64,000 nt of DNA, from NCBI RefSeq assembly GCF_011316935.1, contig NZ_WLYS01000002.1, positions 434,001 through 498,000 of the forward strand. The letters are read 5' to 3'. Positions within the stretch are counted from its first letter, which is position 1. Each line of letters starts with the position of its first letter. Shown in pieces: positions 1 to 64,000 of the stretch. Position numbers and translations under genes: made by a program. The notes below the pieces were generated by a model. The model did not search any database. It saw nothing but the letters and a program-made list of their open reading frames with translations, and had not been told where the DNA came from. The stretch is from Sphingobacterium chungjuense. Its GTDB lineage: Bacteria; Bacteroidota; Bacteroidia; Sphingobacteriales; Sphingobacteriaceae.

Positions 1-216
1 TTTACTTTCTTCAGAATCCGCATCAGATAGCAACAACACTAAGCTAAGCTCAAAAAGGTTGGCAATTTGATTTAAACGAGAAAGATTAACGTCAGTAATA
101 CCTGTTTCGATTTTTGAAAAAGCCGGAATAGAGATATCTAATCTCTTGGCTACATCTTCTTGACTCCAGCCTCGCTGATGTCTTAAAAGTCTAATTTTTT
201 TTCCTAATGTGTTCAT
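1..216 (-). CDS. XRE-family helix-turn-helix regulator (C-terminus outside window)
   Basis: A DNA-binding protein of the XRE/Cro-CI type, presumably a transcriptional regulator whose targets cannot be named from here. The 72 visible residues start MNTLGKKIRLLRHQRGWSQ and contain a full HTH: helix with QEDVAKRLD, turn, recognition region SIPAFSKIETG, then the family-typical NLSRLNQIANLFEL. The ATG at 214-216 is the only good start. The frame is still open at base 1, so the 3' end is missing. It reads in the same direction as mpl, but lies 85 bp beyond it in AT-rich DNA, so an independent unit is likely. The assignment rests on the HTH alone. Confidence 0.85.
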   Translation of the reverse strand, partial: MNTLGKKIRLLRHQRGWSQEDVAKRLDISIPAFSKIETGITDVNLSRLNQIANLFELSLVLLLSDADSEESK

Positions 217-301
217 AGATAAATTTTGTACTCTTTTGTTTATAGCAGATAGAGCAAATTTAACTAAAAAATATAAAACACAGAAATAAAATAAGAAAAT
301 T

Positions 302-1672
302 CTACGCCTCTTTCAAAAATTTATCGGCAAGACTAGCCATATTCACGCCATTATGAGTGTTTGAACTCATAAAGAGCAAGTTATACCCATTTGAACGAAA
401 AGATTCCAAAAACGTTTCTAACTCCTCTATATCGCTGATAATGTGGAATGAAGGGTGGTCAAACGCTTTAGCAAGATGATCCTCCAGAACGCCCTTCGTA
501 ATGTTTTTTTCTTTGTATGAATTTATATTAACGAATGCTACCGCATGATCTGACTCTTGCATACTGTGCTGGTACTGCTTCATCAGGTCTTCTTCTATCG
601 CATCATAAGGATTTAGTTCGATAAAAGTAACCAACGCTTTGGCCGGAAACTGCTCTTTAATAGCATGTATACTCGACTTTATTTTGGCTGGGCTATGGGC
701 GAAATCTTGATAAACCACACTACCATTGCCGCTGGCCACAAATTCTAAATAACGAATCGAGCTTTTAAAATCTTGAATCGCATGATAGAATTCATTTCTT
801 TTCACGCCTAGCCATTCGCATACCGTATATGCTCCGACGATATTCGAAAGATTGTGTTTCCCAAAAACTTTTAAGGAATAATCATGACCACAAACCGACA
901 CAGACGTCACCCCTTTGTTAATCGTGTACTCTGGCATTTTATAGCCATGTCGATTTATCTTGAGATCCTTGGTCTCTTCTAGAATCTGGTGCAGGCTCAC
1001 ATTGTCTTTATTGTAAATCAATGTGCCCTTCGGCGTAATACTTTCGATAAATTTTCGAAATTGCTCAAAGTAATCCTCACTAGATATTACCGTCCGAAAG
1101 CTGTCCCATTCTATACCAGTTATCAGCGCGATATTGGGGCGATATAGATGGAATTTAGAGCGATTATCCAACGTAGAAGCGTAATATTCATCCCCTTCGA
1201 TGATAATAAGCGGACTGGAATTAGTGAGCTTCACCAAAGAATCAAACCCTTCTAACTGCGCACCCACTAAATAATCGAACTCTACCTGCATCTTCTTCAA
1301 CACATGCATAATCATGCTAGTCACCGTCGTTTTACCGTACGTCCCTGCAATCACCACGCGTGTCTTGTTGATACTTTGTTCGTACACAAATTCAGGATAT
1401 GAATAGATCTTCACTCCGATTTCACGCGCTTTTTTTAACTCCGTATTATCATCTAAGGCATGTTTGCCTAAAATGATCGCATCCAGCTCCTCGGTAATCT
1501 GATCTGGAAACCATCCTAACTCCGCCGGAAAAAGATGGGCTTTTTCCAGACGTGACTTCGACGGCTCTACAATCTGATCGTCCGATCCGGTGATCTGATG
1601 ACCTTGCTCAGCCAAATTAATGGCCAAATTATGCATGATACTACCACCTATCGCTATAAAATGTATGCGCAT
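302..1672 (-). CDS. mpl: Mpl: UDP-MurNAc:L-Ala-gamma-D-Glu-meso-DAP ligase
   Basis: A Mur-ligase-family enzyme that recycles peptidoglycan by joining the murein tripeptide to UDP-N-acetylmuramate with ATP, in the cytoplasm. The 456 residues start with a Rossmann-like MRIHFIAIGG, have the ATP loop GTYGKTTVTS near residue 110, the GDEYYASTLDNRSKFHLYRPN block characteristic of Mpl rather than MurC in its GDEYY and SKF elements, and the C-terminal DFAHSPAKI segment. It is the last gene of an operon with a GlmU-like enzyme, tpiA and prmA, 20 bp behind prmA, which fits a cell-wall role. MurC is the alternative; the length and the DEYY block favour Mpl. Confidence 0.88.
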   Translation of the reverse strand: MRIHFIAIGGSIMHNLAINLAEQGHQITGSDDQIVEPSKSRLEKAHLFPAELGWFPDQITEELDAIILGKHALDDNTELKKAREIGVKIYSYPEFVYEQSINKTRVVIAGTYGKTTVTSMIMHVLKKMQVEFDYLVGAQLEGFDSLVKLTNSSPLIIIEGDEYYASTLDNRSKFHLYRPNIALITGIEWDSFRTVISSEDYFEQFRKFIESITPKGTLIYNKDNVSLHQILEETKDLKINRHGYKMPEYTINKGVTSVSVCGHDYSLKVFGKHNLSNIVGAYTVCEWLGVKRNEFYHAIQDFKSSIRYLEFVASGNGSVVYQDFAHSPAKIKSSIHAIKEQFPAKALVTFIELNPYDAIEEDLMKQYQHSMQESDHAVAFVNINSYKEKNITKGVLEDHLAKAFDHPSFHIISDIEELETFLESFRSNGYNLLFMSSNTHNGVNMASLADKFLKEA

Positions 1673-1692
1673 ATCCTTCCTATCCTATCTAG

Positions 1693-2532
1693 CTAATTTT
1701 TCACAAACATCGCCGAACACCAACGATCTACGACGTGGTGATTGTTGCAGATCAAACCAAAAGATTGTGCCTTTTGTTTTAATAGCTCCAAATCCTCGCC
1801 CTCATAAAAGCCTGACACATAAAGTTTGCCACCGGCAATTAAGCTTTGGCTATAGCTCTCCATTTGATCCAATAAAATATTGCGATTGATATTGGCCAAT
1901 ATCACATCAAATGAACGGCCATCAATCTGCTCTTGTGAACCTAACGCCGTCTCTATATTCATGACGTTATTCAACGCACTATTCTCGATCACACTTTGTA
2001 CACAGATCTCATCATAGTCGACCGCGAAAATAGATTGAGCTCCGCGTTTTGCTGCCGCAATAGCCAGAATGCCCGTACCACAACCCATATCCAGGACCGA
2101 TTTGCTTTCCAGATCAGCATTTAGCACGTAAGAAAGCATCATCGCCGTTGTTTGATGATGTCCAGTACCGAAAGACATCTTCGGGTCGATCACAATCTCA
2201 TACTCGTAATCAGGTTGTGGATTATGAAAAGTAGCACGAACGTACAGACGTTCGTCGACCGTGATGGGCTGAAAGTTACTCTCCCACAGCTTATTCCAAT
2301 TTTGATCTTCTATCTCCTGCACTTCATAATCTACCTGATATGCTGTTGCTTCGCGAACCAATAAGCTCTCTAACGCTGGGATATCTAGATTAGCTGCCGG
2401 AATATAAGCTACGAATCCGCTCGTAGAATCTTCGAACGTATCGTAGCCTATATCGCCTAATTCAGCAATCAGCAGATCTTTTTGCCAAGCCTCCATATCG
2501 GAGGATGAAAAAGTAACTGACGTATATTTCAT
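1693..2532 (-). CDS. prmA: Ribosomal protein L11 methyltransferase PrmA
   Basis: A SAM-dependent methyltransferase that trimethylates ribosomal protein L11. The 279-residue product has an N-terminal substrate-recognition domain (about residues 1-100) and a class I methyltransferase domain with motif I VLDMGCGTGILAIAAAKRGA near residue 145, an acidic ribose-binding VDYDE, and the motif IV-like LANINRNILLD, all typical of PrmA. PDPKMSFGTGHH-like sequence (IDPKMSFGTGHH) precedes motif I and is strongly diagnostic. It follows tpiA by only 3 bp, and mpl follows it, so the genes are probably co-transcribed. No abnormality is visible. Confidence 0.95.
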   Translation of the reverse strand: MKYTSVTFSSSDMEAWQKDLLIAELGDIGYDTFEDSTSGFVAYIPAANLDIPALESLLVREATAYQVDYEVQEIEDQNWNKLWESNFQPITVDERLYVRATFHNPQPDYEYEIVIDPKMSFGTGHHQTTAMMLSYVLNADLESKSVLDMGCGTGILAIAAAKRGAQSIFAVDYDEICVQSVIENSALNNVMNIETALGSQEQIDGRSFDVILANINRNILLDQMESYSQSLIAGGKLYVSGFYEGEDLELLKQKAQSFGLICNNHHVVDRWCSAMFVKN

Positions 2533-2535
2533 ATA

Positions 2536-3306
2536 TTATTTCGCGTTGAATACCTTCACGATATCCAAAAAGTCACGTGATTTTAACGACGCACCACCAA
2601 TTAGGCCACCATCGATATCTTTTTGCGAGAATAAGCTTTCTGCATTAGATGGGTTACAGCTTCCGCCGTACAAGATCGATGTATCATCGGCAACTGCTTC
2701 GCCATACTTTTCTGCTACTGTAGCACGGATAAAAGCATGCACTTCTTGCGCTTGCTCTGGAGAAGCAGTCAATCCTGTACCAATTGCCCAAACTGGCTCG
2801 TAAGCCAAAACAACTTGTGCAAATTCTGTCGCTGAAAGATGGAATAATCCTGCTTCCAATTGCGTCTTGATCACATCAAAGAAACTTCCAGACTCGCGTT
2901 CTTCTTTGGTTTCGCCGATACAGAAGATAGGTTTCAACTGATGCTTCAAAGCAGCATTTGTTTTGTCTGCCAATAAAGCATCCGTTTCCTTAAAAAACGC
3001 ACGACGCTCTGAATGACCTAATATAACGTACTCTGCACCAACAGATTTCACCTGTAAAGCAGCAATCTCGCCTGTGTATGCACCAGATTCTGCTTGATGG
3101 ATGTTTTGCGCACCAAAGTGTACATTACCTACCCCTGAAGAAAGTTTTGCAATACTAGACAAATGAATGGCTGGACTGCAGACCACTACTTCTTGAGCAC
3201 CGATCACTTCGTCTTTTGCCATGTTGACAATTTCGGAGAACAAGCTTACACCTTGCTCATAGTCTAAATTCATTTTCCAGTTTCCTGCAACGATATTCTT
3301 ACGCAT
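2536..3306 (-). CDS. tpiA: Triosephosphate isomerase
   Basis: Interconverts dihydroxyacetone phosphate and glyceraldehyde 3-phosphate in glycolysis and gluconeogenesis. The 256 residues carry all family landmarks: GNWKMN with the catalytic Lys near residue 12, LGHSERR with the electrophilic His near residue 100, AYEPVWAIGTG with the catalytic Glu and the flexible loop 6 near residue 170, and the phosphate-binding YGGSCNP and GLIGGASL at the C-terminus. It is 5 bp behind the GlmU-like gene and 3 bp before prmA, so it is an internal operon gene. Only gap among the other glycolytic genes is in this window, transcribed separately. Confidence 0.97.
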   Translation of the reverse strand: MRKNIVAGNWKMNLDYEQGVSLFSEIVNMAKDEVIGAQEVVVCSPAIHLSSIAKLSSGVGNVHFGAQNIHQAESGAYTGEIAALQVKSVGAEYVILGHSERRAFFKETDALLADKTNAALKHQLKPIFCIGETKEERESGSFFDVIKTQLEAGLFHLSATEFAQVVLAYEPVWAIGTGLTASPEQAQEVHAFIRATVAEKYGEAVADDTSILYGGSCNPSNAESLFSQKDIDGGLIGGASLKSRDFLDIVKVFNAK

Positions 3307-3311
3307 AATTT

Positions 3312-4529
3312 TTATTTTGATAATTTGTATAAATACTCTTTTCTTACATTTTCTGTATCAGCATGCTGATACTCAAAGATACGGGAATCCACAGGATTCA
3401 TCGTATTAATTTTTTTCGCATCCCGCCGTTGCATCATCGCCAGAAACTTATCCAAATGATACGCTTCGGACCGATCGTCGGTAAGCCAAGCAAAATCTGG
3501 CACAAATTTAGGCACAAATTTAGATATAGCTATTTGCGCGCCTACACCAATCACCGTGCCCGTCGTAAAGCGCGTATGAATAGCTACCATCGTAAAATCG
3601 CCCATGATCAGACCACATTTTTGCAAACCTGTATTGCGATAATCTTTTTCAGCATAATCGTACAATGATACATTCTTCCAATCATTTCTCAGATTGGAAT
3701 TGGACGTACCAGCCCCCAGATTACAACCTTCGCCGATAACAGCGCAGCCTAGATAACCTTCATGGCCTTTTGCTGAGTTACCCCAAATCACCGTATTATT
3801 AATCTCACCACAAACCGTAGATCCAGGCCCGATCGTCACATTAGGATAGATACGAGCTCCCGTTTTTACGCGAGCACCCGCGCAAATCGCAGCCGGACCT
3901 TTGATGTATACTCCATCTTCTATTATTGCGCCAGCACCAATATAGATCGCCCCATCTTCGCTATGCAAGGTCACACTACAAAAGGTATGTGCTCCTTCCA
4001 TCAGGATCTTATCGCCATGATAGGTATTTCCTTGTGGCAAAGTCTCAACTGAAGAATAATGATCGATATGCCGCAAATCTGCGCTAATCTCGGCCGCATT
4101 GGCCATAAAAATATCTTCCGGATAGTGAATGAATTGTACAAATTCGCGGAATGCCACCGCTTGCAGAGTAGAAATATCTGATTCTGAGAAAATGCCTGTA
4201 GTATGGATATGGCAGGCTATCCATTGCTCTTCTTGCATCAATACAGAGCCGATTGGCAAAGCAGCTATTGCTTTGAATAAGGCATCGGTGGGCAACACAT
4301 TACCTTTAATGATCACGGCTGATTTGGCTTCGGGTAGCTGCTTACCGTATTTCTCCATCAAATAATCAGCTGTGAGGTAGTATATTGACCTATCGCCAGC
4401 AAATGATCTCCATTTTTGGGCAATCGTAAAAATACCGACTCGAAGATCTGACACTGGCCTTGTGGCAACCAAAGGTAACAATTGCTCACGCCAAGATGCA
4501 TCATCAAACAGAAAGATCGTCTCAATCAT
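3312..4529 (-). CDS. GlmU-like sugar nucleotidyltransferase, Bacteroidota type
   Basis: A 405-residue protein that matches the alternative GlmU family of Bacteroidota: a divergent N-terminal nucleotidyltransferase-like domain (about residues 1-190, lacking the classical GxGTRM loop) followed by a left-handed beta-helix of hexapeptide repeats (about residues 190-360, for example IGAGAIIEDGVYIKGPAAICAGA). By family it is expected to make UDP-GlcNAc, through glucosamine-1-phosphate acetylation and uridylyl transfer, but the activity is inferred. It heads the operon with tpiA, prmA and mpl. The pairing with mpl supports a cell-wall precursor role. The start ATG at 4527-4529 is preceded by a TAGTTTTG -7 element. 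Confidence 0.8.
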   Translation of the reverse strand: MIETIFLFDDASWREQLLPLVATRPVSDLRVGIFTIAQKWRSFAGDRSIYYLTADYLMEKYGKQLPEAKSAVIIKGNVLPTDALFKAIAALPIGSVLMQEEQWIACHIHTTGIFSESDISTLQAVAFREFVQFIHYPEDIFMANAAEISADLRHIDHYSSVETLPQGNTYHGDKILMEGAHTFCSVTLHSEDGAIYIGAGAIIEDGVYIKGPAAICAGARVKTGARIYPNVTIGPGSTVCGEINNTVIWGNSAKGHEGYLGCAVIGEGCNLGAGTSNSNLRNDWKNVSLYDYAEKDYRNTGLQKCGLIMGDFTMVAIHTRFTTGTVIGVGAQIAISKFVPKFVPDFAWLTDDRSEAYHLDKFLAMMQRRDAKKINTMNPVDSRIFEYQHADTENVRKEYLYKLSK

Positions 4530-4541
4530 AGGCTAAAGATA

Positions 4542-4549
4542 CAAAACTA
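4542..4549 (-). promoter_or_regulatory. -7 promoter element for the GlmU-like/tpiA/prmA/mpl operon
   Basis: On the minus strand this reads TAGTTTTG, a perfect match to the Bacteroidota -7 consensus TAnnTTTG, 12 bp upstream of the first ATG of the operon. No convincing -33 TTG is seen at the usual distance, so this is a moderate call. Confidence 0.4.
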
Positions 4550-4610
4550 AAATGCAGGTATCACATTTATGGAATGGATACAGCAAATATGCCATTGACA
4601 ATTCACAAAA

Positions 4611-4641
4611 AAAGTCTCGACCAATATACGATCGAGACTTT
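4611..4641 (-). terminator. Rho-independent terminator of rpmE
   Basis: A perfect 10-bp stem, AAAGTCTCGA (4611-4620) with TCGAGACTTT (4632-4641). On the minus strand the stem is followed by an uninterrupted T tract, as expected for termination of rpmE, whose stop codon lies 30 bp upstream. Confidence 0.85.
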
Positions 4642-4670
4642 TGTATGTAGACATCTGTTTTACCAGAAAA

Positions 4671-4919
4671 TTACTTCTTGTTGTAACGGCTACGGAATTT
4701 ATCAATACGACCAGCCGTATCAACCAATTTCATTTTACCTGTATAAAATGGGTGTGAAGTATGTGAAATCTCCAATTTGACCAATGGATACTCGTTACCA
4801 TCTTCCCAAGTGGTCGTTTCTTTAGTATCTACACATGATTTTGTCAAGAAAGAATATTCGTTAGACATATCTTTGAAGACAACTAATCTGTAGTTTGATG
4901 GATGCAAATCTTTTTTCAT
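4671..4919 (-). CDS. rpmE2: 50S ribosomal protein L31, type B
   Basis: A ribosomal large-subunit protein. The 82 residues start [19 protein letters not shown] and contain [25 protein letters not shown], which is diagnostic for L31. The zinc-binding CxxC pairs of type A are absent (one Cys only), so it is the zinc-independent type B, the form that in other bacteria is favoured in low zinc; here no second L31 gene is visible, so no switch can be inferred. It is monocistronic, with a good promoter upstream and a strong terminator downstream. Its leader contains the short palindrome CTCAATAATTGAG (4943-4955), of unknown meaning. Confidence 0.95.
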
Positions 4920-4958
4920 TTTATGTTATGATTACTTGTATACTCAATAATTGAGGTG

Positions 4959-4990
4959 CAAAGTTAACGTATTCCACAAACATAATCAAA
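4959..4990 (-). promoter_or_regulatory. Promoter of rpmE
   Basis: On the minus strand there is TTTG (4987-4990), a 20-bp spacer, then TAACTTTG (4959-4966). This is a full match to the Bacteroidota -33/-7 consensus, about 40 bp upstream of the rpmE start. Confidence 0.75.
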
Positions 4991-5080
4991 CATTTTGAAC
5001 AAATATTATCCTACAAAATTTTGATTGTAGCTTCTAAAGCGTGCTACGCATTTTTAAACCAATTTACCCCTTAAATTTCC

Positions 5081-5088
5081 TAAGTTTG
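5081..5088 (+). promoter_or_regulatory. -7 element of the lysS promoter
   Basis: TAAGTTTG matches TAnnTTTG and lies 31 bp before the ATG at 5119. It sits inside the longest possible open frame for lysS, so it also argues that translation does not start further upstream at 5041. The -33 element is not convincing. Confidence 0.55.
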
Positions 5089-5118
5089 CAGTTGATAAAA
5101 ATAAGAAAAGAAAATTAT

Positions 5119-6840
5119 ATGGCACTTTCCGCACAGGAACAGCAACGCAGGCAAAACCTTCAGGGCATTATTGATCTAGGGATCAATCCCTACCCTGCTG
5201 AGGAGTTTGAGGTCAATGTAACCGCAGCCGATATCACGGAGAACTACGAAAAAGATAAGTTAAACTATAAGAATATCAGTTTTGCAGGACGCATCATGAG
5301 CCGCCGAATCATGGGCAGCGCGTCTTTCGTAGAACTACAAGATTCTACCGGACGCATTCAAGCTTACGTAAAGCGTGATGATATCTGCGCCGGAGAGGAT
5401 AAGGCATTATATAATACCGTTTTCAAAAAACTATTGGACATCGGTGATATTATCGGCATACAAGGACATGTATTCACCACGCAAACTGGTGAAATCAGCA
5501 TTCACGTACAGGAACTAAAAGTGCTTACCAAAGCATTGCGCCCATTGCCAATCGTAAAAGAGGCGGATGGTAAGGTATATGATGCTTTTACCGATCCAGA
5601 GCAACGCTACCGTATGCGTTACGTGGATCTAATTGTGAATGCGCAAAACAAAGAAATCTTTGTAAAACGTACGAAGCTATACAGCGCGATGCGTCGCTTT
5701 TTTGATGACGCCGGTTATATGGAGGTAGAAACTCCGGTATTGCAATCTATACCAGGTGGTGCAGCCGCTCGTCCGTTTGTAACACATCACAATGCCTTGG
5801 ATATTCCACTTTATTTGCGCATCGCGAATGAATTATACCTAAAACGCCTGATCGTCGGCGGATTTGATGGCGTATACGAGTTTTCGAAAAACTTCCGCAA
5901 CGAAGGAATGGATCGCACGCACAATCCAGAATTCACCGCGATGGAAATCTACGTAGCATACAAGGATTACAACTGGATGATGGACTTCACCGAGAAACTA
6001 TTGGAGCATTGCGCGATAGCGGTGAATGGCACAACGGAAGCTACCTTTGGCGAACACAAAGTCGACTTTAAAGCGCCTTATGCTCGCGTTACGATGACCG
6101 ATGCTATTAAGAATTTTACAGGCTTTGATATCTCTGGCAAATCAGAACAGGAGCTTCGCGAAGCAGCGTTGGGAATGGGCATCGCTGTGAACGAAACGAT
6201 GGGCAAAGGAAAGTTGATCGATGAGATCTTTGGTGAGAAATGTGAAGGTAACTTCATTCAACCAACCTTCATCACGGACTATCCTATTGAAATGTCGCCA
6301 CTGACGAAAAAGCACCGTAATAATCCAGAGCTAACAGAACGCTTCGAATTAATGGTCTGTGGTAAAGAAATTGCCAACGCGTATTCGGAGTTAAATGACC
6401 CAATCGATCAGCGGGCTCGTTTCGAAGATCAAATGTCGCTCTCTGAAAAAGGCGATGATGAGGCGATGTTTATTGACCAAGATTTCTTACGGGCATTGGA
6501 ATATGGTATGCCACCTACTTCAGGCTTAGGTATCGGCATGGATCGCTTGATTATGTTCTTGACCAATAATCCTTCCATTCAAGAAGTATTATTCTTCCCA
6601 CAAATGCGTCCAGAGAAAGTAAGCAAGGTATCCACCGAAGAGGAGTTTGCGGCGTTAGGCATCCCAGCTGGTTGGGTTCCGGTTTTGCAAAAGATGGGTT
6701 TTGAAACAATCGAATCATTGAAAGAAGCCAATCCTAATAAAGTATTTAATGACTTGGGCGGGATGCGCAAGAAATTAAAACTAGATCTGTCCATGCCTTC
6801 TAAAGAGGAAGTAACCGCTTGGTTTGCGGCAGCGCAGTAA
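5119..6840 (+). CDS. lysS: Lysyl-tRNA synthetase, class II
   Basis: Charges tRNA-Lys in the cytoplasm. The 573 residues comprise an OB-fold anticodon-binding domain (about 40-150, including the segment starting FAGRIMSRRIMG) and a class II catalytic core with motif 2 FRNEGMDRTHNPEFT and motif 3 GLGIGMDRL. A C-terminal extension of about 70 residues (GIPAGWVPVLQKMGFETIES onwards) follows the core; such a tail is common in Bacteroidota LysS. The ATG at 5119 was chosen over an in-frame upstream codon at 5041 because a -7 promoter element lies between them and the MALSAQEQ start fits the family. The gene is monocistronic and ends in a large hairpin shared with the opposing THX gene. Confidence 0.95.
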   Translation: MALSAQEQQRRQNLQGIIDLGINPYPAEEFEVNVTAADITENYEKDKLNYKNISFAGRIMSRRIMGSASFVELQDSTGRIQAYVKRDDICAGEDKALYNTVFKKLLDIGDIIGIQGHVFTTQTGEISIHVQELKVLTKALRPLPIVKEADGKVYDAFTDPEQRYRMRYVDLIVNAQNKEIFVKRTKLYSAMRRFFDDAGYMEVETPVLQSIPGGAAARPFVTHHNALDIPLYLRIANELYLKRLIVGGFDGVYEFSKNFRNEGMDRTHNPEFTAMEIYVAYKDYNWMMDFTEKLLEHCAIAVNGTTEATFGEHKVDFKAPYARVTMTDAIKNFTGFDISGKSEQELREAALGMGIAVNETMGKGKLIDEIFGEKCEGNFIQPTFITDYPIEMSPLTKKHRNNPELTERFELMVCGKEIANAYSELNDPIDQRARFEDQMSLSEKGDDEAMFIDQDFLRALEYGMPPTSGLGIGMDRLIMFLTNNPSIQEVLFFPQMRPEKVSKVSTEEEFAALGIPAGWVPVLQKMGFETIESLKEANPNKVFNDLGGMRKKLKLDLSMPSKEEVTAWFAAAQ

Positions 6841-6855
6841 ACCACCAGCGCAACC

Positions 6856-6903
6856 AGCATAAAGAAGGGGCGAACATCTTGATGTTCGCCCCTTCTTTAT
6901 GCT
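6856..6903. terminator. Bidirectional hairpin terminator between lysS and the THX gene
   Basis: A perfect inverted repeat with 23-bp arms, 6856-6878 and 6881-6903, separated by TT. The inner stem is GGGGCGAACATC / GATGTTCGCCCC. The sides are AT-rich (AAAGAA / TTCTTT), giving a U-rich tail in both directions. It lies just after the lysS stop, and contains the stop codon of the minus-strand THX gene at 6897-6899. Confidence 0.85.
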
Positions 6904-7028
6904 TCTACTTTCTTACTGGCTGTAGTATCTGAAGCCTTACGGCCTTCTGTTCTTTTTCCCGGCCTACTTGTTCCGTAAGACCCTGTAATGATTTTTCCTC
7001 TTTTCGTTTTCTTATCACCTTTACCCAT
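6897..7028 (-). CDS. 30S ribosomal protein THX-like small protein
   Basis: A 43-residue, very basic protein starting MGKGDKKTKRGKIITGSYG and continuing TSRPGKRTEGRKASDTTASK to the end VEA. The MGKGDKK...RGKI...GSYG..RP pattern is that of the small ribosomal protein THX/Thx, which binds 16S rRNA in the 30S head of Thermus and occurs widely in Bacteroidota. The serine/threonine-rich C-terminal tail is longer than in the shortest family members. The gene opposes lysS, and its TAA stop lies inside the right arm of the shared terminator. It is short but the match is specific. Confidence 0.85.
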   Translation of the reverse strand: MGKGDKKTKRGKIITGSYGTSRPGKRTEGRKASDTTASKKVEA

Positions 7029-7154
7029 AGTTTTTAGTTTTAATGAACATTAAGATTTAAACTCTATATCAGCAATGTATTAATTTATGATGAAAGATGC
7101 AAATGAGCACCCTAGATGAAAGCCCTCATATACGAAAGATATTTACGATGTATC

Positions 7155-7187
7155 AAAAAAAATCCCGCTTCCTTTCGGAGCGGGATT
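7155..7187 (-). terminator. Rho-independent terminator of guaB
   Basis: AATCCCGCT (7161-7169) pairs with AGCGGGATT (7179-7187). On the minus strand the stem is followed by a run of T residues (the A tract at 7155-7160). It is 23 bp past the guaB stop codon. Confidence 0.85.
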
Positions 7188-7209
7188 ACATATTCTTTCA
7201 ACAAAAACC

Positions 7210-8763
<1,554 letters not shown>

Positions 8764-8876
8764 TTATTATATAGGAAATCGTGAAACACATGCAAAAAAC
8801 CATTTCTGGCAAGATAATTGATCAATGGTCGCCAATATCTATCACAATTTTATTACGTTATCAAATTACATTAACT

Positions 8877-9344
8877 ATGAAAAAGGTACTACTATCATTA
8901 GGCGCTGCAATCGCAATGGCATTTGGGGTGCAAGAGGCTAAAGCGCAAACTCCTTACGGAACAGCTCTTGGTCTAGGAATTGACTTAGGCGACGGAACTA
9001 CGTTTGTAGGGCCACAAATCAAGCACAATTTTGGTGGATTTAATGCTGGTAACGCTCAAGTATTGTTTGGCGGCGGTGCTACGGTATTAGGTGTAGATTA
9101 CTCGTACAACAAAGCAATCCCTGGTGCGAGCGGATTGAACTGGTACTTAGGTGTTGGTCCTCAAGTAATGTTTGCTAACGAAAGATCATATTTTGCCATT
9201 CGCCCAGCAGCAGGTCTAGAATTCAAAGTGCCACAAGCTCCTTTAGCCATGCACTTTGACTGGAAGCCTTGGTGGAATCTAACGACAAGATCAAACTTCG
9301 AGCCTGCTCGTTTCAGCATCGGTTTGAAATTCACATTGAACTAG
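8877..9344 (+). CDS. Small outer-membrane beta-barrel-like protein
   Basis: A 155-residue exported protein of unknown specific function. It starts MKKVLLSLGAAIAMAFGV with a clear signal peptide and a likely cleavage after AKA (AKA-QTPYG). The mature part is rich in alternating hydrophobic and polar residues with many Gly and aromatic residues (LFGGGATVLGVDYSYN, WYLGVGPQVMF), and ends with aromatic and basic strands (RFSIGLKFTLN), as in small eight-stranded outer-membrane barrels. The ATG at 8877 was chosen because the signal peptide begins there; the upstream 32 codons do not look like protein. Monocistronic. The barrel is inferred from composition, not from a family match. Confidence 0.75.
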   Translation: MKKVLLSLGAAIAMAFGVQEAKAQTPYGTALGLGIDLGDGTTFVGPQIKHNFGGFNAGNAQVLFGGGATVLGVDYSYNKAIPGASGLNWYLGVGPQVMFANERSYFAIRPAAGLEFKVPQAPLAMHFDWKPWWNLTTRSNFEPARFSIGLKFTLN

Positions 9345-9364
9345 TATACAACTTTAAAAGCTTT

Positions 9365-9403
9365 AAAACGCTCCTTTTGCCAAGCAAAAGGAGCGTTTTG
9401 TTT
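9365..9403 (+). terminator. Rho-independent terminator after the small outer-membrane protein
   Basis: A perfect 16-bp stem, AAAACGCTCCTTTTGC (9365-9380) and GCAAAAGGAGCGTTTT (9384-9399), with a CAA loop, followed by GTTTT. Confidence 0.88.
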
Positions 9404-9465
9404 TGGCGTCAGCCTGTAATTATGGGCAACACAAACTTAACCGTCAATTGTTTGTGATAATACTC

Positions 9466-9493
9466 TTGTTTTTTCCTTTTTTTTATACCTTTG
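9466..9493 (+). promoter_or_regulatory. Promoter of secDF
   Basis: TTG at 9466-9468, a 17-bp spacer and TACCTTTG at 9486-9493 fit the Bacteroidota promoter consensus. The secDF start is about 67 bp downstream. Confidence 0.65.
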
Positions 9494-9560
9494 CAAATCT
9501 TGAATATTTTTATTATTAAACTGAAAATACAACAAATCTTAATTATAACGACTGATAGAA

Positions 9561-12500
9561 ATGCAGAGTAAAGGGCTGATTAAATTTTTGGTAGTAGTGG
9601 TTTCGTTAGCATGCCTCTACTCCCTATCATTCACTTTTGTAACCAGGAAAGTGGAAAGTGATGCCGCAGAATACGCGCAGGGCGATATGCTCAAAGAAAA
9701 AGCGTATTTGGATTCGGTTGCTGGGCAGGTGGTATATAACCTTGGCGTAGCGAAGTATACCTATCGCGAAGCGAAAGCGCGTGAGATCGCTTTAGGATTG
9801 GATCTTAAAGGTGGTATGAACGTAACGATGGAGATCTCTTTAGATGAGTTGATCCGTAACCTAGCTAACAATCCAAAAGATCAAGCTTTCAACAAATCGT
9901 TGGAAAGCGCTTTAGCTAAAAGTAAATCGACCAACACTTCGTTGATTGATTTATTTGTGGATGAGTACAAAGCATCTGGTTCAGGCACACCAATCGCATC
10001 CTTCTTTGCTACAAAAGATAATGCAGCTTCTGTAAACGCAAACAGTTCAGAAGGTCAGGTTCGCACGTGGTTAAAGCGCGAAGCAGACAATGCGATCGAG
10101 AACTCCTACAAAGTATTGCGTACGCGTATCGACAAGTTCGGTGTTGCTTCTCCAAACATCCAGATTCAGCAAGGTACTAACCGTATCTTGGTCGAATTGC
10201 CAGGTATCAAAGATGAAGACCGTGTTCGTAAATTGTTACAAGGATCCGCTAAACTGGAGTTTTTCGAAACACATAGCAATCCCGATGTATATCCCTTGTT
10301 GGAAAACATCGATAAAACAGTAGCAGCCGCTTTACGTAGTGAGAAATCAACTACAGCAACCGCAGCTACAACTAGTAAAGACAGTACGGCAACAGATAGC
10401 ACCGCTTCTGACGCCAACTTATTGGCTAATCTAGGCGCTAAAAATGCGGATAGCGATACTTCTTCTGCTGTGCAAGCACAGTTAGCACAACAAAACCCGT
10501 TGTTCGCAGTTCTTAATCCTTCGGTTTACTCCGCACAAAACGGACAACCTCAGTTGACGCCTGGCGCAACAGTTGGTTATGCTCATTTGAAAGACACAGC
10601 ACGTGTAAATCAATATTTAAATCGCCCAGAAGTACGTTCGATGATTCCTTCGAACTTGAAGTTCATGTGGTCTGTAAAACCAGAGCACAACTCACCAGAT
10701 TTCTTGTCGTTGTTTGCCATTAAAACAAGCAATACGGAAAGTGGCGCTATCCTTACAGGTGATGTAATTACCGAAGCACGTGATGATTTCGATCAGAGCA
10801 ACAGACCTGTTGTATCTATGGGAATGAATGCAGAAGGCGCTCGCCAATGGAGACGTATTACTGCGCAAGCTGCTCAAAGCAATGCATCCATCGCAATTAT
10901 CTTAGACGGTGTGGTTTACTCTGCACCTACAGTGAATGAAGAAATCCCTGGTGGTAACTCTTCTATCTCGGGAAACTTTACGATCGAGGATACGAAAGAT
11001 TTGGCCAACGTCTTGAAAGCGGGTCGCCTTCCAACTACGGCAAAAATCGTAGAAGAAGCCATTGTCGGTCCTTCTCTTGGTCAGGCAGCGATTGATGCTG
11101 GTGTAAACTCGGCGGTTATTGGTTTTGCTGTCGTGATGATCTTCATGGTCGCTTACTATAACCGTGCTGGTATTGCTGCTAACATTGCGGTAGTATTCAA
11201 CGTATTTTTCTTGTTAGGAATTCTAGCTTCGCTAAATGCGGTATTAACGCTACCAGGTATTGCCGGTATCGTATTGACGATGGGTACTGCAGTAGATGCC
11301 AACGTACTGATTTACGAACGTATTCGTGAAGAATTAGGTTTAGGTAAATCGATGCGTCAAGCGATTGCTGATGGTTACAAGCATGCGATGCCTTCGATTC
11401 TCGATTCACAAATCACGACGTTACTGGTAGGTGTGATCTTGTTCTTTACTGGATCTGGACCTATTCAAGGTTTCGCCACCACGTTGATGATCGGTATCGT
11501 TACATCGTTATTCACAGCGATTTTCATCTCTCGTTTGATTTTCGAATACTTATTAGATAAGAACAAAAAGATCTCTGTTTCTTTCCCTTGGTCTGCTAAC
11601 ACGTTGAAAAATGCCAACTTCCATTTCGTAGGAAAGCGTAAAGTTTACTATGCAATCTCTGTCATTGTCTCGATTCTATGTATCATCTCGATCTTCACCA
11701 AAGGATTCTCCCTTGGGGTAGATTTCCAAGGTGGTCGTACGTATACGGTTCGTTATGACAATAATGTTAACCTAGAAGATGTACGTAGCAACTTAGATGC
11801 TGTGTTTGGATTGACTACAGAGGTAAAAACCTTTGGTAGCGAAAACCAAATTAAAGTAACGACTACCTACCATATCGAAGAAACTAGTGATGAGGCCGAC
11901 GGCGAAGTATTGGCTAAATTGAATGAAGGTTTGTCCAAAGTTGGTGGCAACAAATACGAGATCCTTTCGCAACAAAAAGTAGGTCCTTCCATTGCGAGCG
12001 ACATTCGCGATCGGGCGATCTATGCGGCTATCTTTTCGATCTTAATCATCGCTGCTTACATCTTGCTTCGTTTCCGCAGATGGCAGTATTCTGTATCGGC
12101 AGCGATCTCTACCACACACGATGGTATTGTATTGTTAGGTATCTTCTCTGCATTAGATGGATTGGTACCATTCTCCTTAGATATTGATCAGCACTTTGTT
12201 GCGGCATTATTAACGGTATTAGCATACTCAGTGAACGATACCGTGGTTGTATTTGACCGTCTTCGTGAATACTTATCAAAACCTTTCGGTAAAAACGAAA
12301 ACTTGGGAAGCACGATTAACAAAGCGATCAACTCCACATTGAGCCGTACGATCATCACGTCATTGACCTTGATCTTCGTGTTAGCAGTATTATTTATCTT
12401 CGGTGGTGAGGTGATTAGAGGTTTCTCTTTCGCGATCTTGATCGGTATCATTGTAGCAACCTACTCTTCGATCTTCATCGCTGCTCCTACGATGTACGAC

Positions 12501-12572
12501 TTGACACCAGACGATAGCGCGGTGCAAGAAATTACACCGAAAGCGAAAGAAGCAAAAACAGTAACTAGCTAA
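9561..12572 (+). CDS. secDF: Protein translocase subunit SecDF (fused)
   Basis: An inner-membrane RND-type motor that uses the proton gradient to help SecYEG release exported proteins. SecD and SecF are fused into one 1003-residue chain, as usual in Bacteroidota. The SecD half has TM1 (residues 7-27), the motif LGLDLKGGMNVTME, a large periplasmic P1 domain with a low-complexity Ser/Thr/Ala insertion around 265-305, and five clustered TM helices. The SecF half starts near residue 690 with its own TM, then SLGVDFQGGRTYTV, and the TM region with YSVNDTVVVFDRLRE, which carries proton-path Asp residues. The gene stands alone, with its own promoter and terminator. Confidence 0.97.
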   Translation: MQSKGLIKFLVVVVSLACLYSLSFTFVTRKVESDAAEYAQGDMLKEKAYLDSVAGQVVYNLGVAKYTYREAKAREIALGLDLKGGMNVTMEISLDELIRNLANNPKDQAFNKSLESALAKSKSTNTSLIDLFVDEYKASGSGTPIASFFATKDNAASVNANSSEGQVRTWLKREADNAIENSYKVLRTRIDKFGVASPNIQIQQGTNRILVELPGIKDEDRVRKLLQGSAKLEFFETHSNPDVYPLLENIDKTVAAALRSEKSTTATAATTSKDSTATDSTASDANLLANLGAKNADSDTSSAVQAQLAQQNPLFAVLNPSVYSAQNGQPQLTPGATVGYAHLKDTARVNQYLNRPEVRSMIPSNLKFMWSVKPEHNSPDFLSLFAIKTSNTESGAILTGDVITEARDDFDQSNRPVVSMGMNAEGARQWRRITAQAAQSNASIAIILDGVVYSAPTVNEEIPGGNSSISGNFTIEDTKDLANVLKAGRLPTTAKIVEEAIVGPSLGQAAIDAGVNSAVIGFAVVMIFMVAYYNRAGIAANIAVVFNVFFLLGILASLNAVLTLPGIAGIVLTMGTAVDANVLIYERIREELGLGKSMRQAIADGYKHAMPSILDSQITTLLVGVILFFTGSGPIQGFATTLMIGIVTSLFTAIFISRLIFEYLLDKNKKISVSFPWSANTLKNANFHFVGKRKVYYAISVIVSILCIISIFTKGFSLGVDFQGGRTYTVRYDNNVNLEDVRSNLDAVFGLTTEVKTFGSENQIKVTTTYHIEETSDEADGEVLAKLNEGLSKVGGNKYEILSQQKVGPSIASDIRDRAIYAAIFSILIIAAYILLRFRRWQYSVSAAISTTHDGIVLLGIFSALDGLVPFSLDIDQHFVAALLTVLAYSVNDTVVVFDRLREYLSKPFGKNENLGSTINKAINSTLSRTIITSLTLIFVLAVLFIFGGEVIRGFSFAILIGIIVATYSSIFIAAPTMYDLTPDDSAVQEITPKAKEAKTVTS

Positions 12573-12599
12573 TCGCAAACGACAGTTTTGAATACGTAT

Positions 12600-12637
12600 A
12601 GAGCTGGCTTTCTGTTAACAGAAAGCCAGCTCTTTTT
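12600..12637 (+). terminator. Rho-independent terminator of secDF
   Basis: A perfectly symmetrical palindrome, GAGCTGGCTTTCTGTT / AACAGAAAGCCAGCTC (12601-12632), followed by TTTTT. Confidence 0.9.
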
Positions 12638-12677
12638 CATAGCTATGCGAAGCAAGGGTTAACAAAAGTTAAACAAC

Positions 12678-12708
12678 TTGCGAGCCGCTCAACCTTGGCG
12701 TATATTTG
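12678..12708 (+). promoter_or_regulatory. Consensus promoter with no gene directly behind it
   Basis: TTG (12678-12680), a 20-bp spacer and TATATTTG (12701-12708) match the Bacteroidota consensus exactly. It lies beyond the secDF terminator. A second terminator follows only 37 bp downstream, so the transcript would be about 65-70 nt and non-coding. Confidence 0.65.
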
Positions 12709-12713
12709 ACTAT

Positions 12714-12782
12714 TCATAATTTTAGGTTAATAATTGGTTAGTTTAGCATTGCCACTCTCCACGAGTGGCAATGCTTTTTTTA
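12714..12782 (+). ncRNA. Candidate short non-coding transcript
   Basis: The predicted transcript starts about 6 nt after the -7 element and runs to the T tract at 12775-12782. It has an AU-rich single-stranded 5' part with two GGTTA copies (around 12725 and 12736), and a 3' terminator hairpin, AGCATTGCCACTC / GAGTGGCAATGCT. No start codon opens a frame of useful length. It could be a free small RNA or an attenuated leader of the thioredoxin-like lipoprotein gene 117 bp further on. The existence of the transcript is inferred from promoter and terminator only. Confidence 0.45.
12745..12782 (+). terminator. Rho-independent terminator of the short transcription unit
   Basis: A 13-bp perfect stem, 12745-12757 with 12763-12775, loop TCCAC, followed by seven T residues. 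It has no coding sequence upstream before the secDF terminator. Confidence 0.85.
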
Positions 12783-12872
12783 TATGTGACGACACGATCT
12801 ACTGAACCATCTTTATAGCAAGGATATGACACTTTTGATTCTTCGCCCAATAAGATATTCCTCATTTTTATT

Positions 12873-12880
12873 TAGCTTTG
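12873..12880 (+). promoter_or_regulatory. -7 element upstream of the thioredoxin-like lipoprotein
   Basis: TAGCTTTG matches TAnnTTTG and ends 18 bp before the ATG at 12899. TTTG at 12834-12837 is too far for a normal -33, so the promoter call is moderate. Confidence 0.4.
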
Positions 12881-12898
12881 ACCAACAATTAGAAGACA

Positions 12899-13507
12899 AT
12901 GATGAAAGGTAAATTCTCCATATTAAGTCTGGCCATCGCGCTTAGCGTAGCAGCCTGTAATAACACGGAATCCAACAAAAATCAAGCGGCGGATCCTCAT
13001 GCAGGCCACGATCATAGCACACATGAAGAAGCGGCTACATCTCACGCTCAGACCCCACCGCCTGCTCAGCCCGAAGAGCAAGATCCAACAGCGAGTATAC
13101 CAGAGTTTAAGTTCTACAAAGTGAAGTCTGGCTTTGGCTACGAGAAGAAAGATATACCTAGCGGCAAAAACACCGTATTCATCTTGTTTGATCCATCGTG
13201 TGGGCATTGTCAACAAGAAACACAAGCACTCGCTAAAAACTACGATAAGATTAAAGACATCAACATCCTATATATCTCGATGAATGACCCAGGTTTGATG
13301 GTCAATTTCTTACCGTCTTTTGGTAAAGAACTCGATGGCAAACCGAATGTAGAAGTGCTATATGACAGAAATCAGGAGTTCATCCGCAAATTCCATATAC
13401 CAAGCATGTTCCCTGCGAACTATGTATACGGAGCAGATGGCAACTTGAAAAATCATTGGGTGGGTGAAAAAGGTATTGATGAAATTTTAACCGCATTTGT
13501 ACAGTAA
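12899..13507 (+). CDS. Thioredoxin-like lipoprotein with CGHC motif
   Basis: A probable thiol-disulfide or peroxiredoxin-like protein anchored as a lipoprotein. The 202 residues begin MMKGKFSILSLAIALSVAAC, a lipoprotein signal with the lipidated Cys at residue 20. A low-complexity linker rich in His, Ala and Pro follows (DPHAGHDHSTHEEAATSHAQ), then a thioredoxin-like fold from about residue 75 with FDPSCGHCQQET as the redox CxxC and MFPANYVYGADG as the cis-Pro region. The His-rich linker may bind metal, which is inference. It is 8 bp upstream of gap, so the two may be co-transcribed, although a functional link is not obvious. ResA/TlpA-like by fold; substrate unknown. Confidence 0.82.
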   Translation: MMKGKFSILSLAIALSVAACNNTESNKNQAADPHAGHDHSTHEEAATSHAQTPPPAQPEEQDPTASIPEFKFYKVKSGFGYEKKDIPSGKNTVFILFDPSCGHCQQETQALAKNYDKIKDINILYISMNDPGLMVNFLPSFGKELDGKPNVEVLYDRNQEFIRKFHIPSMFPANYVYGADGNLKNHWVGEKGIDEILTAFVQ

Positions 13508-13515
13508 TAGATTAG

Positions 13516-14532
13516 ATGAGGATTGCAATTAATGGGTTTGGGAGAATAGGGCGAAATACGCTACGGCATCTGTTGCAGCGCGAATTGGATGGCGTTACGG
13601 TGGTTGCGATCAATGATTTGGCAGATGCTTCAACATTGGCTCATCTTTTTAAGTACGATTCGGTACACGGTCCTGCACCCATGCCTGTCGCCCACCGCGA
13701 TGGTTATTTAGAACTGGGAGATCATGCTATACAAATCTTTAATGAGAAAGATCCTGAGCGCTTGCCTTGGTCTGTCTTGGGTATAGATCTAGTGATCGAA
13801 TCTACGGGTCATTTTACCACCGCTGCTTCTGCATCGAAACACCTTACGGCAGGTGCGCGTCAAGTTGTGATTTCTGCACCTTCACCAGACAAAGAGATTC
13901 CAACGGTCGTATTGGGCATCAACGATGATACTTTCGATTGGAATGCTCCTATATTTTCCAATGCCTCATGTACCACAAATAATGTAGCGCCACTCGTCAA
14001 GATTTTAGACGACAATTGGTCGATCCAAGATGGCTACATCACCACCGTACATTCCATGACGGGAGATCAGAATTTACACGATGCGCCACACCGAGATTTG
14101 AGGCGTGCCCGTGCAGCCTCCTCTTCTATTATCCCAACATCAACTGGTGCAGCAAAAGCCATTACCAATGTGTTTACACATTTGGAAGGCAAGTTAGGCG
14201 GTGCCGGTATTCGTGTTCCGGTATTAAATGGTTCTTTAACAGATTTTACCTGCACGTTAGCAAAGCCAACTTCTGTGGAAGAAATCAATGCAACCTTTAA
14301 AGCTGCCGCCGAAGGTGATCTGAAAAATGTATTGTATTATACCGAAGATCCCATTGTCTCGGTCGACATCATTAATAATCCGTACTCCTGTGTGTTTGAT
14401 GCACAACTGACCTCTATCGTGGGCGGATTAGTAAAAGTAGTGGGTTGGTATGATAACGAATACGGCTATTCGAGTCGCATGGTGGATATTGTACACATCC
14501 TAAGTCGCTTAGAGGCGACCCTCGACGCCTAA
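13516..14532 (+). CDS. gap: Glyceraldehyde-3-phosphate dehydrogenase, type I
   Basis: Oxidises and phosphorylates glyceraldehyde 3-phosphate in glycolysis. The 338 residues contain the nucleotide-binding INGFGRIGR at the start, an Asp after the second strand (AINDLAD) that predicts NAD+ specificity, and the active site SNASCTTNNVAPL with the catalytic Cys near 155. The usual second Cys of SCTTNC is Asn here, a tolerated variant. The C-terminal WYDNEYGYSSRM is intact. It follows the thioredoxin-like lipoprotein by 8 bp. Its last 24 bp overlap the 3' end of the opposing DUF2400 gene, so the two coding ends are convergent and shared. Confidence 0.96.
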   Translation: MRIAINGFGRIGRNTLRHLLQRELDGVTVVAINDLADASTLAHLFKYDSVHGPAPMPVAHRDGYLELGDHAIQIFNEKDPERLPWSVLGIDLVIESTGHFTTAASASKHLTAGARQVVISAPSPDKEIPTVVLGINDDTFDWNAPIFSNASCTTNNVAPLVKILDDNWSIQDGYITTVHSMTGDQNLHDAPHRDLRRARAASSSIIPTSTGAAKAITNVFTHLEGKLGGAGIRVPVLNGSLTDFTCTLAKPTSVEEINATFKAAAEGDLKNVLYYTEDPIVSVDIINNPYSCVFDAQLTSIVGGLVKVVGWYDNEYGYSSRMVDIVHILSRLEATLDA

Positions 14533-15285
14533 TCCAAAAAGCGCAAAATCATATTTCACGGGATCGGAAGGATCTAGCAAGCGTAACTGAGTGGTTAGCT
14601 CCATCGCCATATTCCAATTGACTGTGGGCGTAGTAATCATGCCCAGCTTCCGCCCTACGCGCTCTACATGTACATCACACGGACAAATCAAATCGGCGGG
14701 ACGAATCTTCGACCAAATTCCAAAATCCACTCCTTGTGCATCGCGACGTACCATCCAGCGCAGAAACATATTCAAACGCTTGCAGCTCGATTTCTGCATG
14801 GGCGAACTGATGTGCTTACGTGTGCGTTCTGGGTAATCCAGCAGAGAAAAAAAATAGGATTTGAAGTAATTGAGCGCTTGCTCCACTGATACGTGTTCAC
14901 GATCTTCCTGCCCCCATACAAAGGCCATTTCCAACGAGTCGTGCTGTGCATAATGATAGCGCAAGAAAGCGATGAAATAGAGTAAATCCGTATCGTTGAA
15001 CGTACGATGCTTGAACCCCAGCAGACGGGCAAGATCTTGATCAGAATGGTTAAGGACAAAGGCATATGGTTCGCCCTGCATCCGTTCTATCAGCTCGGTA
15101 CATTTATTGATAATCGTCTTGCGCTGTCCCCAAGCCAAAATGCTGGCAAATAGTCCCATAATCTCCACATCCTGCTTCAGAGTAAAGCGATGCGGAATGA
15201 CGATTGGGTCGGATTCAATAAAACCCGGACGATTGTACTCAGCCACTTTTTGATCCAAAAATTCTTTTAAATCAAAATGAGCCAT
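14509..15285 (-). CDS. TIGR02757/DUF2400 family protein
   Basis: A 258-residue cytoplasmic protein of a conserved but poorly characterised family found in Bacteroidota and others. The sequence begins MAHFDLKEFLDQKVAEYNRP, contains GLFASILAWGQRKTIINKC near residue 45, KRLNMFLRWMVRRD near 170, and PADLICPCDVHVERVGRKLG near 195. These blocks recall the helix-hairpin-helix DNA glycosylase fold of this family, but no activity is established. It is the last gene of an adk-obgE operon, 6 bp behind obgE. Its 3' end overlaps gap by 24 bp. Confidence 0.85.
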   Translation of the reverse strand: MAHFDLKEFLDQKVAEYNRPGFIESDPIVIPHRFTLKQDVEIMGLFASILAWGQRKTIINKCTELIERMQGEPYAFVLNHSDQDLARLLGFKHRTFNDTDLLYFIAFLRYHYAQHDSLEMAFVWGQEDREHVSVEQALNYFKSYFFSLLDYPERTRKHISSPMQKSSCKRLNMFLRWMVRRDAQGVDFGIWSKIRPADLICPCDVHVERVGRKLGMITTPTVNWNMAMELTTQLRLLDPSDPVKYDFALFGLGVEGRL

Positions 15286-15291
15286 ATCTTA

Positions 15292-16290
15292 TTAACCTAC
15301 GATCTGTTTGTAAATAGCGTCTTTGAGCTGCTGGATATTTTTACCGGAAACGGATGAAATAAACAAATATGGAATATCTTGCGGTACTTGCGCTTTCATC
15401 TGTTCTTCTAATTCATCATCCAACATATCCGATTTGGTGATCGCCAGCATACGTGGTTTGTCGACTAACTCCGGGTTGTATGCGGTAAGCTCCCGCAATA
15501 GGATATCGTACTCTTCAGCGATGGTGCGATCGGTATCTGCAGGCACCATAAATAGCAAAACAGAGTTTCGCTCGATATGTCGCAAGAAACGATAACCTAA
15601 ACCCTTACCTTCTGATGCGCCTTCAATAATACCTGGAATATCCGCCATCACAAAAGATTTGCTGTCGCGATACGACACAATACCCAAGTTAGGCACAATA
15701 GTCGTGAATGGATAATCAGCAATCTCAGGTTTAGCCGCTGAAACAACCGACAATAAAGTCGATTTTCCAGCATTTGGAAATCCCACTAAACCGACATCTG
15801 CTAATACTTTCAGCTCCAAGATCATCCATTCCTCTTTACCGGGAATACCGGGTTGCGAGTACCGCGGAGTTTGTTGGGTCGGTGTCTTGAAATGCCAGTT
15901 GCCCAAGCCTCCTTTACCGCCTTCGGTCAAGATTTTAGTTTCGCCTTCTTCCGTGATTTCAAACAAGACTTCACCAGTTTCCGCATTTTTAGCGATCGTA
16001 CCTAGCGGTACTTCCAATATTTCATCTTTACCCGTAGCACCGGAGCGCAAAGCACTGCCACCGCGCTCTCCATCGGCAGCAATTATATGTTTACGGTATT
16101 TCAAATGCAGCAAGGTCCAGTGATTGGTAGAACCTTTGAGAATGATATGGCCACCGCGACCGCCGTCGCCGCCATCAGGACCACCTTTGGCAGTAAACTT
16201 GTCTCTATGCAGATGCGCCGAGCCTGCACCTCCGTGGCCAGAACGACAACATACTTTTACATAATCAACAAAATTAGAACCCTGTGCCAT
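15292..16290 (-). CDS. obgE: GTPase ObgE/CgtA
   Basis: A conserved GTPase that acts in 50S ribosome assembly and links to the stringent response. The 332 residues have an N-terminal glycine-rich Obg fold (about 1-160, with [18 protein letters not shown]), and a G domain with P-loop [12 protein letters not shown] near residue 168, switch region [13 protein letters not shown]3 [10 protein letters not shown], and G4 TKSD. The optional C-terminal OCT domain is absent, as commonly in this phylum. It lies between adk (23 bp upstream) and the DUF2400 gene. Confidence 0.97.
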
Positions 16291-16313
16291 ATCAATATTA
16301 TAATTACCGTAGA

Positions 16314-16892
16314 TTAACCTACTAGATGTTTGTCAATAACGTTAGATAGATTGCCGAATATCTCGTCGATCTCTCCAATGCCATCAATCTTATTCAATTT
16401 ACCCTGTTTTTCGTAGTATGGCAACACGTGTATCGTCTTGCTAAAATACTCTTCAATACGTTTTTTCAATTTATCTGCCGCATCATCTGCACGACCAGAT
16501 ATTTCTTGCCTTTTGGCAATGCGCGTAGTCAACTCTTCTTCACTTACGTCAAGCGCTAGCACCGTGCTAATCGGCTGTCCGTTGGACTCCAAAAATTGAT
16601 CCAGCGCTTCTGCTTGGGCTACCGTACGAGGAAAACCATCGAAGATAAAACCCTTCGCATTTTGATGCTCATTGATCTCCTGCTCTAGCATAGAGATAGT
16701 AATTGAATCCGGCACCAAATTACCATCAGCGATAATTTGATTTACCTTCTTGCCCAGTTCAGTTTCGTTCTTGATATGAGCGCGAAACATATCTCCGGTC
16801 GAGATATGATGCAATCCATATTGAGCGATTAGTTTTTCCGACTGTGTCCCCTTACCTGCACCAGGAGGGCCAAAAATTACAAGGTTTAACAT
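16314..16892 (-). CDS. adk: Adenylate kinase
   Basis: Phosphorylates AMP with ATP to give two ADP. The 192 residues begin [20 protein letters not shown] with the P-loop, followed by the AMP-binding [27 protein letters not shown] near residue 84, and the RAD/DD lid segment ([19 protein letters not shown]). The lid is short, lacking the zinc-finger-like insert of long adenylate kinases. The gene starts the adk-obgE-DUF2400 operon. A hairpin terminator separates it from the upstream tRNA gene. Confidence 0.96.
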
Positions 16893-16921
16893 AACTTTCT
16901 GTTATTTTGTTTATTGCAAAA

Positions 16922-16954
16922 TAAAAGCCTAATCCGTGGATCGAATTAGGCTTT
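16922..16954 (-). terminator. Terminator between tRNA-Arg and adk
   Basis: AAAGCCTAAT (about 16923-16932) pairs with ATTAGGCTTT (16945-16954); on the minus strand a T-rich tail (TTTTATTTT) follows. It is 13 bp past the tRNA 3' end. Confidence 0.75.
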
Positions 16955-16967
16955 GATGTTAATAACG

Positions 16968-17041
16968 TGCGCTCAAAGGGAGTCGAACCCCTAACCTCCT
17001 GATCCGTAGTCAGGTGCTCTATCCAATTAAGCTATGAGCGC
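16968..17041 (-). tRNA. tRNA-Arg(ACG)
   Basis: A 74-nt cloverleaf. The acceptor GCGCTCA pairs exactly with TGAGCGC, and the discriminator is A. The anticodon stem is CCTGA/TCAGG with loop CTACGGA, giving anticodon ACG (read as ICG, CGN codons). The T arm has GGTTCGACTCC. The 3' CCA is not encoded and must be added. It has its own promoter and terminator. Confidence 0.96.
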
Positions 17042-17087
17042 CGCTTCCAAAAGCATATCGAGTCTGGCCCGTTTTGTTTTGGTGTTG

Positions 17088-17117
17088 CAAATATAGTAAA
17101 ATGCTTTATCCTAACAA
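17088..17117 (-). promoter_or_regulatory. Promoter of tRNA-Arg
   Basis: The minus strand has TTG (17115-17117), a 19-bp spacer and TATATTTG (17088-17095), an exact Bacteroidota consensus, about 47 bp before the tRNA 5' end. Confidence 0.75.
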
Positions 17118-17194
17118 ATATTTTTTCATCAAATGCTACCTCGATATGGCACAATTAGCGTACAAAAAGAGGCAAAACACTTCATAATGAATAA

Positions 17195-17914
17195 CTAACG
17201 TAAAGAGAACAAATCGTCTACGCCTAGCAATTTTCTACTTGTAAATCCTTCCCCATACCTTGCCTGAATGCTACGACCAAACTCTCGAGCCCTGCCTTCT
17301 GTATATAGAATAAAATCTGGTGTAGATATATAGGTCTGTGGCTCATTACTATCTGCTGGCGCATTGAACTGCGTGGTGTAGGCCAATATCGATTGCTTTT
17401 TGATCTCCCAATACGGTGTAATATCCAATATAATATCCGGCTGTATGTATTTATCTTGAATCAACTGTAATTGCAAACGCGGTCGAAAACTTTCTTGAAT
17501 ACCATCCTCATTGTGCGTTTCGATCCTTCTTAAGCCAGCCAAAAAAAGTGCATCATTCACGAGCTTACTTGCCCTGCCATGATCTGGATGACGATCATCT
17601 ACTGCATTCGTAATAACCACTTCTGGACGATATTGGCGAATGCACTGAATGATGGCCAACTGATTTGCTTCATTATTCTCAAAAAAACCATCTCTTAACC
17701 CCAAGTTTACGCGAATAGCAACCCCCAAGATATCGGCAGCAGCCTGTGCTTCTGCCGCACGTGTTTCTGCTGTGCCCCGTGTCCCTAACTCACCGCGAGT
17801 AAGATCCACAATTCCGACTTTTTTGCCTTCGGCTACATAGCGTGCAATTGTACCACCTGCTCCCAATTCAGCATCGTCAGGATGCACTGTTATCACCATC
17901 AAATCCAATTCCAT
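17195..17914 (-). CDS. bshB1: BshB1: bacillithiol biosynthesis deacetylase
   Basis: A zinc-dependent LmbE-like deacetylase that removes the acetyl group from GlcNAc-malate in bacillithiol synthesis. The 239 residues start MELDLMVITVHPDDAELGAGG, where His and the DD pair bind and activate zinc, and contain the second metal motif DDRHPDHGRASKLV near residue 115. The TRGELGTRG segment is typical of BshB1. By family it suggests this organism makes bacillithiol as its low-molecular-weight thiol; the other bsh genes are not in this window. A -7 element TATCTTTG lies 30 bp upstream. Confidence 0.9.
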   Translation of the reverse strand: MELDLMVITVHPDDAELGAGGTIARYVAEGKKVGIVDLTRGELGTRGTAETRAAEAQAAADILGVAIRVNLGLRDGFFENNEANQLAIIQCIRQYRPEVVITNAVDDRHPDHGRASKLVNDALFLAGLRRIETHNEDGIQESFRPRLQLQLIQDKYIQPDIILDITPYWEIKKQSILAYTTQFNAPADSNEPQTYISTPDFILYTEGRAREFGRSIQARYGEGFTSRKLLGVDDLFSLR

Positions 17915-17943
17915 ACCGGTAGATTATTGTTTAAAAATGTAGA

Positions 17944-17951
17944 CAAAGATA
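17944..17951 (-). promoter_or_regulatory. -7 element upstream of bshB1
   Basis: The minus strand reads TATCTTTG, matching TAnnTTTG, 29 bp before the bshB1 ATG. No clear -33 is seen. Confidence 0.4.
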
Positions 17952-18035
17952 GTGTTTAAACGCGTAAATTAAGAGAATGTTCGAAATATGACGCTAATCG
18001 CAGAAAACGAATACTCTATACTAAAAGGTTATCTA

Positions 18036-18692
18036 CTAGCGGTTAATAGACATCGGTCGAGCCTGTTCGTACTCACGAATAATGGATTCTATCACAAAGT
18101 CTTCCTGAGGATCGTACGTACTTTTCAGATTATGACCCACCACGCGAGCCACACCCTGATAGACAAATGCCGTGACGCCGCCCTTCATTTCTTTGACTAA
18201 TTCATAACTGGTATTGCCCGTCTGCCTTTCGATCAATTTGATTAAGATCTTACCTTGGCTGATCGAAAGATTTTTGACTTCCGAATTGATTTTGTGTTTG
18301 ATCTCGTGCTCGCACTCTTTAACTAGTCTTTTATGCTCTTTTTTGCTTTGAGCTAACGCGAGATCGCGATCTAATTGCGCATAGCGCTTTTGCGCGTAAA
18401 TAGCATAGGGAAGTACACGCAAGACATTTCGTTTGAGACGCAAGTATTGCATGCGCTCTTCTTCATTTTTCCATGGCCTAAAGCCAAAGACCGCTACTTC
18501 CGGAATCAAAAAAGATGGTACGACTTCACCACTTTCCAAGCGCGCGGTCTGATAGCTCTCGACAACTTGTGGCTGGCCGGCGCCATAATGAGGCATGATC
18601 AATTGTTGAGCATACCCTATTACAGGACACAAAAAGAACACTACAACCGCACAAATCAAGACTCTCATACACGAATTAAATCGCAATTTCAT
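18036..18692 (-). CDS. DUF4294 exported protein
   Basis: A 218-residue protein of a Bacteroidota family without known function. The N-terminus MKLRFNSCMRVLICAVVVFF is a signal peptide, likely cleaved near GYAQ. The mature part includes ESGEVVPSFLIPEVAVFGFR, and a charged helical section (YAIYAQKRYAQLDRDLALAQ) before a conserved KLIERQTGNTSYELVKEMKG block. The ATG at 18692 is preferred to one 16 codons upstream because the signal peptide follows it directly; a start at 18668 (MRVL) is also possible. It lies between bshB1 (same strand, 121 bp away) and a divergent RelA/SpoT gene. Confidence 0.8.
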   Translation of the reverse strand: MKLRFNSCMRVLICAVVVFFLCPVIGYAQQLIMPHYGAGQPQVVESYQTARLESGEVVPSFLIPEVAVFGFRPWKNEEERMQYLRLKRNVLRVLPYAIYAQKRYAQLDRDLALAQSKKEHKRLVKECEHEIKHKINSEVKNLSISQGKILIKLIERQTGNTSYELVKEMKGGVTAFVYQGVARVVGHNLKSTYDPQEDFVIESIIREYEQARPMSINR

Positions 18693-18813
18693 TTTACAAA
18701 CACACGAATTTTCCTTAAATTTATGTTTAACAAAAATCATGCTACTTTACCATACCGCTTGAATACGTAAAGATAAAGTAAATTGAAAGAACTCACAACC
18801 TTTGGGATACGAT

Positions 18814-21027
18814 ATGGAAGAATATGTGATTGATATTGAGGCGGAAAACAAGGAGATAAGGAAACGATATCGAGCACTGTTGCGAGCATGTAAACCTACT
18901 TTGCAGCGTGGGGACAAGCAAGAAATCCGGCGAGCCTTTGACTTGTCGTTAGAGAGCCACAAAGATATGCGCCGAAAAAGCGGCGAACCTTATATATACC
19001 ATCCGATTGCGGTAGCACAAATCGCGGCAGAAGAAATTGGATTGGGCACGACTTCTATCGTGTGTGCGCTATTGCATGATGTGGTAGAAGACACCAGCAT
19101 GACCGTTGAAGAGATCGAGCAACAATTCGGAAAGAAGGTAGCCCGCATTATTGATGGGCTGACCAAAATTTCCGGCATTTTCGACACCAACAGCTCCATC
19201 CAAGCCGAGAACTTTCGGAAGATGTTGCTTACGCTTGCAGACGATGTGCGCGTCATCTTGATCAAACTTGCCGACCGATTGCACAATATGCGTACGATGG
19301 AGTTTATGGCACGCCACAAGCAGCTTAAAATTGCCTCAGAAACCAGCTATTTATACGCACCGCTTGCGCATCGTCTGGGTCTGTACGCTATCAAATCGGA
19401 GTTAGAAGATCTGTCTATGAAATACACAGATCCCGATACCTATAAATTTATTGCCAGAAAGCTGAATGAGAAAAAGGCTGAACGCGAAAAATTTATTGGC
19501 AGCTTCGTAGCGCCAATCAAAGAGATCTTGGCAGGAGAAGGTATCAAAGCAGATGTTTTCGGTCGGCCGAAATCCATCCATTCCATCTGGAACAAAATGC
19601 GCAAAAAATCCATTCCTTTCGAAGAGGTATACGACCTTTTTGCCATTCGGGTAATCATTGATACGGTTGATGAAAAGGAAAAGACAGAGTGTTGGAAAGT
19701 GTACTCGATTGTAACAGATCTGTATCGCCCAAATCCTGATCGCCTGCGCGACTGGATTTCTTCTCCTAAAGGAAATGGTTACGAATCCTTGCACACTACC
19801 TTGATGGGCCCGCGCGGACAATGGGTGGAGGTGCAAATCCGTACCAAACGCATGAATGAGATTGCCGAAAAAGGTTTCGCTGCACATTGGAAGTATAAAG
19901 AATCTAACTCAGACAGTGGTTTGGATCAATGGATCCAAAAAGTACGCGATGTACTTAGTACGGCAGAGCCAGATGCGATCGATTTCGTGGATGATTTTAA
20001 GATGAATCTCTTCTCGGACGAGATCTTCATCTTCACGCCCAAGGGTACATTGGTACAATTACCACATAATGCTACGGCATTGGATTTTGCTTTCGAGATT
20101 CATTCCGACATTGGCGCGACCTGTATCGGAGCAAAGGTAAACCACAAATTGGTTCCCCTATCTCATCCGCTACACAATGGCGATCAGGTAGAAATCATTA
20201 CTTCGGCCAAACAAAGTCCGAAGGAAGATTGGCTCAACTTTGTGGTTACGGCTAAAGCGCGTTCGAAAATCAAATCTTCGCTAAAAGAAGAGAAGAGACG
20301 CGTAGCAGAAGATGGCAAGGAAATTCTGGAAAGAAAACTCAAGTCTTTAAAAATCACGTACAACACAGACAATATCAATAAGATTGCCAATCACTTTAAG
20401 TTTGCCAGTTCGCAGGATTTGTTTTTTCAGGTTGCTAAAGGTGCGATCGACATCAAAAACTTAAGAGAATACGCGGCCTCCGAAAAATCGGAAGATGCTA
20501 ATAACAACCAATTTCAATCACATGTCACGGGTTTGGTCGATAAGATCAACAAAAAGGACATGGACACGATCTTGATTGGAGACGATTTGCAGAAGATCGA
20601 TTATACCCTTGCACCGTGTTGCAATCCTATTCCAGGCGACGATATTTTCGGATTCTTGACCGTGAATGACGGCATCAAAATCCACCGTACGAGCTGCCCC
20701 AATGCCTCTCGCCTGATGGCAAACTATGGGTATCGTATTTTGAAGGCGCAGTGGTCATCGTCGCAAGGCAATACCTCTTTCTTGACTGGCCTTCGTATCG
20801 TCGGAATTGATGACGTCGGACTCGTGAACAAAATTACGACGGTAATTTCCAGAAATTTCAATGTGAACATACGATCACTGTCTATATCCAGTAACGAAGG
20901 TATTTTTGAGGGCAACATCATGGTATTCGTGAATGATATCGAGCAGCTAGACAATCTGATTAGCAATGTGCTACGCATACCAGGCATCACAAGTGTATCT
21001 CGCTACGAATCCGAAAACAGGAGTTAA
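18814..21027 (+). CDS. RelA/SpoT bifunctional (p)ppGpp synthetase/hydrolase
   Basis: The stringent-response enzyme. The 737 residues contain an HD hydrolase domain (about 25-190) with an intact HDVVED, a synthetase domain (about 240-370, YDLFAIRVI and GNGYESLHTTL), a TGS domain (about 390-455, FTPKGTLVQLPHNATALDFA), a zinc-finger-like region with LAPCCNPIPGDDIFGF, and a C-terminal ACT domain. Both catalytic domains look functional, so it can make and degrade (p)ppGpp. The ATG at 18814 is used; an in-frame TTG lies 12 bp earlier. It is divergent from the DUF4294 gene and followed by a Fur-family gene. Confidence 0.96.
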   Translation: MEEYVIDIEAENKEIRKRYRALLRACKPTLQRGDKQEIRRAFDLSLESHKDMRRKSGEPYIYHPIAVAQIAAEEIGLGTTSIVCALLHDVVEDTSMTVEEIEQQFGKKVARIIDGLTKISGIFDTNSSIQAENFRKMLLTLADDVRVILIKLADRLHNMRTMEFMARHKQLKIASETSYLYAPLAHRLGLYAIKSELEDLSMKYTDPDTYKFIARKLNEKKAEREKFIGSFVAPIKEILAGEGIKADVFGRPKSIHSIWNKMRKKSIPFEEVYDLFAIRVIIDTVDEKEKTECWKVYSIVTDLYRPNPDRLRDWISSPKGNGYESLHTTLMGPRGQWVEVQIRTKRMNEIAEKGFAAHWKYKESNSDSGLDQWIQKVRDVLSTAEPDAIDFVDDFKMNLFSDEIFIFTPKGTLVQLPHNATALDFAFEIHSDIGATCIGAKVNHKLVPLSHPLHNGDQVEIITSAKQSPKEDWLNFVVTAKARSKIKSSLKEEKRRVAEDGKEILERKLKSLKITYNTDNINKIANHFKFASSQDLFFQVAKGAIDIKNLREYAASEKSEDANNNQFQSHVTGLVDKINKKDMDTILIGDDLQKIDYTLAPCCNPIPGDDIFGFLTVNDGIKIHRTSCPNASRLMANYGYRILKAQWSSSQGNTSFLTGLRIVGIDDVGLVNKITTVISRNFNVNIRSLSISSNEGIFEGNIMVFVNDIEQLDNLISNVLRIPGITSVSRYESENRS

Positions 21028-21094
21028 AAAAATCCATCTTATATACTGATTTTAATAGGACATTAAGTTGATATGATATTCCAGCAAAATTTGG

Positions 21095-21102
21095 TAAATT
21101 TG
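21095..21102 (+). promoter_or_regulatory. -7 element of the Fur-family gene
   Basis: TAAATTTG matches the -7 consensus, 22 bp before the ATG. A TTG at 21068-21070 is 24 bp upstream, slightly further than ideal. Confidence 0.45.
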
Positions 21103-21124
21103 TACAGAAGAATACAAGGAATGT

Positions 21125-21616
21125 ATGAAGCAAGGTGAAAGTTACGAAACAGTAAAAAAGATATTTGAAGCATATCTGGAAAACAAGAATCTGAGAAAGA
21201 CTCCAGAAAGGTATGCTATCTTGGAAGAGATCTATTCACGGACAGATCACTTCGATGTGGAATCATTGTATATCCACATGAAAAACAAGAAATATCGCGT
21301 AAGTAGAGCAACAGTGTACAATACATTGGAGCTGTTGGTATCGTGTGATTTGGTGACCAAGCATCAGTTTGGCCGCAATATGGCACAGTTCGAGAAATCG
21401 TATGGCTATAAGCAACATGATCATGTGATTTGTATTGAATGCAATAAGGTAGTGGAGTTTTGCGACCCACGTATTCATCAAATTCAAAGCATGATGGGCG
21501 AACTATTGAAATTCGAAATCAAACATCACTCCTTAAATTTGTATGGAGTCTGTGAGGAATGTAGAGAGAAAGAAGCTGCCAAGACTCCAACGGAGACAGT
21601 AGCATCCGAAGTTTAG
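21125..21616 (+). CDS. Fur-family metal-dependent repressor
   Basis: A 163-residue ferric-uptake-regulator-type protein. The winged helix includes [20 protein letters not shown] and [15 protein letters not shown] (recognition helix). The dimerisation domain carries [19 protein letters not shown] with metal-site His and a CxxC, and a second CxxC (GVCEECRE) near the C-terminus, together a structural zinc site. Fur, PerR and Zur cannot be separated from sequence alone. In a window with two TonB/siderophore loci an iron regulator is plausible, but no Fur box was recognised near them. A terminator separates it from purA. Confidence 0.9.
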
Positions 21617-21673
21617 TGATATGTCTGCTTTTTTGACATAAGTTTCACTTTTCTAGATAACAATAGTACTTTT

Positions 21674-21714
21674 GTTCGGGATAATTGAACACTTCATTTA
21701 TCCCGAACTTTTTT
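21674..21714 (+). terminator. Rho-independent terminator after the Fur-family gene
   Basis: GTTCGGGATAA (21674-21684) pairs perfectly with TTATCCCGAAC (21698-21708), followed by six T residues. Confidence 0.88.
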
Positions 21715-21769
21715 ATGTAGTACGCATTGCAAAGTATACAATTTATTTAATCATATATCTCAATTCAAT

Positions 21770-23041
21770 ATGCAAGTTGATGTCCTTTTGGGCTTACAAT
21801 GGGGAGACGAAGGTAAAGGAAAAATCGTCGATGTTTTTTGCCCAAAATACGATCTGATTGCCCGTTTTCAGGGCGGACCGAATGCTGGCCATACGCTAGA
21901 GTTTGATAACAAAAAATTTGTTCTAAACACCATTCCTTCCGGAATCTTTAACGAAGACACCTTGAACCTAATTGGTAACGGTGTGGTTATCGATCCGATC
22001 ATCCTAAAAAGAGAACTAGATAACTTGAAGCAAGCGGGATTTGATCCAGTTGCCAAAGGGAAATTGGTGATTGCACGCAAAGCACACTTGATCTTACCTA
22101 CCCATCAACTATTGGATGCAGCGTCTGAAAGTAATATGGGTACGAGTAAAATTGGCTCTACCTTGAAAGGTATCGGGCCCACTTACATGGACAAAACTGG
22201 TCGTAATGGTCTACGTGTAGGGGATACAACCTTGCCAGACTTCTTGGATCGCTATGAGAAATTGAAACAAAAACACCTTTCTATCTTAGCGCATTATGGC
22301 GATTTACCTGATTTTGCAGATCGTGAAAAAGCTTTCTTAGAAGCGGTAGAGTTCTTGAAAAGCATTCCACATGTTGATTCCGAGCATTTGGTGAATCAAT
22401 ACTTGAAAGACGGCAAACGTGTATTGGCCGAAGGTGCTCAAGGAACATTATTGGATGTTGATTTTGGATCATATCCATTTGTGACTTCTTCTAACACAAC
22501 TACAGCTGGCGCTTGTACTGGTTTGGGTATTGCTCCAAATCGTATCGGCCAAGTATATGGTATCTTCAAAGCGTACGCAACACGTGTAGGTGGCGGACCA
22601 TTCCCAACAGAATTGCACGACGAAACTGGTGAAGAGTTGCGCAAACTAGGCCATGAATTTGGTGCAACTACTGGGCGTGCGAGACGCACAGGGTGGATTG
22701 ATATTCCAGCTCTAAAATATGCCATCATGATCAATGGTGTGACTGAATTAATCATGATGAAGGCAGATGTATTGGATACGTTTGATAAGATTTATGCTTG
22801 TACGCACTATAAACATAATGGTGAGGTGATCGACTATATGCCGTATGAGATCATCACGAACGAAGCAGAACCTATATACGAAGAGATCCAAGGTTGGAAT
22901 CAGGATTTAACTGGTATTCGTAAACCAGAAGATATCCCTGCAGCGCTTAATAATTACATTGCTTATTTAGAGAAAGCGTTGGAAGTGCCGATCAAATACC
23001 TTTCGGTAGGTCCAGATCGTGTACAAACTATCGTACTTTAA
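21770..23041 (+). CDS. purA: Adenylosuccinate synthetase
   Basis: Joins IMP and aspartate with GTP to make adenylosuccinate for AMP synthesis. The 423 residues start MQVDVLLGLQWGDEGKGK with the GDEGKGK phosphate loop. GPNAGHT near residue 38 and the Thr/Arg-rich TTGRARRTGWID near 300 are intact. Length is typical. It is the first gene of a purA-pabB pair separated by only 11 bp. Together with guaB earlier, both purine branches from IMP are in this window, on separate promoters. Confidence 0.97.
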   Translation: MQVDVLLGLQWGDEGKGKIVDVFCPKYDLIARFQGGPNAGHTLEFDNKKFVLNTIPSGIFNEDTLNLIGNGVVIDPIILKRELDNLKQAGFDPVAKGKLVIARKAHLILPTHQLLDAASESNMGTSKIGSTLKGIGPTYMDKTGRNGLRVGDTTLPDFLDRYEKLKQKHLSILAHYGDLPDFADREKAFLEAVEFLKSIPHVDSEHLVNQYLKDGKRVLAEGAQGTLLDVDFGSYPFVTSSNTTTAGACTGLGIAPNRIGQVYGIFKAYATRVGGGPFPTELHDETGEELRKLGHEFGATTGRARRTGWIDIPALKYAIMINGVTELIMMKADVLDTFDKIYACTHYKHNGEVIDYMPYEIITNEAEPIYEEIQGWNQDLTGIRKPEDIPAALNNYIAYLEKALEVPIKYLSVGPDRVQTIVL

Positions 23042-23052
23042 GCTATTAGGTA

Positions 23053-24345
23053 ATGCCTACGGCAACGTTTTCGATAGAAGATGTAGATTTTCTGGCTAAA
23101 GCATTGCTTTGGGCAGATTCTTTTGACAGCGCTTGTCTGCTGCACTCCAATGAGTTTGCCGATCCTTACGCCAATGTACAAAGTATCTTGGCGGTAGGTG
23201 TCAAGCAAGAAATTGTTGCCGACGGCACGAATACATTTGAAAAAATAGAAGCTTTTAAAGCCAAACATCGCGACGAGTGGATGTTTGGCTTTTTTGGTTA
23301 CGACCTCAAAAACGAGCTCGAAGATCTCCATACTACCATGCCAGATGAATTGGCATTTCCAGACGCGTACTTTTTTACTCCTAAAATACTACTCCATTTT
23401 CAGGACGGAAAAGTAACGATCGATGCGCCTGTGGCGATGGAAGCGCAATCTATCTATGAATCTATTTGCGGCACTGTCCTTTCGTTCGACGGATCTACAC
23501 TGAGTCGCTCTTTCCAAAAGCGGATGAGCAAAACAGCCTATATGGAATCATTTCAGCAACTAAAACAGCACATCCAACGCGGTGATATTTACGAAGTAAA
23601 TCTTTGTCAGGAGTTTTATCAGAAAAATTGTCTCATTCATCCACCTAGTGCTTATTGGAAGCTCAACAATACATCTCCTACCCCTTTTTCCACATTTTTT
23701 AAGTATCAGGATCACTATATCTTATCTGCATCACCGGAGCGCTTTATCGCAAAGAGAGGTACGACACTGCTATCTCAGCCTATCAAAGGCACAGCAAAGC
23801 GTGGCAACACGGAGCAGGAAGATCTGGAAATCAGTCAAAGATTACAATCTGACCCGAAGGAGATCGCCGAAAATGTGATGATTGTGGATCTCGTGCGTAA
23901 CGACTTAACTCGGAGTGCAAAAGCAGGAAGTGTGGCAGCCGAACGCCAGCCGCAAGTACATACTTTTCGCCAAGTACATCAATTAGTATCTACCATTACC
24001 TGTGAAATCGATCCCAATGTAACAGATTTAGAAGCTATTAAGCGCGTTTTCCCAGCAGGATCCATGACGGGCGCACCCAAAGTCAGCGCCATGGCCTTAT
24101 GTGATCGTTACGAAAAGTCCAGCCGTGGTGTCTATGCTGGCGCAGTTGGTTACTTCGCGCCCGATGGCAACTTTGACTTCAATGTCGTTATCCGAACATT
24201 GCTATACAATCGCACCAAGCAATACTTATCTTTTCATACTGGCGGCGCAATTACCATCGATGCCGAGGCCGAAAAAGAGTATGCAGAATGCTTACTAAAA
24301 GCAAATGGCATCTTAATAGCGCTAGATACCCAACTAGAAGACTAA
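23053..24345 (+). CDS. pabB: Aminodeoxychorismate synthase component I (PabB)
   Basis: A chorismate-binding enzyme that makes 4-amino-4-deoxychorismate for folate. The 430 residues have an N-terminal domain (about 1-150) and the chorismate-utilising core with RGDIYEVNLCQEF, SASPERFI, and PIKGTAKRG. The PIKGT motif with its Lys is a PabB mark, as opposed to PIAGT in TrpE. ENVMIVDLVRNDL and FPAGSMTGAPKVSAM are conserved. No glutamine amidotransferase partner is adjacent. It follows purA closely. The alternative is another chorismate enzyme, but the PIKGT motif argues for PabB. Confidence 0.92.
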   Translation: MPTATFSIEDVDFLAKALLWADSFDSACLLHSNEFADPYANVQSILAVGVKQEIVADGTNTFEKIEAFKAKHRDEWMFGFFGYDLKNELEDLHTTMPDELAFPDAYFFTPKILLHFQDGKVTIDAPVAMEAQSIYESICGTVLSFDGSTLSRSFQKRMSKTAYMESFQQLKQHIQRGDIYEVNLCQEFYQKNCLIHPPSAYWKLNNTSPTPFSTFFKYQDHYILSASPERFIAKRGTTLLSQPIKGTAKRGNTEQEDLEISQRLQSDPKEIAENVMIVDLVRNDLTRSAKAGSVAAERQPQVHTFRQVHQLVSTITCEIDPNVTDLEAIKRVFPAGSMTGAPKVSAMALCDRYEKSSRGVYAGAVGYFAPDGNFDFNVVIRTLLYNRTKQYLSFHTGGAITIDAEAEKEYAECLLKANGILIALDTQLED

Positions 24346-24652
24346 ACCATACATCCACTAACTATCACCTATAATCGTTCAGTTTAAAGCATTCGAAACA
24401 GCGCTATCTTTCGATGAGTCAAGCATCTGGAGAATGTTAAGAATACGTTATTTATTCGGAATGATGCTACTACTGCTAATTAATGTCAGAATAAAGAGCT
24501 ACATTTACGATATAAAAAATGTGTGCATCGCCTAATTTATGGCCGTGCTAATAAATACTGTCTATCACTTCGTAGCTTATTCAAATATCCTCCTACCAGA
24601 CTCTCGATCATGCATGGTCATAATCATTGCCGCGAAATTTGTAAAATATCAC
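24346..24652. other. Gene-free stretch before the desaturase
   Basis: About 307 bp between pabB and the desaturase. An in-frame extension of the desaturase runs back to 24539 but its sequence looks non-coding. GAAATTTG (near 24634-24641) is a one-mismatch -7 element just before the desaturase ATG. No hairpin terminator for purA-pabB was recognised. Confidence 0.4.
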
Positions 24653-25714
24653 ATGAAAAAATCAACAAAATTTAACAATAAAAACACCTCGTTCTCGAAG
24701 ATCTTAAAAAGTAGAGTTAACGAATATTTTAACGATTCTGCTAAAAGAACAACGGGCGGCTCTAAAATGTACCAAAAAACTATTGTACTTATCGGTTCGG
24801 CCGTGATTTTGTACAGTGTATTGGTCTTTGCAACGCCTTTTTGGCTGATATCTATTCTTTTGTGTATTTTATTGGGGATCAATTTTGCAGCCATCGGATT
24901 CAATATCATGCATGATGCAGGGCACAATAGTTTATCTAGTAATAAAAATGTAAATACATTGCTTTCTTATTCCTTGAATGCATTAGGTGGAAATATTTAC
25001 CTGTGGAAGCTAAAGCACAATATAGCACATCATACCTATACTAATATCGAAGGGGAAGATCACGACATTGAGATCAAGTTCTTACGTATTCACGATTCTC
25101 AAGAGCCTAAAAGTCATCACCGGTATCAGCACTTCTACTTTCCGGTACTGTATGCTGTATCGTATTTAGCGTGGATCTTTTTTCAGGATTACGAAAAATA
25201 CTTTAGACGTCGATTAGGCAAGCATTCGGCCTTGTTTAATATGCCGAATAGAGAAAAATGGATTTTTTGGATTAGTAAAGTATTGCACTTTCAACTATTC
25301 ATCACCATTCCGTTCTTGGTGGTGGGCTGGTTGCCGGCTTTAATAGGACTTCTGGTAGCTGGATTTGCTTGTGGTATTTGTCTAGCGACTGTTTTTCAAT
25401 TGGCTCATGTCGTTTCAGAAACTGAATTTACAGCGAGTGAACCTGGTCTAGTGGAGGACGAATGGACAGTCCATCAATTAAGTACTACAGCGAACTTTGC
25501 TACGCACAATAAGGTCTTAACTTGGTTGCTTGGCGGTCTAAACTTTCAGGTAGAACATCATTTGTTCCCCAAAATAAGTCATATCCATTACCCAGAAATC
25601 AACAAGATTGTGAAGAATGTCTGCGAAGAATTTCGGGTGAACTATATCGAATTTGCTTCTTTTGGACAGGCGTGGAAGTCACACACGAGTGTAATTAAAA
25701 GTATGTCTAGATAA
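24653..25714 (+). CDS. Membrane fatty acid desaturase
   Basis: An integral-membrane di-iron desaturase that introduces double bonds into acyl lipids or acyl-CoA. The 353 residues have three His boxes: HDAGHNS near residue 88, HNIAHHTYTN near 125, and QVEHHLFP near 302, with hydrophobic helix pairs between them (for example VLIGSAVILYSVLVFATPFW). These ligands place it in the FA_desaturase family, close to the linoleoyl-CoA/acyl-lipid type. Regiospecificity cannot be read. The ATG at 24653 was preferred to an upstream one because the extra 38 residues are not family-like. Membrane fluidity is the likely role; a cold-shock gene is the next neighbour. Confidence 0.9.
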   Translation: MKKSTKFNNKNTSFSKILKSRVNEYFNDSAKRTTGGSKMYQKTIVLIGSAVILYSVLVFATPFWLISILLCILLGINFAAIGFNIMHDAGHNSLSSNKNVNTLLSYSLNALGGNIYLWKLKHNIAHHTYTNIEGEDHDIEIKFLRIHDSQEPKSHHRYQHFYFPVLYAVSYLAWIFFQDYEKYFRRRLGKHSALFNMPNREKWIFWISKVLHFQLFITIPFLVVGWLPALIGLLVAGFACGICLATVFQLAHVVSETEFTASEPGLVEDEWTVHQLSTTANFATHNKVLTWLLGGLNFQVEHHLFPKISHIHYPEINKIVKNVCEEFRVNYIEFASFGQAWKSHTSVIKSMSR

Positions 25715-25796
25715 ATCGTTGCCTAAGCCACTTTGATTCTTGCCACTTAGCCAAGGAGATCAAAGATAGATAAGTAACATTTCATGAAAACATAAA

Positions 25797-25832
25797 GGTG
25801 CAGCGATATAAAACATCGTTGCGCCATTTTTT
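25797..25832 (+). terminator. Terminator of the desaturase gene
   Basis: GGTGCAGCGAT (25797-25807) pairs with ATCGTTGCGCC (25815-25825), with two G-U wobbles, followed by a run of T residues. Confidence 0.8.
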
Positions 25833-25875
25833 ATCCTAATTTCTTTTGCAACCGCTGGGTTAGAAATTATCAGGT

Positions 25876-25909
25876 ACAAAAAAAACCGCCTTGCATAGCA
25901 AGGCGGTTT
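25876..25909 (-). terminator. Terminator of the cold-shock gene
   Basis: AAACCGCCTTGC (25883-25894) pairs with GCAAGGCGGTTT (25898-25909). On the minus strand a T tract follows. It lies 23 bp past the cold-shock stop. Confidence 0.88.
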
Positions 25910-25932
25910 CTACAATATATGCAAAAATTAAC

Positions 25933-26124
25933 TTATATCAACTTAACATTTACTGCGTTTGGTCCTTTACGACCTTGTTCAACTTCAAAAGACACGTGAT
26001 CGTGCTCACGGATATCTTGAGTCAATCCTGAAACATGAACGAAAACTTCTTGACCACCGTCATTTGGAGTTATAAATCCGAAACCCTTGGTCTCGTTGAA
26101 AAATTTTACTATGCCTTCTTGCAT
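25933..26124 (-). CDS. Cold-shock domain protein (CspA family)
   Basis: A small single-stranded nucleic-acid-binding protein thought to act as an RNA chaperone. The 63 residues start MQEGIVKFFNETKGFGFI, contain RNP1 KGFGFI and RNP2-like VFVHVSGL, and end VKLI. The ATG at 26122-26124 was chosen over a codon 15 positions upstream because the CspA fold begins there. A leader of up to 385 bp of AT-rich DNA lies upstream, and could hold a long 5' UTR, which many cold-shock genes have; I see no specific element. Convergent with the desaturase. Confidence 0.95.
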   Translation of the reverse strand: MQEGIVKFFNETKGFGFITPNDGGQEVFVHVSGLTQDIREHDHVSFEVEQGRKGPNAVNVKLI

Positions 26125-26550
26125 TGCTTTTTTGGTATAAAATATTATTAATGTTGTAAATGTACACAAAATTTATTGGGTATAGGTATAAAACATCCAA
26201 GCAATTATCAGGAAAATAAAACACGTGAACAGGATGTTATGTTAATATCTTGCTGAAACTTGTTTATTCCGTCATATACATCGTAATTCACCTAAAATAG
26301 TAATATGCCCATGGATTACTTTTTTGCAATATAAATGCTACAAATTATTGTCTTTGCCGATTTTACACGAATACTTGACTTCATTAGCAACACATTTTTA
26401 CATAGTTATCTTATTACGCAACCGCTGCATTTTTAATACAACGACTTCGGAATAAGTACGTGGTTTGGGCTATTTCAAAAACAATCTTATAATTTATAAG
26501 CTTATAAAGTGAGCAATCAATATTGCAATGAACAAAAACAGGCAACAATT
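26125..26550. other. AT-rich divergent intergenic region
   Basis: About 426 bp between the divergent cold-shock and small charged-protein genes. It must hold both promoters, but no consensus -33/-7 pair was recognised. A perfect 16-bp palindrome, TTTATAAGCTTATAAA, lies at 26493-26508. Confidence 0.4.
26493..26508. promoter_or_regulatory. 16-bp palindrome upstream of the small charged protein
   Basis: TTTATAAGCTTATAAA is a perfect dyad, 42 bp upstream of the ATG at 26551. It could be an operator, or just an AT-rich chance palindrome. Confidence 0.3.
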
Positions 26551-26754
26551 ATGGCAACGAAAGTAGAAACAAAAAATACCGGCTTGAAAAAGGAAAAGAA
26601 GGATGAGACCTATCAAGAATTAACCTCTGTCGTGAAGAAGAACAGAGAAAACAAGCAAGGCAAGGATGCAGAAGCTGGAGTAGATGCTAATGAAGAGCAA
26701 ATTAATGATATGCCTAATGATCCAGAAGCTCGAATTCCTCAAAAGAAAGAGTAG
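26551..26754 (+). CDS. Small highly charged hypothetical protein
   Basis: A 67-residue hydrophilic protein, Lys/Glu/Asn-rich, with no signal peptide or membrane segment. It begins MATKVETKNTGLKKEKKDET, and ends PEARIPQKKE. I do not recognise a family. The composition is of an intrinsically disordered protein, as in some stress-related or nucleic-acid-associated small proteins, but that is only composition. The ATG at 26551 is preferred; a GTG at 26509 would add 14 residues. Its 3' end is 10 bp from the end of the opposing receiver gene. Confidence 0.6.
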   Translation: MATKVETKNTGLKKEKKDETYQELTSVVKKNRENKQGKDAEAGVDANEEQINDMPNDPEARIPQKKE

Positions 26755-26764
26755 TTTGTACGAC

Positions 26765-27133
26765 TTACATCACTTGTTTATCACTATATCTTTTCACAAT
26801 CTCAATGAGATCTTGCATTTCAAATGGTTTGGCGAGGTAGCCGTCCGCACCCGCATTATCGGCGATTTCTGCAATATCTTTATTCGCAGACATTAATATA
26901 ATAGGTACATGTCGGGTATGAGGTCGATCCTTCAATGCTTTACAAATTACACGACCATCTGCTCCAGACATCCAAATATCTAACAAGATCAGATCTGGCA
27001 AATCGTCCGAAGTCAAACTCAAAACCTGATCAGGCTCAATTAATTTCTGCACATCATACCCCTCTGCTTCTAGTATGATGCCGACTACATCTAGAATTCC
27101 CTCATTATCATCAACAACTAGTATTCTTTTCAT
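26765..27133 (-). CDS. Single-domain response regulator
   Basis: A 122-residue stand-alone receiver (CheY-like) domain. It begins MKRILVVDDNEGILDVVG with the acidic DD pair. The phosphoacceptor Asp is in LILLDIWMSG near residue 52, the Thr/Ser switch is LMSANK (Ser in place of Thr), and the invariant Lys is in YLAKPFEM. There is no output domain, so it acts by protein contact or as a phosphate relay. It begins 1 bp after the CheB-CheR-kinase stop on the same strand, so it is almost surely the kinase's partner. Confidence 0.93.
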   Translation of the reverse strand: MKRILVVDDNEGILDVVGIILEAEGYDVQKLIEPDQVLSLTSDDLPDLILLDIWMSGADGRVICKALKDRPHTRHVPIILMSANKDIAEIADNAGADGYLAKPFEMQDLIEIVKRYSDKQVM

Positions 27134-27134
27134 A

Positions 27135-30100
27135 CTATTTTTTAAGAGGTAGTGTAATAGTGAATGTTGAACCTTTACCTTCTGTACTATTTACGGCTAG
27201 ATCGCCATGGTGTCTTTTCATGATTTTAGATGAGATAAATAATCCTAGACCTAATCCAGCAAAGGTATTTTGCAAGAAGCCATCAGCACGAAAGAATTGA
27301 TCGAAAATATTTTCTTGGTTTTTACTGGAAATACCAATTCCAAAATCACGAACTAAAAGTTTGATCTGGTTTTTCTCTAAAATAGTTTCTACCAACACCT
27401 CATCCGAACTAGGAGAATACTTTATGGCATTCGACAAAAGATTGGTAATCACCTGCCCTATTCGATTGCGATCGCCTAAAATATCTACCGAGTCATCCAA
27501 AGCAACTTTGATCTGGTGTTTTCGGGAGGTCTGTTGCATTTCCTCCGTCACTTCGGAAACCAAACTATTAAAATCAAACAGGTCAATATTGTACTCAAGC
27601 TGTCCGGCCGTCACCTTAGTGGCATCGAGTAGATCACCAATCAGCGCAGTTAATTTATTGATCTGATTATCCATCTTTGCCAAGAAATTCTCGGCTTCCT
27701 TATGACCTTCCTTTTGAAAACGACGATGCAATGCCTGTGTATAACCTTTGATGCTCGTTACCGGAGTTTTCAGTTCATGTGAGGCCATACTAATGAAATC
27801 ATTTTTCTGTCTTTCTAGCTTCACCTTCTCTGCGATCTGCTTTTGGAGCTCTTCCGAGAATACCTTTTGTTGCAAGAGGTCATTTTTACGCTCCGTAATA
27901 TCGTCCAATGCTAGCAAAATCAGTTGTTCGCCATTGGCCTTTTTAACCAGATGTATGTTAAATTTAACGACTCGCTCGCCTAATGTCGGGAAAACAAAGT
28001 TGATCTCCTTTTCGATAATCTGTTCTTCATTCTGCTGAATACGGGTAAATTCAGTGGCTAATCCTGGAATATTCCAGCCGCCATTCTGCAATTGGAAAAA
28101 ACTCTTACCAACGGCCTGATCTTGTGTAATTCTGAATGTCTTACAAAATGCGTTGTTCACACTTTGGATCATCAGATCACTGTTCAACATGATCAGTGGT
28201 TCATGGAGCACCGTAATGGTTGCCTCCGCCAACTTACGGCTAATATTTAGCTCTTCATTACTTTCAAAAAGCTCTTGATTGACTGTGAGCAACTCTTCAT
28301 TCGTACTTTGAAGCTCTTCCTTACTGGTCTCAAGCTCTTCATTGAGACTTTGCAACTCCTCGCTACCGCTCAAAAGCTCTTCGTTGGAACTTTGCAGTTC
28401 TTCCTTCGCAATCTCTTGAGCTTCGGTGATATTGCGCATGTCTTCGCGAATTTGTGCAAGTTCTCTTTCTAACTGTAGAATCCTTTCCTGTTCTGCTGTC
28501 TTTAACGATTTTGCAGACAACTTACGATGTGCTGGTATCGTAATTTCTTCTTTGAAAAGAACTAGATAGTAGGGATCAAAGGTATTCAGCATAGGAATCA
28601 CCTCAATGCCGACCAAGATCTCACCACCATTGATGGAAACGCCAGATTTGGAAAATGCTTCACCAGATGATTTTGTGCGATGCAGCGCGTTGCGTAATTC
28701 AAAGGAAAGCCCATCTTTGGCCATTTTCATCAGGTTGAAAGTTGCCTTGCCCGAAGGTGGCTCCAAAAATTTGCTAGTGGCACCACGAAATTGTACAATA
28801 TCAAACTGTTCGTTGACAATGACACCGGGAGGCGCATGCTTAGCCAATACAATATCGTCTGCACTTTTCTGATAATCTTCTGTTTTTACTTCTTTACTAC
28901 GAAGCGTCATATTTTCTTCCTCAACAGCCGTTTGCTTACCGCCACTCATGATGGTGATGTACCTGCCGACTCCAGGTTTTCGTGTATAAAACTTACTCTT
29001 GCGCTGCAATGGATTAAAGAATTCCGATGTAGACCCTGCTGTCTCTGAATTACCTAGCCACAAAATTCCTTTATCGCGCAGTGCATAATGGAAAATTGCA
29101 ATGGTCTTTTTTTGTAAGAATGGTTTGAAATAGATCATCACATTACGACAAGAGATCAAATCCATTTTGGCAAAAGGTGGATCCTTTAAAAAGTTGTGTA
29201 CCGCAAAGACACACATATCTCTGATCGTTTTTGAAACGACATAGTGATCTTTACTTTTGTCAAAATACTTGGATAATCGTGCAACACTTACGCCTTCCAA
29301 TTCTTTCTTATGATATATTCCACTGCGAGCAATCTTGATAGACTTGTCGGAGATATCGGTGGCAAAAATATGAATGCGCTGCTGATGCAACTGTTGCCCA
29401 AAGAACTCATGTAAAGCTATAGCGATAGAATACGGCTCTTGCCCAGTAGAACATCCGGCAACCCAGATCCTGATGGGTTCTCCATTTTTCTTCCCATCCC
29501 GTATCAGAGGAACGATTTTTTTTATTAATAGTTCGAAGCAATAAGGATCTCTAAAAAAAGCGGTTACCGAAATGAGTAAATCATAAAACAATGAATCTTG
29601 TTCACTCGGATGATCTGTGATATAGGTCAGGTAAGACGCGATATCGGCAATCTTCAACATCAGCATACGACGTACAATACGTCTACGAACCGTAGTTTGT
29701 TTATACAAACTAAAATCGGCTTCTTTGCGCTGGTACATCAGTTCCATAATCTTTCTGTAAGTGGATTCTTCATCCACAGATTTGGATACTGGCTCATTGG
29801 CAGACCAGCCTTGTCGCAGCATAGCAAAATAATCGGTCAGTTTTTTCCCGATTTGCTCCGGCGGAAGTACAAAGTCTATAATATTTGCATCAATCGCATG
29901 CCCAGGCATTGCTGTAAAACCAGCTGAATTATCTTGCGCAATCGTCAACCCACCTTGTTCTCTGATTGCTCGCATTCCAGCGGTTCCATCAACGCCCATA
30001 CCCGAAAGTATAACTGCTGCCGAACTTGCTTCGTAAGCAGACGCCATCGAAGAAAATAGCGCGTCAACCGCTTTATTTGATTTTTCTTTGGTAGGTCTAG

Positions 30101-30416
30101 GATTAAGTTTGAGCAGACCATTAGCCACCGTCACAATTTTACCTGGCGGTATAACATAGATATGATCGCGTTCAATATGTAAATGCTCTGTGATGGATAC
30201 TACCGGGATATTGGTAATCTTCTGTAACAAGTCCGGCAGCAGGCTATTTTTCTCAGGATAGAGATGTTGAACAACAATAAAAGCCATACCTGAGTATGCT
30301 GGTACAGTTGAAAGCATACTTTTAATAGCTTCTAGACCGCCGGCAGATGCACCTACTCCTATAATAGGAAATTGGTCATTTATTTCAGACTGTTTATTGT
30401 TTTTTTGTAATCCCAT
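27135..30416 (-). CDS. CheB-CheR-PAS-histidine kinase fusion
   Basis: A 1093-residue cytoplasmic sensor joining chemotaxis-type protein methylesterase and methyltransferase domains to a histidine kinase. Domains in order: CheB (about 15-200) with the triad segments GASAGG, VQHLYP and GMGVDGTAGM; CheR (about 215-480) with SAM motif WVAGCSTGQEPYS and the ISCRNVMIYF block; a coiled coil of ELQSSNEELL-type repeats (about 645-735); a PAS domain (about 740-850); HisKA with SHELKTP (His near 873); and HATPase with GLGLGLFISS. The ATG at 30416 is used; the upstream codon is TTG. There are no chemoreceptor or flagellar genes nearby, so the ligand and role are unknown. A receiver gene follows directly. 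Confidence 0.93.
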   Translation of the reverse strand: MGLQKNNKQSEINDQFPIIGVGASAGGLEAIKSMLSTVPAYSGMAFIVVQHLYPEKNSLLPDLLQKITNIPVVSITEHLHIERDHIYVIPPGKIVTVANGLLKLNPRPTKEKSNKAVDALFSSMASAYEASSAAVILSGMGVDGTAGMRAIREQGGLTIAQDNSAGFTAMPGHAIDANIIDFVLPPEQIGKKLTDYFAMLRQGWSANEPVSKSVDEESTYRKIMELMYQRKEADFSLYKQTTVRRRIVRRMLMLKIADIASYLTYITDHPSEQDSLFYDLLISVTAFFRDPYCFELLIKKIVPLIRDGKKNGEPIRIWVAGCSTGQEPYSIAIALHEFFGQQLHQQRIHIFATDISDKSIKIARSGIYHKKELEGVSVARLSKYFDKSKDHYVVSKTIRDMCVFAVHNFLKDPPFAKMDLISCRNVMIYFKPFLQKKTIAIFHYALRDKGILWLGNSETAGSTSEFFNPLQRKSKFYTRKPGVGRYITIMSGGKQTAVEEENMTLRSKEVKTEDYQKSADDIVLAKHAPPGVIVNEQFDIVQFRGATSKFLEPPSGKATFNLMKMAKDGLSFELRNALHRTKSSGEAFSKSGVSINGGEILVGIEVIPMLNTFDPYYLVLFKEEITIPAHRKLSAKSLKTAEQERILQLERELAQIREDMRNITEAQEIAKEELQSSNEELLSGSEELQSLNEELETSKEELQSTNEELLTVNQELFESNEELNISRKLAEATITVLHEPLIMLNSDLMIQSVNNAFCKTFRITQDQAVGKSFFQLQNGGWNIPGLATEFTRIQQNEEQIIEKEINFVFPTLGERVVKFNIHLVKKANGEQLILLALDDITERKNDLLQQKVFSEELQKQIAEKVKLERQKNDFISMASHELKTPVTSIKGYTQALHRRFQKEGHKEAENFLAKMDNQINKLTALIGDLLDATKVTAGQLEYNIDLFDFNSLVSEVTEEMQQTSRKHQIKVALDDSVDILGDRNRIGQVITNLLSNAIKYSPSSDEVLVETILEKNQIKLLVRDFGIGISSKNQENIFDQFFRADGFLQNTFAGLGLGLFISSKIMKRHHGDLAVNSTEGKGSTFTITLPLKK

Positions 30417-31257
30417 AGATCGCAACCTTACTACGGCAGGTATTGCGATAGCAAGATAAGCATTCTACGAACATAAATCGTGCTAAATTTGCGATACTGG
30501 CATAAAAGATCGGAAGAAACTTAGTACACTTTTACAACAGGTACATTGATCACCAAGGAAGTGCTTGACATCTAATAATTGCTCCACTGCGCAAAAGTTG
30601 TGTTGTTATTCCTAAAAATCAAACACACTATTATTAACTACAGCGGAGTGTTCACCACGCCTGAATCTTAAACCTAAAAAAGAGTTCTTTGGACTATTGG
30701 GAGAATATACTTTTAGGCATCTAGCTAACTTTCAGAAGAAACGAGTAAAGGCGACATGCAAATAAATGTTACAAAACTGATTTAACTATAATTTACGTCC
30801 TCAAGCGCGCATTTAGACAAAAAAATCCCAACGTCTGACACTCAACACATCTACAAGAAAGAAAGCGTTAGGCACTATCCAGATGTGCCTCTACAGGCCA
30901 TAATTGATGTTAATCTCCATAGAATGTGAAAATTATATTGAAAATATAATAATCTGAAAGAAAAACAATAAACATAAAATATTCTCATGACTGATTAAAG
31001 TCTATAATTTAAGTGATTATAGTATTCAAAGAAAATAATGATATTAAAAATTTAAATAATTTACCTTTGATGTCGTATTATCAATAAATAATGTTGACAG
31101 CGAAAAAGTGAATGTAGCGCTTATGCTACAAAAGAAAATAACTTAATATCACGAATATTTGAATAAACTTACTTTTACTTCAGGATCTACACTTTAACGT
31201 TTCAATTAATTTTTATCCTAAAACAAAATCAATAACTGCTAATAAATTTCTAACAAA
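30417..31257. other. Gene-poor AT-rich region
   Basis: About 840 bp with no convincing gene. A 49-codon open frame without ATG lies at 30616-30765 (+ strand) and reads in part LNLKPKKEFFGLLGEYTF; it looks protein-like but has no start, and may be a remnant. A hairpin-like TGTAGC/GCTACA lies at 31113-31130. TACCTTTG at 31062-31069 is a -7-like element pointing to the short peptide gene about 190 bp downstream, without a good -33. The kinase promoter must be here but was not recognised. Confidence 0.4.
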
Positions 31258-31449
31258 ATGAAAAAATCCACCAGATACCTTGCAACGCATTTAAAGCGCT
31301 ATTCATCTCCGGAAATAAATGTAGAGCTAATCAGCTTGGAACATAGTGTGGCCGCAGGATCAGCCACAGTTACTCCATTGAATAATCAGTCACAAATAAG
31401 GCAAGAATGGGAGACAGCTCCCGATGTAGTTGGAAATCAAGCGTGGTAG
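31258..31449 (+). CDS. Short hypothetical peptide gene
   Basis: A 63-residue product starting MKKSTRYLATHLKRYSSPEI, then NVELISLEHSVAAGSATVTP, and ending DVVGNQAW. The basic N-terminus is followed by an AAGSATVTP core and an acidic, Trp-containing C-terminus. It resembles, from memory, short peptides common in Bacteroidota that carry a GSA-V-P core and end in Trp, but no function is known to me. There is no classical signal peptide. It is isolated, with long non-coding stretches on both sides. The clean ATG with an A-rich upstream region supports translation. Confidence 0.5.
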   Translation: MKKSTRYLATHLKRYSSPEINVELISLEHSVAAGSATVTPLNNQSQIRQEWETAPDVVGNQAW

Positions 31450-31698
31450 ATAGACTGTCGGCACTTACGTAGATTTAGACGTTGCCCAATGTAAATACAT
31501 CGTTATGCCTAGATTTTAAGATGATACTAGATAATCAGGCAAATAGAAAGCATCGTGTATAAATAATTTCGCTAGGTCATCAATTATTTTGATACAATAC
31601 ATTGGTTTCGTACCTTAAGGTAGTTAATGAGTAGTTGTTATGCTAAGCTAACGATGAAAAATTATGAACTAAATGACATTTAGCGATTTTATCATTAT

Positions 31699-32235
31699 AT
31701 GCCGACAATTTTATTTAAAGAAAGCACTAAACTCCATAAAGCTATTATAATACCCTTTATAGCATCCTACTTTTTACTTTTGTATGGCGCTGTAAGGCAG
31801 TTGCTCTATGGCACGCCATTAGGAACTAAGCCAATGTCCGATATTCATTTGATTATTTTTACCGTATGTTGCGGCATTTTAATCCTATTATTGGGCAATG
31901 TACGCAGCGAACTAAAAATAACTGAAGCGGGATTCTATATCTGCACCATACCACTGATCAGAGGCGACTTGAATAGATGGAATAGGATAAAAGAAATCAG
32001 AATAGAAAAATATAGCCCTATCAAAGAGCATTTAGGAATTGGGTTTCGTGGTATTAATACGCAGATGGCCTACCTTGCTGGTGGCCAACCAGGCATCAAA
32101 CTGATTTTTCATAATGGTGACAAGATGCTCCTTGCGGCTCGAGATCAGGAAAAATTATTAAACATCCTGCGTGATGATCTCGCACTGATCGTGCAGAAAG
32201 ACAGCGATCTTTTAGAATCTAAACAGCTACACTAA
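31699..32235 (+). CDS. Small membrane protein with two TM helices and a PH-like tail
   Basis: A 178-residue protein I do not recognise by name. It has two close TM helices (about residues 14-36 and 47-65: IIIPFIASYFLLLYGA and LIIFTVCCGILILLL), followed by a soluble domain of beta character (ELKITEAGFYICTIP...IKLIFHNGDKMLLA), which resembles the architecture of bacterial PH-like membrane proteins. The clean ATG follows AT-rich DNA. It stands alone, 172 bp upstream of an acyltransferase on the same strand. Function unknown. Confidence 0.7.
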   Translation: MPTILFKESTKLHKAIIIPFIASYFLLLYGAVRQLLYGTPLGTKPMSDIHLIIFTVCCGILILLLGNVRSELKITEAGFYICTIPLIRGDLNRWNRIKEIRIEKYSPIKEHLGIGFRGINTQMAYLAGGQPGIKLIFHNGDKMLLAARDQEKLLNILRDDLALIVQKDSDLLESKQLH

Positions 32236-32407
32236 GCCCCTTTATTCAGAATAAAGCATCAACTAGGTGGCATCCTGAACCTATCTAAGACATCCTTCCT
32301 ATCATTTCGTAACGGTCTAGTGAGATACGTAGGTGGTATGCTAATTTTTATTAGTTTTATGATTCGATGCAGATCAAACAATTGATCTCTAACCGAAACT
32401 GCCTATA

Positions 32408-33532
32408 ATGAGTACACTATTTCTTGAAAAACAACGTGAAAAACCGCATTATCTAATCTTAGATGGTTTGCGTGGCGTAGCTGCTATCATTGTTGTCCTA
32501 TTTCATCTCGCGGAGGCAATCGCCAGTGAGCCATCGGAAATTTTGGTCAATCACGGATATCTTGCGGTTGATTTTTTCTTTCTGCTATCGGGTTTTGTGA
32601 TTGGCTATGCCTACGATGAGCGCTGGCAAAAAATGACCTTCGGCAATTTCATGTACCGCCGCATTGAAAGATTGCAACCAATGGTTGTACTCGGCATGAC
32701 ATTAGGCGCCATCACCTTTTACTACACCGATTCTACGATATGGCCATTGATTCACGAAGTGCCTGTATGGAAAATGCTATTTGTATTGTTTATTGGATAT
32801 ACAATCTTGCCGGTTCCGCTTTCTTTAGATATACGTGGATGGCAAGAAATGCACCCACTAAATAGTGTAGGTTGGTCTTTACTCTTCGAATACTTCGCTA
32901 ATATTTTGTACGCACTAGGTATTCGTAAACTTTCGAATAAAGCACTTAGCATGTTGGTACTGATAGCCGCGCTATCATTAGCACATTTAGCGATAAGTCG
33001 TGGAGATGTGGTCGGTGGCTGGACGCTTAATGTGGAACATATGTACATTGGTTTTACCCGTGTGATGTATCCGTTCTTTGCGGGTTTATTATTGTCGCGC
33101 ATCACCAAACCAACTCGCATTAAGTATGCTTTACTTTGGTGTAGTTTGTTGATTGCTATCTTATTATTCATGCCTCGTATCGGAGGGACAGATTACGTGT
33201 GGATGAATGGCTTGTATGAGTCTTTTTGTATTATAGTGCTTTTTCCTTTGATCGTTTATCTTGGAGCGAGTGGTATGATCCATTCGACATTTGAGCAAGA
33301 CATTTGCAAATTTTTAGGGGATATCTCCTACCCACTTTATCTCGTACATTTCCCTATATTATACCTATACATTGCGTGGTTAAGCGATCATGAAGGTCAA
33401 ACGTTAAACGACGTCTGGCCAATCTCGTTGCTGATTCTGATTGGTAGCATCGCCCTCTCTTATGCCGCACTAAAATGGTACGACGAACCTGTGCGTAAAT
33501 GGTTACGACGCAAGTTTTCGACCGAAAAATAA
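32408..33532 (+). CDS. Acyltransferase-3 family membrane protein (paralogue 1)
   Basis: A 374-residue integral-membrane O-acyltransferase of the OafA/NodX type, which adds acetyl or other acyl groups to extracellular glycans. The N-terminal signature is DGLRGVAAIIVVLFHLAE near residue 19, where the Arg and His are the conserved catalytic-site residues. The segment AVDFFFLLSGFVIGYAY follows and about ten TM helices fill the rest, ending with YDEPVRKWLRR. Substrate unknown. It converges with a paralogue (33538-34656) with only 5 bp between stops, an arrangement that suggests an inverted duplication. Confidence 0.9.
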   Translation: MSTLFLEKQREKPHYLILDGLRGVAAIIVVLFHLAEAIASEPSEILVNHGYLAVDFFFLLSGFVIGYAYDERWQKMTFGNFMYRRIERLQPMVVLGMTLGAITFYYTDSTIWPLIHEVPVWKMLFVLFIGYTILPVPLSLDIRGWQEMHPLNSVGWSLLFEYFANILYALGIRKLSNKALSMLVLIAALSLAHLAISRGDVVGGWTLNVEHMYIGFTRVMYPFFAGLLLSRITKPTRIKYALLWCSLLIAILLFMPRIGGTDYVWMNGLYESFCIIVLFPLIVYLGASGMIHSTFEQDICKFLGDISYPLYLVHFPILYLYIAWLSDHEGQTLNDVWPISLLILIGSIALSYAALKWYDEPVRKWLRRKFSTEK

Positions 33533-33537
33533 GGAAG

Positions 33538-34656
33538 CTATGATAATTCTCTAGCGTTGGACGCTGCATTATTTTTCAAAATACGCTTGCTTAAATATCG
33601 CCTAATCGGTTCATCTAAGGACCGCAAGACCAAGTAGGCGAAAAATACGAGCAAGAGCATTCCTACAGAAATAATAATAGCCATATCGTTATAAGACGGA
33701 TTTTCCTGTTCTACAAAACTCATGAAAACCCAAATAAAGGGATAGTGTATCACATATAAAGGATACGAGATATCACCTAGCCAAGCACAGGTGTTTTTGA
33801 TGAATGGCGATAATACTTGCTGACCAGCACTCAGCGCTATTAAAAAAGGAAAATAGAAAATAACTAAGATCGGGTCTATAACCGGACTGATGATTTCGGA
33901 ATATGGGATGAAAAACACAGCCGCTAATGCTGCTGCTAAGGCCCAAAATGGCACTTGCTGGCGGAAGAAGGTCTTGGTACGAAATAATAAAATACCCGCG
34001 GTGAAAGAAAAAGAAAGACGAATGCCTCCGCCCCAAAAATTATCACCGCCAAATCCTACAGCCAGATAACCTGACCGATACGACTCCCAGCAAAGTAAAC
34101 CAGCAGAGAGGATCACGATAAGCCATAAGATTTGCTTACTTGCCTTAGCTAGGTAGATCGAATAAATAAAACTGGCGATGTACTCCCAAAAAAGCGACCA
34201 AGTTGGCGGATTAAGATGAAAAAGATTATTATATCGCTGCGGCACGATCGGATAAGGAATTAAGATACAGGCACTCAGAAAAAGTAAGATAACTTGCCAA
34301 TAACTAAATGAGTCAATCAAATCGCTAAACGGGTCAAACATAAAAGCTAAAAGTCCGATCACAGCTCCGATCAATACGAGTGGTTGTAGCCTTATTAAAC
34401 GTCGTTGTATAAAGCTCCACTTTCCCATCTGGATCAAACGACCATCATAAGCGTATGCCAGCACAAATCCTGACAAACAAAAGAAGAAATCTACCGCAAG
34501 ATAGCTGTGCGGAATAAAGCTATCCCGATAATCGGGAGCGGCAATTTCCATAAAATGAAAGAGCACTACGCCCAATGCGGCGATGCCTCTCAAACCATCT
34601 AATACCTCAAAATGCCTTTTCGGATTAACTACAGGATCAAATACTATGTTATTCAT
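33538..34656 (-). CDS. Acyltransferase-3 family membrane protein (paralogue 2)
   Basis: A 372-residue paralogue of the neighbouring acyltransferase, with DGLRGIAALGVVLFHFME near residue 20, AVDFFFCLSGFVLAYAYDGR, multiple TM helices, and a C-terminal LDEPIRRYLSKR that matches the paralogue's YDEPVRKWLRR. Both copies keep the catalytic Arg and His, so both look active. It is divergent from a PadR gene with about 108 bp between start codons, so it may share a regulatory region with that operon. The glycan target is unknown. Confidence 0.9.
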   Translation of the reverse strand: MNNIVFDPVVNPKRHFEVLDGLRGIAALGVVLFHFMEIAAPDYRDSFIPHSYLAVDFFFCLSGFVLAYAYDGRLIQMGKWSFIQRRLIRLQPLVLIGAVIGLLAFMFDPFSDLIDSFSYWQVILLFLSACILIPYPIVPQRYNNLFHLNPPTWSLFWEYIASFIYSIYLAKASKQILWLIVILSAGLLCWESYRSGYLAVGFGGDNFWGGGIRLSFSFTAGILLFRTKTFFRQQVPFWALAAALAAVFFIPYSEIISPVIDPILVIFYFPFLIALSAGQQVLSPFIKNTCAWLGDISYPLYVIHYPFIWVFMSFVEQENPSYNDMAIIISVGMLLLVFFAYLVLRSLDEPIRRYLSKRILKNNAASNARELS

Positions 34657-34725
34657 GGGTTATGCATAATCAAGGTGAAGATACTGGGAACAGCGGAATT
34701 TGACGAAAATAAAAAAATAAAACTA

Positions 34726-34760
34726 ATACATAGTTATACAATGTATTTTACATAGCTTTG
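34726..34760 (+). promoter_or_regulatory. padR promoter with overlapping dyad
   Basis: The -7 element TAGCTTTG (34753-34760) ends just 4 bp before the padR ATG, so transcription would begin at or beside the start codon. Just upstream an imperfectly spaced dyad ATACAT (34726-34731) / ATGTAT (34741-34746) overlaps the -33 region. PadR proteins often bind ATGT/ACAT dyads and repress their own gene, so autoregulation is likely (inference). Confidence 0.5.
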
Positions 34761-34764
34761 TATC

Positions 34765-35097
34765 ATGGATAAAGATTTTGTCTTGAAATGGTCATCTCAA
34801 TTAAAGAAGGGTACGCTGTCGTTTATTATTTTAAAAATCCTAGACCAAGGGACGGATTTTTATGGTTACGACCTAATTAATGAGCTCAAAAACAAGACAT
34901 CGATTCAGATCGCAGAAGGCACCTTGTATCCATTGATGAACAGATTGAAGTCTGAAAACTTAGTGGTATCCAATTGGGTAGAGCAGTCTTCTGGCATTCC
35001 GCGAAAGTATTACAGCATCACTTCCGAAGGTAAAAAAGTGGTGGTAGAGATGTCTGTTTATTGGAGTAATCTAAACCAAATTATTCACTCAATATAA
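34765..35097 (+). CDS. PadR-family transcriptional regulator
   Basis: A 110-residue winged-helix regulator. The sequence SQLKKGTLSFIILKIL begins the PadR domain, EGTLYPLMNRLKSENLVVS is the recognition part, and RKYYSITSEGKK forms the wing. It is shorter than PadR proteins with long C-terminal helices, so it belongs to the small class 2. It overlaps in context with a downstream membrane gene (6 bp later) with a HAAS-like region; this pair is frequent in Firmicutes and Bacteroidota. The effector is unknown. It may also control the divergent acyltransferase. Confidence 0.9.
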   Translation: MDKDFVLKWSSQLKKGTLSFIILKILDQGTDFYGYDLINELKNKTSIQIAEGTLYPLMNRLKSENLVVSNWVEQSSGIPRKYYSITSEGKKVVVEMSVYWSNLNQIIHSI

Positions 35098-35103
35098 AAC
35101 TGT

Positions 35104-35709
35104 ATGAACTTTACCGAAGTACCATTTACAGATCCTAATGCGGCTAGAATCTACCGAGATTATATGAATAGAGTGCGGCGGATTGCTAGAAAATTAGATC
35201 GTGCTACACAGCAAGAGATCGTGATGGAAATCAATAGCCATATCTATGAGTCATTTCAAGCCGAGCCAACTATGGGTGCTCATGAGACTGAAAAACTATT
35301 GGGTACGCTGGAGCATCTCGGACAGCCGGAACTGTTTTTAAAACCACTTATCGCAGACCAGGCGATGGATCAGGCAATGCGTACCTTTAACCCTATTAAG
35401 GTTGTCCGGGCACTGCTATTGAACCTATCTAATGGGATTTCCTACGTGCTTTTTGCCCTATGCTACTTATTTTTGTTCAGCTTTTTGTTATTGATCGTTC
35501 TAAAAGAATTATTTCCGACAGAGGTGGGTATATATTATGATTACAATCGCTTTTTTGCGATTGGTATGGTAGATAGCAGATATCAGAACCTGAAAGTAGC
35601 TGATGAGTATTTTACACCGATCATGCTACTATTGTCTGCGGTAGTGTACTTAATCATTACATTCTTATTGAAGATTAAGCGATCGCTTAATAGAAAGCGA
35701 ACAGCCTAA
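35104..35709 (+). CDS. HAAS/DUF1700-like membrane protein partnered with PadR
   Basis: A 201-residue membrane protein. The N-terminal soluble half (about 10-90: YMNRVRRIARKLDRATQQEI, then MEINSHIYESFQ and TLEHLGQPELFLKPLIA) resembles the HAAS signalling domain that goes with PadR regulators. Two TM segments follow: about 107-130 (FALCYLFLFSFLLLIVL) and 170-190 (IMLLLSAVVYLIITFLL). It starts 6 bp after padR and is surely co-transcribed. Specific function unknown; the partner pairing suggests a membrane-associated regulator or stress protein. Confidence 0.75.
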   Translation: MNFTEVPFTDPNAARIYRDYMNRVRRIARKLDRATQQEIVMEINSHIYESFQAEPTMGAHETEKLLGTLEHLGQPELFLKPLIADQAMDQAMRTFNPIKVVRALLLNLSNGISYVLFALCYLFLFSFLLLIVLKELFPTEVGIYYDYNRFFAIGMVDSRYQNLKVADEYFTPIMLLLSAVVYLIITFLLKIKRSLNRKRTA

Positions 35710-35731
35710 TCTTAATTGGGATTATGGCGGA

Positions 35732-36901
35732 TTATTTTCGCTTATTCCACCACACCAGGAATCCGGTAATAGGCAGACTAGCACAAATCAAACTGATCAA
35801 AAAAGCCAACACCTTACCTGGAAACCCGCCGACTGAACCAACGTGAATATCGTAATTGAGCATCGTCAAACGATCTGCAAATTTAGATTCACTGTATTTG
35901 CTTCCCTCCTGTTCCAAAGGTTGCAAGGTGTAACGATCATAGAAAAAAGCACTTTGATTGTAGAAGGAGCCAATATCATGATACACCAATATTTCATATG
36001 AATCATCATCGTCTGCCAAATGTGGCGTCATGTACATACCTCCAAAGTGATCCACCTGTTTCATCGTCTCGTACCAAGCGCTATCTAATGGCGAGATAGC
36101 TGCTGTCCAATCGCGGTCTTTGTTTGCTAGATCAGAATGTGGATGATGATGTTCAGGCTTATGTTCGCCGCCAGATGCAATGTAATACACGGCTTGATCA
36201 AACCAAGCGAAACTATAAACCAGTCCGGTAGTGCCTAACGCCAGAGCAAACAATAAGCTATAAAAACCCAAGACGTTGTGTAAATCGTAGTTGACACGCT
36301 TAAATCGGGCTTTCCATTTGATTTTAAAACTCTGTTCGCGCGTGGAGCGAGTCCAGCGTTTGGGCCACCACATCACCAAACCGGTGATGAGCAAAACGAT
36401 AAATACCAAAGTAGCCACACCGACAATCGGACGACCAATCTCGTACGGAAGCCAGAGCGCACGATGTCCATCGATAATAAACCGAAAAAAATCAAACTCG
36501 TCGCCACCTACCGTTTGTTGTTTTCTTAAAAATTCGCCGGTGTATGGATTCAGAAAAACGACGTGAAAAGTTCGTTTGCCATTTTCATTTCCGAAATACC
36601 CGACTGCCGCAGCTCCGGTTTCGTCACTATAGGTTAATCCGCTAGCTTGTTTGCCAGGCATGTACTTGGCAGCGGTGTCCAATAATACGCTAGGTCGGAC
36701 AAAACCTTCCGGCCGCACTTCTACAAAGCGCCAAGGTTCTAGCGCATCTTTTATCTCTCGCTGAAAAGCGTAAAAGCAACCCGTAATACTGACAATAAAT
36801 ACGATAATGCCTGATGCTAGTCCCAACCATAAGTGCAGCCAGTCATTGATTCGTCGGGGAAGTGTTTTTCCTATTTTTTTTCTCTTCTCTCTCATATTCA
36901 T
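35732..36901 (-). CDS. PepSY-domain inner-membrane protein (XusA/FoxB-like)
   Basis: A multi-TM PepSY_TM protein, the family of heme-bearing ferrisiderophore reductases such as FoxB. Helix 1 is DWLHLWLGLASGIIVFIV, and conserved His residues recur in DGHRALWLP, YDLHNVLGFY and YDIHVGSVGG, which could coordinate two hemes. A His-rich periplasmic loop KPEHHHPHSD could bind metal. The gene is last of an operon with a DUF4374 lipoprotein and a TonB receptor. The ATG at 36901 is chosen; ATG at 36895 is equally possible. An upstream in-frame codon lies inside a 15-bp hairpin stem and is less likely. The role, iron release at the inner membrane, is inferred. Confidence 0.85.
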   Translation of the reverse strand: MNMREKRKKIGKTLPRRINDWLHLWLGLASGIIVFIVSITGCFYAFQREIKDALEPWRFVEVRPEGFVRPSVLLDTAAKYMPGKQASGLTYSDETGAAAVGYFGNENGKRTFHVVFLNPYTGEFLRKQQTVGGDEFDFFRFIIDGHRALWLPYEIGRPIVGVATLVFIVLLITGLVMWWPKRWTRSTREQSFKIKWKARFKRVNYDLHNVLGFYSLLFALALGTTGLVYSFAWFDQAVYYIASGGEHKPEHHHPHSDLANKDRDWTAAISPLDSAWYETMKQVDHFGGMYMTPHLADDDDSYEILVYHDIGSFYNQSAFFYDRYTLQPLEQEGSKYSESKFADRLTMLNYDIHVGSVGGFPGKVLAFLISLICASLPITGFLVWWNKRK

Positions 36902-36905
36902 AGAA

Positions 36906-36940
36906 ATTCCGATGTTTCTGTAAGTCAGAAACATCGGAAT
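36906..36940 (-). terminator. Intergenic hairpin between the DUF4374 and PepSY genes
   Basis: On the minus strand ATTCCGATGTTTCTG pairs perfectly with CAGAAACATCGGAAT, loop ACTTA, and only 4 nt lie between the stem and the PepSY ATG. There is no long T tract, so it is either a weak terminator, an mRNA-stabilising stem that sets operon stoichiometry, or a translation-control hairpin. Confidence 0.5.
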
Positions 36941-36961
36941 CCTTTATGTATTGGTGTTGTA

Positions 36962-38200
36962 TTATTTGACTTGTCCCAGCCCACCTACGAAAGAGGCTTC
37001 TACTTTCGCACCCTTACGTGCCGTTGCCGTATTAAGATCAACCTCATAAATATTCAACACATCATTTACAGATGCCGCAGCGTACGCTTTTCCATTACGG
37101 TGAAAAGCCGCAAAACTCCGACCACCATTTCCACTAAAGGTTGGCGAACCTGCTACCGCGGTAATTGTTTCTTCTTTCAAATCTACAATAGCAAATTTTA
37201 AGTTATCATCTGCCCACTGACTTGCTTGCTCGCCTGTGCTCACCGTAGCAAATAGTTTGTTGTTGCCAATATAGATCGCGTGCACAATACGTCCACCATT
37301 AGCTACTTCCGCTGTTTTAAACAAATAATCTGGATCGAAAGTAGATGCGCCTGCTGCAATTTTCAATACTGCAGGAGCCTTGGAGCGATCATTATAACCG
37401 TACCCGCTATGCGAAATGGTATATACATCACCAGATTCGGTAGCAAAAACACCTGAACGTGTGCCAAAAGCGCCAGCAGGACCGGTGCGCTCATCGCTAA
37501 TCACATTTTGTAGTACAAAATCTGGATAGCTGTATACGGCTACATAGGTACGATCCACAACACGCGTATTCCAACCAGTAGCATCGAAAGGTACAATAGT
37601 TTGGAAAGCTTGGTTGCCACGTATAGCTAATCCCGTGTGCAACATCCATTCATCTCCGATTGGGAAGGAAGTTTTGTTAACGGCAACTTTTTTCGTACTT
37701 GTAATAGCATTGCTGGCTGTATTAATCGTCAAGAAAGTGAGGTCTGTGCCTTCGGACGGGTTCGATGGCAACGTGACGGCAATCATGGAGGTCCCTTTTC
37801 CGTCAGGATCCATGGTGTCTACTGGGCGTGAACTAAGGTTTAGACCAGTCTTAACAGTAAATGAATTACCTTGTACATAATAGGTATTCACGTCAGTCAG
37901 CCCTAATCCGCCTACTGCTTGAAAATAGTTTCCAATGTTGGCATAATCACGATATCCTTCTTGCAGAATACCATTATTGATGAGCGAGATCGTGCTATTG
38001 GCATTCATCAAATCATTAGTATACGCCACATAATTGGTCGTGCCTTCTGGGGTAGTTACGCCCAATCCCAATGTATATACGTTACCATCAAGTGGTATGG
38101 GAGGAAGTCCGTTATCGTCTTTGCTACAGGACGCCAAACCTAAAGCGACAGCGAAACACAAGCTGCTTCGAACGATTTGAGTTAGTTTTAATGTATTCAT
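36962..38200 (-). CDS. DUF4374 lipoprotein (XusB-like siderophore-binding candidate)
   Basis: A 412-residue surface or periplasmic lipoprotein of the DUF4374 family. The N-terminus MNTLKLTQIVRSSLCFAVAL leads to the lipobox GLASC with Cys near residue 25. The body has repeated beta-rich blocks (for example YVAVYSYPDFVLQNVISDER, GVFATESGDVYTISHSG, FSGNGGRSFAAFHRNGKAYA), consistent with a beta-propeller. In Bacteroides thetaiotaomicron a DUF4374 lipoprotein (XusB) captures enterobactin-type siderophores beside a TonB receptor and a PepSY protein; the order here is the same. Ligand specificity here is unknown. 28 bp separate it from the receptor gene. Confidence 0.87.
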   Translation of the reverse strand: MNTLKLTQIVRSSLCFAVALGLASCSKDDNGLPPIPLDGNVYTLGLGVTTPEGTTNYVAYTNDLMNANSTISLINNGILQEGYRDYANIGNYFQAVGGLGLTDVNTYYVQGNSFTVKTGLNLSSRPVDTMDPDGKGTSMIAVTLPSNPSEGTDLTFLTINTASNAITSTKKVAVNKTSFPIGDEWMLHTGLAIRGNQAFQTIVPFDATGWNTRVVDRTYVAVYSYPDFVLQNVISDERTGPAGAFGTRSGVFATESGDVYTISHSGYGYNDRSKAPAVLKIAAGASTFDPDYLFKTAEVANGGRIVHAIYIGNNKLFATVSTGEQASQWADDNLKFAIVDLKEETITAVAGSPTFSGNGGRSFAAFHRNGKAYAAASVNDVLNIYEVDLNTATARKGAKVEASFVGGLGQVK

Positions 38201-38227
38201 TTTAATTGTTTTTATAGTTATAGAGTG

Positions 38228-40393
38228 TTATTTGGTAATGAAATAGCGTAGTTTTAGGAAGAAAGAACGACCTGGCTTTTGCAGCAAATAATTATCAAAT
38301 AATTCACTATTCAAGAGGTTGCGGCATTCCGCTGCAATCACGTACTTTCCTTGTCCAAAGGCCATATCGGCCGTGATATCGTGTGAGACTTGGCGCGGAA
38401 TGATATCGGTGTTATTTAGCCCAAGTTGATTTGGAGTTAAGTAATAACGCTCCACGAAATTGATGTTGTAATTGACGTTCAACACGTCGCGATCATTGCC
38501 TAGCGGCTCGAATCGTGCTCCCAAGTTAGCATTCCCAAAGAAATAAGGCATATTCGGAATACGATAGCCAAAGTTGAGGTTTGGTGTGCGCGTCACGCCA
38601 GTCAGGTTTTCGCTAACCAAAAATTCGGTACGATCCGTAATGTGCTGATAGGTCGCATTAACTGTCGCAAAAAGACGGTTGTTCCAACCATAGCGAATCT
38701 CTGCCTCAGCACCTACCGTGCGCACATTACCCACGTTGATAAACTGTCGATCTACCGGCTGCGATTGTTGCTGATCTTGTCGAATATAATCTTTGGCATT
38801 TCTGAAAATGAAATTACCTTCCAAATTAAGACGGTGCGTACCTTCACTCAGCACCGTGTACAAAGCACCGATATTTAGGTTGTCGCTACGTTCTGGTCGG
38901 AGATTGGAATTGCGCCGTACAAATAAGCCGTCGCCCAGCAATTCGATCGCTTCTGGCAGGCGGTATGTCCGCTCGTAGGAGGCCTTGGCCTGCAAATCAT
39001 CGCGAAAGAAATAGGAAATAGCTGCCCCATATCCTCCATTCGTACGACTTATGTTTGTTGGAGCATATTCTGGAACATTATTTCGGGATACATTTTCAAA
39101 TGATTTTGCATCAAGCAAAAATAACTTACCAAATGCCGTGGCCGTAAAGCGCTCATACGTCGTCTGCCAAGCCAAACCAAGATTCTGTTTGCGTAAACCT
39201 TGGGGCATCAAGAATGTAGGATCGTTAGGATTTTCTACATCACTCGATTGTCTGCGAAAATCAGTAAGCAAATAATTGAGCGATAAGGATTGATGTTGAT
39301 CTAATTGATAGGCCAAGTTTGCCGTGGTCAACAATTCTTTATCCCGGTTTTTCAGTTGACTTCTAAAGACTTCTGCTGCCGTAGTTGGCACGGTTTCCTG
39401 TAGCCAATTGTAGCGCAAACGCGTGGTATCAATGAAATTATTGGTGGTTATATTATAAGCACTAAACAGGGTTAGATCCAAGTTTTCGACAAACAGATCA
39501 GTTTTCTTGTATTTCAAAGTCGGTATAATCGAATTACTATTGGACGTCCGTCCGCCGAAAACCTGTTGCATGGTCACGCCGGTCTGGATATCGCGATCGT
39601 TTTCGGAAAGAATAGCCCCGAATAACAAATGATCGGCATACGAACGATCGGTGACGCCCACGTCGACCTGAGCACCAATAGATTGATAGCTATCGTGAAA
39701 GCGACGTACTGTCTGCTCCTCCATCAATTGCCCAGTCGTGAGGTCGACTGGACGAACACGTACGCGGTAGTTATTGTCTGAATAATTATAGAAAGCATTA
39801 GCGCGCACCGTAAAACCGTTCGCTGCATTTGTATACGCACCATTGACACTGGCTTTATGCGTATTGAACGAGCCGAAACCATATGATGCATCCAGGTAAT
39901 TGGCATTTTTACGCGTCACAATATTCACTGCGCCACCTAAAGCATCTGCACCCAAACTTACGGGCAATACGCCTTTATAAATCTCTATACGCTCGGCCAT
40001 CGTGGTGGGTAGATTATTTAGCGTGAGCGACGAACCAAAATTATCCATCGGGAGGCCATCCATAAAGAATTTCACTTGCCTTCCGGTAAAACCATTTAGT
40101 GAGAAGTTAAATGCAGAACCTAAGCCGCCATCTTCTCGAATACGAACTCCGGTTGTTCGGTTAAGTGCCTGATTGATATCTAAGGAGGAATTATACAACA
40201 TCTTAGCATCAATCACATTGATGTTATACGCTTGTTCTTTCAGGTTTTTGAGCGTGACATTACCATCCACCCGTACCTCTTCCACATTTTTGCGCTTTAG
40301 CGTATCGGAAGCGATGGTATCTTGTCTATGTTGAGCATGCACCGAAGTTATCGACGCAAGCAATACTAACGCGCCAAGCTTCCAAATATGCAT
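38228..40393 (-). CDS. TonB-dependent outer-membrane receptor (XusC-like)
   Basis: A 721-residue gated outer-membrane channel. The signal peptide MHIWKLGALVLLASITSVHA ends in AHA-Q-like cleavage; an upstream GTG would add 15 residues. The plug (about 60-170) has a TonB-box-like VEEVRV and GVRIREDGGLGSAFNFSLNG, then ERIEIYKGVLPVSLGADALG. The barrel follows, with the C-terminal aromatic end FFLKLRYFITK. It heads the receptor-DUF4374-PepSY operon. A -7 element TATGTTTG lies upstream. The substrate is inferred to be a siderophore or other metal chelate from the operon partners only. Confidence 0.9.
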   Translation of the reverse strand: MHIWKLGALVLLASITSVHAQHRQDTIASDTLKRKNVEEVRVDGNVTLKNLKEQAYNINVIDAKMLYNSSLDINQALNRTTGVRIREDGGLGSAFNFSLNGFTGRQVKFFMDGLPMDNFGSSLTLNNLPTTMAERIEIYKGVLPVSLGADALGGAVNIVTRKNANYLDASYGFGSFNTHKASVNGAYTNAANGFTVRANAFYNYSDNNYRVRVRPVDLTTGQLMEEQTVRRFHDSYQSIGAQVDVGVTDRSYADHLLFGAILSENDRDIQTGVTMQQVFGGRTSNSNSIIPTLKYKKTDLFVENLDLTLFSAYNITTNNFIDTTRLRYNWLQETVPTTAAEVFRSQLKNRDKELLTTANLAYQLDQHQSLSLNYLLTDFRRQSSDVENPNDPTFLMPQGLRKQNLGLAWQTTYERFTATAFGKLFLLDAKSFENVSRNNVPEYAPTNISRTNGGYGAAISYFFRDDLQAKASYERTYRLPEAIELLGDGLFVRRNSNLRPERSDNLNIGALYTVLSEGTHRLNLEGNFIFRNAKDYIRQDQQQSQPVDRQFINVGNVRTVGAEAEIRYGWNNRLFATVNATYQHITDRTEFLVSENLTGVTRTPNLNFGYRIPNMPYFFGNANLGARFEPLGNDRDVLNVNYNINFVERYYLTPNQLGLNNTDIIPRQVSHDITADMAFGQGKYVIAAECRNLLNSELFDNYLLQKPGRSFFLKLRYFITK

Positions 40394-40492
40394 TGGAGAA
40401 ACCAAACTGCGCTGGTAAGTAGATCTTATATTGAACACTATTTAGAATTAGAATAAATTACGTGCAATGATACGACGAAAATCGCAAAACTT

Positions 40493-40500
40493 CAAACATA
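40493..40500 (-). promoter_or_regulatory. -7 element upstream of the XusC-like operon
   Basis: The minus strand reads TATGTTTG, matching TAnnTTTG, 100 bp upstream of the chosen ATG. No -33 element at the right distance and no clear Fur box were recognised. Confidence 0.35.
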
Positions 40501-40606
40501 ATTCTCCCTCCTACCTATTTAGAAATGGTAGTGCGTCTTAATTCCAATTAAAACTAAGAAAAACACTGTATGACAGCCCTTTATATTTTTCCTATTTCGC
40601 GATTAT

Positions 40607-41671
40607 TTATTTTGTAATTTGTAACGCAAAATGTCGGATATTTTTGCGGTTGTGCGTATAGGATACGTGGATCAAGCCATCGGAGGTTTGCATAATGGTT
40701 GGATAGCTAAACTCTCCTTTTTCTTCATCTTCGAAGGTGAAGATATCATGCCAGTTTTGACCATCTTCCGAGCAGGCCAATCGGAGCTTTGTACGGCCTT
40801 CCCACCAATCTTTTCCCGGGATGTCGGGGTTGTACACGATGAATAACAGATCTTTCACCCGGATCACATCCGTACCCGAATTCGGGTTGACGAGATTGGT
40901 ACGCTGCATGGTGGACCATGTGCGTCCTTGATCCAGCGATGTAGCCGTCGTAACCACACCTTCTTTACTCCGACAGAAAACTTGCAGCTTTCCATCTTCG
41001 TACTCCACCACGCTAGGTTGAATAGTGTTCAGGTCGGATGGATGATCAATGGGATATAATTTCCATGTTTTTTGCTGATCGGTACTAATCTCAACATGCG
41101 ATAGCCAACGTTCTTCGCTAAGCTCCACGCTCGATGGCGAAATAATGTCTCCACCTGTTAATTGTAACGGTTTATTTTTGATTGGCCCCAAAATTCCATC
41201 AGGAAGTCGTCGTGGCGCAGCCCAAGTCTTTCCGCCATCTTCCGATGTTTTTACCATTCCCCACCATTCGCGTGGATTGGGACCTACCTTATAATATAAA
41301 CAAATTCTCTGTTCGTTTTTTGCCCGAAAGAGCACCGGATTCCAGCAAGGGTATTGCAAAGTGTCGTTCACCTTACCATCTGCCCACACTTTTGGATCAT
41401 CCCACTTGCCATTTACCTTTCGTGTACCATAGATCACGACGTCTTTATTTCCCTCATGACTACCGCCAAACCAGCTCGAAATCAAAACACCATCTTTGGT
41501 TTCTTCCAAAGTGGAAGCATGACATTGATCAAAAAAGCTTTTTTCTTTGAAAAGAAACTCGTCTTTTAATTTCAAAACACTTGGTGCAATGGTGTCTTTA
41601 CTTAAGGTCTTGCCAAAAGTGGGCAAAATCACAAGGTTAAAGGCGATTAAATGAAGTAACAGAAATCTCAT
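40607..41671 (-). CDS. Sialidase-fold (BNR-repeat) exported protein
   Basis: A 354-residue exported protein of the exo-alpha-sialidase-like superfamily. The ATG at 41669-41671 gives MRFLLLHLIAFNLVILPTFG as a signal peptide; the frame upstream is not family-like. Asp-box or BNR-like repeats appear as TSEDGGKTW, STDQQKTWKL, TSLDQGRTW and CSEDGQNWHD, marking a six-bladed propeller. The conserved FDQCHASTLEETKDGVLISSW and GWF/WFGGSHEG region near residue 60 is typical of BNR_2-family members. Classical sialidase catalytic residues cannot be confirmed, and some relatives act on other sugars. Divergent from the SusC/SusD pair 435 bp away. Confidence 0.82.
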   Translation of the reverse strand: MRFLLLHLIAFNLVILPTFGKTLSKDTIAPSVLKLKDEFLFKEKSFFDQCHASTLEETKDGVLISSWFGGSHEGNKDVVIYGTRKVNGKWDDPKVWADGKVNDTLQYPCWNPVLFRAKNEQRICLYYKVGPNPREWWGMVKTSEDGGKTWAAPRRLPDGILGPIKNKPLQLTGGDIISPSSVELSEERWLSHVEISTDQQKTWKLYPIDHPSDLNTIQPSVVEYEDGKLQVFCRSKEGVVTTATSLDQGRTWSTMQRTNLVNPNSGTDVIRVKDLLFIVYNPDIPGKDWWEGRTKLRLACSEDGQNWHDIFTFEDEEKGEFSYPTIMQTSDGLIHVSYTHNRKNIRHFALQITK

Positions 41672-42105
41672 GGGTAATAGATGTATTAAGATAGCGATGT
41701 ATCGACAAATTGATGGTTGCTCCTTTCCGGCTATGCGAAAGGACGTTACAAAGTAAGCAATATGTACAATAAATTCTAGTAGAAAAGTCACATTTTATGC
41801 TAGCAAATGAGGTTCACCTACTGAATCGTCAGATATACTTGAGCTCTCCGCATCTACTCAGCTGTTTTTGGCAACTCAGATTTTTTCCCAGCTAGCAAAG
41901 CATCTAAATAGGCCATGACCTGCGGCGACGAAGGTCTTATTCCATCATTATCGACAATCATCCTATCACCATTCAAGATCACAGTGTGTGGAATAGCGGA
42001 TATTTGAATACAGTAAAACGTTTTAGTTACAATATTTTAAATTGTTCTTAACAATTCCGCAACAAGAGAACACGAAGTTTGCAGCACACTAATAAACGCC
42101 AAAAA
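41672..42105. other. Divergent region between the sialidase-fold and SusC genes
   Basis: About 434 bp. It holds a decayed thioredoxin-like gene end on the minus strand (41854-42035) and the two divergent promoters, neither of which matches the consensus well. GAAGTTTG at 42074-42081 is a one-mismatch -7 element before susC. Confidence 0.4.
41854..42035 (-). pseudogene. Remnant of a TlpA/thioredoxin-like gene (C-terminus only)
   Basis: On the minus strand an open stretch without start codon encodes IQISAIPHTVILNGDRMIVD, then NDGIRPSSPQVMAYLDALLA and a short tail ELPKTAE before the TAG at 41854. The SAIPHTVILNGD segment is the cis-Pro loop and following strand of a TlpA-type thioredoxin; the CxxC half is missing. 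Upstream an in-frame stop (near 42036) ends it. It is therefore a truncated leftover of a larger gene, lost by deletion next to the SusC locus. Confidence 0.6.
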
Positions 42106-45100
42106 ATGTATTCAAAACCATCCAGATTACTCTGGCTGTTACTCTCACTCAGCGCCACTTCACTCTCGACTGAAGCCAATCCGTTGACGAGAAGCAACCT
42201 ATTCCACCGTGTGGACAATCAACAACAACTTAGGGGGAAAGTTGTTGACTCACAAAGCAACCCAATTGCAGGTGCTACGGTCATGAACAATCGTACAGAG
42301 CAGCAAGTACAAACCAGCAATGACGGAACTTTTGCACTCGCAGGACGTGCAGGCGACCAACTTTCTGTTCGCTTTATCGGATACAATAATGCCGAACTCC
42401 GTGTCACATCTGTTTCGGACATCATCATCACGATGGAACCGCAATCTCAAGCTATTGAAGAAGTAATGGTATCCATTGGTTATCAGAAAGTGCGCAAATC
42501 TGACTTGACGGGAGCGATTGCGAGCGTGAAAGCAGAAGAAATGAACTTAACTGCACCTAAACTATCCCAAGCTTTAGTGGGTAAGATTGCGGGTGTGCAA
42601 GTGATGCAAACTTCGGGTGCACCGTATGATGGTACTAAAATCCGCGTTCGCGGTATTGGCTCTGTCAATGCTGGTTCGGATCCATTATACGTAATTGATG
42701 GTTATCCTGCCGGAAATAACCTAAACATCAACCCGAATGATATTGAGACGATCGACGTACTCAAGGATGCAGCATCTGCAGCGATCTACGGTTCACGTGC
42801 TGCCGGCGGTGTAGTATTGATCACGACCAAGCGCGGTAAAGAAGGCAAGAGCAATGTAGATTACGAAGTATTGGGTGGTTTTGGTCAATTGTCTAAGAAA
42901 ATTGATTTATTAAATGCGGAACAGTTTATCGACCTGTTGATCGATGGCCGCAATAATGCCTACAAAGATTTAGTCGTGAATCGCGGTTTGACTTGGACAG
43001 AAGCCATGCGCATGGATCCCAATGCCGCTCGTGTAAGTCGTGTAGGAAATGCTGGCTCCGTATCTATTCCAGAAGAATATTATGACTTCGCGACTGGAAC
43101 TGCAAAAAAATCGCAATACGATACAGACTGGCAAGATGCTTTGTATAGAAATGCTCCATTTCAGCGGCACCATTTGTCTGCCTATGGTGGGAACGACAAA
43201 ACGCGTTACATGATGAGTGGATCGTACCAAGATCAGCAAGGTATCATGTTGGGCACGGATCAGCAATCTTTCAACTTCCGTACCAATGTGGATGCAAAAG
43301 TGAGCGATCGACTTACAGTTGGTGCCAACGTTTCCTTCACATATAATGACAACAACGAAGTCACCACAGGTCGTTACGATCAAAGCCCGTCTATGGCGGC
43401 CTTGATCTACTTGCCTACCCTACCTGTATACAACGAAGATGGTTCGTATGCGCAGTATTTGATGGGTGATCTTTCAGCGAACAACTTCGGTATTCAAAAC
43501 CCAGAAAATCCTTTGGCTTATGTCACACAGATCAAAAACAATCGCCGCGGTAAACGTGCGCTGTACAATGCCTTTGCGGATTTTGAGATCATCACTGGAT
43601 TGAACCTAAAAGTGAATGGTGGTATATCTACCTACGACGAGAAATACGATTATTACAAACCAACTAGTCTTTCGGACGGTAACAATCCTCCATTTTCAAA
43701 CCAAGCAAAAACGGCTGCCTATGCCGATGCGCGTACTTTGGGCGAAATCGACAAATTGGTAGAAACGACATTGAACTACAATAAGACATTCGCTGAAAAA
43801 CATAATTTGAATGCCTTATTAGGTTACTCCGCTCAACGTACAGACATCGACTTTATCTCACTTCGTGCCAACGGGTTTCAAAACGATAAAATTGGTGAAA
43901 TCACCGACAAAGGAGCCGATCCATCCAATTTTCAACTAAGAGATGCTTACAAACGCGTCATTTCACTACAGTCCTACTTTAGCCGTGTGATGTACAATTA
44001 CGATTCGAAATACATGTTAGCGGCTTCATTCCGTACTGATGGATCGTCACGCTTCGGACCAAATACCAAGTGGGGAACCTTCCCGTCGGTATCTGCAGGC
44101 TGGACCTTATCCAATGAAGACTTTTATGATGCTTGGTTAGGCCAAGGATCTTCCGTAAAACTAAGAGGAAGTTGGGGATTGAGTGGTAACAACAATATTC
44201 CAGATTATCGTTCATTGACTACTTATGCCTCTCCTGGTGGTGTTATCATCGGCGGAAACGTAGCTACTGGATATTATCCAGGAGACCTTAACGATCCAAA
44301 CCTTGGTTGGGAAAGCACCTCGCAGTACAATGCCGGCGTAGATTTTGGTTTATTCAATGGTCGTATCAACCTGATGACCAACCTGTATTTAAGTCGCTCT
44401 TACAATTTATTGTTCAACCAACCGATTACAGCCATTACTGGTGCTACATCGATCTTAACCAACTTACCAAATAGTAAGGTGCAAAATAAAGGTTTCGACG
44501 TACAGCTCGACGCAACGCTGATTCGCCGTGGCAATTTTGAATTAGGTTTTAGTGGTAACATAAACGTGAACCGCAACAAAGTACTTGACTTGGGTGGTGC
44601 ATCTACGATCATGACCAACGGAGCAGAACGCTCATATATTACGCATATTACCCAAGAAGGAAGCCCAATCGGTATGTTCTACGGTTTTAAAGTGTTGGGT
44701 ATTGCTACCGAAGAAAACTACCGCGATCTAGCACAATCTGCGGGTTCTACCAATCCGCTTCAACCGGGCGATCTATACTTTGAAGATGTAGACGGCAACG
44801 GCGTGGTCAATGATTTGGACAAACGTGTGATTGGTAATCCGCATCCAAATTTCACCTATGGTTTTGCTTTCAACGCCAGTTATAAACGTTTTGATATCCG
44901 CGCTTCATTCAACGGTTCGCAAGGAAATATGGTATTAGATGGCTACGATTATTACCTATACAATATGGAAGGATCAGGCAACCAATATGCCGATGTAGCT
45001 CAACGTTATAGATCAGCACAAAATCCGGGTAATGGATCGGTATACCGTGCATCACGTGCTGGAACACAAAGTAATAGCACGCGTTTATCTGACTTTTATC

Positions 45101-45354
45101 TACAGGATGGTTCATTCCTACGCATGACAAACATAATGGTAGGATATACCTTGCCTCAAAGTTTGGCGAGCAAGCTGAAAATCGGTGGTGTGCGCATATA
45201 TGGTAGCGTCGAAAATCCATTCACCATAAGCAAATACAAAGGATATAACCCAGAACCTGATTACAACCAACGTGGCAACTTGACACCGGGTGTAGATTAT
45301 GGTTTGTATCCATTGGTAAGAGGATACAACGTAGGACTTAAAGTAACCTTCTAA
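42106..45354 (+). CDS. SusC/RagA-type TonB-linked outer-membrane protein
   Basis: A 1082-residue TonB-dependent importer of oligosaccharides or peptides that works with the SusD-type lipoprotein. The N-terminus MYSKPSRLLWLLLSLSATSL is a signal peptide. A carboxypeptidase-D-like regulatory domain follows (about 40-130, LRGKVVDSQSNPIAGATV), then a TonB-box/plug region (EEVMVSIGYQKVRKSDLTGA), VRGIGSVNAGSDPLYVIDGY and VLKDAASAAIYGSRAAGGV, all SusC marks, and the barrel ending LKVTF. The ATG at 42106 was used because the preceding codon for a start is TTG. The start of susD lies 26 bp behind. The substrate is unknown. Confidence 0.95.
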   Translation: MYSKPSRLLWLLLSLSATSLSTEANPLTRSNLFHRVDNQQQLRGKVVDSQSNPIAGATVMNNRTEQQVQTSNDGTFALAGRAGDQLSVRFIGYNNAELRVTSVSDIIITMEPQSQAIEEVMVSIGYQKVRKSDLTGAIASVKAEEMNLTAPKLSQALVGKIAGVQVMQTSGAPYDGTKIRVRGIGSVNAGSDPLYVIDGYPAGNNLNINPNDIETIDVLKDAASAAIYGSRAAGGVVLITTKRGKEGKSNVDYEVLGGFGQLSKKIDLLNAEQFIDLLIDGRNNAYKDLVVNRGLTWTEAMRMDPNAARVSRVGNAGSVSIPEEYYDFATGTAKKSQYDTDWQDALYRNAPFQRHHLSAYGGNDKTRYMMSGSYQDQQGIMLGTDQQSFNFRTNVDAKVSDRLTVGANVSFTYNDNNEVTTGRYDQSPSMAALIYLPTLPVYNEDGSYAQYLMGDLSANNFGIQNPENPLAYVTQIKNNRRGKRALYNAFADFEIITGLNLKVNGGISTYDEKYDYYKPTSLSDGNNPPFSNQAKTAAYADARTLGEIDKLVETTLNYNKTFAEKHNLNALLGYSAQRTDIDFISLRANGFQNDKIGEITDKGADPSNFQLRDAYKRVISLQSYFSRVMYNYDSKYMLAASFRTDGSSRFGPNTKWGTFPSVSAGWTLSNEDFYDAWLGQGSSVKLRGSWGLSGNNNIPDYRSLTTYASPGGVIIGGNVATGYYPGDLNDPNLGWESTSQYNAGVDFGLFNGRINLMTNLYLSRSYNLLFNQPITAITGATSILTNLPNSKVQNKGFDVQLDATLIRRGNFELGFSGNINVNRNKVLDLGGASTIMTNGAERSYITHITQEGSPIGMFYGFKVLGIATEENYRDLAQSAGSTNPLQPGDLYFEDVDGNGVVNDLDKRVIGNPHPNFTYGFAFNASYKRFDIRASFNGSQGNMVLDGYDYYLYNMEGSGNQYADVAQRYRSAQNPGNGSVYRASRAGTQSNSTRLSDFYLQDGSFLRMTNIMVGYTLPQSLASKLKIGGVRIYGSVENPFTISKYKGYNPEPDYNQRGNLTPGVDYGLYPLVRGYNVGLKVTF

Positions 45355-45380
45355 CGCTAATTTCTTCAATAAATACGAAC

Positions 45381-46901
45381 ATGAAAAAAAGATACATAAT
45401 ACCTTTCTTGCTGTTGAGTTTGGGATCTTGTAAAGAAGATTTTCTAAACCAATTAGACCCGAATGCGGTAACTGTAGAAAACTATTTTAAAACTGAAAAT
45501 GATGTGCAATTGGCGGTAAATGGTATTTATCAAGCTTTGCGTTCAGGCAGTAACTTAGGTGAAGGGAGTGCGCTTTATAGTGAAGAGCGCTCGGATAATA
45601 CTGGCCGAGATGACAATCAGTCGAATGCAGGTGAGCCTTTCCAGTTCAATGATTTTTCTATTTTGCCGAGCAATTCATACCTCAAAACGCATTGGGCAAA
45701 TATGTATGACGGTATTGCCCGTAGCAATACATTATTGTCAAACATTGATCAGGTACCTTTTGCGAATGCGGAAACAAAAAAACGTTACACGGCCGAGGCC
45801 AAATTTGTACGCGCATTATTGTACTTCCATATGGTGCGCAAGTTTGGTGATTTGCCTTTGTCTACAGTCGAGATTACGAGCAAGCAACAAGCTAGTGACT
45901 TGGCTTATAGACAGCCTGAATCCGTCATTTATGCGCAAATCGTAGCAGATCTAACCGATGCTTTAGACAGTAATCTACCGAATACGCAGTGGGAATATGC
46001 AGTAGGTCGGACGTCGAAAGCCGCGATTAACGCGATCTTGGGACAAGTTTATCTGACTATGGGTGCGACGATGACCGAAAATAAACAAGCAAACCTGGAA
46101 AAAGCAGAGCAACATCTGACCGCAGCCTATGGCATGCGTACGTTTGGCAAATTGACGGAGATTCCTTACGAGCAGGTATTTGATGTGAATCAGAAAATGA
46201 CCTGTAAAGAGTTGATTTTCCAAATTCAATATTTGCAGGGAGATCAAATTTATAGTTCATCCATAGCCCGTAATAATCAAGCGCGTGGCGAAACGGTTAA
46301 CTCTCAATTTCCATCTACTGGCCTTGGTGGCAACGTGAAGATGGACTTGGTAAAAGACTACGAATCTGCTGATGCACGCAAAGGTTTTTCGATCAAATTT
46401 GCAACGAACCCTCAAGTAAACGATTGGTTTATCACCAAATACCGTGACAATAGTGATGCAGCGGGCTCACAAGGTTGGGGTGGCAATGATTTCATTTTGA
46501 TTCGCTATGCCGACGTGATGCTCTTGTTGGCCGAAACAAAAATGCACTTGGGTAAAGATGCTGAAGCCATCTCGCTGTTAGACGAGGTACGTGAGAGAGC
46601 GGGCTTGCCTTCTTATGCAACTTCCAGAGCAGATGCTAACTACAACAGCAAATATCCGACATTGAAAGATGCGATTTTGCATGAGCGCCGCGTGGAGCTG
46701 GCTTTTGAAAATCATCGTTGGTATGACCTGATTCGCAATTACAATGCAGAAGAATTGGTTACTTATTTTCGTAGCAAGAACCAAGCAGATTATGGAAATG
46801 CACAGATCTCGAATATCAGCACAAAAGATCGCTATTATCCAATCCCATTCGATGAGTATCAATTAGATCCGACAAGAATGTATCAGAATTCGGGATATTA
46901 G
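45381..46901 (+). CDS. SusD/RagB-type surface lipoprotein
   Basis: A 506-residue substrate-binding lipoprotein that lids the SusC barrel. The N-terminus MKKRYIIPFLLLSLGSCKED gives a lipobox with Cys at 17. TPR-like helices follow (KFVRALLYFHMVRKFGDLPL), and the C-terminal RHRWYDLIR-type motif (ENHRWYDLIRNYNAEELVT) and YYPIPFDEYQLDP end are SusD marks. It is the second gene of the susCD operon and is followed by a strong terminator. No glycan-degrading enzyme is co-transcribed; the divergent sialidase-fold protein is the only possible partner. Confidence 0.95.
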   Translation: MKKRYIIPFLLLSLGSCKEDFLNQLDPNAVTVENYFKTENDVQLAVNGIYQALRSGSNLGEGSALYSEERSDNTGRDDNQSNAGEPFQFNDFSILPSNSYLKTHWANMYDGIARSNTLLSNIDQVPFANAETKKRYTAEAKFVRALLYFHMVRKFGDLPLSTVEITSKQQASDLAYRQPESVIYAQIVADLTDALDSNLPNTQWEYAVGRTSKAAINAILGQVYLTMGATMTENKQANLEKAEQHLTAAYGMRTFGKLTEIPYEQVFDVNQKMTCKELIFQIQYLQGDQIYSSSIARNNQARGETVNSQFPSTGLGGNVKMDLVKDYESADARKGFSIKFATNPQVNDWFITKYRDNSDAAGSQGWGGNDFILIRYADVMLLLAETKMHLGKDAEAISLLDEVRERAGLPSYATSRADANYNSKYPTLKDAILHERRVELAFENHRWYDLIRNYNAEELVTYFRSKNQADYGNAQISNISTKDRYYPIPFDEYQLDPTRMYQNSGY

Positions 46902-46933
46902 TACCTAACGGTCTATACGTCTTCAACATAAGG

Positions 46934-46969
46934 GCATCCTTCGACTTATAAATCGAAGGATGCTTTTTT
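46934..46969 (+). terminator. Terminator of the susCD operon
   Basis: GCATCCTTCGA (46934-46944) pairs perfectly with TCGAAGGATGC (46953-46963), followed by six T residues. Confidence 0.88.
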
Positions 46970-47028
46970 ATATCAAAGAAATAATGTAGAAAACTATCTA
47001 CATATCTGAAGATATTTTAAAGAAACTA

Positions 47029-47057
47029 TTGTTCTTCAAAATTATTTAATACGTTTG
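47029..47057 (+). promoter_or_regulatory. Promoter of fimbrillin-like gene 1
   Basis: TTG (47029-47031), an 18-bp spacer and TACGTTTG (47050-47057) match the Bacteroidota consensus. The ATG is 97 bp downstream, so a 5' UTR of about 90 nt is predicted. Confidence 0.7.
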
Positions 47058-47154
47058 TAAAAGAAAATAATACTCTATATCAAGAAATTAATAACCTTTA
47101 AAAAAACACTTAACATATAAATATCCTAATATTTACTAAATAATTATCTACAAT

Positions 47155-48789
47155 ATGAAAATTATTTTACATTCCATCGTACTTTTATTTCTTTTATCTT
47201 GTAAATCAGAAAATTTAGGCAATCGTTCGCCTGGAGTTATTCAAGTCGGCATATCAGAGGTTTCTTTCGAATCGGAAGGAGCTATAGGTAATCGAGCGGT
47301 CACACCAACAGAGAGCACCATCCAGCGCAATACGATTGAGCTAAATAACAACTTATTAATGGTGGCCGAGCTACGACCAGTAGAACCTGTAACATTGGGT
47401 TTAAAAGATGGTGCTAAAGCAGCATTGGACACGACAGCACTTTCCAATAATATCCGATATCGCTTGTTGGTCTATAATCAGGCAGGAGCATTTGTAACCG
47501 AACGAAATTACATACACGGACAGGAAAGCAGTACTGAGCCCTTGATATTAGAAGGCGACAACACGTACACTTTCGTTGCGTTTTCGTTTAATAGTACGGC
47601 TGACGACTTACCAGCGGTAACTCCGGCCGCAGCCACCCGTACATTGGCCAATTCGCAAATAAGTGTTCCCAATACAGGTAGAACTGACTACATGTATTTT
47701 AGGCAGACGATGACTGTCGTGGAAAACACGATAAATCGTTTAAATATCGTCCTCAAACATCGAAAACCTCAGATCACGCCTACGATCAATTCCTCCGAAA
47801 CAGGCTATAACATCACCGCTATCGCAGCTCATTTTACACCCCACAATGATGGTATGGGGATCAATCTATCCAATGGTACTTATACTCAAATCGGCTCTGT
47901 AAGTGAGGCTAATATTACATCATTTTCCTCGTTGAATACCCAAAATGTTGTAGGTGCACCAGCTATAATCAATGCCCCTAGTAATCAGGCTACTATTTTC
48001 ACAATCACTTCTATGACAATAGGACCTTTAACTTTATCTAATTTGGTACCTTTTACAAACCTAACAGTCACAGCAGGTGTTCGGTATAATTTGATTTTAA
48101 ATATCGTACCAAGAGATGAGTATACAGTACGAGAGGGCGTACCATCTGCCAGGATAAATGGACGCATTTGGGCCTTGCATAATGTTGGTGTCCCTACCAC
48201 ATTAGACGCCAATCCGCTCATCATTACAGCTGCCCTGCATGGCAACTATTATCAGTTTGGAAGAAATCTCATTTCTGCTGCGCCGACAAGCAATACAGTT
48301 AATGCCAATTGGACCAACACGCCCGCGGCTGCTAACGCTTGGAATATGGGATCCGAGACAGCGGTAAGCAAGAGTGACGCCAATGATCCATGTCCATCGG
48401 GCTTTCGCTTACCAACAAGAACAAATATGCAAGAGCTTCTAGACGGAGTTGTTATTACTTTTAGAGGACCTACTACCGAGGGTAATGCAAATTTTAGTTC
48501 GGCCACCATATTAACCAGCAAAAGAAATGCTAATGTTGTTCTTGTATTGCCGAATCAGGGCTATATGAACCTTACCGGAACTAATCCACCAGTCTCTACA
48601 GGTATAACAGGTAGAGGTAGCACAGCACATTATTGGACAAGTTCTTCGTTAAATTCACAGGGATATCGATTACTGATAAATACCACATCTTCCGATGTAA
48701 GCGTACCCATTGGTAATTTCACCTTTGTACAGTCGCGGCCAATTAGATGTACTGCTACCTTGGCAACCAACCTTCCACCACAATCTTAA
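47155..48789 (+). CDS. Fimbrillin-like lipoprotein with C-terminal FISUMP domain (paralogue 1)
   Basis: A 544-residue surface lipoprotein. MKIILHSIVLLFLLSC gives lipid-anchoring Cys 16. The middle has beta-sandwich features of fimbrillin-type proteins (GLKDGAKAALDTTALSNNIR, RYRLLVYNQAGAFV, TRTLANSQI). The C-terminal part (about 365-540) reads HGNYYQFGRN, NDPCPSGFRLPTRT, HYWTSSS, RLLINTTSSD and SRPIRCT, the FISUMP (TIGR02145) pattern. It is probably a surface-exposed adhesin or fimbria-associated protein; partners such as FimA assembly genes are not nearby. It has a paralogue (49202-50854) with a 107-bp identical patch. Confidence 0.8.
   Translation: MKIILHSIVLLFLLSCKSENLGNRSPGVIQVGISEVSFESEGAIGNRAVTPTESTIQRNTIELNNNLLMVAELRPVEPVTLGLKDGAKAALDTTALSNNIRYRLLVYNQAGAFVTERNYIHGQESSTEPLILEGDNTYTFVAFSFNSTADDLPAVTPAAATRTLANSQISVPNTGRTDYMYFRQTMTVVENTINRLNIVLKHRKPQITPTINSSETGYNITAIAAHFTPHNDGMGINLSNGTYTQIGSVSEANITSFSSLNTQNVVGAPAIINAPSNQATIFTITSMTIGPLTLSNLVPFTNLTVTAGVRYNLILNIVPRDEYTVREGVPSARINGRIWALHNVGVPTTLDANPLIITAALHGNYYQFGRNLISAAPTSNTVNANWTNTPAAANAWNMGSETAVSKSDANDPCPSGFRLPTRTNMQELLDGVVITFRGPTTEGNANFSSATILTSKRNANVVLVLPNQGYMNLTGTNPPVSTGITGRGSTAHYWTSSSLNSQGYRLLINTTSSDVSVPIGNFTFVQSRPIRCTATLATNLPPQS
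47398..47504 (+). repeat. 107-bp identical patch, copy 1
   Basis: This segment, from GGTTTAAAAGATGG to GTAACCGAACG, is identical base by base to 49463-49569 in the paralogue. Flanking sequence of the two genes diverges strongly, including synonymous sites. This is the mark of a recent gene-conversion tract. Confidence 0.85.
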
Positions 48790-49201
48790 CATCGGCTATA
48801 ATATAGATATTCTCTTATTTCAGCTCTCTGACAAATGCTCCATTTTGTCAGAGAGTTTTTTATTTGAAGAGATGAAATGAATGCGCGAGAGGCACAGTTA
48901 TGTTCATCCTTTTCTATAATACAATAAGCCTTTTTTGCTGGGAAAATCAACGATATATTGATATTAGGTTAGATACGATATTTTCAAGTAATTCTGCTAT
49001 TGAGTTCTAAATCATGTTCACCTTACTTTCCGAATGTCTATGTGCACTTAGAAAGCGTACTTGTAGCGTTTCGCCTACATTTAGTAGTAAGTAATCATAT
49101 TTTAAGTTTGATGATTTTTATCTTTCCAAAGAAATTAATCTAAACCTAATTTATAACAAATTAGGGCTTTTTCTACGTTTTTTTTTTAAACAAAGCTCAT
49201 C
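48790..49201. other. Intergenic region between the two fimbrillin-like genes
   Basis: About 412 bp with a terminator near its left end and an AT-rich right part. An imperfect hairpin TGTAG/CTACA lies at 49062-49079. No consensus -33/-7 pair was found for paralogue 2; TACGTTTT around 49174 is the nearest -7 resemblance. Confidence 0.4.
48824..48861 (+). terminator. Terminator after fimbrillin-like gene 1
   Basis: CTCTCTGACAAA (48824-48835) pairs perfectly with TTTGTCAGAGAG (48844-48855), followed by TTTTTT. The two paralogues are thus separate transcription units. Confidence 0.85.
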
Positions 49202-50854
49202 ATGAAAAGTATTTTATACCTAAGCTTAGCATTAACATTTATATTATCTTGTAAGTCAGAAAATACTGTCGACCATTCGCTAGGACTTATTCAGGTTTCT
49301 GTCTCGGATGCCCTATATGAATCAGAGGAAACCTTAGGTAATCGAGCTGCCACTGCCCAGCAGCACGAAGCATTTTTAGAAAGCAATATTCGCCGTAATA
49401 CGATCGAAGTAGGAAACGATTTTCTCATGGTCGCAGAACTACGCCCTGAAGAACCACTATCAGGTTTAAAAGATGGTGCTAAAGCAGCATTGGACACGAC
49501 AGCACTTTCCAATAATATCCGATATCGCTTGTTGGTCTATAATCAGGCAGGAGCATTTGTAACCGAACGCGATTATATCCGCGGGCAGGAAGCTAGTACT
49601 GAAGCTTTACAACTAGATGGCGGCATTACGTATACTTTTGTCGTGTTTTCTATGAATCTCACGAGTAACTTACCAGCAACATTGCCGACCAATGCATCAA
49701 CTCGTACACTAGCCAACACCCAAATCACCACATCCACAGGCGCAAATGCTGTTATGTATTACAAGACTACAATGACTGTAAGTGGAAACGCCATTAATCG
49801 CTTAGACATTGTTTTGAGACATCGTAAGCCACAGATCACCGTCAGGATCAACTCTATCCAGACAGGCTATAATATAAGCGCAATAACTGCTGTATTCACT
49901 CCACATAATAACGGCACGTTAATTAACCTTTCAGATGGATCATACATACAAAATGGCACAAGTCAACCAGTTACAGCAAATTTCAACTCCTCAATACCTA
50001 GTCAGAATGTGGTTAGTAGCGGAAGTTACATTAATTCTCCAAATAATGACATCACCACATTTAACATCACTTCGATAACGATCGGACCACTTACACTAAG
50101 CAACTTAGTACCATTTAATAATTTGAATTTAACTGCCGGAGTTCGTTATAATCTTATTTTAAATATCGTACCAAGAGATGAGTATACTACGCATAATAAC
50201 GTACCGGTAGCACGTATCAATGGTAGACTCTGGGCATTGCACAATTTAGGAGTGAACACCACCCTTAATCACAACCCAACCACCATCACATCAGCACTAC
50301 ATGGCAACTATTATCAATTTGGAAGAAATGCAATAACAGCAGCACCAACTGCCACTACTACCAATTCAAATTTTAATAATATATTGGCTGCATCTAACGC
50401 TTGGAATGGTGGAACAGAAACCATCGCAATCAAGAATACTGCGAATGATCCATGTCCAGAACACTTCCGTGTTCCAACCAGAACCGATATGCAACAGCTA
50501 CTGGATGGTGTTGTTGTAACTAGGCGAGGATCTTTTACGACTAGCAATACAAATTTTGGCTCTGCCGCTATTTTAACCAGCAAACGGAACTCGAATGTAG
50601 TATTGGTACTACCTACTCAAGGTTTCATAAATGTTAACGGAGCAAATCCGCCTGTGTCTCTTCCTTTGGAAGATAGGGGAAATACTTCAAACTATTGGAC
50701 CAGTTCGGCCACAGCTGAAAAAAATCCATATCGATTACTTATAAGCAATACAACAGAGGTAGTTGGCATCCCTACTGGCACAACCAATTTTGCGCAATCC
50801 AGACCTATTAGGTGTACGGTACAAATGCAAACTACCCTCCCGCCACAATCTTAA
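49202..50854 (+). CDS. Fimbrillin-like lipoprotein with C-terminal FISUMP domain (paralogue 2)
   Basis: A 550-residue paralogue of the preceding gene, with MKSILYLSLALTFILSC as lipoprotein signal (Cys 17), the same GLKDGAKAALDTTALSNNIR block, LVPFNNLNLTAGVRYNLILN, and the FISUMP end HGNYYQFGRN, NDPCPEHFRVPTRT, NYWTSSA and SRPIRCT. Both proteins end with LPPQS. The N-terminal and loop regions differ widely, as expected for variable surface antigens or adhesins. It contains the second copy of the identical 107-bp patch. No strong T-tailed terminator was seen; a hairpin beside chaA may serve. Confidence 0.8.
   Translation: MKSILYLSLALTFILSCKSENTVDHSLGLIQVSVSDALYESEETLGNRAATAQQHEAFLESNIRRNTIEVGNDFLMVAELRPEEPLSGLKDGAKAALDTTALSNNIRYRLLVYNQAGAFVTERDYIRGQEASTEALQLDGGITYTFVVFSMNLTSNLPATLPTNASTRTLANTQITTSTGANAVMYYKTTMTVSGNAINRLDIVLRHRKPQITVRINSIQTGYNISAITAVFTPHNNGTLINLSDGSYIQNGTSQPVTANFNSSIPSQNVVSSGSYINSPNNDITTFNITSITIGPLTLSNLVPFNNLNLTAGVRYNLILNIVPRDEYTTHNNVPVARINGRLWALHNLGVNTTLNHNPTTITSALHGNYYQFGRNAITAAPTATTTNSNFNNILAASNAWNGGTETIAIKNTANDPCPEHFRVPTRTDMQQLLDGVVVTRRGSFTTSNTNFGSAAILTSKRNSNVVLVLPTQGFINVNGANPPVSLPLEDRGNTSNYWTSSATAEKNPYRLLISNTTEVVGIPTGTTNFAQSRPIRCTVQMQTTLPPQS
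49463..49569 (+). repeat. 107-bp identical patch, copy 2
   Basis: Identical to 47398-47504 in paralogue 1 over 107 bases, direct orientation, 2,065 bp apart. A second shared run of 32 bp, 48094-48125 and 50156-50187, lies further downstream in both genes. Confidence 0.85.
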
Positions 50855-50932
50855 GAACTCAGAAGTTTGGTTGGGTCGCCATACGTTACTATTATTTATC
50901 CTATGTAAATCATTATCCACGAAATAATCTCC

Positions 50933-50972
50933 AATTTTGCGACACACCATCAACAGCGTGTGTCGCAAAATT
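50933..50972 (+). promoter_or_regulatory. Hairpin directly upstream of chaA
   Basis: AATTTTGCGACACAC (50933-50947) pairs perfectly with GTGTGTCGCAAAATT (50958-50972), with a 10-nt loop and only 4 nt before the chaA ATG. It could end the upstream fimbrillin-like mRNA, control chaA translation, or be a dyad operator. No T tract follows. Confidence 0.5.
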
Positions 50973-50976
50973 ATTC

Positions 50977-52140
50977 ATGAAACATATTATCACTTTTCCG
51001 ATCCTTCTACGTCTAGCCTTTATCTGGCTAGTGGTAGGCCTTTTTATATTTTTGGGATCCAATTTTCTGGGAACAACGATGTCATATACGACAGCAAGCC
51101 TTGTTTTTGTGGTTGTGCTTATCACCATCATCGTAGCTTCCTTTGGTGTCGTTGCGCAAGCCGATAAACTGGCACATTTACTCGGCGAACCTTATGGAAC
51201 ACTGATCCTCACTTTATCGATCGTATCGATCGAAGTGGTGTTGATCGCAGCCGTGATGCTGGGACCTGCTGAATCACCGAGCATCGGTAAAGATTCTATT
51301 TTTTCGGTGATGATGATTATTATGAATCTGGTGATTGGTCTATGTATTTTACTCGGCAGCACGAAGCATAAAGAGCAGGAATATAATGCGCAAGGTACGC
51401 TAACCTATTTTTCTATGATCATCATTCTAGGTGGATTAGCTTTGATTCTTCCGAACTTTATTGTGGGAAATGGTTTAAGCGAATTTTCGACCGCACAAGC
51501 CATTACCATCGCTAGTCTGGTTTTGATGATTTATGCACTGTTTTTAAAATTTCAAATGACCGACTACAAGCATTTATACATACAACCTCCGGCAGGATCA
51601 ATGCGTATCCCCTACCCACGTCGGCAGGAAATCACGACTGAAAAAGTAGCGTTTAAAAAAGATTCGGAGAATACAGTGGTATCGCGCCGAGAAGTTTTAA
51701 CACGAATCGTATTGTTATTGTTGATGATATTGCCCATTGTATTGCTATCGCATGATATGGCTGTGGTAGTCGATTTTGGAATACAATCGGCCAATTTGCC
51801 GCCGGCGCTAAGTGGTGTGCTGATTGCCATTATCGTATTTACTCCAGAATCCATGACGGCCGTAAAAGCAGCGCTAAACAATGAGTTTCAACGTACGATC
51901 AACCTTTGTCATGGCGCCTTTGTATCCACCGCGGGATTAACCGTACCTGCCGTATTGATCGTAGGATTAATCATGTCAAAAACAGTTCGGTTTGGTTTGA
52001 CGCCGGCTGAATTAGTACTTTTTGTCCTCACACTGTTCCTGAGCTTAGTCACCTTTCAGGGCAAACGGACTTCTCCTATTTTAGGAATTATCCATCTGGC
52101 GCTATTTGCTGTATTTATTTTATTACTGTTTAACCCCTAA
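50977..52140 (+). CDS. chaA: Calcium/proton antiporter ChaA-like
   Basis: A 387-residue CaCA-superfamily membrane protein that exports Ca2+ (and possibly Na+ or K+) against protons. It has about 11 TM helices. The first repeat has GEPYGTLILTLSIVSIEVVL with the functional Glu, and the second repeat has VFTPESMTAVKAALNNEFQ, the two alpha-repeat signatures of cation/Ca exchangers. The central loop is acidic-basic. The ATG at 50977 was chosen because the preceding frame holds a hairpin and no signal. Convergent with a BCCT transporter. Confidence 0.88.
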   Translation: MKHIITFPILLRLAFIWLVVGLFIFLGSNFLGTTMSYTTASLVFVVVLITIIVASFGVVAQADKLAHLLGEPYGTLILTLSIVSIEVVLIAAVMLGPAESPSIGKDSIFSVMMIIMNLVIGLCILLGSTKHKEQEYNAQGTLTYFSMIIILGGLALILPNFIVGNGLSEFSTAQAITIASLVLMIYALFLKFQMTDYKHLYIQPPAGSMRIPYPRRQEITTEKVAFKKDSENTVVSRREVLTRIVLLLLMILPIVLLSHDMAVVVDFGIQSANLPPALSGVLIAIIVFTPESMTAVKAALNNEFQRTINLCHGAFVSTAGLTVPAVLIVGLIMSKTVRFGLTPAELVLFVLTLFLSLVTFQGKRTSPILGIIHLALFAVFILLLFNP

Positions 52141-52171
52141 ATAACTGGAAATTATCCGACAGTACGATCTT

Positions 52172-54181
52172 CTATTCCTCTTCCCCATTGCTAATGAATA
52201 GTTCGTTATCCTCTTGCGAGACAATCTCTAAAAATCGATCGTAATGCTTTAGCACATCGCTAATAAGTTCGTTCTTAGTGAAGTACTTGACATCATAACC
52301 ATCTCTCCCATCGCCGAAATAAGTTTTGGGGTAATAGGTTTTGGTATGCTCAACGTCAGGTAAATTGCTTTCTTGCATGAAATATTCTGCGACTAGCTTG
52401 CGATGGCATTTTACTCCATAAACAAAGTCGTCGACTGCTTCGTGCGCGATTGAAATTTCGATTTGCAGCGGGTTTTCGGATTTATGTATAGTAGCCACAA
52501 TGCCGTTCGTTTCGAATTCAGCTTTCAGCTCCTCAAATGCAGGTTCTACGTGATTATCAACAAATTCCTTTATAGCTGACTGGCTTTTGAAATTGACCAT
52601 TTTCTGAAGTCGTTCTTTCCATGATTCTCCAGACCATGGTATCGTAGTTACCGAAAACTTACTATCGTAGTAGTTTTGATCAATCACTAATGCCTTCATC
52701 AGTGAAATGGTGAACAGCACCATGATCACTGCAAACGGCAATGCGGTGATCAATGTCATTATTTGCAGCGACTGTAAACCACCTGCATTTAATAACATCA
52801 AGGCTAAAAGTGCTAACAATACGCCCCAAAAAATAGTTTGCCATTTAGGTGAATACTTCGCATTCCTAGTGGAGATGGTATTCATCACCAAAATACCCGA
52901 ATCAGCCGATGTGACAAAGAATATGATGACAATTAGAATAGCCAGTGCACTCGCTATTTGAGAACCGGGAAGGTAATTTAGAAATTCGAACATCATCGAA
53001 TCCGGATCAGACACTAATTTGCCTAAAGCGCCATCAGCCACGTGCGCATCCGTCCAGATAGCGCTATTGCCAAATACAGTCATCCAAATAAAAATGAAAA
53101 AAGTAGGAATGATCAATACCGCTGCAATGAATTCTCGGATAGTACGACCACGAGATATCTTAGCTATAAATAAACCGACAAATGGTGCCCAAGAGATCCA
53201 CCAAGCCCAATACAGGATCGTCCAATTGTAAAACCACGGCAGCGCTTGCTCGTCGTATATATGCGTATCAAAAGTCAGGGCAAAGAAGTTGTTTACGTAA
53301 TTCCCGACTCCATCTGTAAATGCGCCGATCAGATAATTTGTTGGCCCAAATGATAAGACAAATAGCATGAGCACAATTGCCGCAATAATATTGATATTAC
53401 TCAATAATTTGATACCCTTATCCACGCCTGAAATGGCCGAAATAATCGAAAGTGAAACGAGTACAGAAACCAATAGCGCCTGGTAAGTAAAACTAGTTTC
53501 TGGCAACATCCCCAATTTCTGTAATCCCGAATTAATCTGCACCACGCCAAAACCCAAGGTAGTGGTGATACCGAAAAAAGTACTGCAAAGTGCAAAAACG
53601 TCAATAGTGGTTCCCCATCTACCTGTCATCTTATCCTTGAGTAATGGATACAAACAGCTTCGAAGAGAAAGCGGCAATTTGTAGCGAAAAGCAAAGTAAG
53701 CGAGGCACAGACCGACTAATCCATAGATGGCCCAAGCATGAATCCCGTAATGGAAAAACGTATACAATTGTGCATTCTTCGCACGCAACTGGTAATCCGT
53801 TTCCGAGAAAGCTTCGGTGGTATAGTGTGTCATGGGTTCGGCCACACTGAAATACATCAGACCAATTCCCATCCCCGCTGCAAAAAGCATCGCTACCCAC
53901 GAAAAGAAGGAATGCGCAGGTTTACTATCATTTGGCCCCAGTTTGATATTGCCGTACTTACTAAACATCAAAAAACCTAAGAACAATACAAAAATTGTGA
54001 TTGCCCAGACATAAACCCAGTTTAGGTTAATGAATACAAATTCTTTGATGGTTGTTAATGCTGCTTCGGTAGCCTGTGGTAGGATAGCCGAAAATAGGCA
54101 AACACCAAGGATAAAGATGAGACTGGGGATCGTAACGCCTAGATCCAGGGAGGTTCTAAGTCCGTGCTTTTTAACTTTCAT
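52172..54181 (-). CDS. BCCT-family betaine/choline/carnitine transporter
   Basis: A 669-residue secondary transporter, probably for a quaternary ammonium osmolyte (glycine betaine or choline). It has 12 predicted TM helices, the GMGIGLMYFSVAEP motif near residue 95, and the tryptophan-rich ILYWAWWISWAPFVG that forms the substrate box near 315. A long cytoplasmic C-terminus of about 150 residues (after about 510) resembles the BetT subgroup, where it senses osmotic conditions. Convergent with chaA, 31 bp between stops. Substrate choice cannot be fixed from sequence. Confidence 0.92.
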   Translation of the reverse strand: MKVKKHGLRTSLDLGVTIPSLIFILGVCLFSAILPQATEAALTTIKEFVFINLNWVYVWAITIFVLFLGFLMFSKYGNIKLGPNDSKPAHSFFSWVAMLFAAGMGIGLMYFSVAEPMTHYTTEAFSETDYQLRAKNAQLYTFFHYGIHAWAIYGLVGLCLAYFAFRYKLPLSLRSCLYPLLKDKMTGRWGTTIDVFALCSTFFGITTTLGFGVVQINSGLQKLGMLPETSFTYQALLVSVLVSLSIISAISGVDKGIKLLSNINIIAAIVLMLFVLSFGPTNYLIGAFTDGVGNYVNNFFALTFDTHIYDEQALPWFYNWTILYWAWWISWAPFVGLFIAKISRGRTIREFIAAVLIIPTFFIFIWMTVFGNSAIWTDAHVADGALGKLVSDPDSMMFEFLNYLPGSQIASALAILIVIIFFVTSADSGILVMNTISTRNAKYSPKWQTIFWGVLLALLALMLLNAGGLQSLQIMTLITALPFAVIMVLFTISLMKALVIDQNYYDSKFSVTTIPWSGESWKERLQKMVNFKSQSAIKEFVDNHVEPAFEELKAEFETNGIVATIHKSENPLQIEISIAHEAVDDFVYGVKCHRKLVAEYFMQESNLPDVEHTKTYYPKTYFGDGRDGYDVKYFTKNELISDVLKHYDRFLEIVSQEDNELFISNGEEE

Positions 54182-54366
54182 AACTTGCTTTGATGCGTAT
54201 TAAACCGACGAAACACCGTATTTGTTTACATTTTTTTCGATAAGGTTTAAATTATGGATTATCAGTGGTATGTGACTACTAATCCTTTTAACTGGTTGAA
54301 AGCGGGGTTTGAATGAATGCTTGGTGATGCCAGATGAATCAATACTGGCTTGAAAAGCAAAACCCA

Positions 54367-55536
54367 TTAAACGCGAGCTAAGTTTTTTCGTTTTTCTTTA
54401 GACCGTCTATTCCACCACAAAATATATCCGGTAATGGGAAGACTAGCGCAACCAAGCGCAATAAAAAAAACAAAAATCTTGGTGGGTAAACCGCCAATAG
54501 TGCCCGTATGTAAATCAAAATTTAGCGCAGACATCAGGTCTCCTGCAGCTAACTTGTCGTGTGATCGAATTTCCTTAATGCTCAAATCGTCTGTGTTGAC
54601 ATAATACCAACGAAACAACCCACTACGATCTTCACGCAAGCGGATCTGCACATCAACGACAGGTGCGTCCGGCTCTCGCAATCGAATAGACATAATACCC
54701 GCATCTGGATGTTTTTGCAAAGCATACGTCAACAAATTGTCGATCGGTGCGTGATACTTTCTGCTGATTTGATTCCTTGTGTTTTGCGGAGTAGTATTTG
54801 TAGTATTGGAGGAAGAAAATTGATTAAAAAACGCACTGTAGGGTTTCTTCCATGCTGGAAAACTAAATAAAAGACCAGTCAGGCAAAGTATTAAAGCAAT
54901 TGGAAACACATAGAAACCCCAAACATTGTGCAGATCGTAGTTGAATCGCTTCCATTTTGCTTTTCGATCCAGCCATACGCTACGTCTTAACGTTTTTCCA
55001 CGCCACTTTTTGGGCCACCAAAGTATCATACCTGTTGCCAACAGCACAGCAAAGATAGTCGTGCTATAAGCGACGATCGCATGACCATAAGTCTTGCCAA
55101 GCAAAAGGTTCATGTGCAACTGCAAGATAAGCTGAAAGAACTCATTTTTAGAATCTTCAACCGCTACACATTCGCCAGTGTATGGATTCATAAACACGAG
55201 CTTGTAATAGCGAAAGTAATTCCAATGACCAAATCCTGCGGCATCGGTATCCGACGCTCGGAAAATCCAACTGCGATCTAGCGCTGGATAAAGGTCTACA
55301 CGAGATACTTCTTCTCCATCTGGAAGTGCTTCCTTAGCAAGTTCGATGAGTGCTGTCAATGGCAACGGCGCCGCTCCTGACGCCGGAGATTGAACAAAAT
55401 ATTTATCTGGGTAAACTAGCAGCTTCAGCTCATCATGGAAAGTATAAATGGCACCACTCAGACTGACCAAAAAGACAACTAAGCCCGTAAGTAAACCAAG
55501 CCACTTGTGTATCCATAGCATGCTATTTTTGAGCAT
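54367..55536 (-). CDS. PepSY-domain inner-membrane protein (second copy)
   Basis: A 389-residue PepSY_TM protein, paralogous to the one at 35732-36901. Helix 1 is MLKNSMLWIHKWLGLLTGLV. Conserved His residues appear in LQLHMNLLLG, YDLHNVWGFY and FDLHTGTIGG, which could hold heme, as in FoxB-type ferrisiderophore reductases. It ends ITGYILWWNRRSKEKRKN, with a basic cytoplasmic tail. It follows a TonB receptor by 3 bp on the same strand, so its job is very likely linked to that receptor's cargo. Unlike the first copy, it lacks a His-rich loop and a DUF4374 partner. Confidence 0.88.
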   Translation of the reverse strand: MLKNSMLWIHKWLGLLTGLVVFLVSLSGAIYTFHDELKLLVYPDKYFVQSPASGAAPLPLTALIELAKEALPDGEEVSRVDLYPALDRSWIFRASDTDAAGFGHWNYFRYYKLVFMNPYTGECVAVEDSKNEFFQLILQLHMNLLLGKTYGHAIVAYSTTIFAVLLATGMILWWPKKWRGKTLRRSVWLDRKAKWKRFNYDLHNVWGFYVFPIALILCLTGLLFSFPAWKKPYSAFFNQFSSSNTTNTTPQNTRNQISRKYHAPIDNLLTYALQKHPDAGIMSIRLREPDAPVVDVQIRLREDRSGLFRWYYVNTDDLSIKEIRSHDKLAAGDLMSALNFDLHTGTIGGLPTKIFVFFIALGCASLPITGYILWWNRRSKEKRKNLARV

Positions 55537-55539
55537 ATA

Positions 55540-57876
55540 CTAAAAAGTGTATTGCAGATTTAAAGATGCTAGCGCACCTTCGCCACGCACATAGTTAGCC
55601 GCATTTGCTCCGTACTGACTGTAAACTGTATAGTAAGTTTTATTCAATAAATTGGCTACACCAAGACCCAACATCCAACTTTTATTGACGCGGTATGACG
55701 CATTGAAATTCAACAAATCTACTGGTTCGACGTCACCTTCATTCGCTCTAAACACGCCGCTGGCATTACGCTCAAAACGTGCTCTCGAACCCGTATGTAC
55801 CCAAGAAAGTTGGAAAGATAGATTCGCCTGCGGATTGAAATCTACGTATCCAGTCGCTTTTGGCGGCATAATACGGCTTCCATTAAGCGGAGTTTTTGTA
55901 CCATCTGCCGCCTCGACTTTGCCTTCTACATAAGAATAGGTACCGCCGATTGTCCATTGTGGTGTGATTTTGACGTCAGCTGCCGCTTCAAATCCATGAA
56001 TACGCTCTGGTGCTCTTTGCGACACAAAAAAACCGGCATCATTGGCCACGACGCTCAACCCTAACTTCGAAGTACTGATAAAATAAGCGGCTGAGAAATG
56101 TATATTGTTCCATTGACTGGAAAATCCTGCTTCGTAATTATTAGTCACAATCGGATCGGTCTGTACACGTGTGAGATCACTTTCAGTTGCATTGCGCACA
56201 ATACGTCCTAATTCGTTAATGGTGAAACCTTGAGAAAAACTAACAAAGGGATTGAAAAGCGCATACTTGCTATAGCGCAATCCCGCATTAAACGTAGCAG
56301 CGCTGTAAGGTACTTCTCCTCCTTGTACCGCGACGCTTCCTTCTCCGTCAGGACCGGTAGCAAGCGTGCTGAAATCATTGATTTTCACATTGGCATTTTC
56401 ATAACGAACTCCACCTTTAAAAATCAATTGATCAACTAAATTTAAAGTCACTTGTGCAAAAGGCGCATAATTAATCATATTCATTTTTGGCACGAATACC
56501 CGACCATCTGTGAGATCCTGAAAGGTTACATCGTGCAGAACATCTACACCATATGTTATTTCAGATGGCACACTACCCAAGTCAAAAGGCGTATTCAAAT
56601 CGACACGTAATCCCTTTTTATTGGAGTTAATCATAGTTTGTCCGGGACCAAACCAAGAAGGAGTTTGTTCTACATATCTATTCATCGAACTAAAACTGTT
56701 GACGAATGCTGCTGCATTCAGCGCGGTATTGCCAAAAATTTGGGCATTGCGATAGCTCAACATGGCATTATGGTTAAATCGTGTACCCGTGTTAGCTCCT
56801 GGATCTGTGCCGCGTACACCAATAGTTGGCTCCTCACCGTACCTACCGATTTGACTAATATAACGCGCATCCTGCAAACTATTGAAGAAGTTATATACCA
56901 GTGTCAAATCCGATTTTTCGTCGATATCGTATCCCACTTTCATAAAAGCATTATATTGTCTATTGTTGGACAATCCATCCGTTTGTCCAAGCGGCAAACC
57001 ATCTCCATCACGTTGTAAACCGGTATAATCCATCACACCGCTTACCGCATAATTCCATTTATTGCTACGACCATACAGACTTTGGGCGAATCGATATCCA
57101 CCTGTCTCACGGGCTTCTCCGGGCGCTAAAGTCCCGCGTACCGTTGTTGTACCGCCAATACTTGGTGCATTGGGGTCATTCTTTTTAGTAATATAGTTGA
57201 TAACACCACCAGCAGATCCATTCCCATAAATAGATGTTGCTCCTTTAATCACTTCTACGCGTTCTAATACTGCCGGATCTACCGAACGCATATCGCGTGC
57301 GCCATTCATTAAAGGAGTAGATTGTGGAATACCATCTATCAAGATCAGCACGGCACGACCACGAAGCGTTTGTCCAGCATTACTACCTTTTGCGGTCGAT
57401 GTTCCCAATCCTGGAATCGTATTACCCAACACACTCGCAATATTCGTACTGATCTGACTTTGCATCTCGATATCTCGCGCATTCAAGATCGAAATAGACG
57501 AAGGTACATTAGCTATACTTTCTGGTTTGCGGCCTGCAGTAACGACCACCTCTTCCATTCGTTGCCCTGATCCTAATGTGAAATTGATTGGTCCTGTGGC
57601 GGTATCCAGCTGCACATTACGCACTTGATCGGAATAACCAGCTTTACTGATTCGGATTTGAAATTGGGAGCGATTTGGACGTTCAAAAGAAAGCATACCA
57701 TCACGATCTGTCTTTCCTTGTGATCGCGCATCTATCCATACTTGCACATCGGATATAGGCTTTGCAGCGACGTCGTGCACAGCGACTTGCAAAAGTTGCG
57801 CTAACAATCCATTGCACAAAAAGAACATGGCTGTTATTATAGTAAGTTGCCGAAGATAGGCCGGGGTCGAGTTCAT
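55540..57876 (-). CDS. TonB-dependent siderophore-type receptor
   Basis: A 778-residue outer-membrane receptor. The signal peptide spans about residues 1-26 (ending NGLLAQ). A CarboxypepD_reg-like domain follows (VAVHDVAAKPISDVQVWIDA), then a TonB box RMEEVVVTAGRKPES, and the plug with GQTLRGRAVLILIDGIPQ and RVEVIKGATSIYGNGSAGG. The C-terminus ends LNLQYTF. It precedes a PepSY gene by 3 bp. A -7 element TAAGTTTG is upstream, and a strong terminator of the neighbouring receptor gene precedes it, so this pair is its own transcription unit. Exact ligand unknown. Confidence 0.92.
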   Translation of the reverse strand: MNSTPAYLRQLTIITAMFFLCNGLLAQLLQVAVHDVAAKPISDVQVWIDARSQGKTDRDGMLSFERPNRSQFQIRISKAGYSDQVRNVQLDTATGPINFTLGSGQRMEEVVVTAGRKPESIANVPSSISILNARDIEMQSQISTNIASVLGNTIPGLGTSTAKGSNAGQTLRGRAVLILIDGIPQSTPLMNGARDMRSVDPAVLERVEVIKGATSIYGNGSAGGVINYITKKNDPNAPSIGGTTTVRGTLAPGEARETGGYRFAQSLYGRSNKWNYAVSGVMDYTGLQRDGDGLPLGQTDGLSNNRQYNAFMKVGYDIDEKSDLTLVYNFFNSLQDARYISQIGRYGEEPTIGVRGTDPGANTGTRFNHNAMLSYRNAQIFGNTALNAAAFVNSFSSMNRYVEQTPSWFGPGQTMINSNKKGLRVDLNTPFDLGSVPSEITYGVDVLHDVTFQDLTDGRVFVPKMNMINYAPFAQVTLNLVDQLIFKGGVRYENANVKINDFSTLATGPDGEGSVAVQGGEVPYSAATFNAGLRYSKYALFNPFVSFSQGFTINELGRIVRNATESDLTRVQTDPIVTNNYEAGFSSQWNNIHFSAAYFISTSKLGLSVVANDAGFFVSQRAPERIHGFEAAADVKITPQWTIGGTYSYVEGKVEAADGTKTPLNGSRIMPPKATGYVDFNPQANLSFQLSWVHTGSRARFERNASGVFRANEGDVEPVDLLNFNASYRVNKSWMLGLGVANLLNKTYYTVYSQYGANAANYVRGEGALASLNLQYTF

Positions 57877-57903
57877 TTATTTAGACTTGATTTAAATAAA
57901 CCG

Positions 57904-57911
57904 CAAACTTA
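57904..57911 (-). promoter_or_regulatory. -7 element of the receptor-PepSY operon
   Basis: The minus strand reads TAAGTTTG, matching TAnnTTTG, 27 bp before the receptor ATG. The nearest -33 TTG is 25 bp away, a little too far. Confidence 0.45.
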
Positions 57912-57943
57912 CAAAAATCATCGTAATACTATAATTCAAATCG

Positions 57944-57987
57944 AAAAAAAACCATCAGATTTGATTTTCGAATCAAATCTGATGGTT
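57944..57987 (-). terminator. Terminator of the second TonB receptor gene
   Basis: A perfect 17-bp stem, AACCATCAGATTTGATT (57950-57966) and AATCAAATCTGATGGTT (57971-57987), with a TTCG loop. On the minus strand a run of T residues follows. Confidence 0.9.
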
Positions 57988-58030
57988 AACTTATTTTACG
58001 ACGTAAATAAATAGGCAAGGCTGAATCTTT

Positions 58031-60466
58031 TTACCAATTATATCCAATCGAGAACAGCACATTTCGAGGTGTACCAACGAATCCGCGCGTGTAATCGAAT
58101 CCACCTAAATAATAATAGCGGTCAAAAATATTATTCATATTTACCGAAACGCGCAATCGATGAATGTGGTAATATAAAGCGGCATTAGCGACGGTATACG
58201 ATGGCCATTGATCCCAGATCATCATACCCGACTCGTCTGTGCGAGCCGCATTGTCCATCCGACGGCGATCTACATAATTCACACCAACTCCCATTCCCAA
58301 ACCTTTGAGTTTAGTATCAGAAAACAAGTATTTCAGCCAAACACCCGCCATATTTCTGGGCGCATTACTCAAGGGTTGCCCTTCTTCGCCAACCAAATTA
58401 GAGGCGCGAACTTCGGTATGGTTAAAGGTATAATTGGCCATCAACTGAAACTCGCGACTGATTTGGCCGCGTAAATCCAATTCTACTCCTTGCGAAATCA
58501 CGTGACCCGACTGCCGATATACGGGAAATCCTGCCTCCGACTGAGCGCCAGTCGCCAACAACATATTCCGTCGTGCGATATGAAAGACCGAAAGTTCGGT
58601 CTGTAGTTGATTCTGAAAAAAGCCTGTTTTGAAACCAGTTTCGACCTGATAACTATCTTCCGCAACGAAAGGTCGATCAGCTCCGTAGTTCTCAAAATTG
58701 TGAATAAAATCAGCGCCTACCGGAATGTACCCTTTGGAATAACTCGCAAAATAATTGATCTGCGGATTCACGATAAAGGTTAAACCCGCACGCGGCAACC
58801 ACACATTTTGCGAGGTAGAGAAGCTCGATTGCAAATCCGCACTACTTGATCGGTAATATTCATGGCGCAAGCCAAAGATCAATTGCAAACGGTCTGCAAT
58901 GGATACTTGATCTTGCACATAAAAGCCATAACTTTTATAAGGATTCAGGAAAGGAAACTCTGCCTGTGGCCGCCAAACATAAGAGGATACATCGATCACA
59001 GGCTGTGTCGCCGCATTAAGATCGATCGTTAAGGGCACTTCACTATCTCCTACCTGACGCAAACGCGCTTCGCGCAAGATATTATCCGGATCGCCTCCAT
59101 ATCCGGCATAATCTATACCCAAGACAAAACGATGCTGATGTCCTGACCTATCCAAAGCGTACCGCAAATAACCAACGACATTATCCATATAATCCGTCGC
59201 TTGTTTAGACTGAAAACGCATATTCATTATGCTGTTTTCTGGCGGATTCGCATAGGTATTCAGCGTACGAAACTCATTCAACTCTTCTTTATAAATGGAT
59301 TTCATGTAGCTAGCGTGCAAAGATAATGAAGGCGTAATCTGTTGCGTAAGCCTTCCGGCGAAAGTCAGAAAATTAGTCCGCAAGAAATCCGATGCCTGAT
59401 TGACATTGTATGCGCGTGATTGTCCAAAAAAATCATTATTGCGAATGCCCAAACCACGATCCAGGTAACCGTCAAAGTTATCATAGGTCACATCCACATC
59501 TATTTGTGTTCCTTCGACCGGTTTGAAAGTGAAGGAAGGCGCTATCAGAATACTTGTGCGGCTGTTTTTGTCACGAAAAGTGCGCGAATCTTCGTGGGCT
59601 ACGTTGAGCCGATACAAAATCTTTTTGGACGTGTCGAGCGCTCCACCGATATCCAAACTGGAGCGGAATGTCTGAAAACTACCCAAAGAAAAGGATACCA
59701 CGCCATGCCGATCTTCTAACGGTTTTTTGGTCACTAAATTAACGGTGCCACCGGGCGCAATATCACCGAAAAGTGACGCACCAGGACCTTTCAACACTTC
59801 AATACTTTCAAGATTTGCCGTAAGCGGCGTACGCCAAAAGCTCGTCCCATATCCGTAACCAGAACGCATGCCATTCACCAGACGAAAACCTGTCGTGTAG
59901 CCACTGTTGAAACCTCGAATGGTGAGATCGTCATAAGCAGAAGCTTGATTTACGCCAGCCAAATCTTGCACCATGTCGGTAATCACAAAGGCTTGTCGAT
60001 CTTCCATCAACTCTCTACTAACAAGAGATACAGACTGTGGAAGTTCTTTCAGCGCACCAGCAAATTTACCACCTAATTCTGTCTGATTGATTAGATAAGA
60101 ATTGTTTCGTCGGCCAGTGACCAATATTTCGTCTACTTGCACTTCTCCTGCAAATAGCTGCACCACCAAACCCGTATTTTGATGCCAGTTTAAGGCATCC
60201 ACCGCGATTTTTTTCGGTTGATATCCCACGATTTGGAAATGCACTTGTGTTGGTAGTGAAATGGATTCTGGAAAGCGATAGCTGCCGTCGGCTTGGGTTT
60301 GCACAGCAGGATGTCCGTTTACAGAAACAGTGACACCTAGCAGGGGTTTTCCATCCGCTTGGATTACTTTACCGTGCAAGCTAGCGACGGTTTGTGCATA
60401 TTGTTCCGTACTAATCAATACGAAGAGTAGGAGTGCCATTGACCGAAATATCAGATTTAATTTCAT
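58031..60466 (-). CDS. Ferrichrome-type TonB-dependent receptor (FhuA/FpvA-like)
   Basis: An 811-residue TonB-dependent siderophore receptor. MKLNLIFRSMALLLFVLIST is the signal peptide, used to choose the ATG at 60464-60466. A carboxypeptidase-like domain (LHGKVIQADGKPLLGVTVSV) and the plug follow, with LPQSVSLVSRELMEDRQA, YDDLTIRGFNSGY and IEVLKGPGASLFGDIAPGG, the strong TIGR01783 siderophore-receptor pattern. The barrel includes YSKGYIPVG and VETGFKTGFF and ends RNVLFSIGYNW. It follows a GNAT gene and an ABC importer on the same strand, so this receptor likely feeds that importer. Confidence 0.94.
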   Translation of the reverse strand: MKLNLIFRSMALLLFVLISTEQYAQTVASLHGKVIQADGKPLLGVTVSVNGHPAVQTQADGSYRFPESISLPTQVHFQIVGYQPKKIAVDALNWHQNTGLVVQLFAGEVQVDEILVTGRRNNSYLINQTELGGKFAGALKELPQSVSLVSRELMEDRQAFVITDMVQDLAGVNQASAYDDLTIRGFNSGYTTGFRLVNGMRSGYGYGTSFWRTPLTANLESIEVLKGPGASLFGDIAPGGTVNLVTKKPLEDRHGVVSFSLGSFQTFRSSLDIGGALDTSKKILYRLNVAHEDSRTFRDKNSRTSILIAPSFTFKPVEGTQIDVDVTYDNFDGYLDRGLGIRNNDFFGQSRAYNVNQASDFLRTNFLTFAGRLTQQITPSLSLHASYMKSIYKEELNEFRTLNTYANPPENSIMNMRFQSKQATDYMDNVVGYLRYALDRSGHQHRFVLGIDYAGYGGDPDNILREARLRQVGDSEVPLTIDLNAATQPVIDVSSYVWRPQAEFPFLNPYKSYGFYVQDQVSIADRLQLIFGLRHEYYRSSSADLQSSFSTSQNVWLPRAGLTFIVNPQINYFASYSKGYIPVGADFIHNFENYGADRPFVAEDSYQVETGFKTGFFQNQLQTELSVFHIARRNMLLATGAQSEAGFPVYRQSGHVISQGVELDLRGQISREFQLMANYTFNHTEVRASNLVGEEGQPLSNAPRNMAGVWLKYLFSDTKLKGLGMGVGVNYVDRRRMDNAARTDESGMMIWDQWPSYTVANAALYYHIHRLRVSVNMNNIFDRYYYLGGFDYTRGFVGTPRNVLFSIGYNW

Positions 60467-60536
60467 TAGACTGGTGGGCGAGTTAATAGAGTTTATATCG
60501 TTGAGAAGGTTGAAAGCGTTTACAGCATTGTTATGG

Positions 60537-61052
60537 TTAACTGTCAGACACATTGTAGGCCATATGTATCGTTTCAAAATCGCCATGTATACACGTAAGT
60601 AGCTCTCGAAAACCTTGTTGCTCCCAAAAAATCTTTGCTCCTGGCAAAAATGGATGGGTATGCAAATACAAGGTTTCTATATTTCTACTGGCAGCTACTT
60701 CAGATAATGACTGCACTAATTGAGTAGCCAATCCTTGCCGTCGGCAAATTGGATCTACAAATAATTTGACCACTTCGGTCACCCGCCTATGGTAGATACT
60801 AAAATCGTCAAAACGCTCATCGTAAGTCAGCATACCAATGGTACCGATTAACTTACCGGCTTGATCTCTAGCTTGCAGAAATGTGCCATCAGCATTTTCG
60901 ATAAACGTATCTACAAAAGTAGCCAAGTCGCGCGGCACGATACTATGATCCAACGTCGGAAAGAGGTGTCGTCTTGCTTCGCGCACAAAAGCGACCACTT
61001 CATCGATCTGTGTAGGACTAACTGGGTTAATGGTGATCATTTCTTTCATCAT
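60537..61052 (-). CDS. GNAT-family N-acetyltransferase
   Basis: A 171-residue Gcn5-type acetyltransferase. The acetyl-CoA loop is RRQGLATQLVQSL near residue 105, preceded by VVKLFVDP, and the C-terminal motif B region has LHTHPFLPGAKIFWEQQGFR. The acceptor is unknown. The start overlaps the ABC ATPase stop by 4 bp, so it belongs to the same operon, between the importer and the receptor. A role in modifying or detoxifying a siderophore or its hydrolysis product is possible but speculative. Confidence 0.85.
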   Translation of the reverse strand: MMKEMITINPVSPTQIDEVVAFVREARRHLFPTLDHSIVPRDLATFVDTFIENADGTFLQARDQAGKLIGTIGMLTYDERFDDFSIYHRRVTEVVKLFVDPICRRQGLATQLVQSLSEVAASRNIETLYLHTHPFLPGAKIFWEQQGFRELLTCIHGDFETIHMAYNVSDS

Positions 61053-61825
61053 GGGGAAGCGGCTATGTAAGGTACAATCAGATTTTTATCGCCATGCTGT
61101 ATGGCTTCAAGTCGTACTTGATAGGCCTCTTCTAGCATGTGATGAATCTCGCCAACAGATAATCCGCTCAGCGAGCGCAGCTGCTTATGTTGCATCAGAA
61201 ACAAGCGCTCACCATACAAAAATGCAAGATTAGGATCGTGCATAATACAAACAATGGTGATTCCATCCGCCGCCAAGCGCTTTAGATTTTCCAATACCTT
61301 CACCTGATAGTGCAAATCCAAGTGATTGGTCGGCTCATCCAACAAAATAATATCGGGATCTTGCACCAGCACACGGCATAGCAATACCAACTGGCGCTCG
61401 CCACCAGAAAGTTGTGTATACGGCCGATCTTTGTACGACCAGAGATTGAATTGTTTAAGTACATCTTCTACTCGCTGACGATCTTCTGCGCGTGGCGCAA
61501 AACGAGTAAAAGAGGCTCTCCCAGTGATCACCACATCAAATACCGAAAACGGAAAGGTCGTTTGGTGAAATTGGCTCATAAAGCCAATCCGCACTTCCGA
61601 AGCACGTTGTCTCTTAATGTTTCTACGTTCGACACCATTAATAGAAACTCGGCCACCATATTTCGTTTGCACGCCCGACAAAATCTGGAACAACGTAGAT
61701 TTGCCACTTCCATTGCGCCCCAATATGATAGAAAGTTCACCGCGGATAAACGAAGCGTCTAACCGTCGGATCACTTCCTGCTTACCGTAGCCGAATGACA
61801 ATTTATCGATCGTAATCAGTTCCAT
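61049..61825 (-). CDS. Fe-siderophore/cobalamin-type ABC transporter ATPase
   Basis: A 258-residue ABC ATPase of the FecE/BtuD type. Walker A is GRNGSGKSTLF near residue 37, the signature LSGGERQLVLLC is near 138, Walker B IILLDEPTNHLD near 160, and the H-loop is CIMHDPNLAF. It energises import through the adjacent FecCD permease. It overlaps the permease stop by 1 bp and the GNAT start by 4 bp, a typical tightly coupled operon. Hemin versus siderophore versus B12 cannot be separated on this gene alone. Confidence 0.95.
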   Translation of the reverse strand: MELITIDKLSFGYGKQEVIRRLDASFIRGELSIILGRNGSGKSTLFQILSGVQTKYGGRVSINGVERRNIKRQRASEVRIGFMSQFHQTTFPFSVFDVVITGRASFTRFAPRAEDRQRVEDVLKQFNLWSYKDRPYTQLSGGERQLVLLCRVLVQDPDIILLDEPTNHLDLHYQVKVLENLKRLAADGITIVCIMHDPNLAFLYGERLFLMQHKQLRSLSGLSVGEIHHMLEEAYQVRLEAIQHGDKNLIVPYIAASP

Positions 61826-62835
61826 TAGGCATTCCAGTTTATGGCGTTTTTACGCATGAGATAAATAAATAGTGGCGTGCCCAACATCATGGTGAATACA
61901 CCGACCGGGATTTCGAACGGCAACAGCGTCCGCGATAAATCGTCTATCAACAATAAAAACGTGCCACCAATCAAAATATTCGCCCACACGCCTGATGCGT
62001 TGCTTGGGCCAACTAACATACGGCTAATGTGCGGCACGATCAGTCCGAACAAACTAATCATACCGACCGCAGCAACCGACGAAGCGGTAATCATCGTGGC
62101 AGCGCCAATCATCACCAGTTTGATGATTTTTGGATCGACACCAACTGCAATCGCTTCCTGCTCTCCCAAAGCCAGCAAATCCAATTTCCAGCGTAAGGCC
62201 AGAATAATAGCAATGCCTATCGTAACTGGGATTACAGCGGTGCGCACCTTTGCCCAAGAAGCGGTATGCAGATTTCCCATCGTCCACTGGACGATGGATT
62301 GCAATTTATACGGATCACTGAGGTATTGCAATACCGTCAAAAAAGCGGTAAAGACGCCAGAGATAATCATCCCTGCTAAGACCATCGTTACGAGCGAACC
62401 TTTGGCGCCCGTATACGAAACCAGATATGTGATGACCACGGCGATCACGCCAAACACAAAAGCAGACAAGTTAAGTGGAATCAGAGAAATCAACATGGAT
62501 AAGGCTGCGCCGAATGCTGCTCCCGAGGATATTCCTAATGAGAATGGATCAACAATAGGATTACGAAATACCGCTTGTAAAACTCCTCCTGCCACAGCCA
62601 ATGCTGCGCCCACCATGAAGGTCAATAAAATCCGTGGCAAGCGCACCTGCCAAAGAATAGTCTCCAAATTATGATCAGCAACGACCATCTCTATACCTAG
62701 CTCTGAAGCGCAAGCGGCATAGATATAATACAGCAAATCCGGAATGCTAACAAATCCGGTACTGCCTAATCCTAAAGACAGCAATAGCACCACGAATGGT
62801 ACGATGATCAATAAACAAATTTTCCAAACCTGCAT
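61825..62835 (-). CDS. FecCD-family ABC transporter permease
   Basis: A 336-residue inner-membrane permease with about ten TM helices. Family marks are LPRILLTFMVGAALAVAGG near residue 70, the segment VDPFSLGISSGAAFGAALSM after it, and ISLFGLIVPHISRMLVGPSN near 265, where the EAA-like coupling loop is found. Only one permease gene is present, so it probably works as a homodimer, as BtuC does. It lies between the binding-protein gene (directly abutting) and the ATPase gene. Cargo inferred to be a ferric chelate or corrinoid. Confidence 0.95.
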   Translation of the reverse strand: MQVWKICLLIIVPFVVLLLSLGLGSTGFVSIPDLLYYIYAACASELGIEMVVADHNLETILWQVRLPRILLTFMVGAALAVAGGVLQAVFRNPIVDPFSLGISSGAAFGAALSMLISLIPLNLSAFVFGVIAVVITYLVSYTGAKGSLVTMVLAGMIISGVFTAFLTVLQYLSDPYKLQSIVQWTMGNLHTASWAKVRTAVIPVTIGIAIILALRWKLDLLALGEQEAIAVGVDPKIIKLVMIGAATMITASSVAAVGMISLFGLIVPHISRMLVGPSNASGVWANILIGGTFLLLIDDLSRTLLPFEIPVGVFTMMLGTPLFIYLMRKNAINWNA

Positions 62836-63849
62836 TTATTCCAAGCTCATATTATTTTCATATAGGAAACCGACTACTTCTTCCAGTTCGTGTTTGAATG
62901 TTTTATCCGTATATTCTGGATACGCCCAGTGTCTAAGTTGTTTTGCAAACAGTAGAAACTTGACCGTGTGCGGATCGAAGAAAAACGTGGGTTCCATAGC
63001 AAATACCTGTTTGTTCACTACCGCGGGTAATGCGGCCAACTCTGCAAGACTGTACACATCATTTACATTCGAATTCCACAAAACGATCATGTCTGGATTC
63101 CATTTATAAATAGATTCTGCGCTCACATTGGGCGCTTCTAATGGTAGCGGACAGGCATTCACTGCGCCAGCAACCTGAATGGATAAATCGACTAACGAAC
63201 CGCGGCCAGAGGTAGAAAATACGCGACCTTTGGACCAAGCATAATACACACTTTTACGAACAGAATCTGCTTCGGTAGCCATTTCGTCAACTGCCTTGTT
63301 AATGTAGGCAACAATATCTTCTGCGCGCTTTCTCTTTCCGATCAATGTAGCTACGCCAACCAACTCATCATAAATATGTGCTTTATCTTTGCTGGAAACT
63401 ACGAAAACCGGAATGTCCAATCCTTCGAGCTGTGCGATAGTTTCGGTATCGTACTCATACACAATCGCCAGATGGGCCTGCAAACCGATTACCGTTTCTA
63501 CCTGTGTAGACCGTCCACCAAAGGTGGGCGTCGCAATCTCTCTGCGCGCAATGCGTGGATCCACTTGCGACAAATAATGATAGGTGGAAGGATTTTGATA
63601 CACCTGCTGTGGTATGCCGACTAATTTATCGCCTGCACCAAGCATGTACATCTCATCTACAAATGGCTCGAATAGCACGACTACGCGCTCAGCGTAATCC
63701 GATAATACAATTTCTACACCACGTGCATCGGTGGCCTTGACGCTAAGAAAGGAGGAATTTCTTGCCTCTCTATCGCCGCAAGCGACCATTAACATAACGG
63801 AGCATAGCACCGCACAAGAGCGTATAAAAACTAAAAAATCCTTGGGCAT
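62836..63849 (-). CDS. Periplasmic iron-chelate/cobalamin-type binding lipoprotein
   Basis: A 337-residue solute-binding protein of the FepB/BtuF fold. MPKDFLVFIRSCAVLCSVML continues to the lipobox MVAC with Cys near residue 24, so it is lipid-anchored. Family segments include YAERVVVLFEPFVDEMYMLG near 55, VIGLQAHLAIVYEYD near 120, and IYKWNPDMIVLW near 250, characteristic of class III binding proteins with a rigid helix hinge. It stops where the permease starts. A partial gene 35 bp upstream on the same strand probably begins the operon. Confidence 0.9.
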   Translation of the reverse strand: MPKDFLVFIRSCAVLCSVMLMVACGDREARNSSFLSVKATDARGVEIVLSDYAERVVVLFEPFVDEMYMLGAGDKLVGIPQQVYQNPSTYHYLSQVDPRIARREIATPTFGGRSTQVETVIGLQAHLAIVYEYDTETIAQLEGLDIPVFVVSSKDKAHIYDELVGVATLIGKRKRAEDIVAYINKAVDEMATEADSVRKSVYYAWSKGRVFSTSGRGSLVDLSIQVAGAVNACPLPLEAPNVSAESIYKWNPDMIVLWNSNVNDVYSLAELAALPAVVNKQVFAMEPTFFFDPHTVKFLLFAKQLRHWAYPEYTDKTFKHELEEVVGFLYENNMSLE

Positions 63850-63884
63850 ATTCTGTTGTATTTAAGTATGTACGCTCCCAATCA

Positions 63885-64000
63885 TTAATAATAAAGCAAC
63901 GCTTGACCCGGCAATAATTGCAATTGCTCCAGCCGCAGATGCGCACCAAATTTAGAAGCTAATGCTTCGTACAAACGCGCATCATACGCTACTGCAAAAG
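63885..64000 (-). CDS. C-terminus of an unidentified protein (5' end outside window)
   Basis: The last 38 codons of a minus-strand gene end at a TAA (63885-63887). The visible tail reads FAVAYDARLYEALASKFGAH, then LRLEQLQLLPGQALLYY. I do not recognise it. It lies 35 bp upstream of the binding-protein gene on the same strand, so it probably shares the ABC-transport operon. Codon use looks like that of its neighbours. The call as coding rests on a clean in-frame stretch to the window edge. Confidence 0.6.
   Translation of the reverse strand, partial: FAVAYDARLYEALASKFGAHLRLEQLQLLPGQALLYY

Follow-up and report, generated by a model that had tools for sequence, protein, structure and literature searches.

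The window, by which we mean the whole 64-kb stretch of Sphingobacterium chungjuense DNA that was analysed, contains two tandem genes, here called A and B (Table 1), whose protein products are 65% identical in the codon alignment. The stop codon of A is separated from the start of B by 412 bp, and the gene 3' of B has its ATG at 50977. Both genes are full open reading frames with a signal peptide, read by eye, as was the lipobox ending in LLSC at the N-terminus of A. The architecture of A consists of an N-terminal part with no match in Pfam or NCBIfam, followed by a C-terminal FISUMP-like domain. A possible -7 element precedes each gene, assigned with a consensus that we take to be of the Bacteroidota type; B need not rely on the promoter of A, since it may have an element of its own (TAAGTTTG). 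A single hairpin is found elsewhere in the window (6856-6903).

Table 1. Positions in the window of genes A and B and of the sequence features associated with them.
Feature	Position	Strand	Remarks
Possible Bacteroidota -7 element TACGTTTG	47050..47057	+	97 nt upstream of A; weak, may be a chance match in AT-rich DNA
Gene A	47155..48789	+	ORF; predicted lipoprotein of 544 aa
Putative 107-bp conversion tract in A	47398..47504	+	Codons 82-116 and two bases of codon 117
32-bp identical run in A	48094..48125	+	Just before the FISUMP-like domain; borderline against chance
Possible -7 element TAAGTTTG	49103..49110	+	91 nt upstream of B; weak, may be a chance match in AT-rich DNA
Gene B	49202..50854	+	ORF; 550 aa, tandem paralogue of A
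Putative 107-bp conversion tract in B	49463..49569	+	Codons 88-122 and two bases of codon 123
32-bp identical run in B	50156..50187	+	Just before the FISUMP-like domain; borderline against chance

Family assignment

The first-pass annotation had described A and B as fimbrillin-like/FISUMP genes. The FISUMP part of this label holds to a degree: PF09603 matches all 11 aligned members of the family at E <= 0.1 (best 5.5e-9), but all of them score below the curated cut-offs. For PF09603 the scores are 15.2 bits (A) and 26.7 bits (B) against a cut-off of 33.9, and for TIGR02145 they are 26.0 and 25.1 bits against 41.65 (E of about 1e-5 to 2e-5). We thus file A and B as FISUMP-like only, a provisional assignment from profile scores. 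The fimbrillin part is not borne out, as the N-terminal part matches no fimbrillin-family profile in Pfam (E <= 1 for A and B, E <= 0.1 for the 11 members) or in NCBIfam (E <= 1, three proteins). Mfa2 was likewise not matched in Pfam by A, B or the 11 aligned members. A profile search of the solved structures in the PDB gave no sequence relatives at E <= 1, and an AlphaFold2 model built from seven sequences (mean pLDDT 38.0, pTM 0.30) was too poor for use.

An identical patch in diverged genes

The 107-bp patches of A and B agree at every base and the repeat is maximal, exactly as had been annotated. The flanks are indeed diverged: outside the patch, 167 of the 307 degenerate codons that encode the same residue differ silently and 140 are identical, whereas all 35 such codons inside it are identical. 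A silent run of 35 codons was not equalled in any of 10,000 permutations, and the expected number of runs this long is ~9e-9. The ends of the patch are sharp, with high silent divergence on either side. Together with the 32-bp pair, it accounts for all of the exact direct repeats of at least 24 bp in the window. Full copies in the genome are confined to A and B (the next best place has 79% identity over 56 bp), and a plasmid search with the patch sequence gave no match. The patch encodes GLKDGAKAALDTTALSNNIRYRLLVYNQAGAFVTER, a protein segment that is well conserved in the family. Its GC3 is 0.31, compared with 0.36 for the flank in B and 0.46 for the flank in A, so that it is closer to the flank in B, a difference too weak to name the donor; outgroup identities gave no decision between A and B either.

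The second identical run reported in the first-pass annotation is exact and maximal, but it is weak evidence when taken alone. Once the 107-bp patch is taken out, 5% of permutations contain a silent run as long as the ten codons of this one (P = 0.0507). In 53 cross-genome pairs its columns have a silent divergence of 194/377 (0.51) compared with 0.62 elsewhere, and the homologues are thus not cleanly free of base-level conservation at this place. The 32-bp run is weak as independent evidence of conversion.

Related pairs in this and other genomes

Similar patterns are found beyond A and B. In the same genome, the tandem pair C15:93779/95759 has identical runs of 93, 53, 44 and 39 bp, and pairs in S. 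corticibacter and in G045 carry the same signature. One S. corticibacter pair shows 1202 bp of identity followed by a divergent C-terminus, and the G045 pair on contig C3 is identical at 331 of 332 codon positions from the second codon and diverged thereafter. Genes in both of these genomes have N- and C-terminal parts that match different paralogues.

A within-genome survey scored 127 of 135 pairs. Values of p < 0.01 were obtained for 6/13 tandem pairs, 0/2 adjacent pairs in opposite orientation, 3/32 distant pairs on the same contig and 0/80 pairs on different contigs. The cross-genome control gave two such pairs, out of 310 at >= 30% protein identity or out of 59 at >= 45%, and both are near-orthologous pairs from different species. 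In one of these two pairs, the S. corticibacter gene C1:1195273 and the gene C17:136966 of the present genome share a 74-bp identical run (p = 0.0001), which is left unexplained by conversion within one genome. Tandem pairs exceed distant pairs at >= 45% protein identity (6/12 versus 3/39, Fisher 0.003) and at >= 50% (6/11 versus 3/23, Fisher 0.03); at the highest similarity level, >= 55% (6/11 versus 3/11, Fisher 0.39), tandem placement is unsupported as an independent driver.

The neighbourhood of A and B is conserved in G106 and G057, where the two genes themselves are absent. A possible, tentative relic of A is present in S. corticibacter; it weakens a model in which A and B were inserted in the present species only, and loss of A in S. 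corticibacter is therefore also possible. Several of the shared segments fall in the conserved inter-domain linker, although the counting method favours conserved protein. That conserved patches act as recombination anchors, as the first-pass annotation had suggested, is plausible from these alignments. Sphingobacterium would seem to remodel this lipoprotein family by recombination among gene copies.

Origin of the patch

Recent gene conversion between tandem paralogues, the explanation originally proposed, is supported by the contrast in silent sites and by the permutations. We regard a fairly recent ectopic gene conversion between A and B by homologous recombination as the very probable origin of the patch (probability of about 0.92). 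A and B would be old tandem duplicates within the lipoprotein family, and at least 107 bp would have been copied from one gene to the other, fairly recently and presumably without reciprocal exchange. The recombination was presumably RecA-dependent, the enzymes being deduced rather than observed, and pairing most likely took place at the well conserved segment encoded by the tract. Such a process may diversify surface lipoproteins, and might yield antigenic or adhesive variants as the first-pass annotation had proposed. The A/B conversion is read from the sequence of a single strain of the species, so the event is not seen as polymorphic.

Selection on the DNA itself, through an overlapping element, a regulatory RNA or codon-level constraint, could also hold a patch identical, and the conservation of the encoded protein segment is in keeping with this. 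Silent divergence in the patch columns was compared among 16 genes taken from three genomes. When A or B is paired with another member (28 pairs), divergence is slightly lower inside the patch (348/656, 0.53) than outside it (4025/6530, 0.62), and the columns of the 32-bp run show the mildly lower divergence given above. However, the 53 cross-genome pairs that contain neither A nor B are as diverged inside the patch (671/1106, 0.61) as outside it (7492/12038, 0.62), the 38 same-genome pairs give 433/842 (0.51) inside and 4447/9304 (0.48) outside, and the genome has no further full copy of the patch. Neither of the observations that had been named as speaking against conversion was thus made for the 107-bp patch, namely low silent divergence throughout the two genes or base-level conservation in the homologues. 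On the silent divergence in this sample we reject DNA-level constraint on the 107-bp patch, which we consider very unlikely. An error of assembly or consensus is more improbable still: the genome is a draft in 18 contigs, but both copies lie in one contig of 712,890 bp with different flanking sequence, and a like pattern is present in assemblies of other species. The mosaic might instead have been made by partial duplication, by unequal crossing-over in the array or by import from another strain through transformation. Genes are gained or lost here, since G106 and G057 have the syntenic interval without A and B, and the G045 C3 pair and the G106 pair 134050/136162 resemble larger duplications or crossovers. 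The 107-bp patch, on the other hand, is flanked by diverged DNA on both sides in both genes and would need two close exchanges, whereas simple unequal crossing-over yields one junction; we hold this origin to be unlikely. Its end product would be the same type of homologous recombination.

Diversity-generating retroelements (DGRs) would account for a FISUMP-like C-terminus varied by mutagenic retrohoming, with the identical blocks as the unmutated part. The C-terminal domain is like that of a lipoprotein published as a DGR target, which carries Mfa2 and Fib_succ_major domains (PMC4159848), and the 1202-bp S. corticibacter pair, identical up to a divergent C-terminus, also speaks for this reading. 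Against this, the reverse transcriptase profile RVT_1 (PF00078) was absent from all four genomes searched, while the same search was positive in 3/14 control genomes. The divergent C-terminal tail of that S. corticibacter pair has 87 mismatches; adenine is involved in 49 of them and all six types are present, so they are not confined to adenine. Third codon positions hold 285 of the 553 mismatches between A and B, and the patch shared by A and B is in the N-terminal part. We reject the DGR reading on two tests, the reverse transcriptase search and the pattern of mismatches, and rate it as highly improbable. Silent-cassette variation, of the pilE/pilS, vlsE or tprK type, uses promoterless partial donors whose segments recur in the expressed gene. 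It was also rejected here for the copies above the search thresholds: A and B are both full open reading frames, and the truncated copy (C15:85716-86198) has no common run of at least 22 bp with the six stretches of its own genome with which it was compared.

Relation to known systems

The process is of a known kind; the lipoprotein family is little studied. The Bab proteins of Helicobacter pylori belong to a family other than that of A and B, and the duplicate tuf genes of Salmonella are nearly identical copies. As A and B are only 65% identical in protein, their pairing must, unlike that of tuf, rest on short matching stretches. Gene conversion between tuf genes has been followed experimentally, with mismatch repair shortening the tracts, and is a non-reciprocal exchange between two chromosomal copies (PMC5485169), as the A/B exchange presumably is too. 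Conversion among the outer-membrane protein genes babA, babB and babC resembles the A/B case in that intragenomic recombination of surface-protein paralogues gives chimeric genes and is placed in particular gene parts; it differs in that bab chimeras are known from clinical isolates and can transfer a phase-variable CT repeat, whereas A/B is known from one strain (PMC4552749). Within the Bacteroidota, the account of Porphyromonas gingivalis discusses Mfa fimbriae and RagAB and covers domain rearrangement, allelic exchange and proposed gene conversion in surface proteins; the variation of surface proteins by allelic exchange and proposed conversion is alike, but the species is host-associated and the stress is on between-strain exchange by horizontal transfer (PMC5266723). 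'Candidatus Ornithobacterium hominis' is likewise a member of the Bacteroidota rich in PF09603 genes, with up to 17 per genome and a set that varies between samples; the section concerned reports gene presence and leaves conversion unmentioned (PMC6421346). In gut metagenomes, DGRs are reported to target Fib_succ_major lipoproteins, which share the C-terminal domain; the published case adds the fimbria anchor Mfa2 (PMC4159848). The A/B family differs in having no match to RVT_1 or Mfa2 and no adenine-confined mismatches, and its variation would come from paralogue exchange.

A broader reading, which we put forward as a tentative and rather doubtful proposal, is that combinatorial shuffling diversifies FISUMP-type surface lipoproteins in Sphingobacterium: paralogues, both tandem and distant, would swap segments of their N-terminal parts and entire FISUMP-like modules from the C-terminus, often by way of the conserved inter-domain linker. 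Homologous recombination would then do for these proteins what retroelements do for the same class in gut Bacteroidota. Should the C-terminal module be a binding domain, its specificity could change in this way with no need for machinery dedicated to diversification. The family is a concrete place in which to seek strain-level variation in Sphingobacterium, and whole-gene trees of it call for caution, as they mix differing histories. The conversion tracts and module chimeras found in three species (the present one, S. corticibacter and G045) point to repeated recombinational remodelling.

Identical runs in two tandem lipoprotein genes

Genes A and B are tandem genes for predicted lipoproteins in the S. 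chungjuense genome (3,868,855 bases, 18 contigs); their proteins are 65% identical (350 of 541 aligned residues). The two runs of nucleotide identity that they share sit at corresponding places in both genes, and the 64 kb window contains no other exact direct repeat of at least 24 bp. The full 107 bp patch was not found elsewhere in the genome, where the next best place matches at 79% over 56 bp.

Genes A and B and their shared identical runs (window coordinates)
Feature	Position	Length	Remark
Gene A	47155-48789	544 aa	ORF
Gene B	49202-50854	550 aa	ORF; next gene after A
Identical patch	47398-47504 (A) = 49463-49569 (B)	107 bp	Maximal exact repeat
Identical run	48094-48125 (A) = 50156-50187 (B)	32 bp	Maximal exact repeat

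The first-pass annotation had described the patch as identical even at third codon positions within diverged flanks, and both parts of this description are accurate. Among the 342 silent codons (degenerate codons for the same residue) of the A/B alignment, none of the 35 in the patch differ, while 167 of 307 differ outside it (168 in a second alignment). A silent run as long was seen in 0 of 10,000 permutations, and by expectation only ∼9e-9 runs of this length would occur. The ends are sharp: the base just past either end already differs, and the 30-codon window from 47494, although it includes the last codons of the patch, differs at 10/21 silent codons. The silent difference inside the tract has a 95% upper bound of 8%, compared with 54% outside, and the event is thus recent relative to the A/B duplication, although not necessarily very recent. 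The 32 bp run is likewise exact and maximal, but carries little weight alone: with the patch removed, its ten-codon silent run has a permutation P of 0.05, and the same columns show somewhat lower silent divergence in other homologues (194/377 = 0.51, versus 0.62 elsewhere). It is only suggestive of exchange.

Gene conversion and its alternatives

Identity has been transferred between diverged paralogues, and exchange has recurred in the family. In bacterial recombination, tracts of this kind form where RecA joins partly matching stretches and repair of the joint copies one strand. Here one strand would have been copied non-reciprocally between A and B, with either gene as the donor, and no specialised enzyme would be needed. 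A silent-cassette system is not indicated.

Selection on the DNA itself could also keep the patch identical, and predicts low silent divergence there in all homologues. We compared silent codons in the patch columns with those outside in 16 family members from three genomes. A or B against other members (28 pairs) shows a mild shortfall inside (348/656, versus 4025/6530 outside). Pairs without A or B differ freely in the patch columns, both across genomes (n = 53; 671/1106 inside, 7492/12038 outside) and within them (n = 38; 433/842 inside, 4447/9304 outside), and these sequences point to no general base-level constraint. Variation in the A/B family might instead come from a diversity-generating retroelement, as reported for Fib_succ_major lipoproteins of gut metagenomes (PMC4159848); this is disfavoured by the absence of RVT_1 from all four genomes searched and by mismatches of all types. 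Gene conversion between A and B, as proposed in the first-pass annotation, is well supported by the high silent divergence outside the patch and the lack of constraint on its columns in homologues.

The protein family

Read by eye, A and B each carry an N-terminal signal peptide that closes with a lipobox, LLSC in A and ILSC in B. The C-terminal parts match PF09603 (FISUMP; 15.2 bits for A and 26.7 for B) and TIGR02145 (26.0 and 25.1 bits) below the curated cut-offs of 33.9 and 41.65; PF09603 is nevertheless found at E ≤ 0.1 in 11/11 members of the family alignment (best 5.5e-9). The label 'fimbrillin-like' is unproven, because the N-terminal part matches no family, and the antigenic or adhesive role raised in the first-pass annotation stays hypothetical. 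A search of solved structures with the family profile gave no match at E ≤ 1, and the predicted model was too poor for use. Searching the S. chungjuense genome with A gives 11 matches at E ≤ 0.001, and with the family profile 12 at E ≤ 1e-30; at the latter threshold the profile matches in 59 of 93 genomes of the genus. Two S. chungjuense copies are decaying: one on contig C15 is truncated and lacks a signal peptide (positions 5717-6202 of stretch L045), and C15:158565-160256 is broken by an in-frame stop.

Exchange across the family

The mosaic pattern is family-wide, which is more interesting than the patch alone. We surveyed 44 family ORFs from ten genomes, in stretches picked from match listings with tandem pairs preferred, and scored 127 of 135 within-genome pairs (at least 60 silent codons; eight dropped) by longest-run permutation; these pairs are not mutually independent. 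Values of p < 0.01 were obtained for 6/13 tandem pairs (genes on one strand, less than 5 kb apart), 0/2 adjacent opposite pairs, 3/32 distant pairs on one contig (all on S. corticibacter C6) and 0/80 pairs on different contigs. Cross-genome controls (members of at least 480 aa, identity at least 30%) gave 2/310, or 2/59 at 45% identity or more, both being near-orthologues (87% and 92% protein identity). The tandem excess over distant pairs fades as the identity cut-off rises, from 6/12 versus 3/39 at 45% (Fisher 0.003) through 6/11 versus 3/23 at 50% (0.03) to 6/11 versus 3/11 at 55% (0.39); similarity explains much of it, and we therefore do not claim that tandem arrangement itself drives exchange. 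Several tandem pairs are non-significant despite high similarity, including those in genomes G045 (C6; 94% identical, p = 0.42) and G028 (85%, p = 0.50).

Larger mosaics were also found. The S. chungjuense pair C15:93779/95759 (contig:start; 61% identical) shares runs of 93, 53, 44 and 39 bp. In S. corticibacter, the first ∼50 codons of C6:83684 are shared with C6:81716, and most of the gene body is shared with C6:89098. C6:85641 agrees silently with C6:136162, ∼49 kb away, at 205/238 N-terminal and 25/73 C-terminal codons (Fisher 5e-17) and with C6:89098 at 101/186 and 103/148. In G045, C3:2299 agrees with C3:194 at 265/265 and 53/107 (Fisher 2.5e-35) and with C6:59998 at 59/136 and 141/163 (Fisher 1.6e-15). 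In some of these pairs either partner may be the recombinant. No such contrast appears in the 13 S. chungjuense pairs listed (lowest Fisher 0.17), so half-gene swaps are seen only in S. corticibacter and G045. The S. corticibacter tandem pair C6:134050-135768/136162-137763 (stretch L061) is identical over 1202 bp and then diverges at the C-terminal end; the second ORF terminates prematurely and lacks the RC-motif end seen in the first.

Segments within or ending in the linker that joins the N- and C-terminal parts (B residues ∼320-345) recur across several pairs, and the A/B 32 bp run lies there too; the segmentation counts identical codons and so favours conserved protein, making this a description and not a hotspot test. 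Segments occur in 3/310 cross-genome control pairs, one of which also reaches the linker (289-331). The orthologues S. corticibacter C1:1195273 (L043 5965-7632) and S. chungjuense C17:136966-138609 (L047), with 87% protein and 56% silent identity, share a 74 bp run (p = 0.0001). Conversion inside one genome fails to explain it; exchange between species or uneven divergence may do so.

Searches of open-access papers, screened mostly by listing, turned up no account of FISUMP genes undergoing gene conversion. Nothing relevant appeared by title for 'Sphingobacterium' with 'gene conversion', nothing for 'Sphingobacterium corticibacter', and only P. gingivalis for 'fimbrillin' with 'gene conversion'. 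Such events are well known from other systems, such as the paralogous bab genes of H. pylori (PMC4552749), making this a known process in a FISUMP-like family.

Turnover and nearby features of the locus

The neighbours of A and B are SusC and SusD (Pfam) and, labelled by eye, cation-exchanger-like, BCCT-like transporter and PepSY-like genes. Their proteins are 88-97% identical in S. corticibacter and 74-93% in genome G057, in unchanged order; A and B are absent from the syntenic interval of both. Between SusD and the exchanger-like gene of S. corticibacter (stretch L080, contig C1), where A and B are missing, lies a degenerate stretch resembling A codons 24-54. Its best family protein match, with that interval alone searched, is A (31 residues, 45%, E = 2e-4), followed by C15:159414 (E = 9e-4). 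This tentatively suggests a relic of a lost A orthologue, and hence loss in S. corticibacter; the reading is tentative because the nucleotide match (29.2 bits) is within the range of 100 shuffled controls (up to 30.1).

A palindrome, TTTTGCGACACACC...GTGTGTCGCAAAA (50935-50970), lies six bases 5' of the start codon (ATG) of the cation-exchanger-like gene that follows B; it is identical in S. corticibacter and not retained in G057, and is possibly a regulator site or a terminator. A hairpin at 6856-6903, located between two convergent ORFs and with 23 bp perfect arms separated by 2 nt, is probably a strong terminator.
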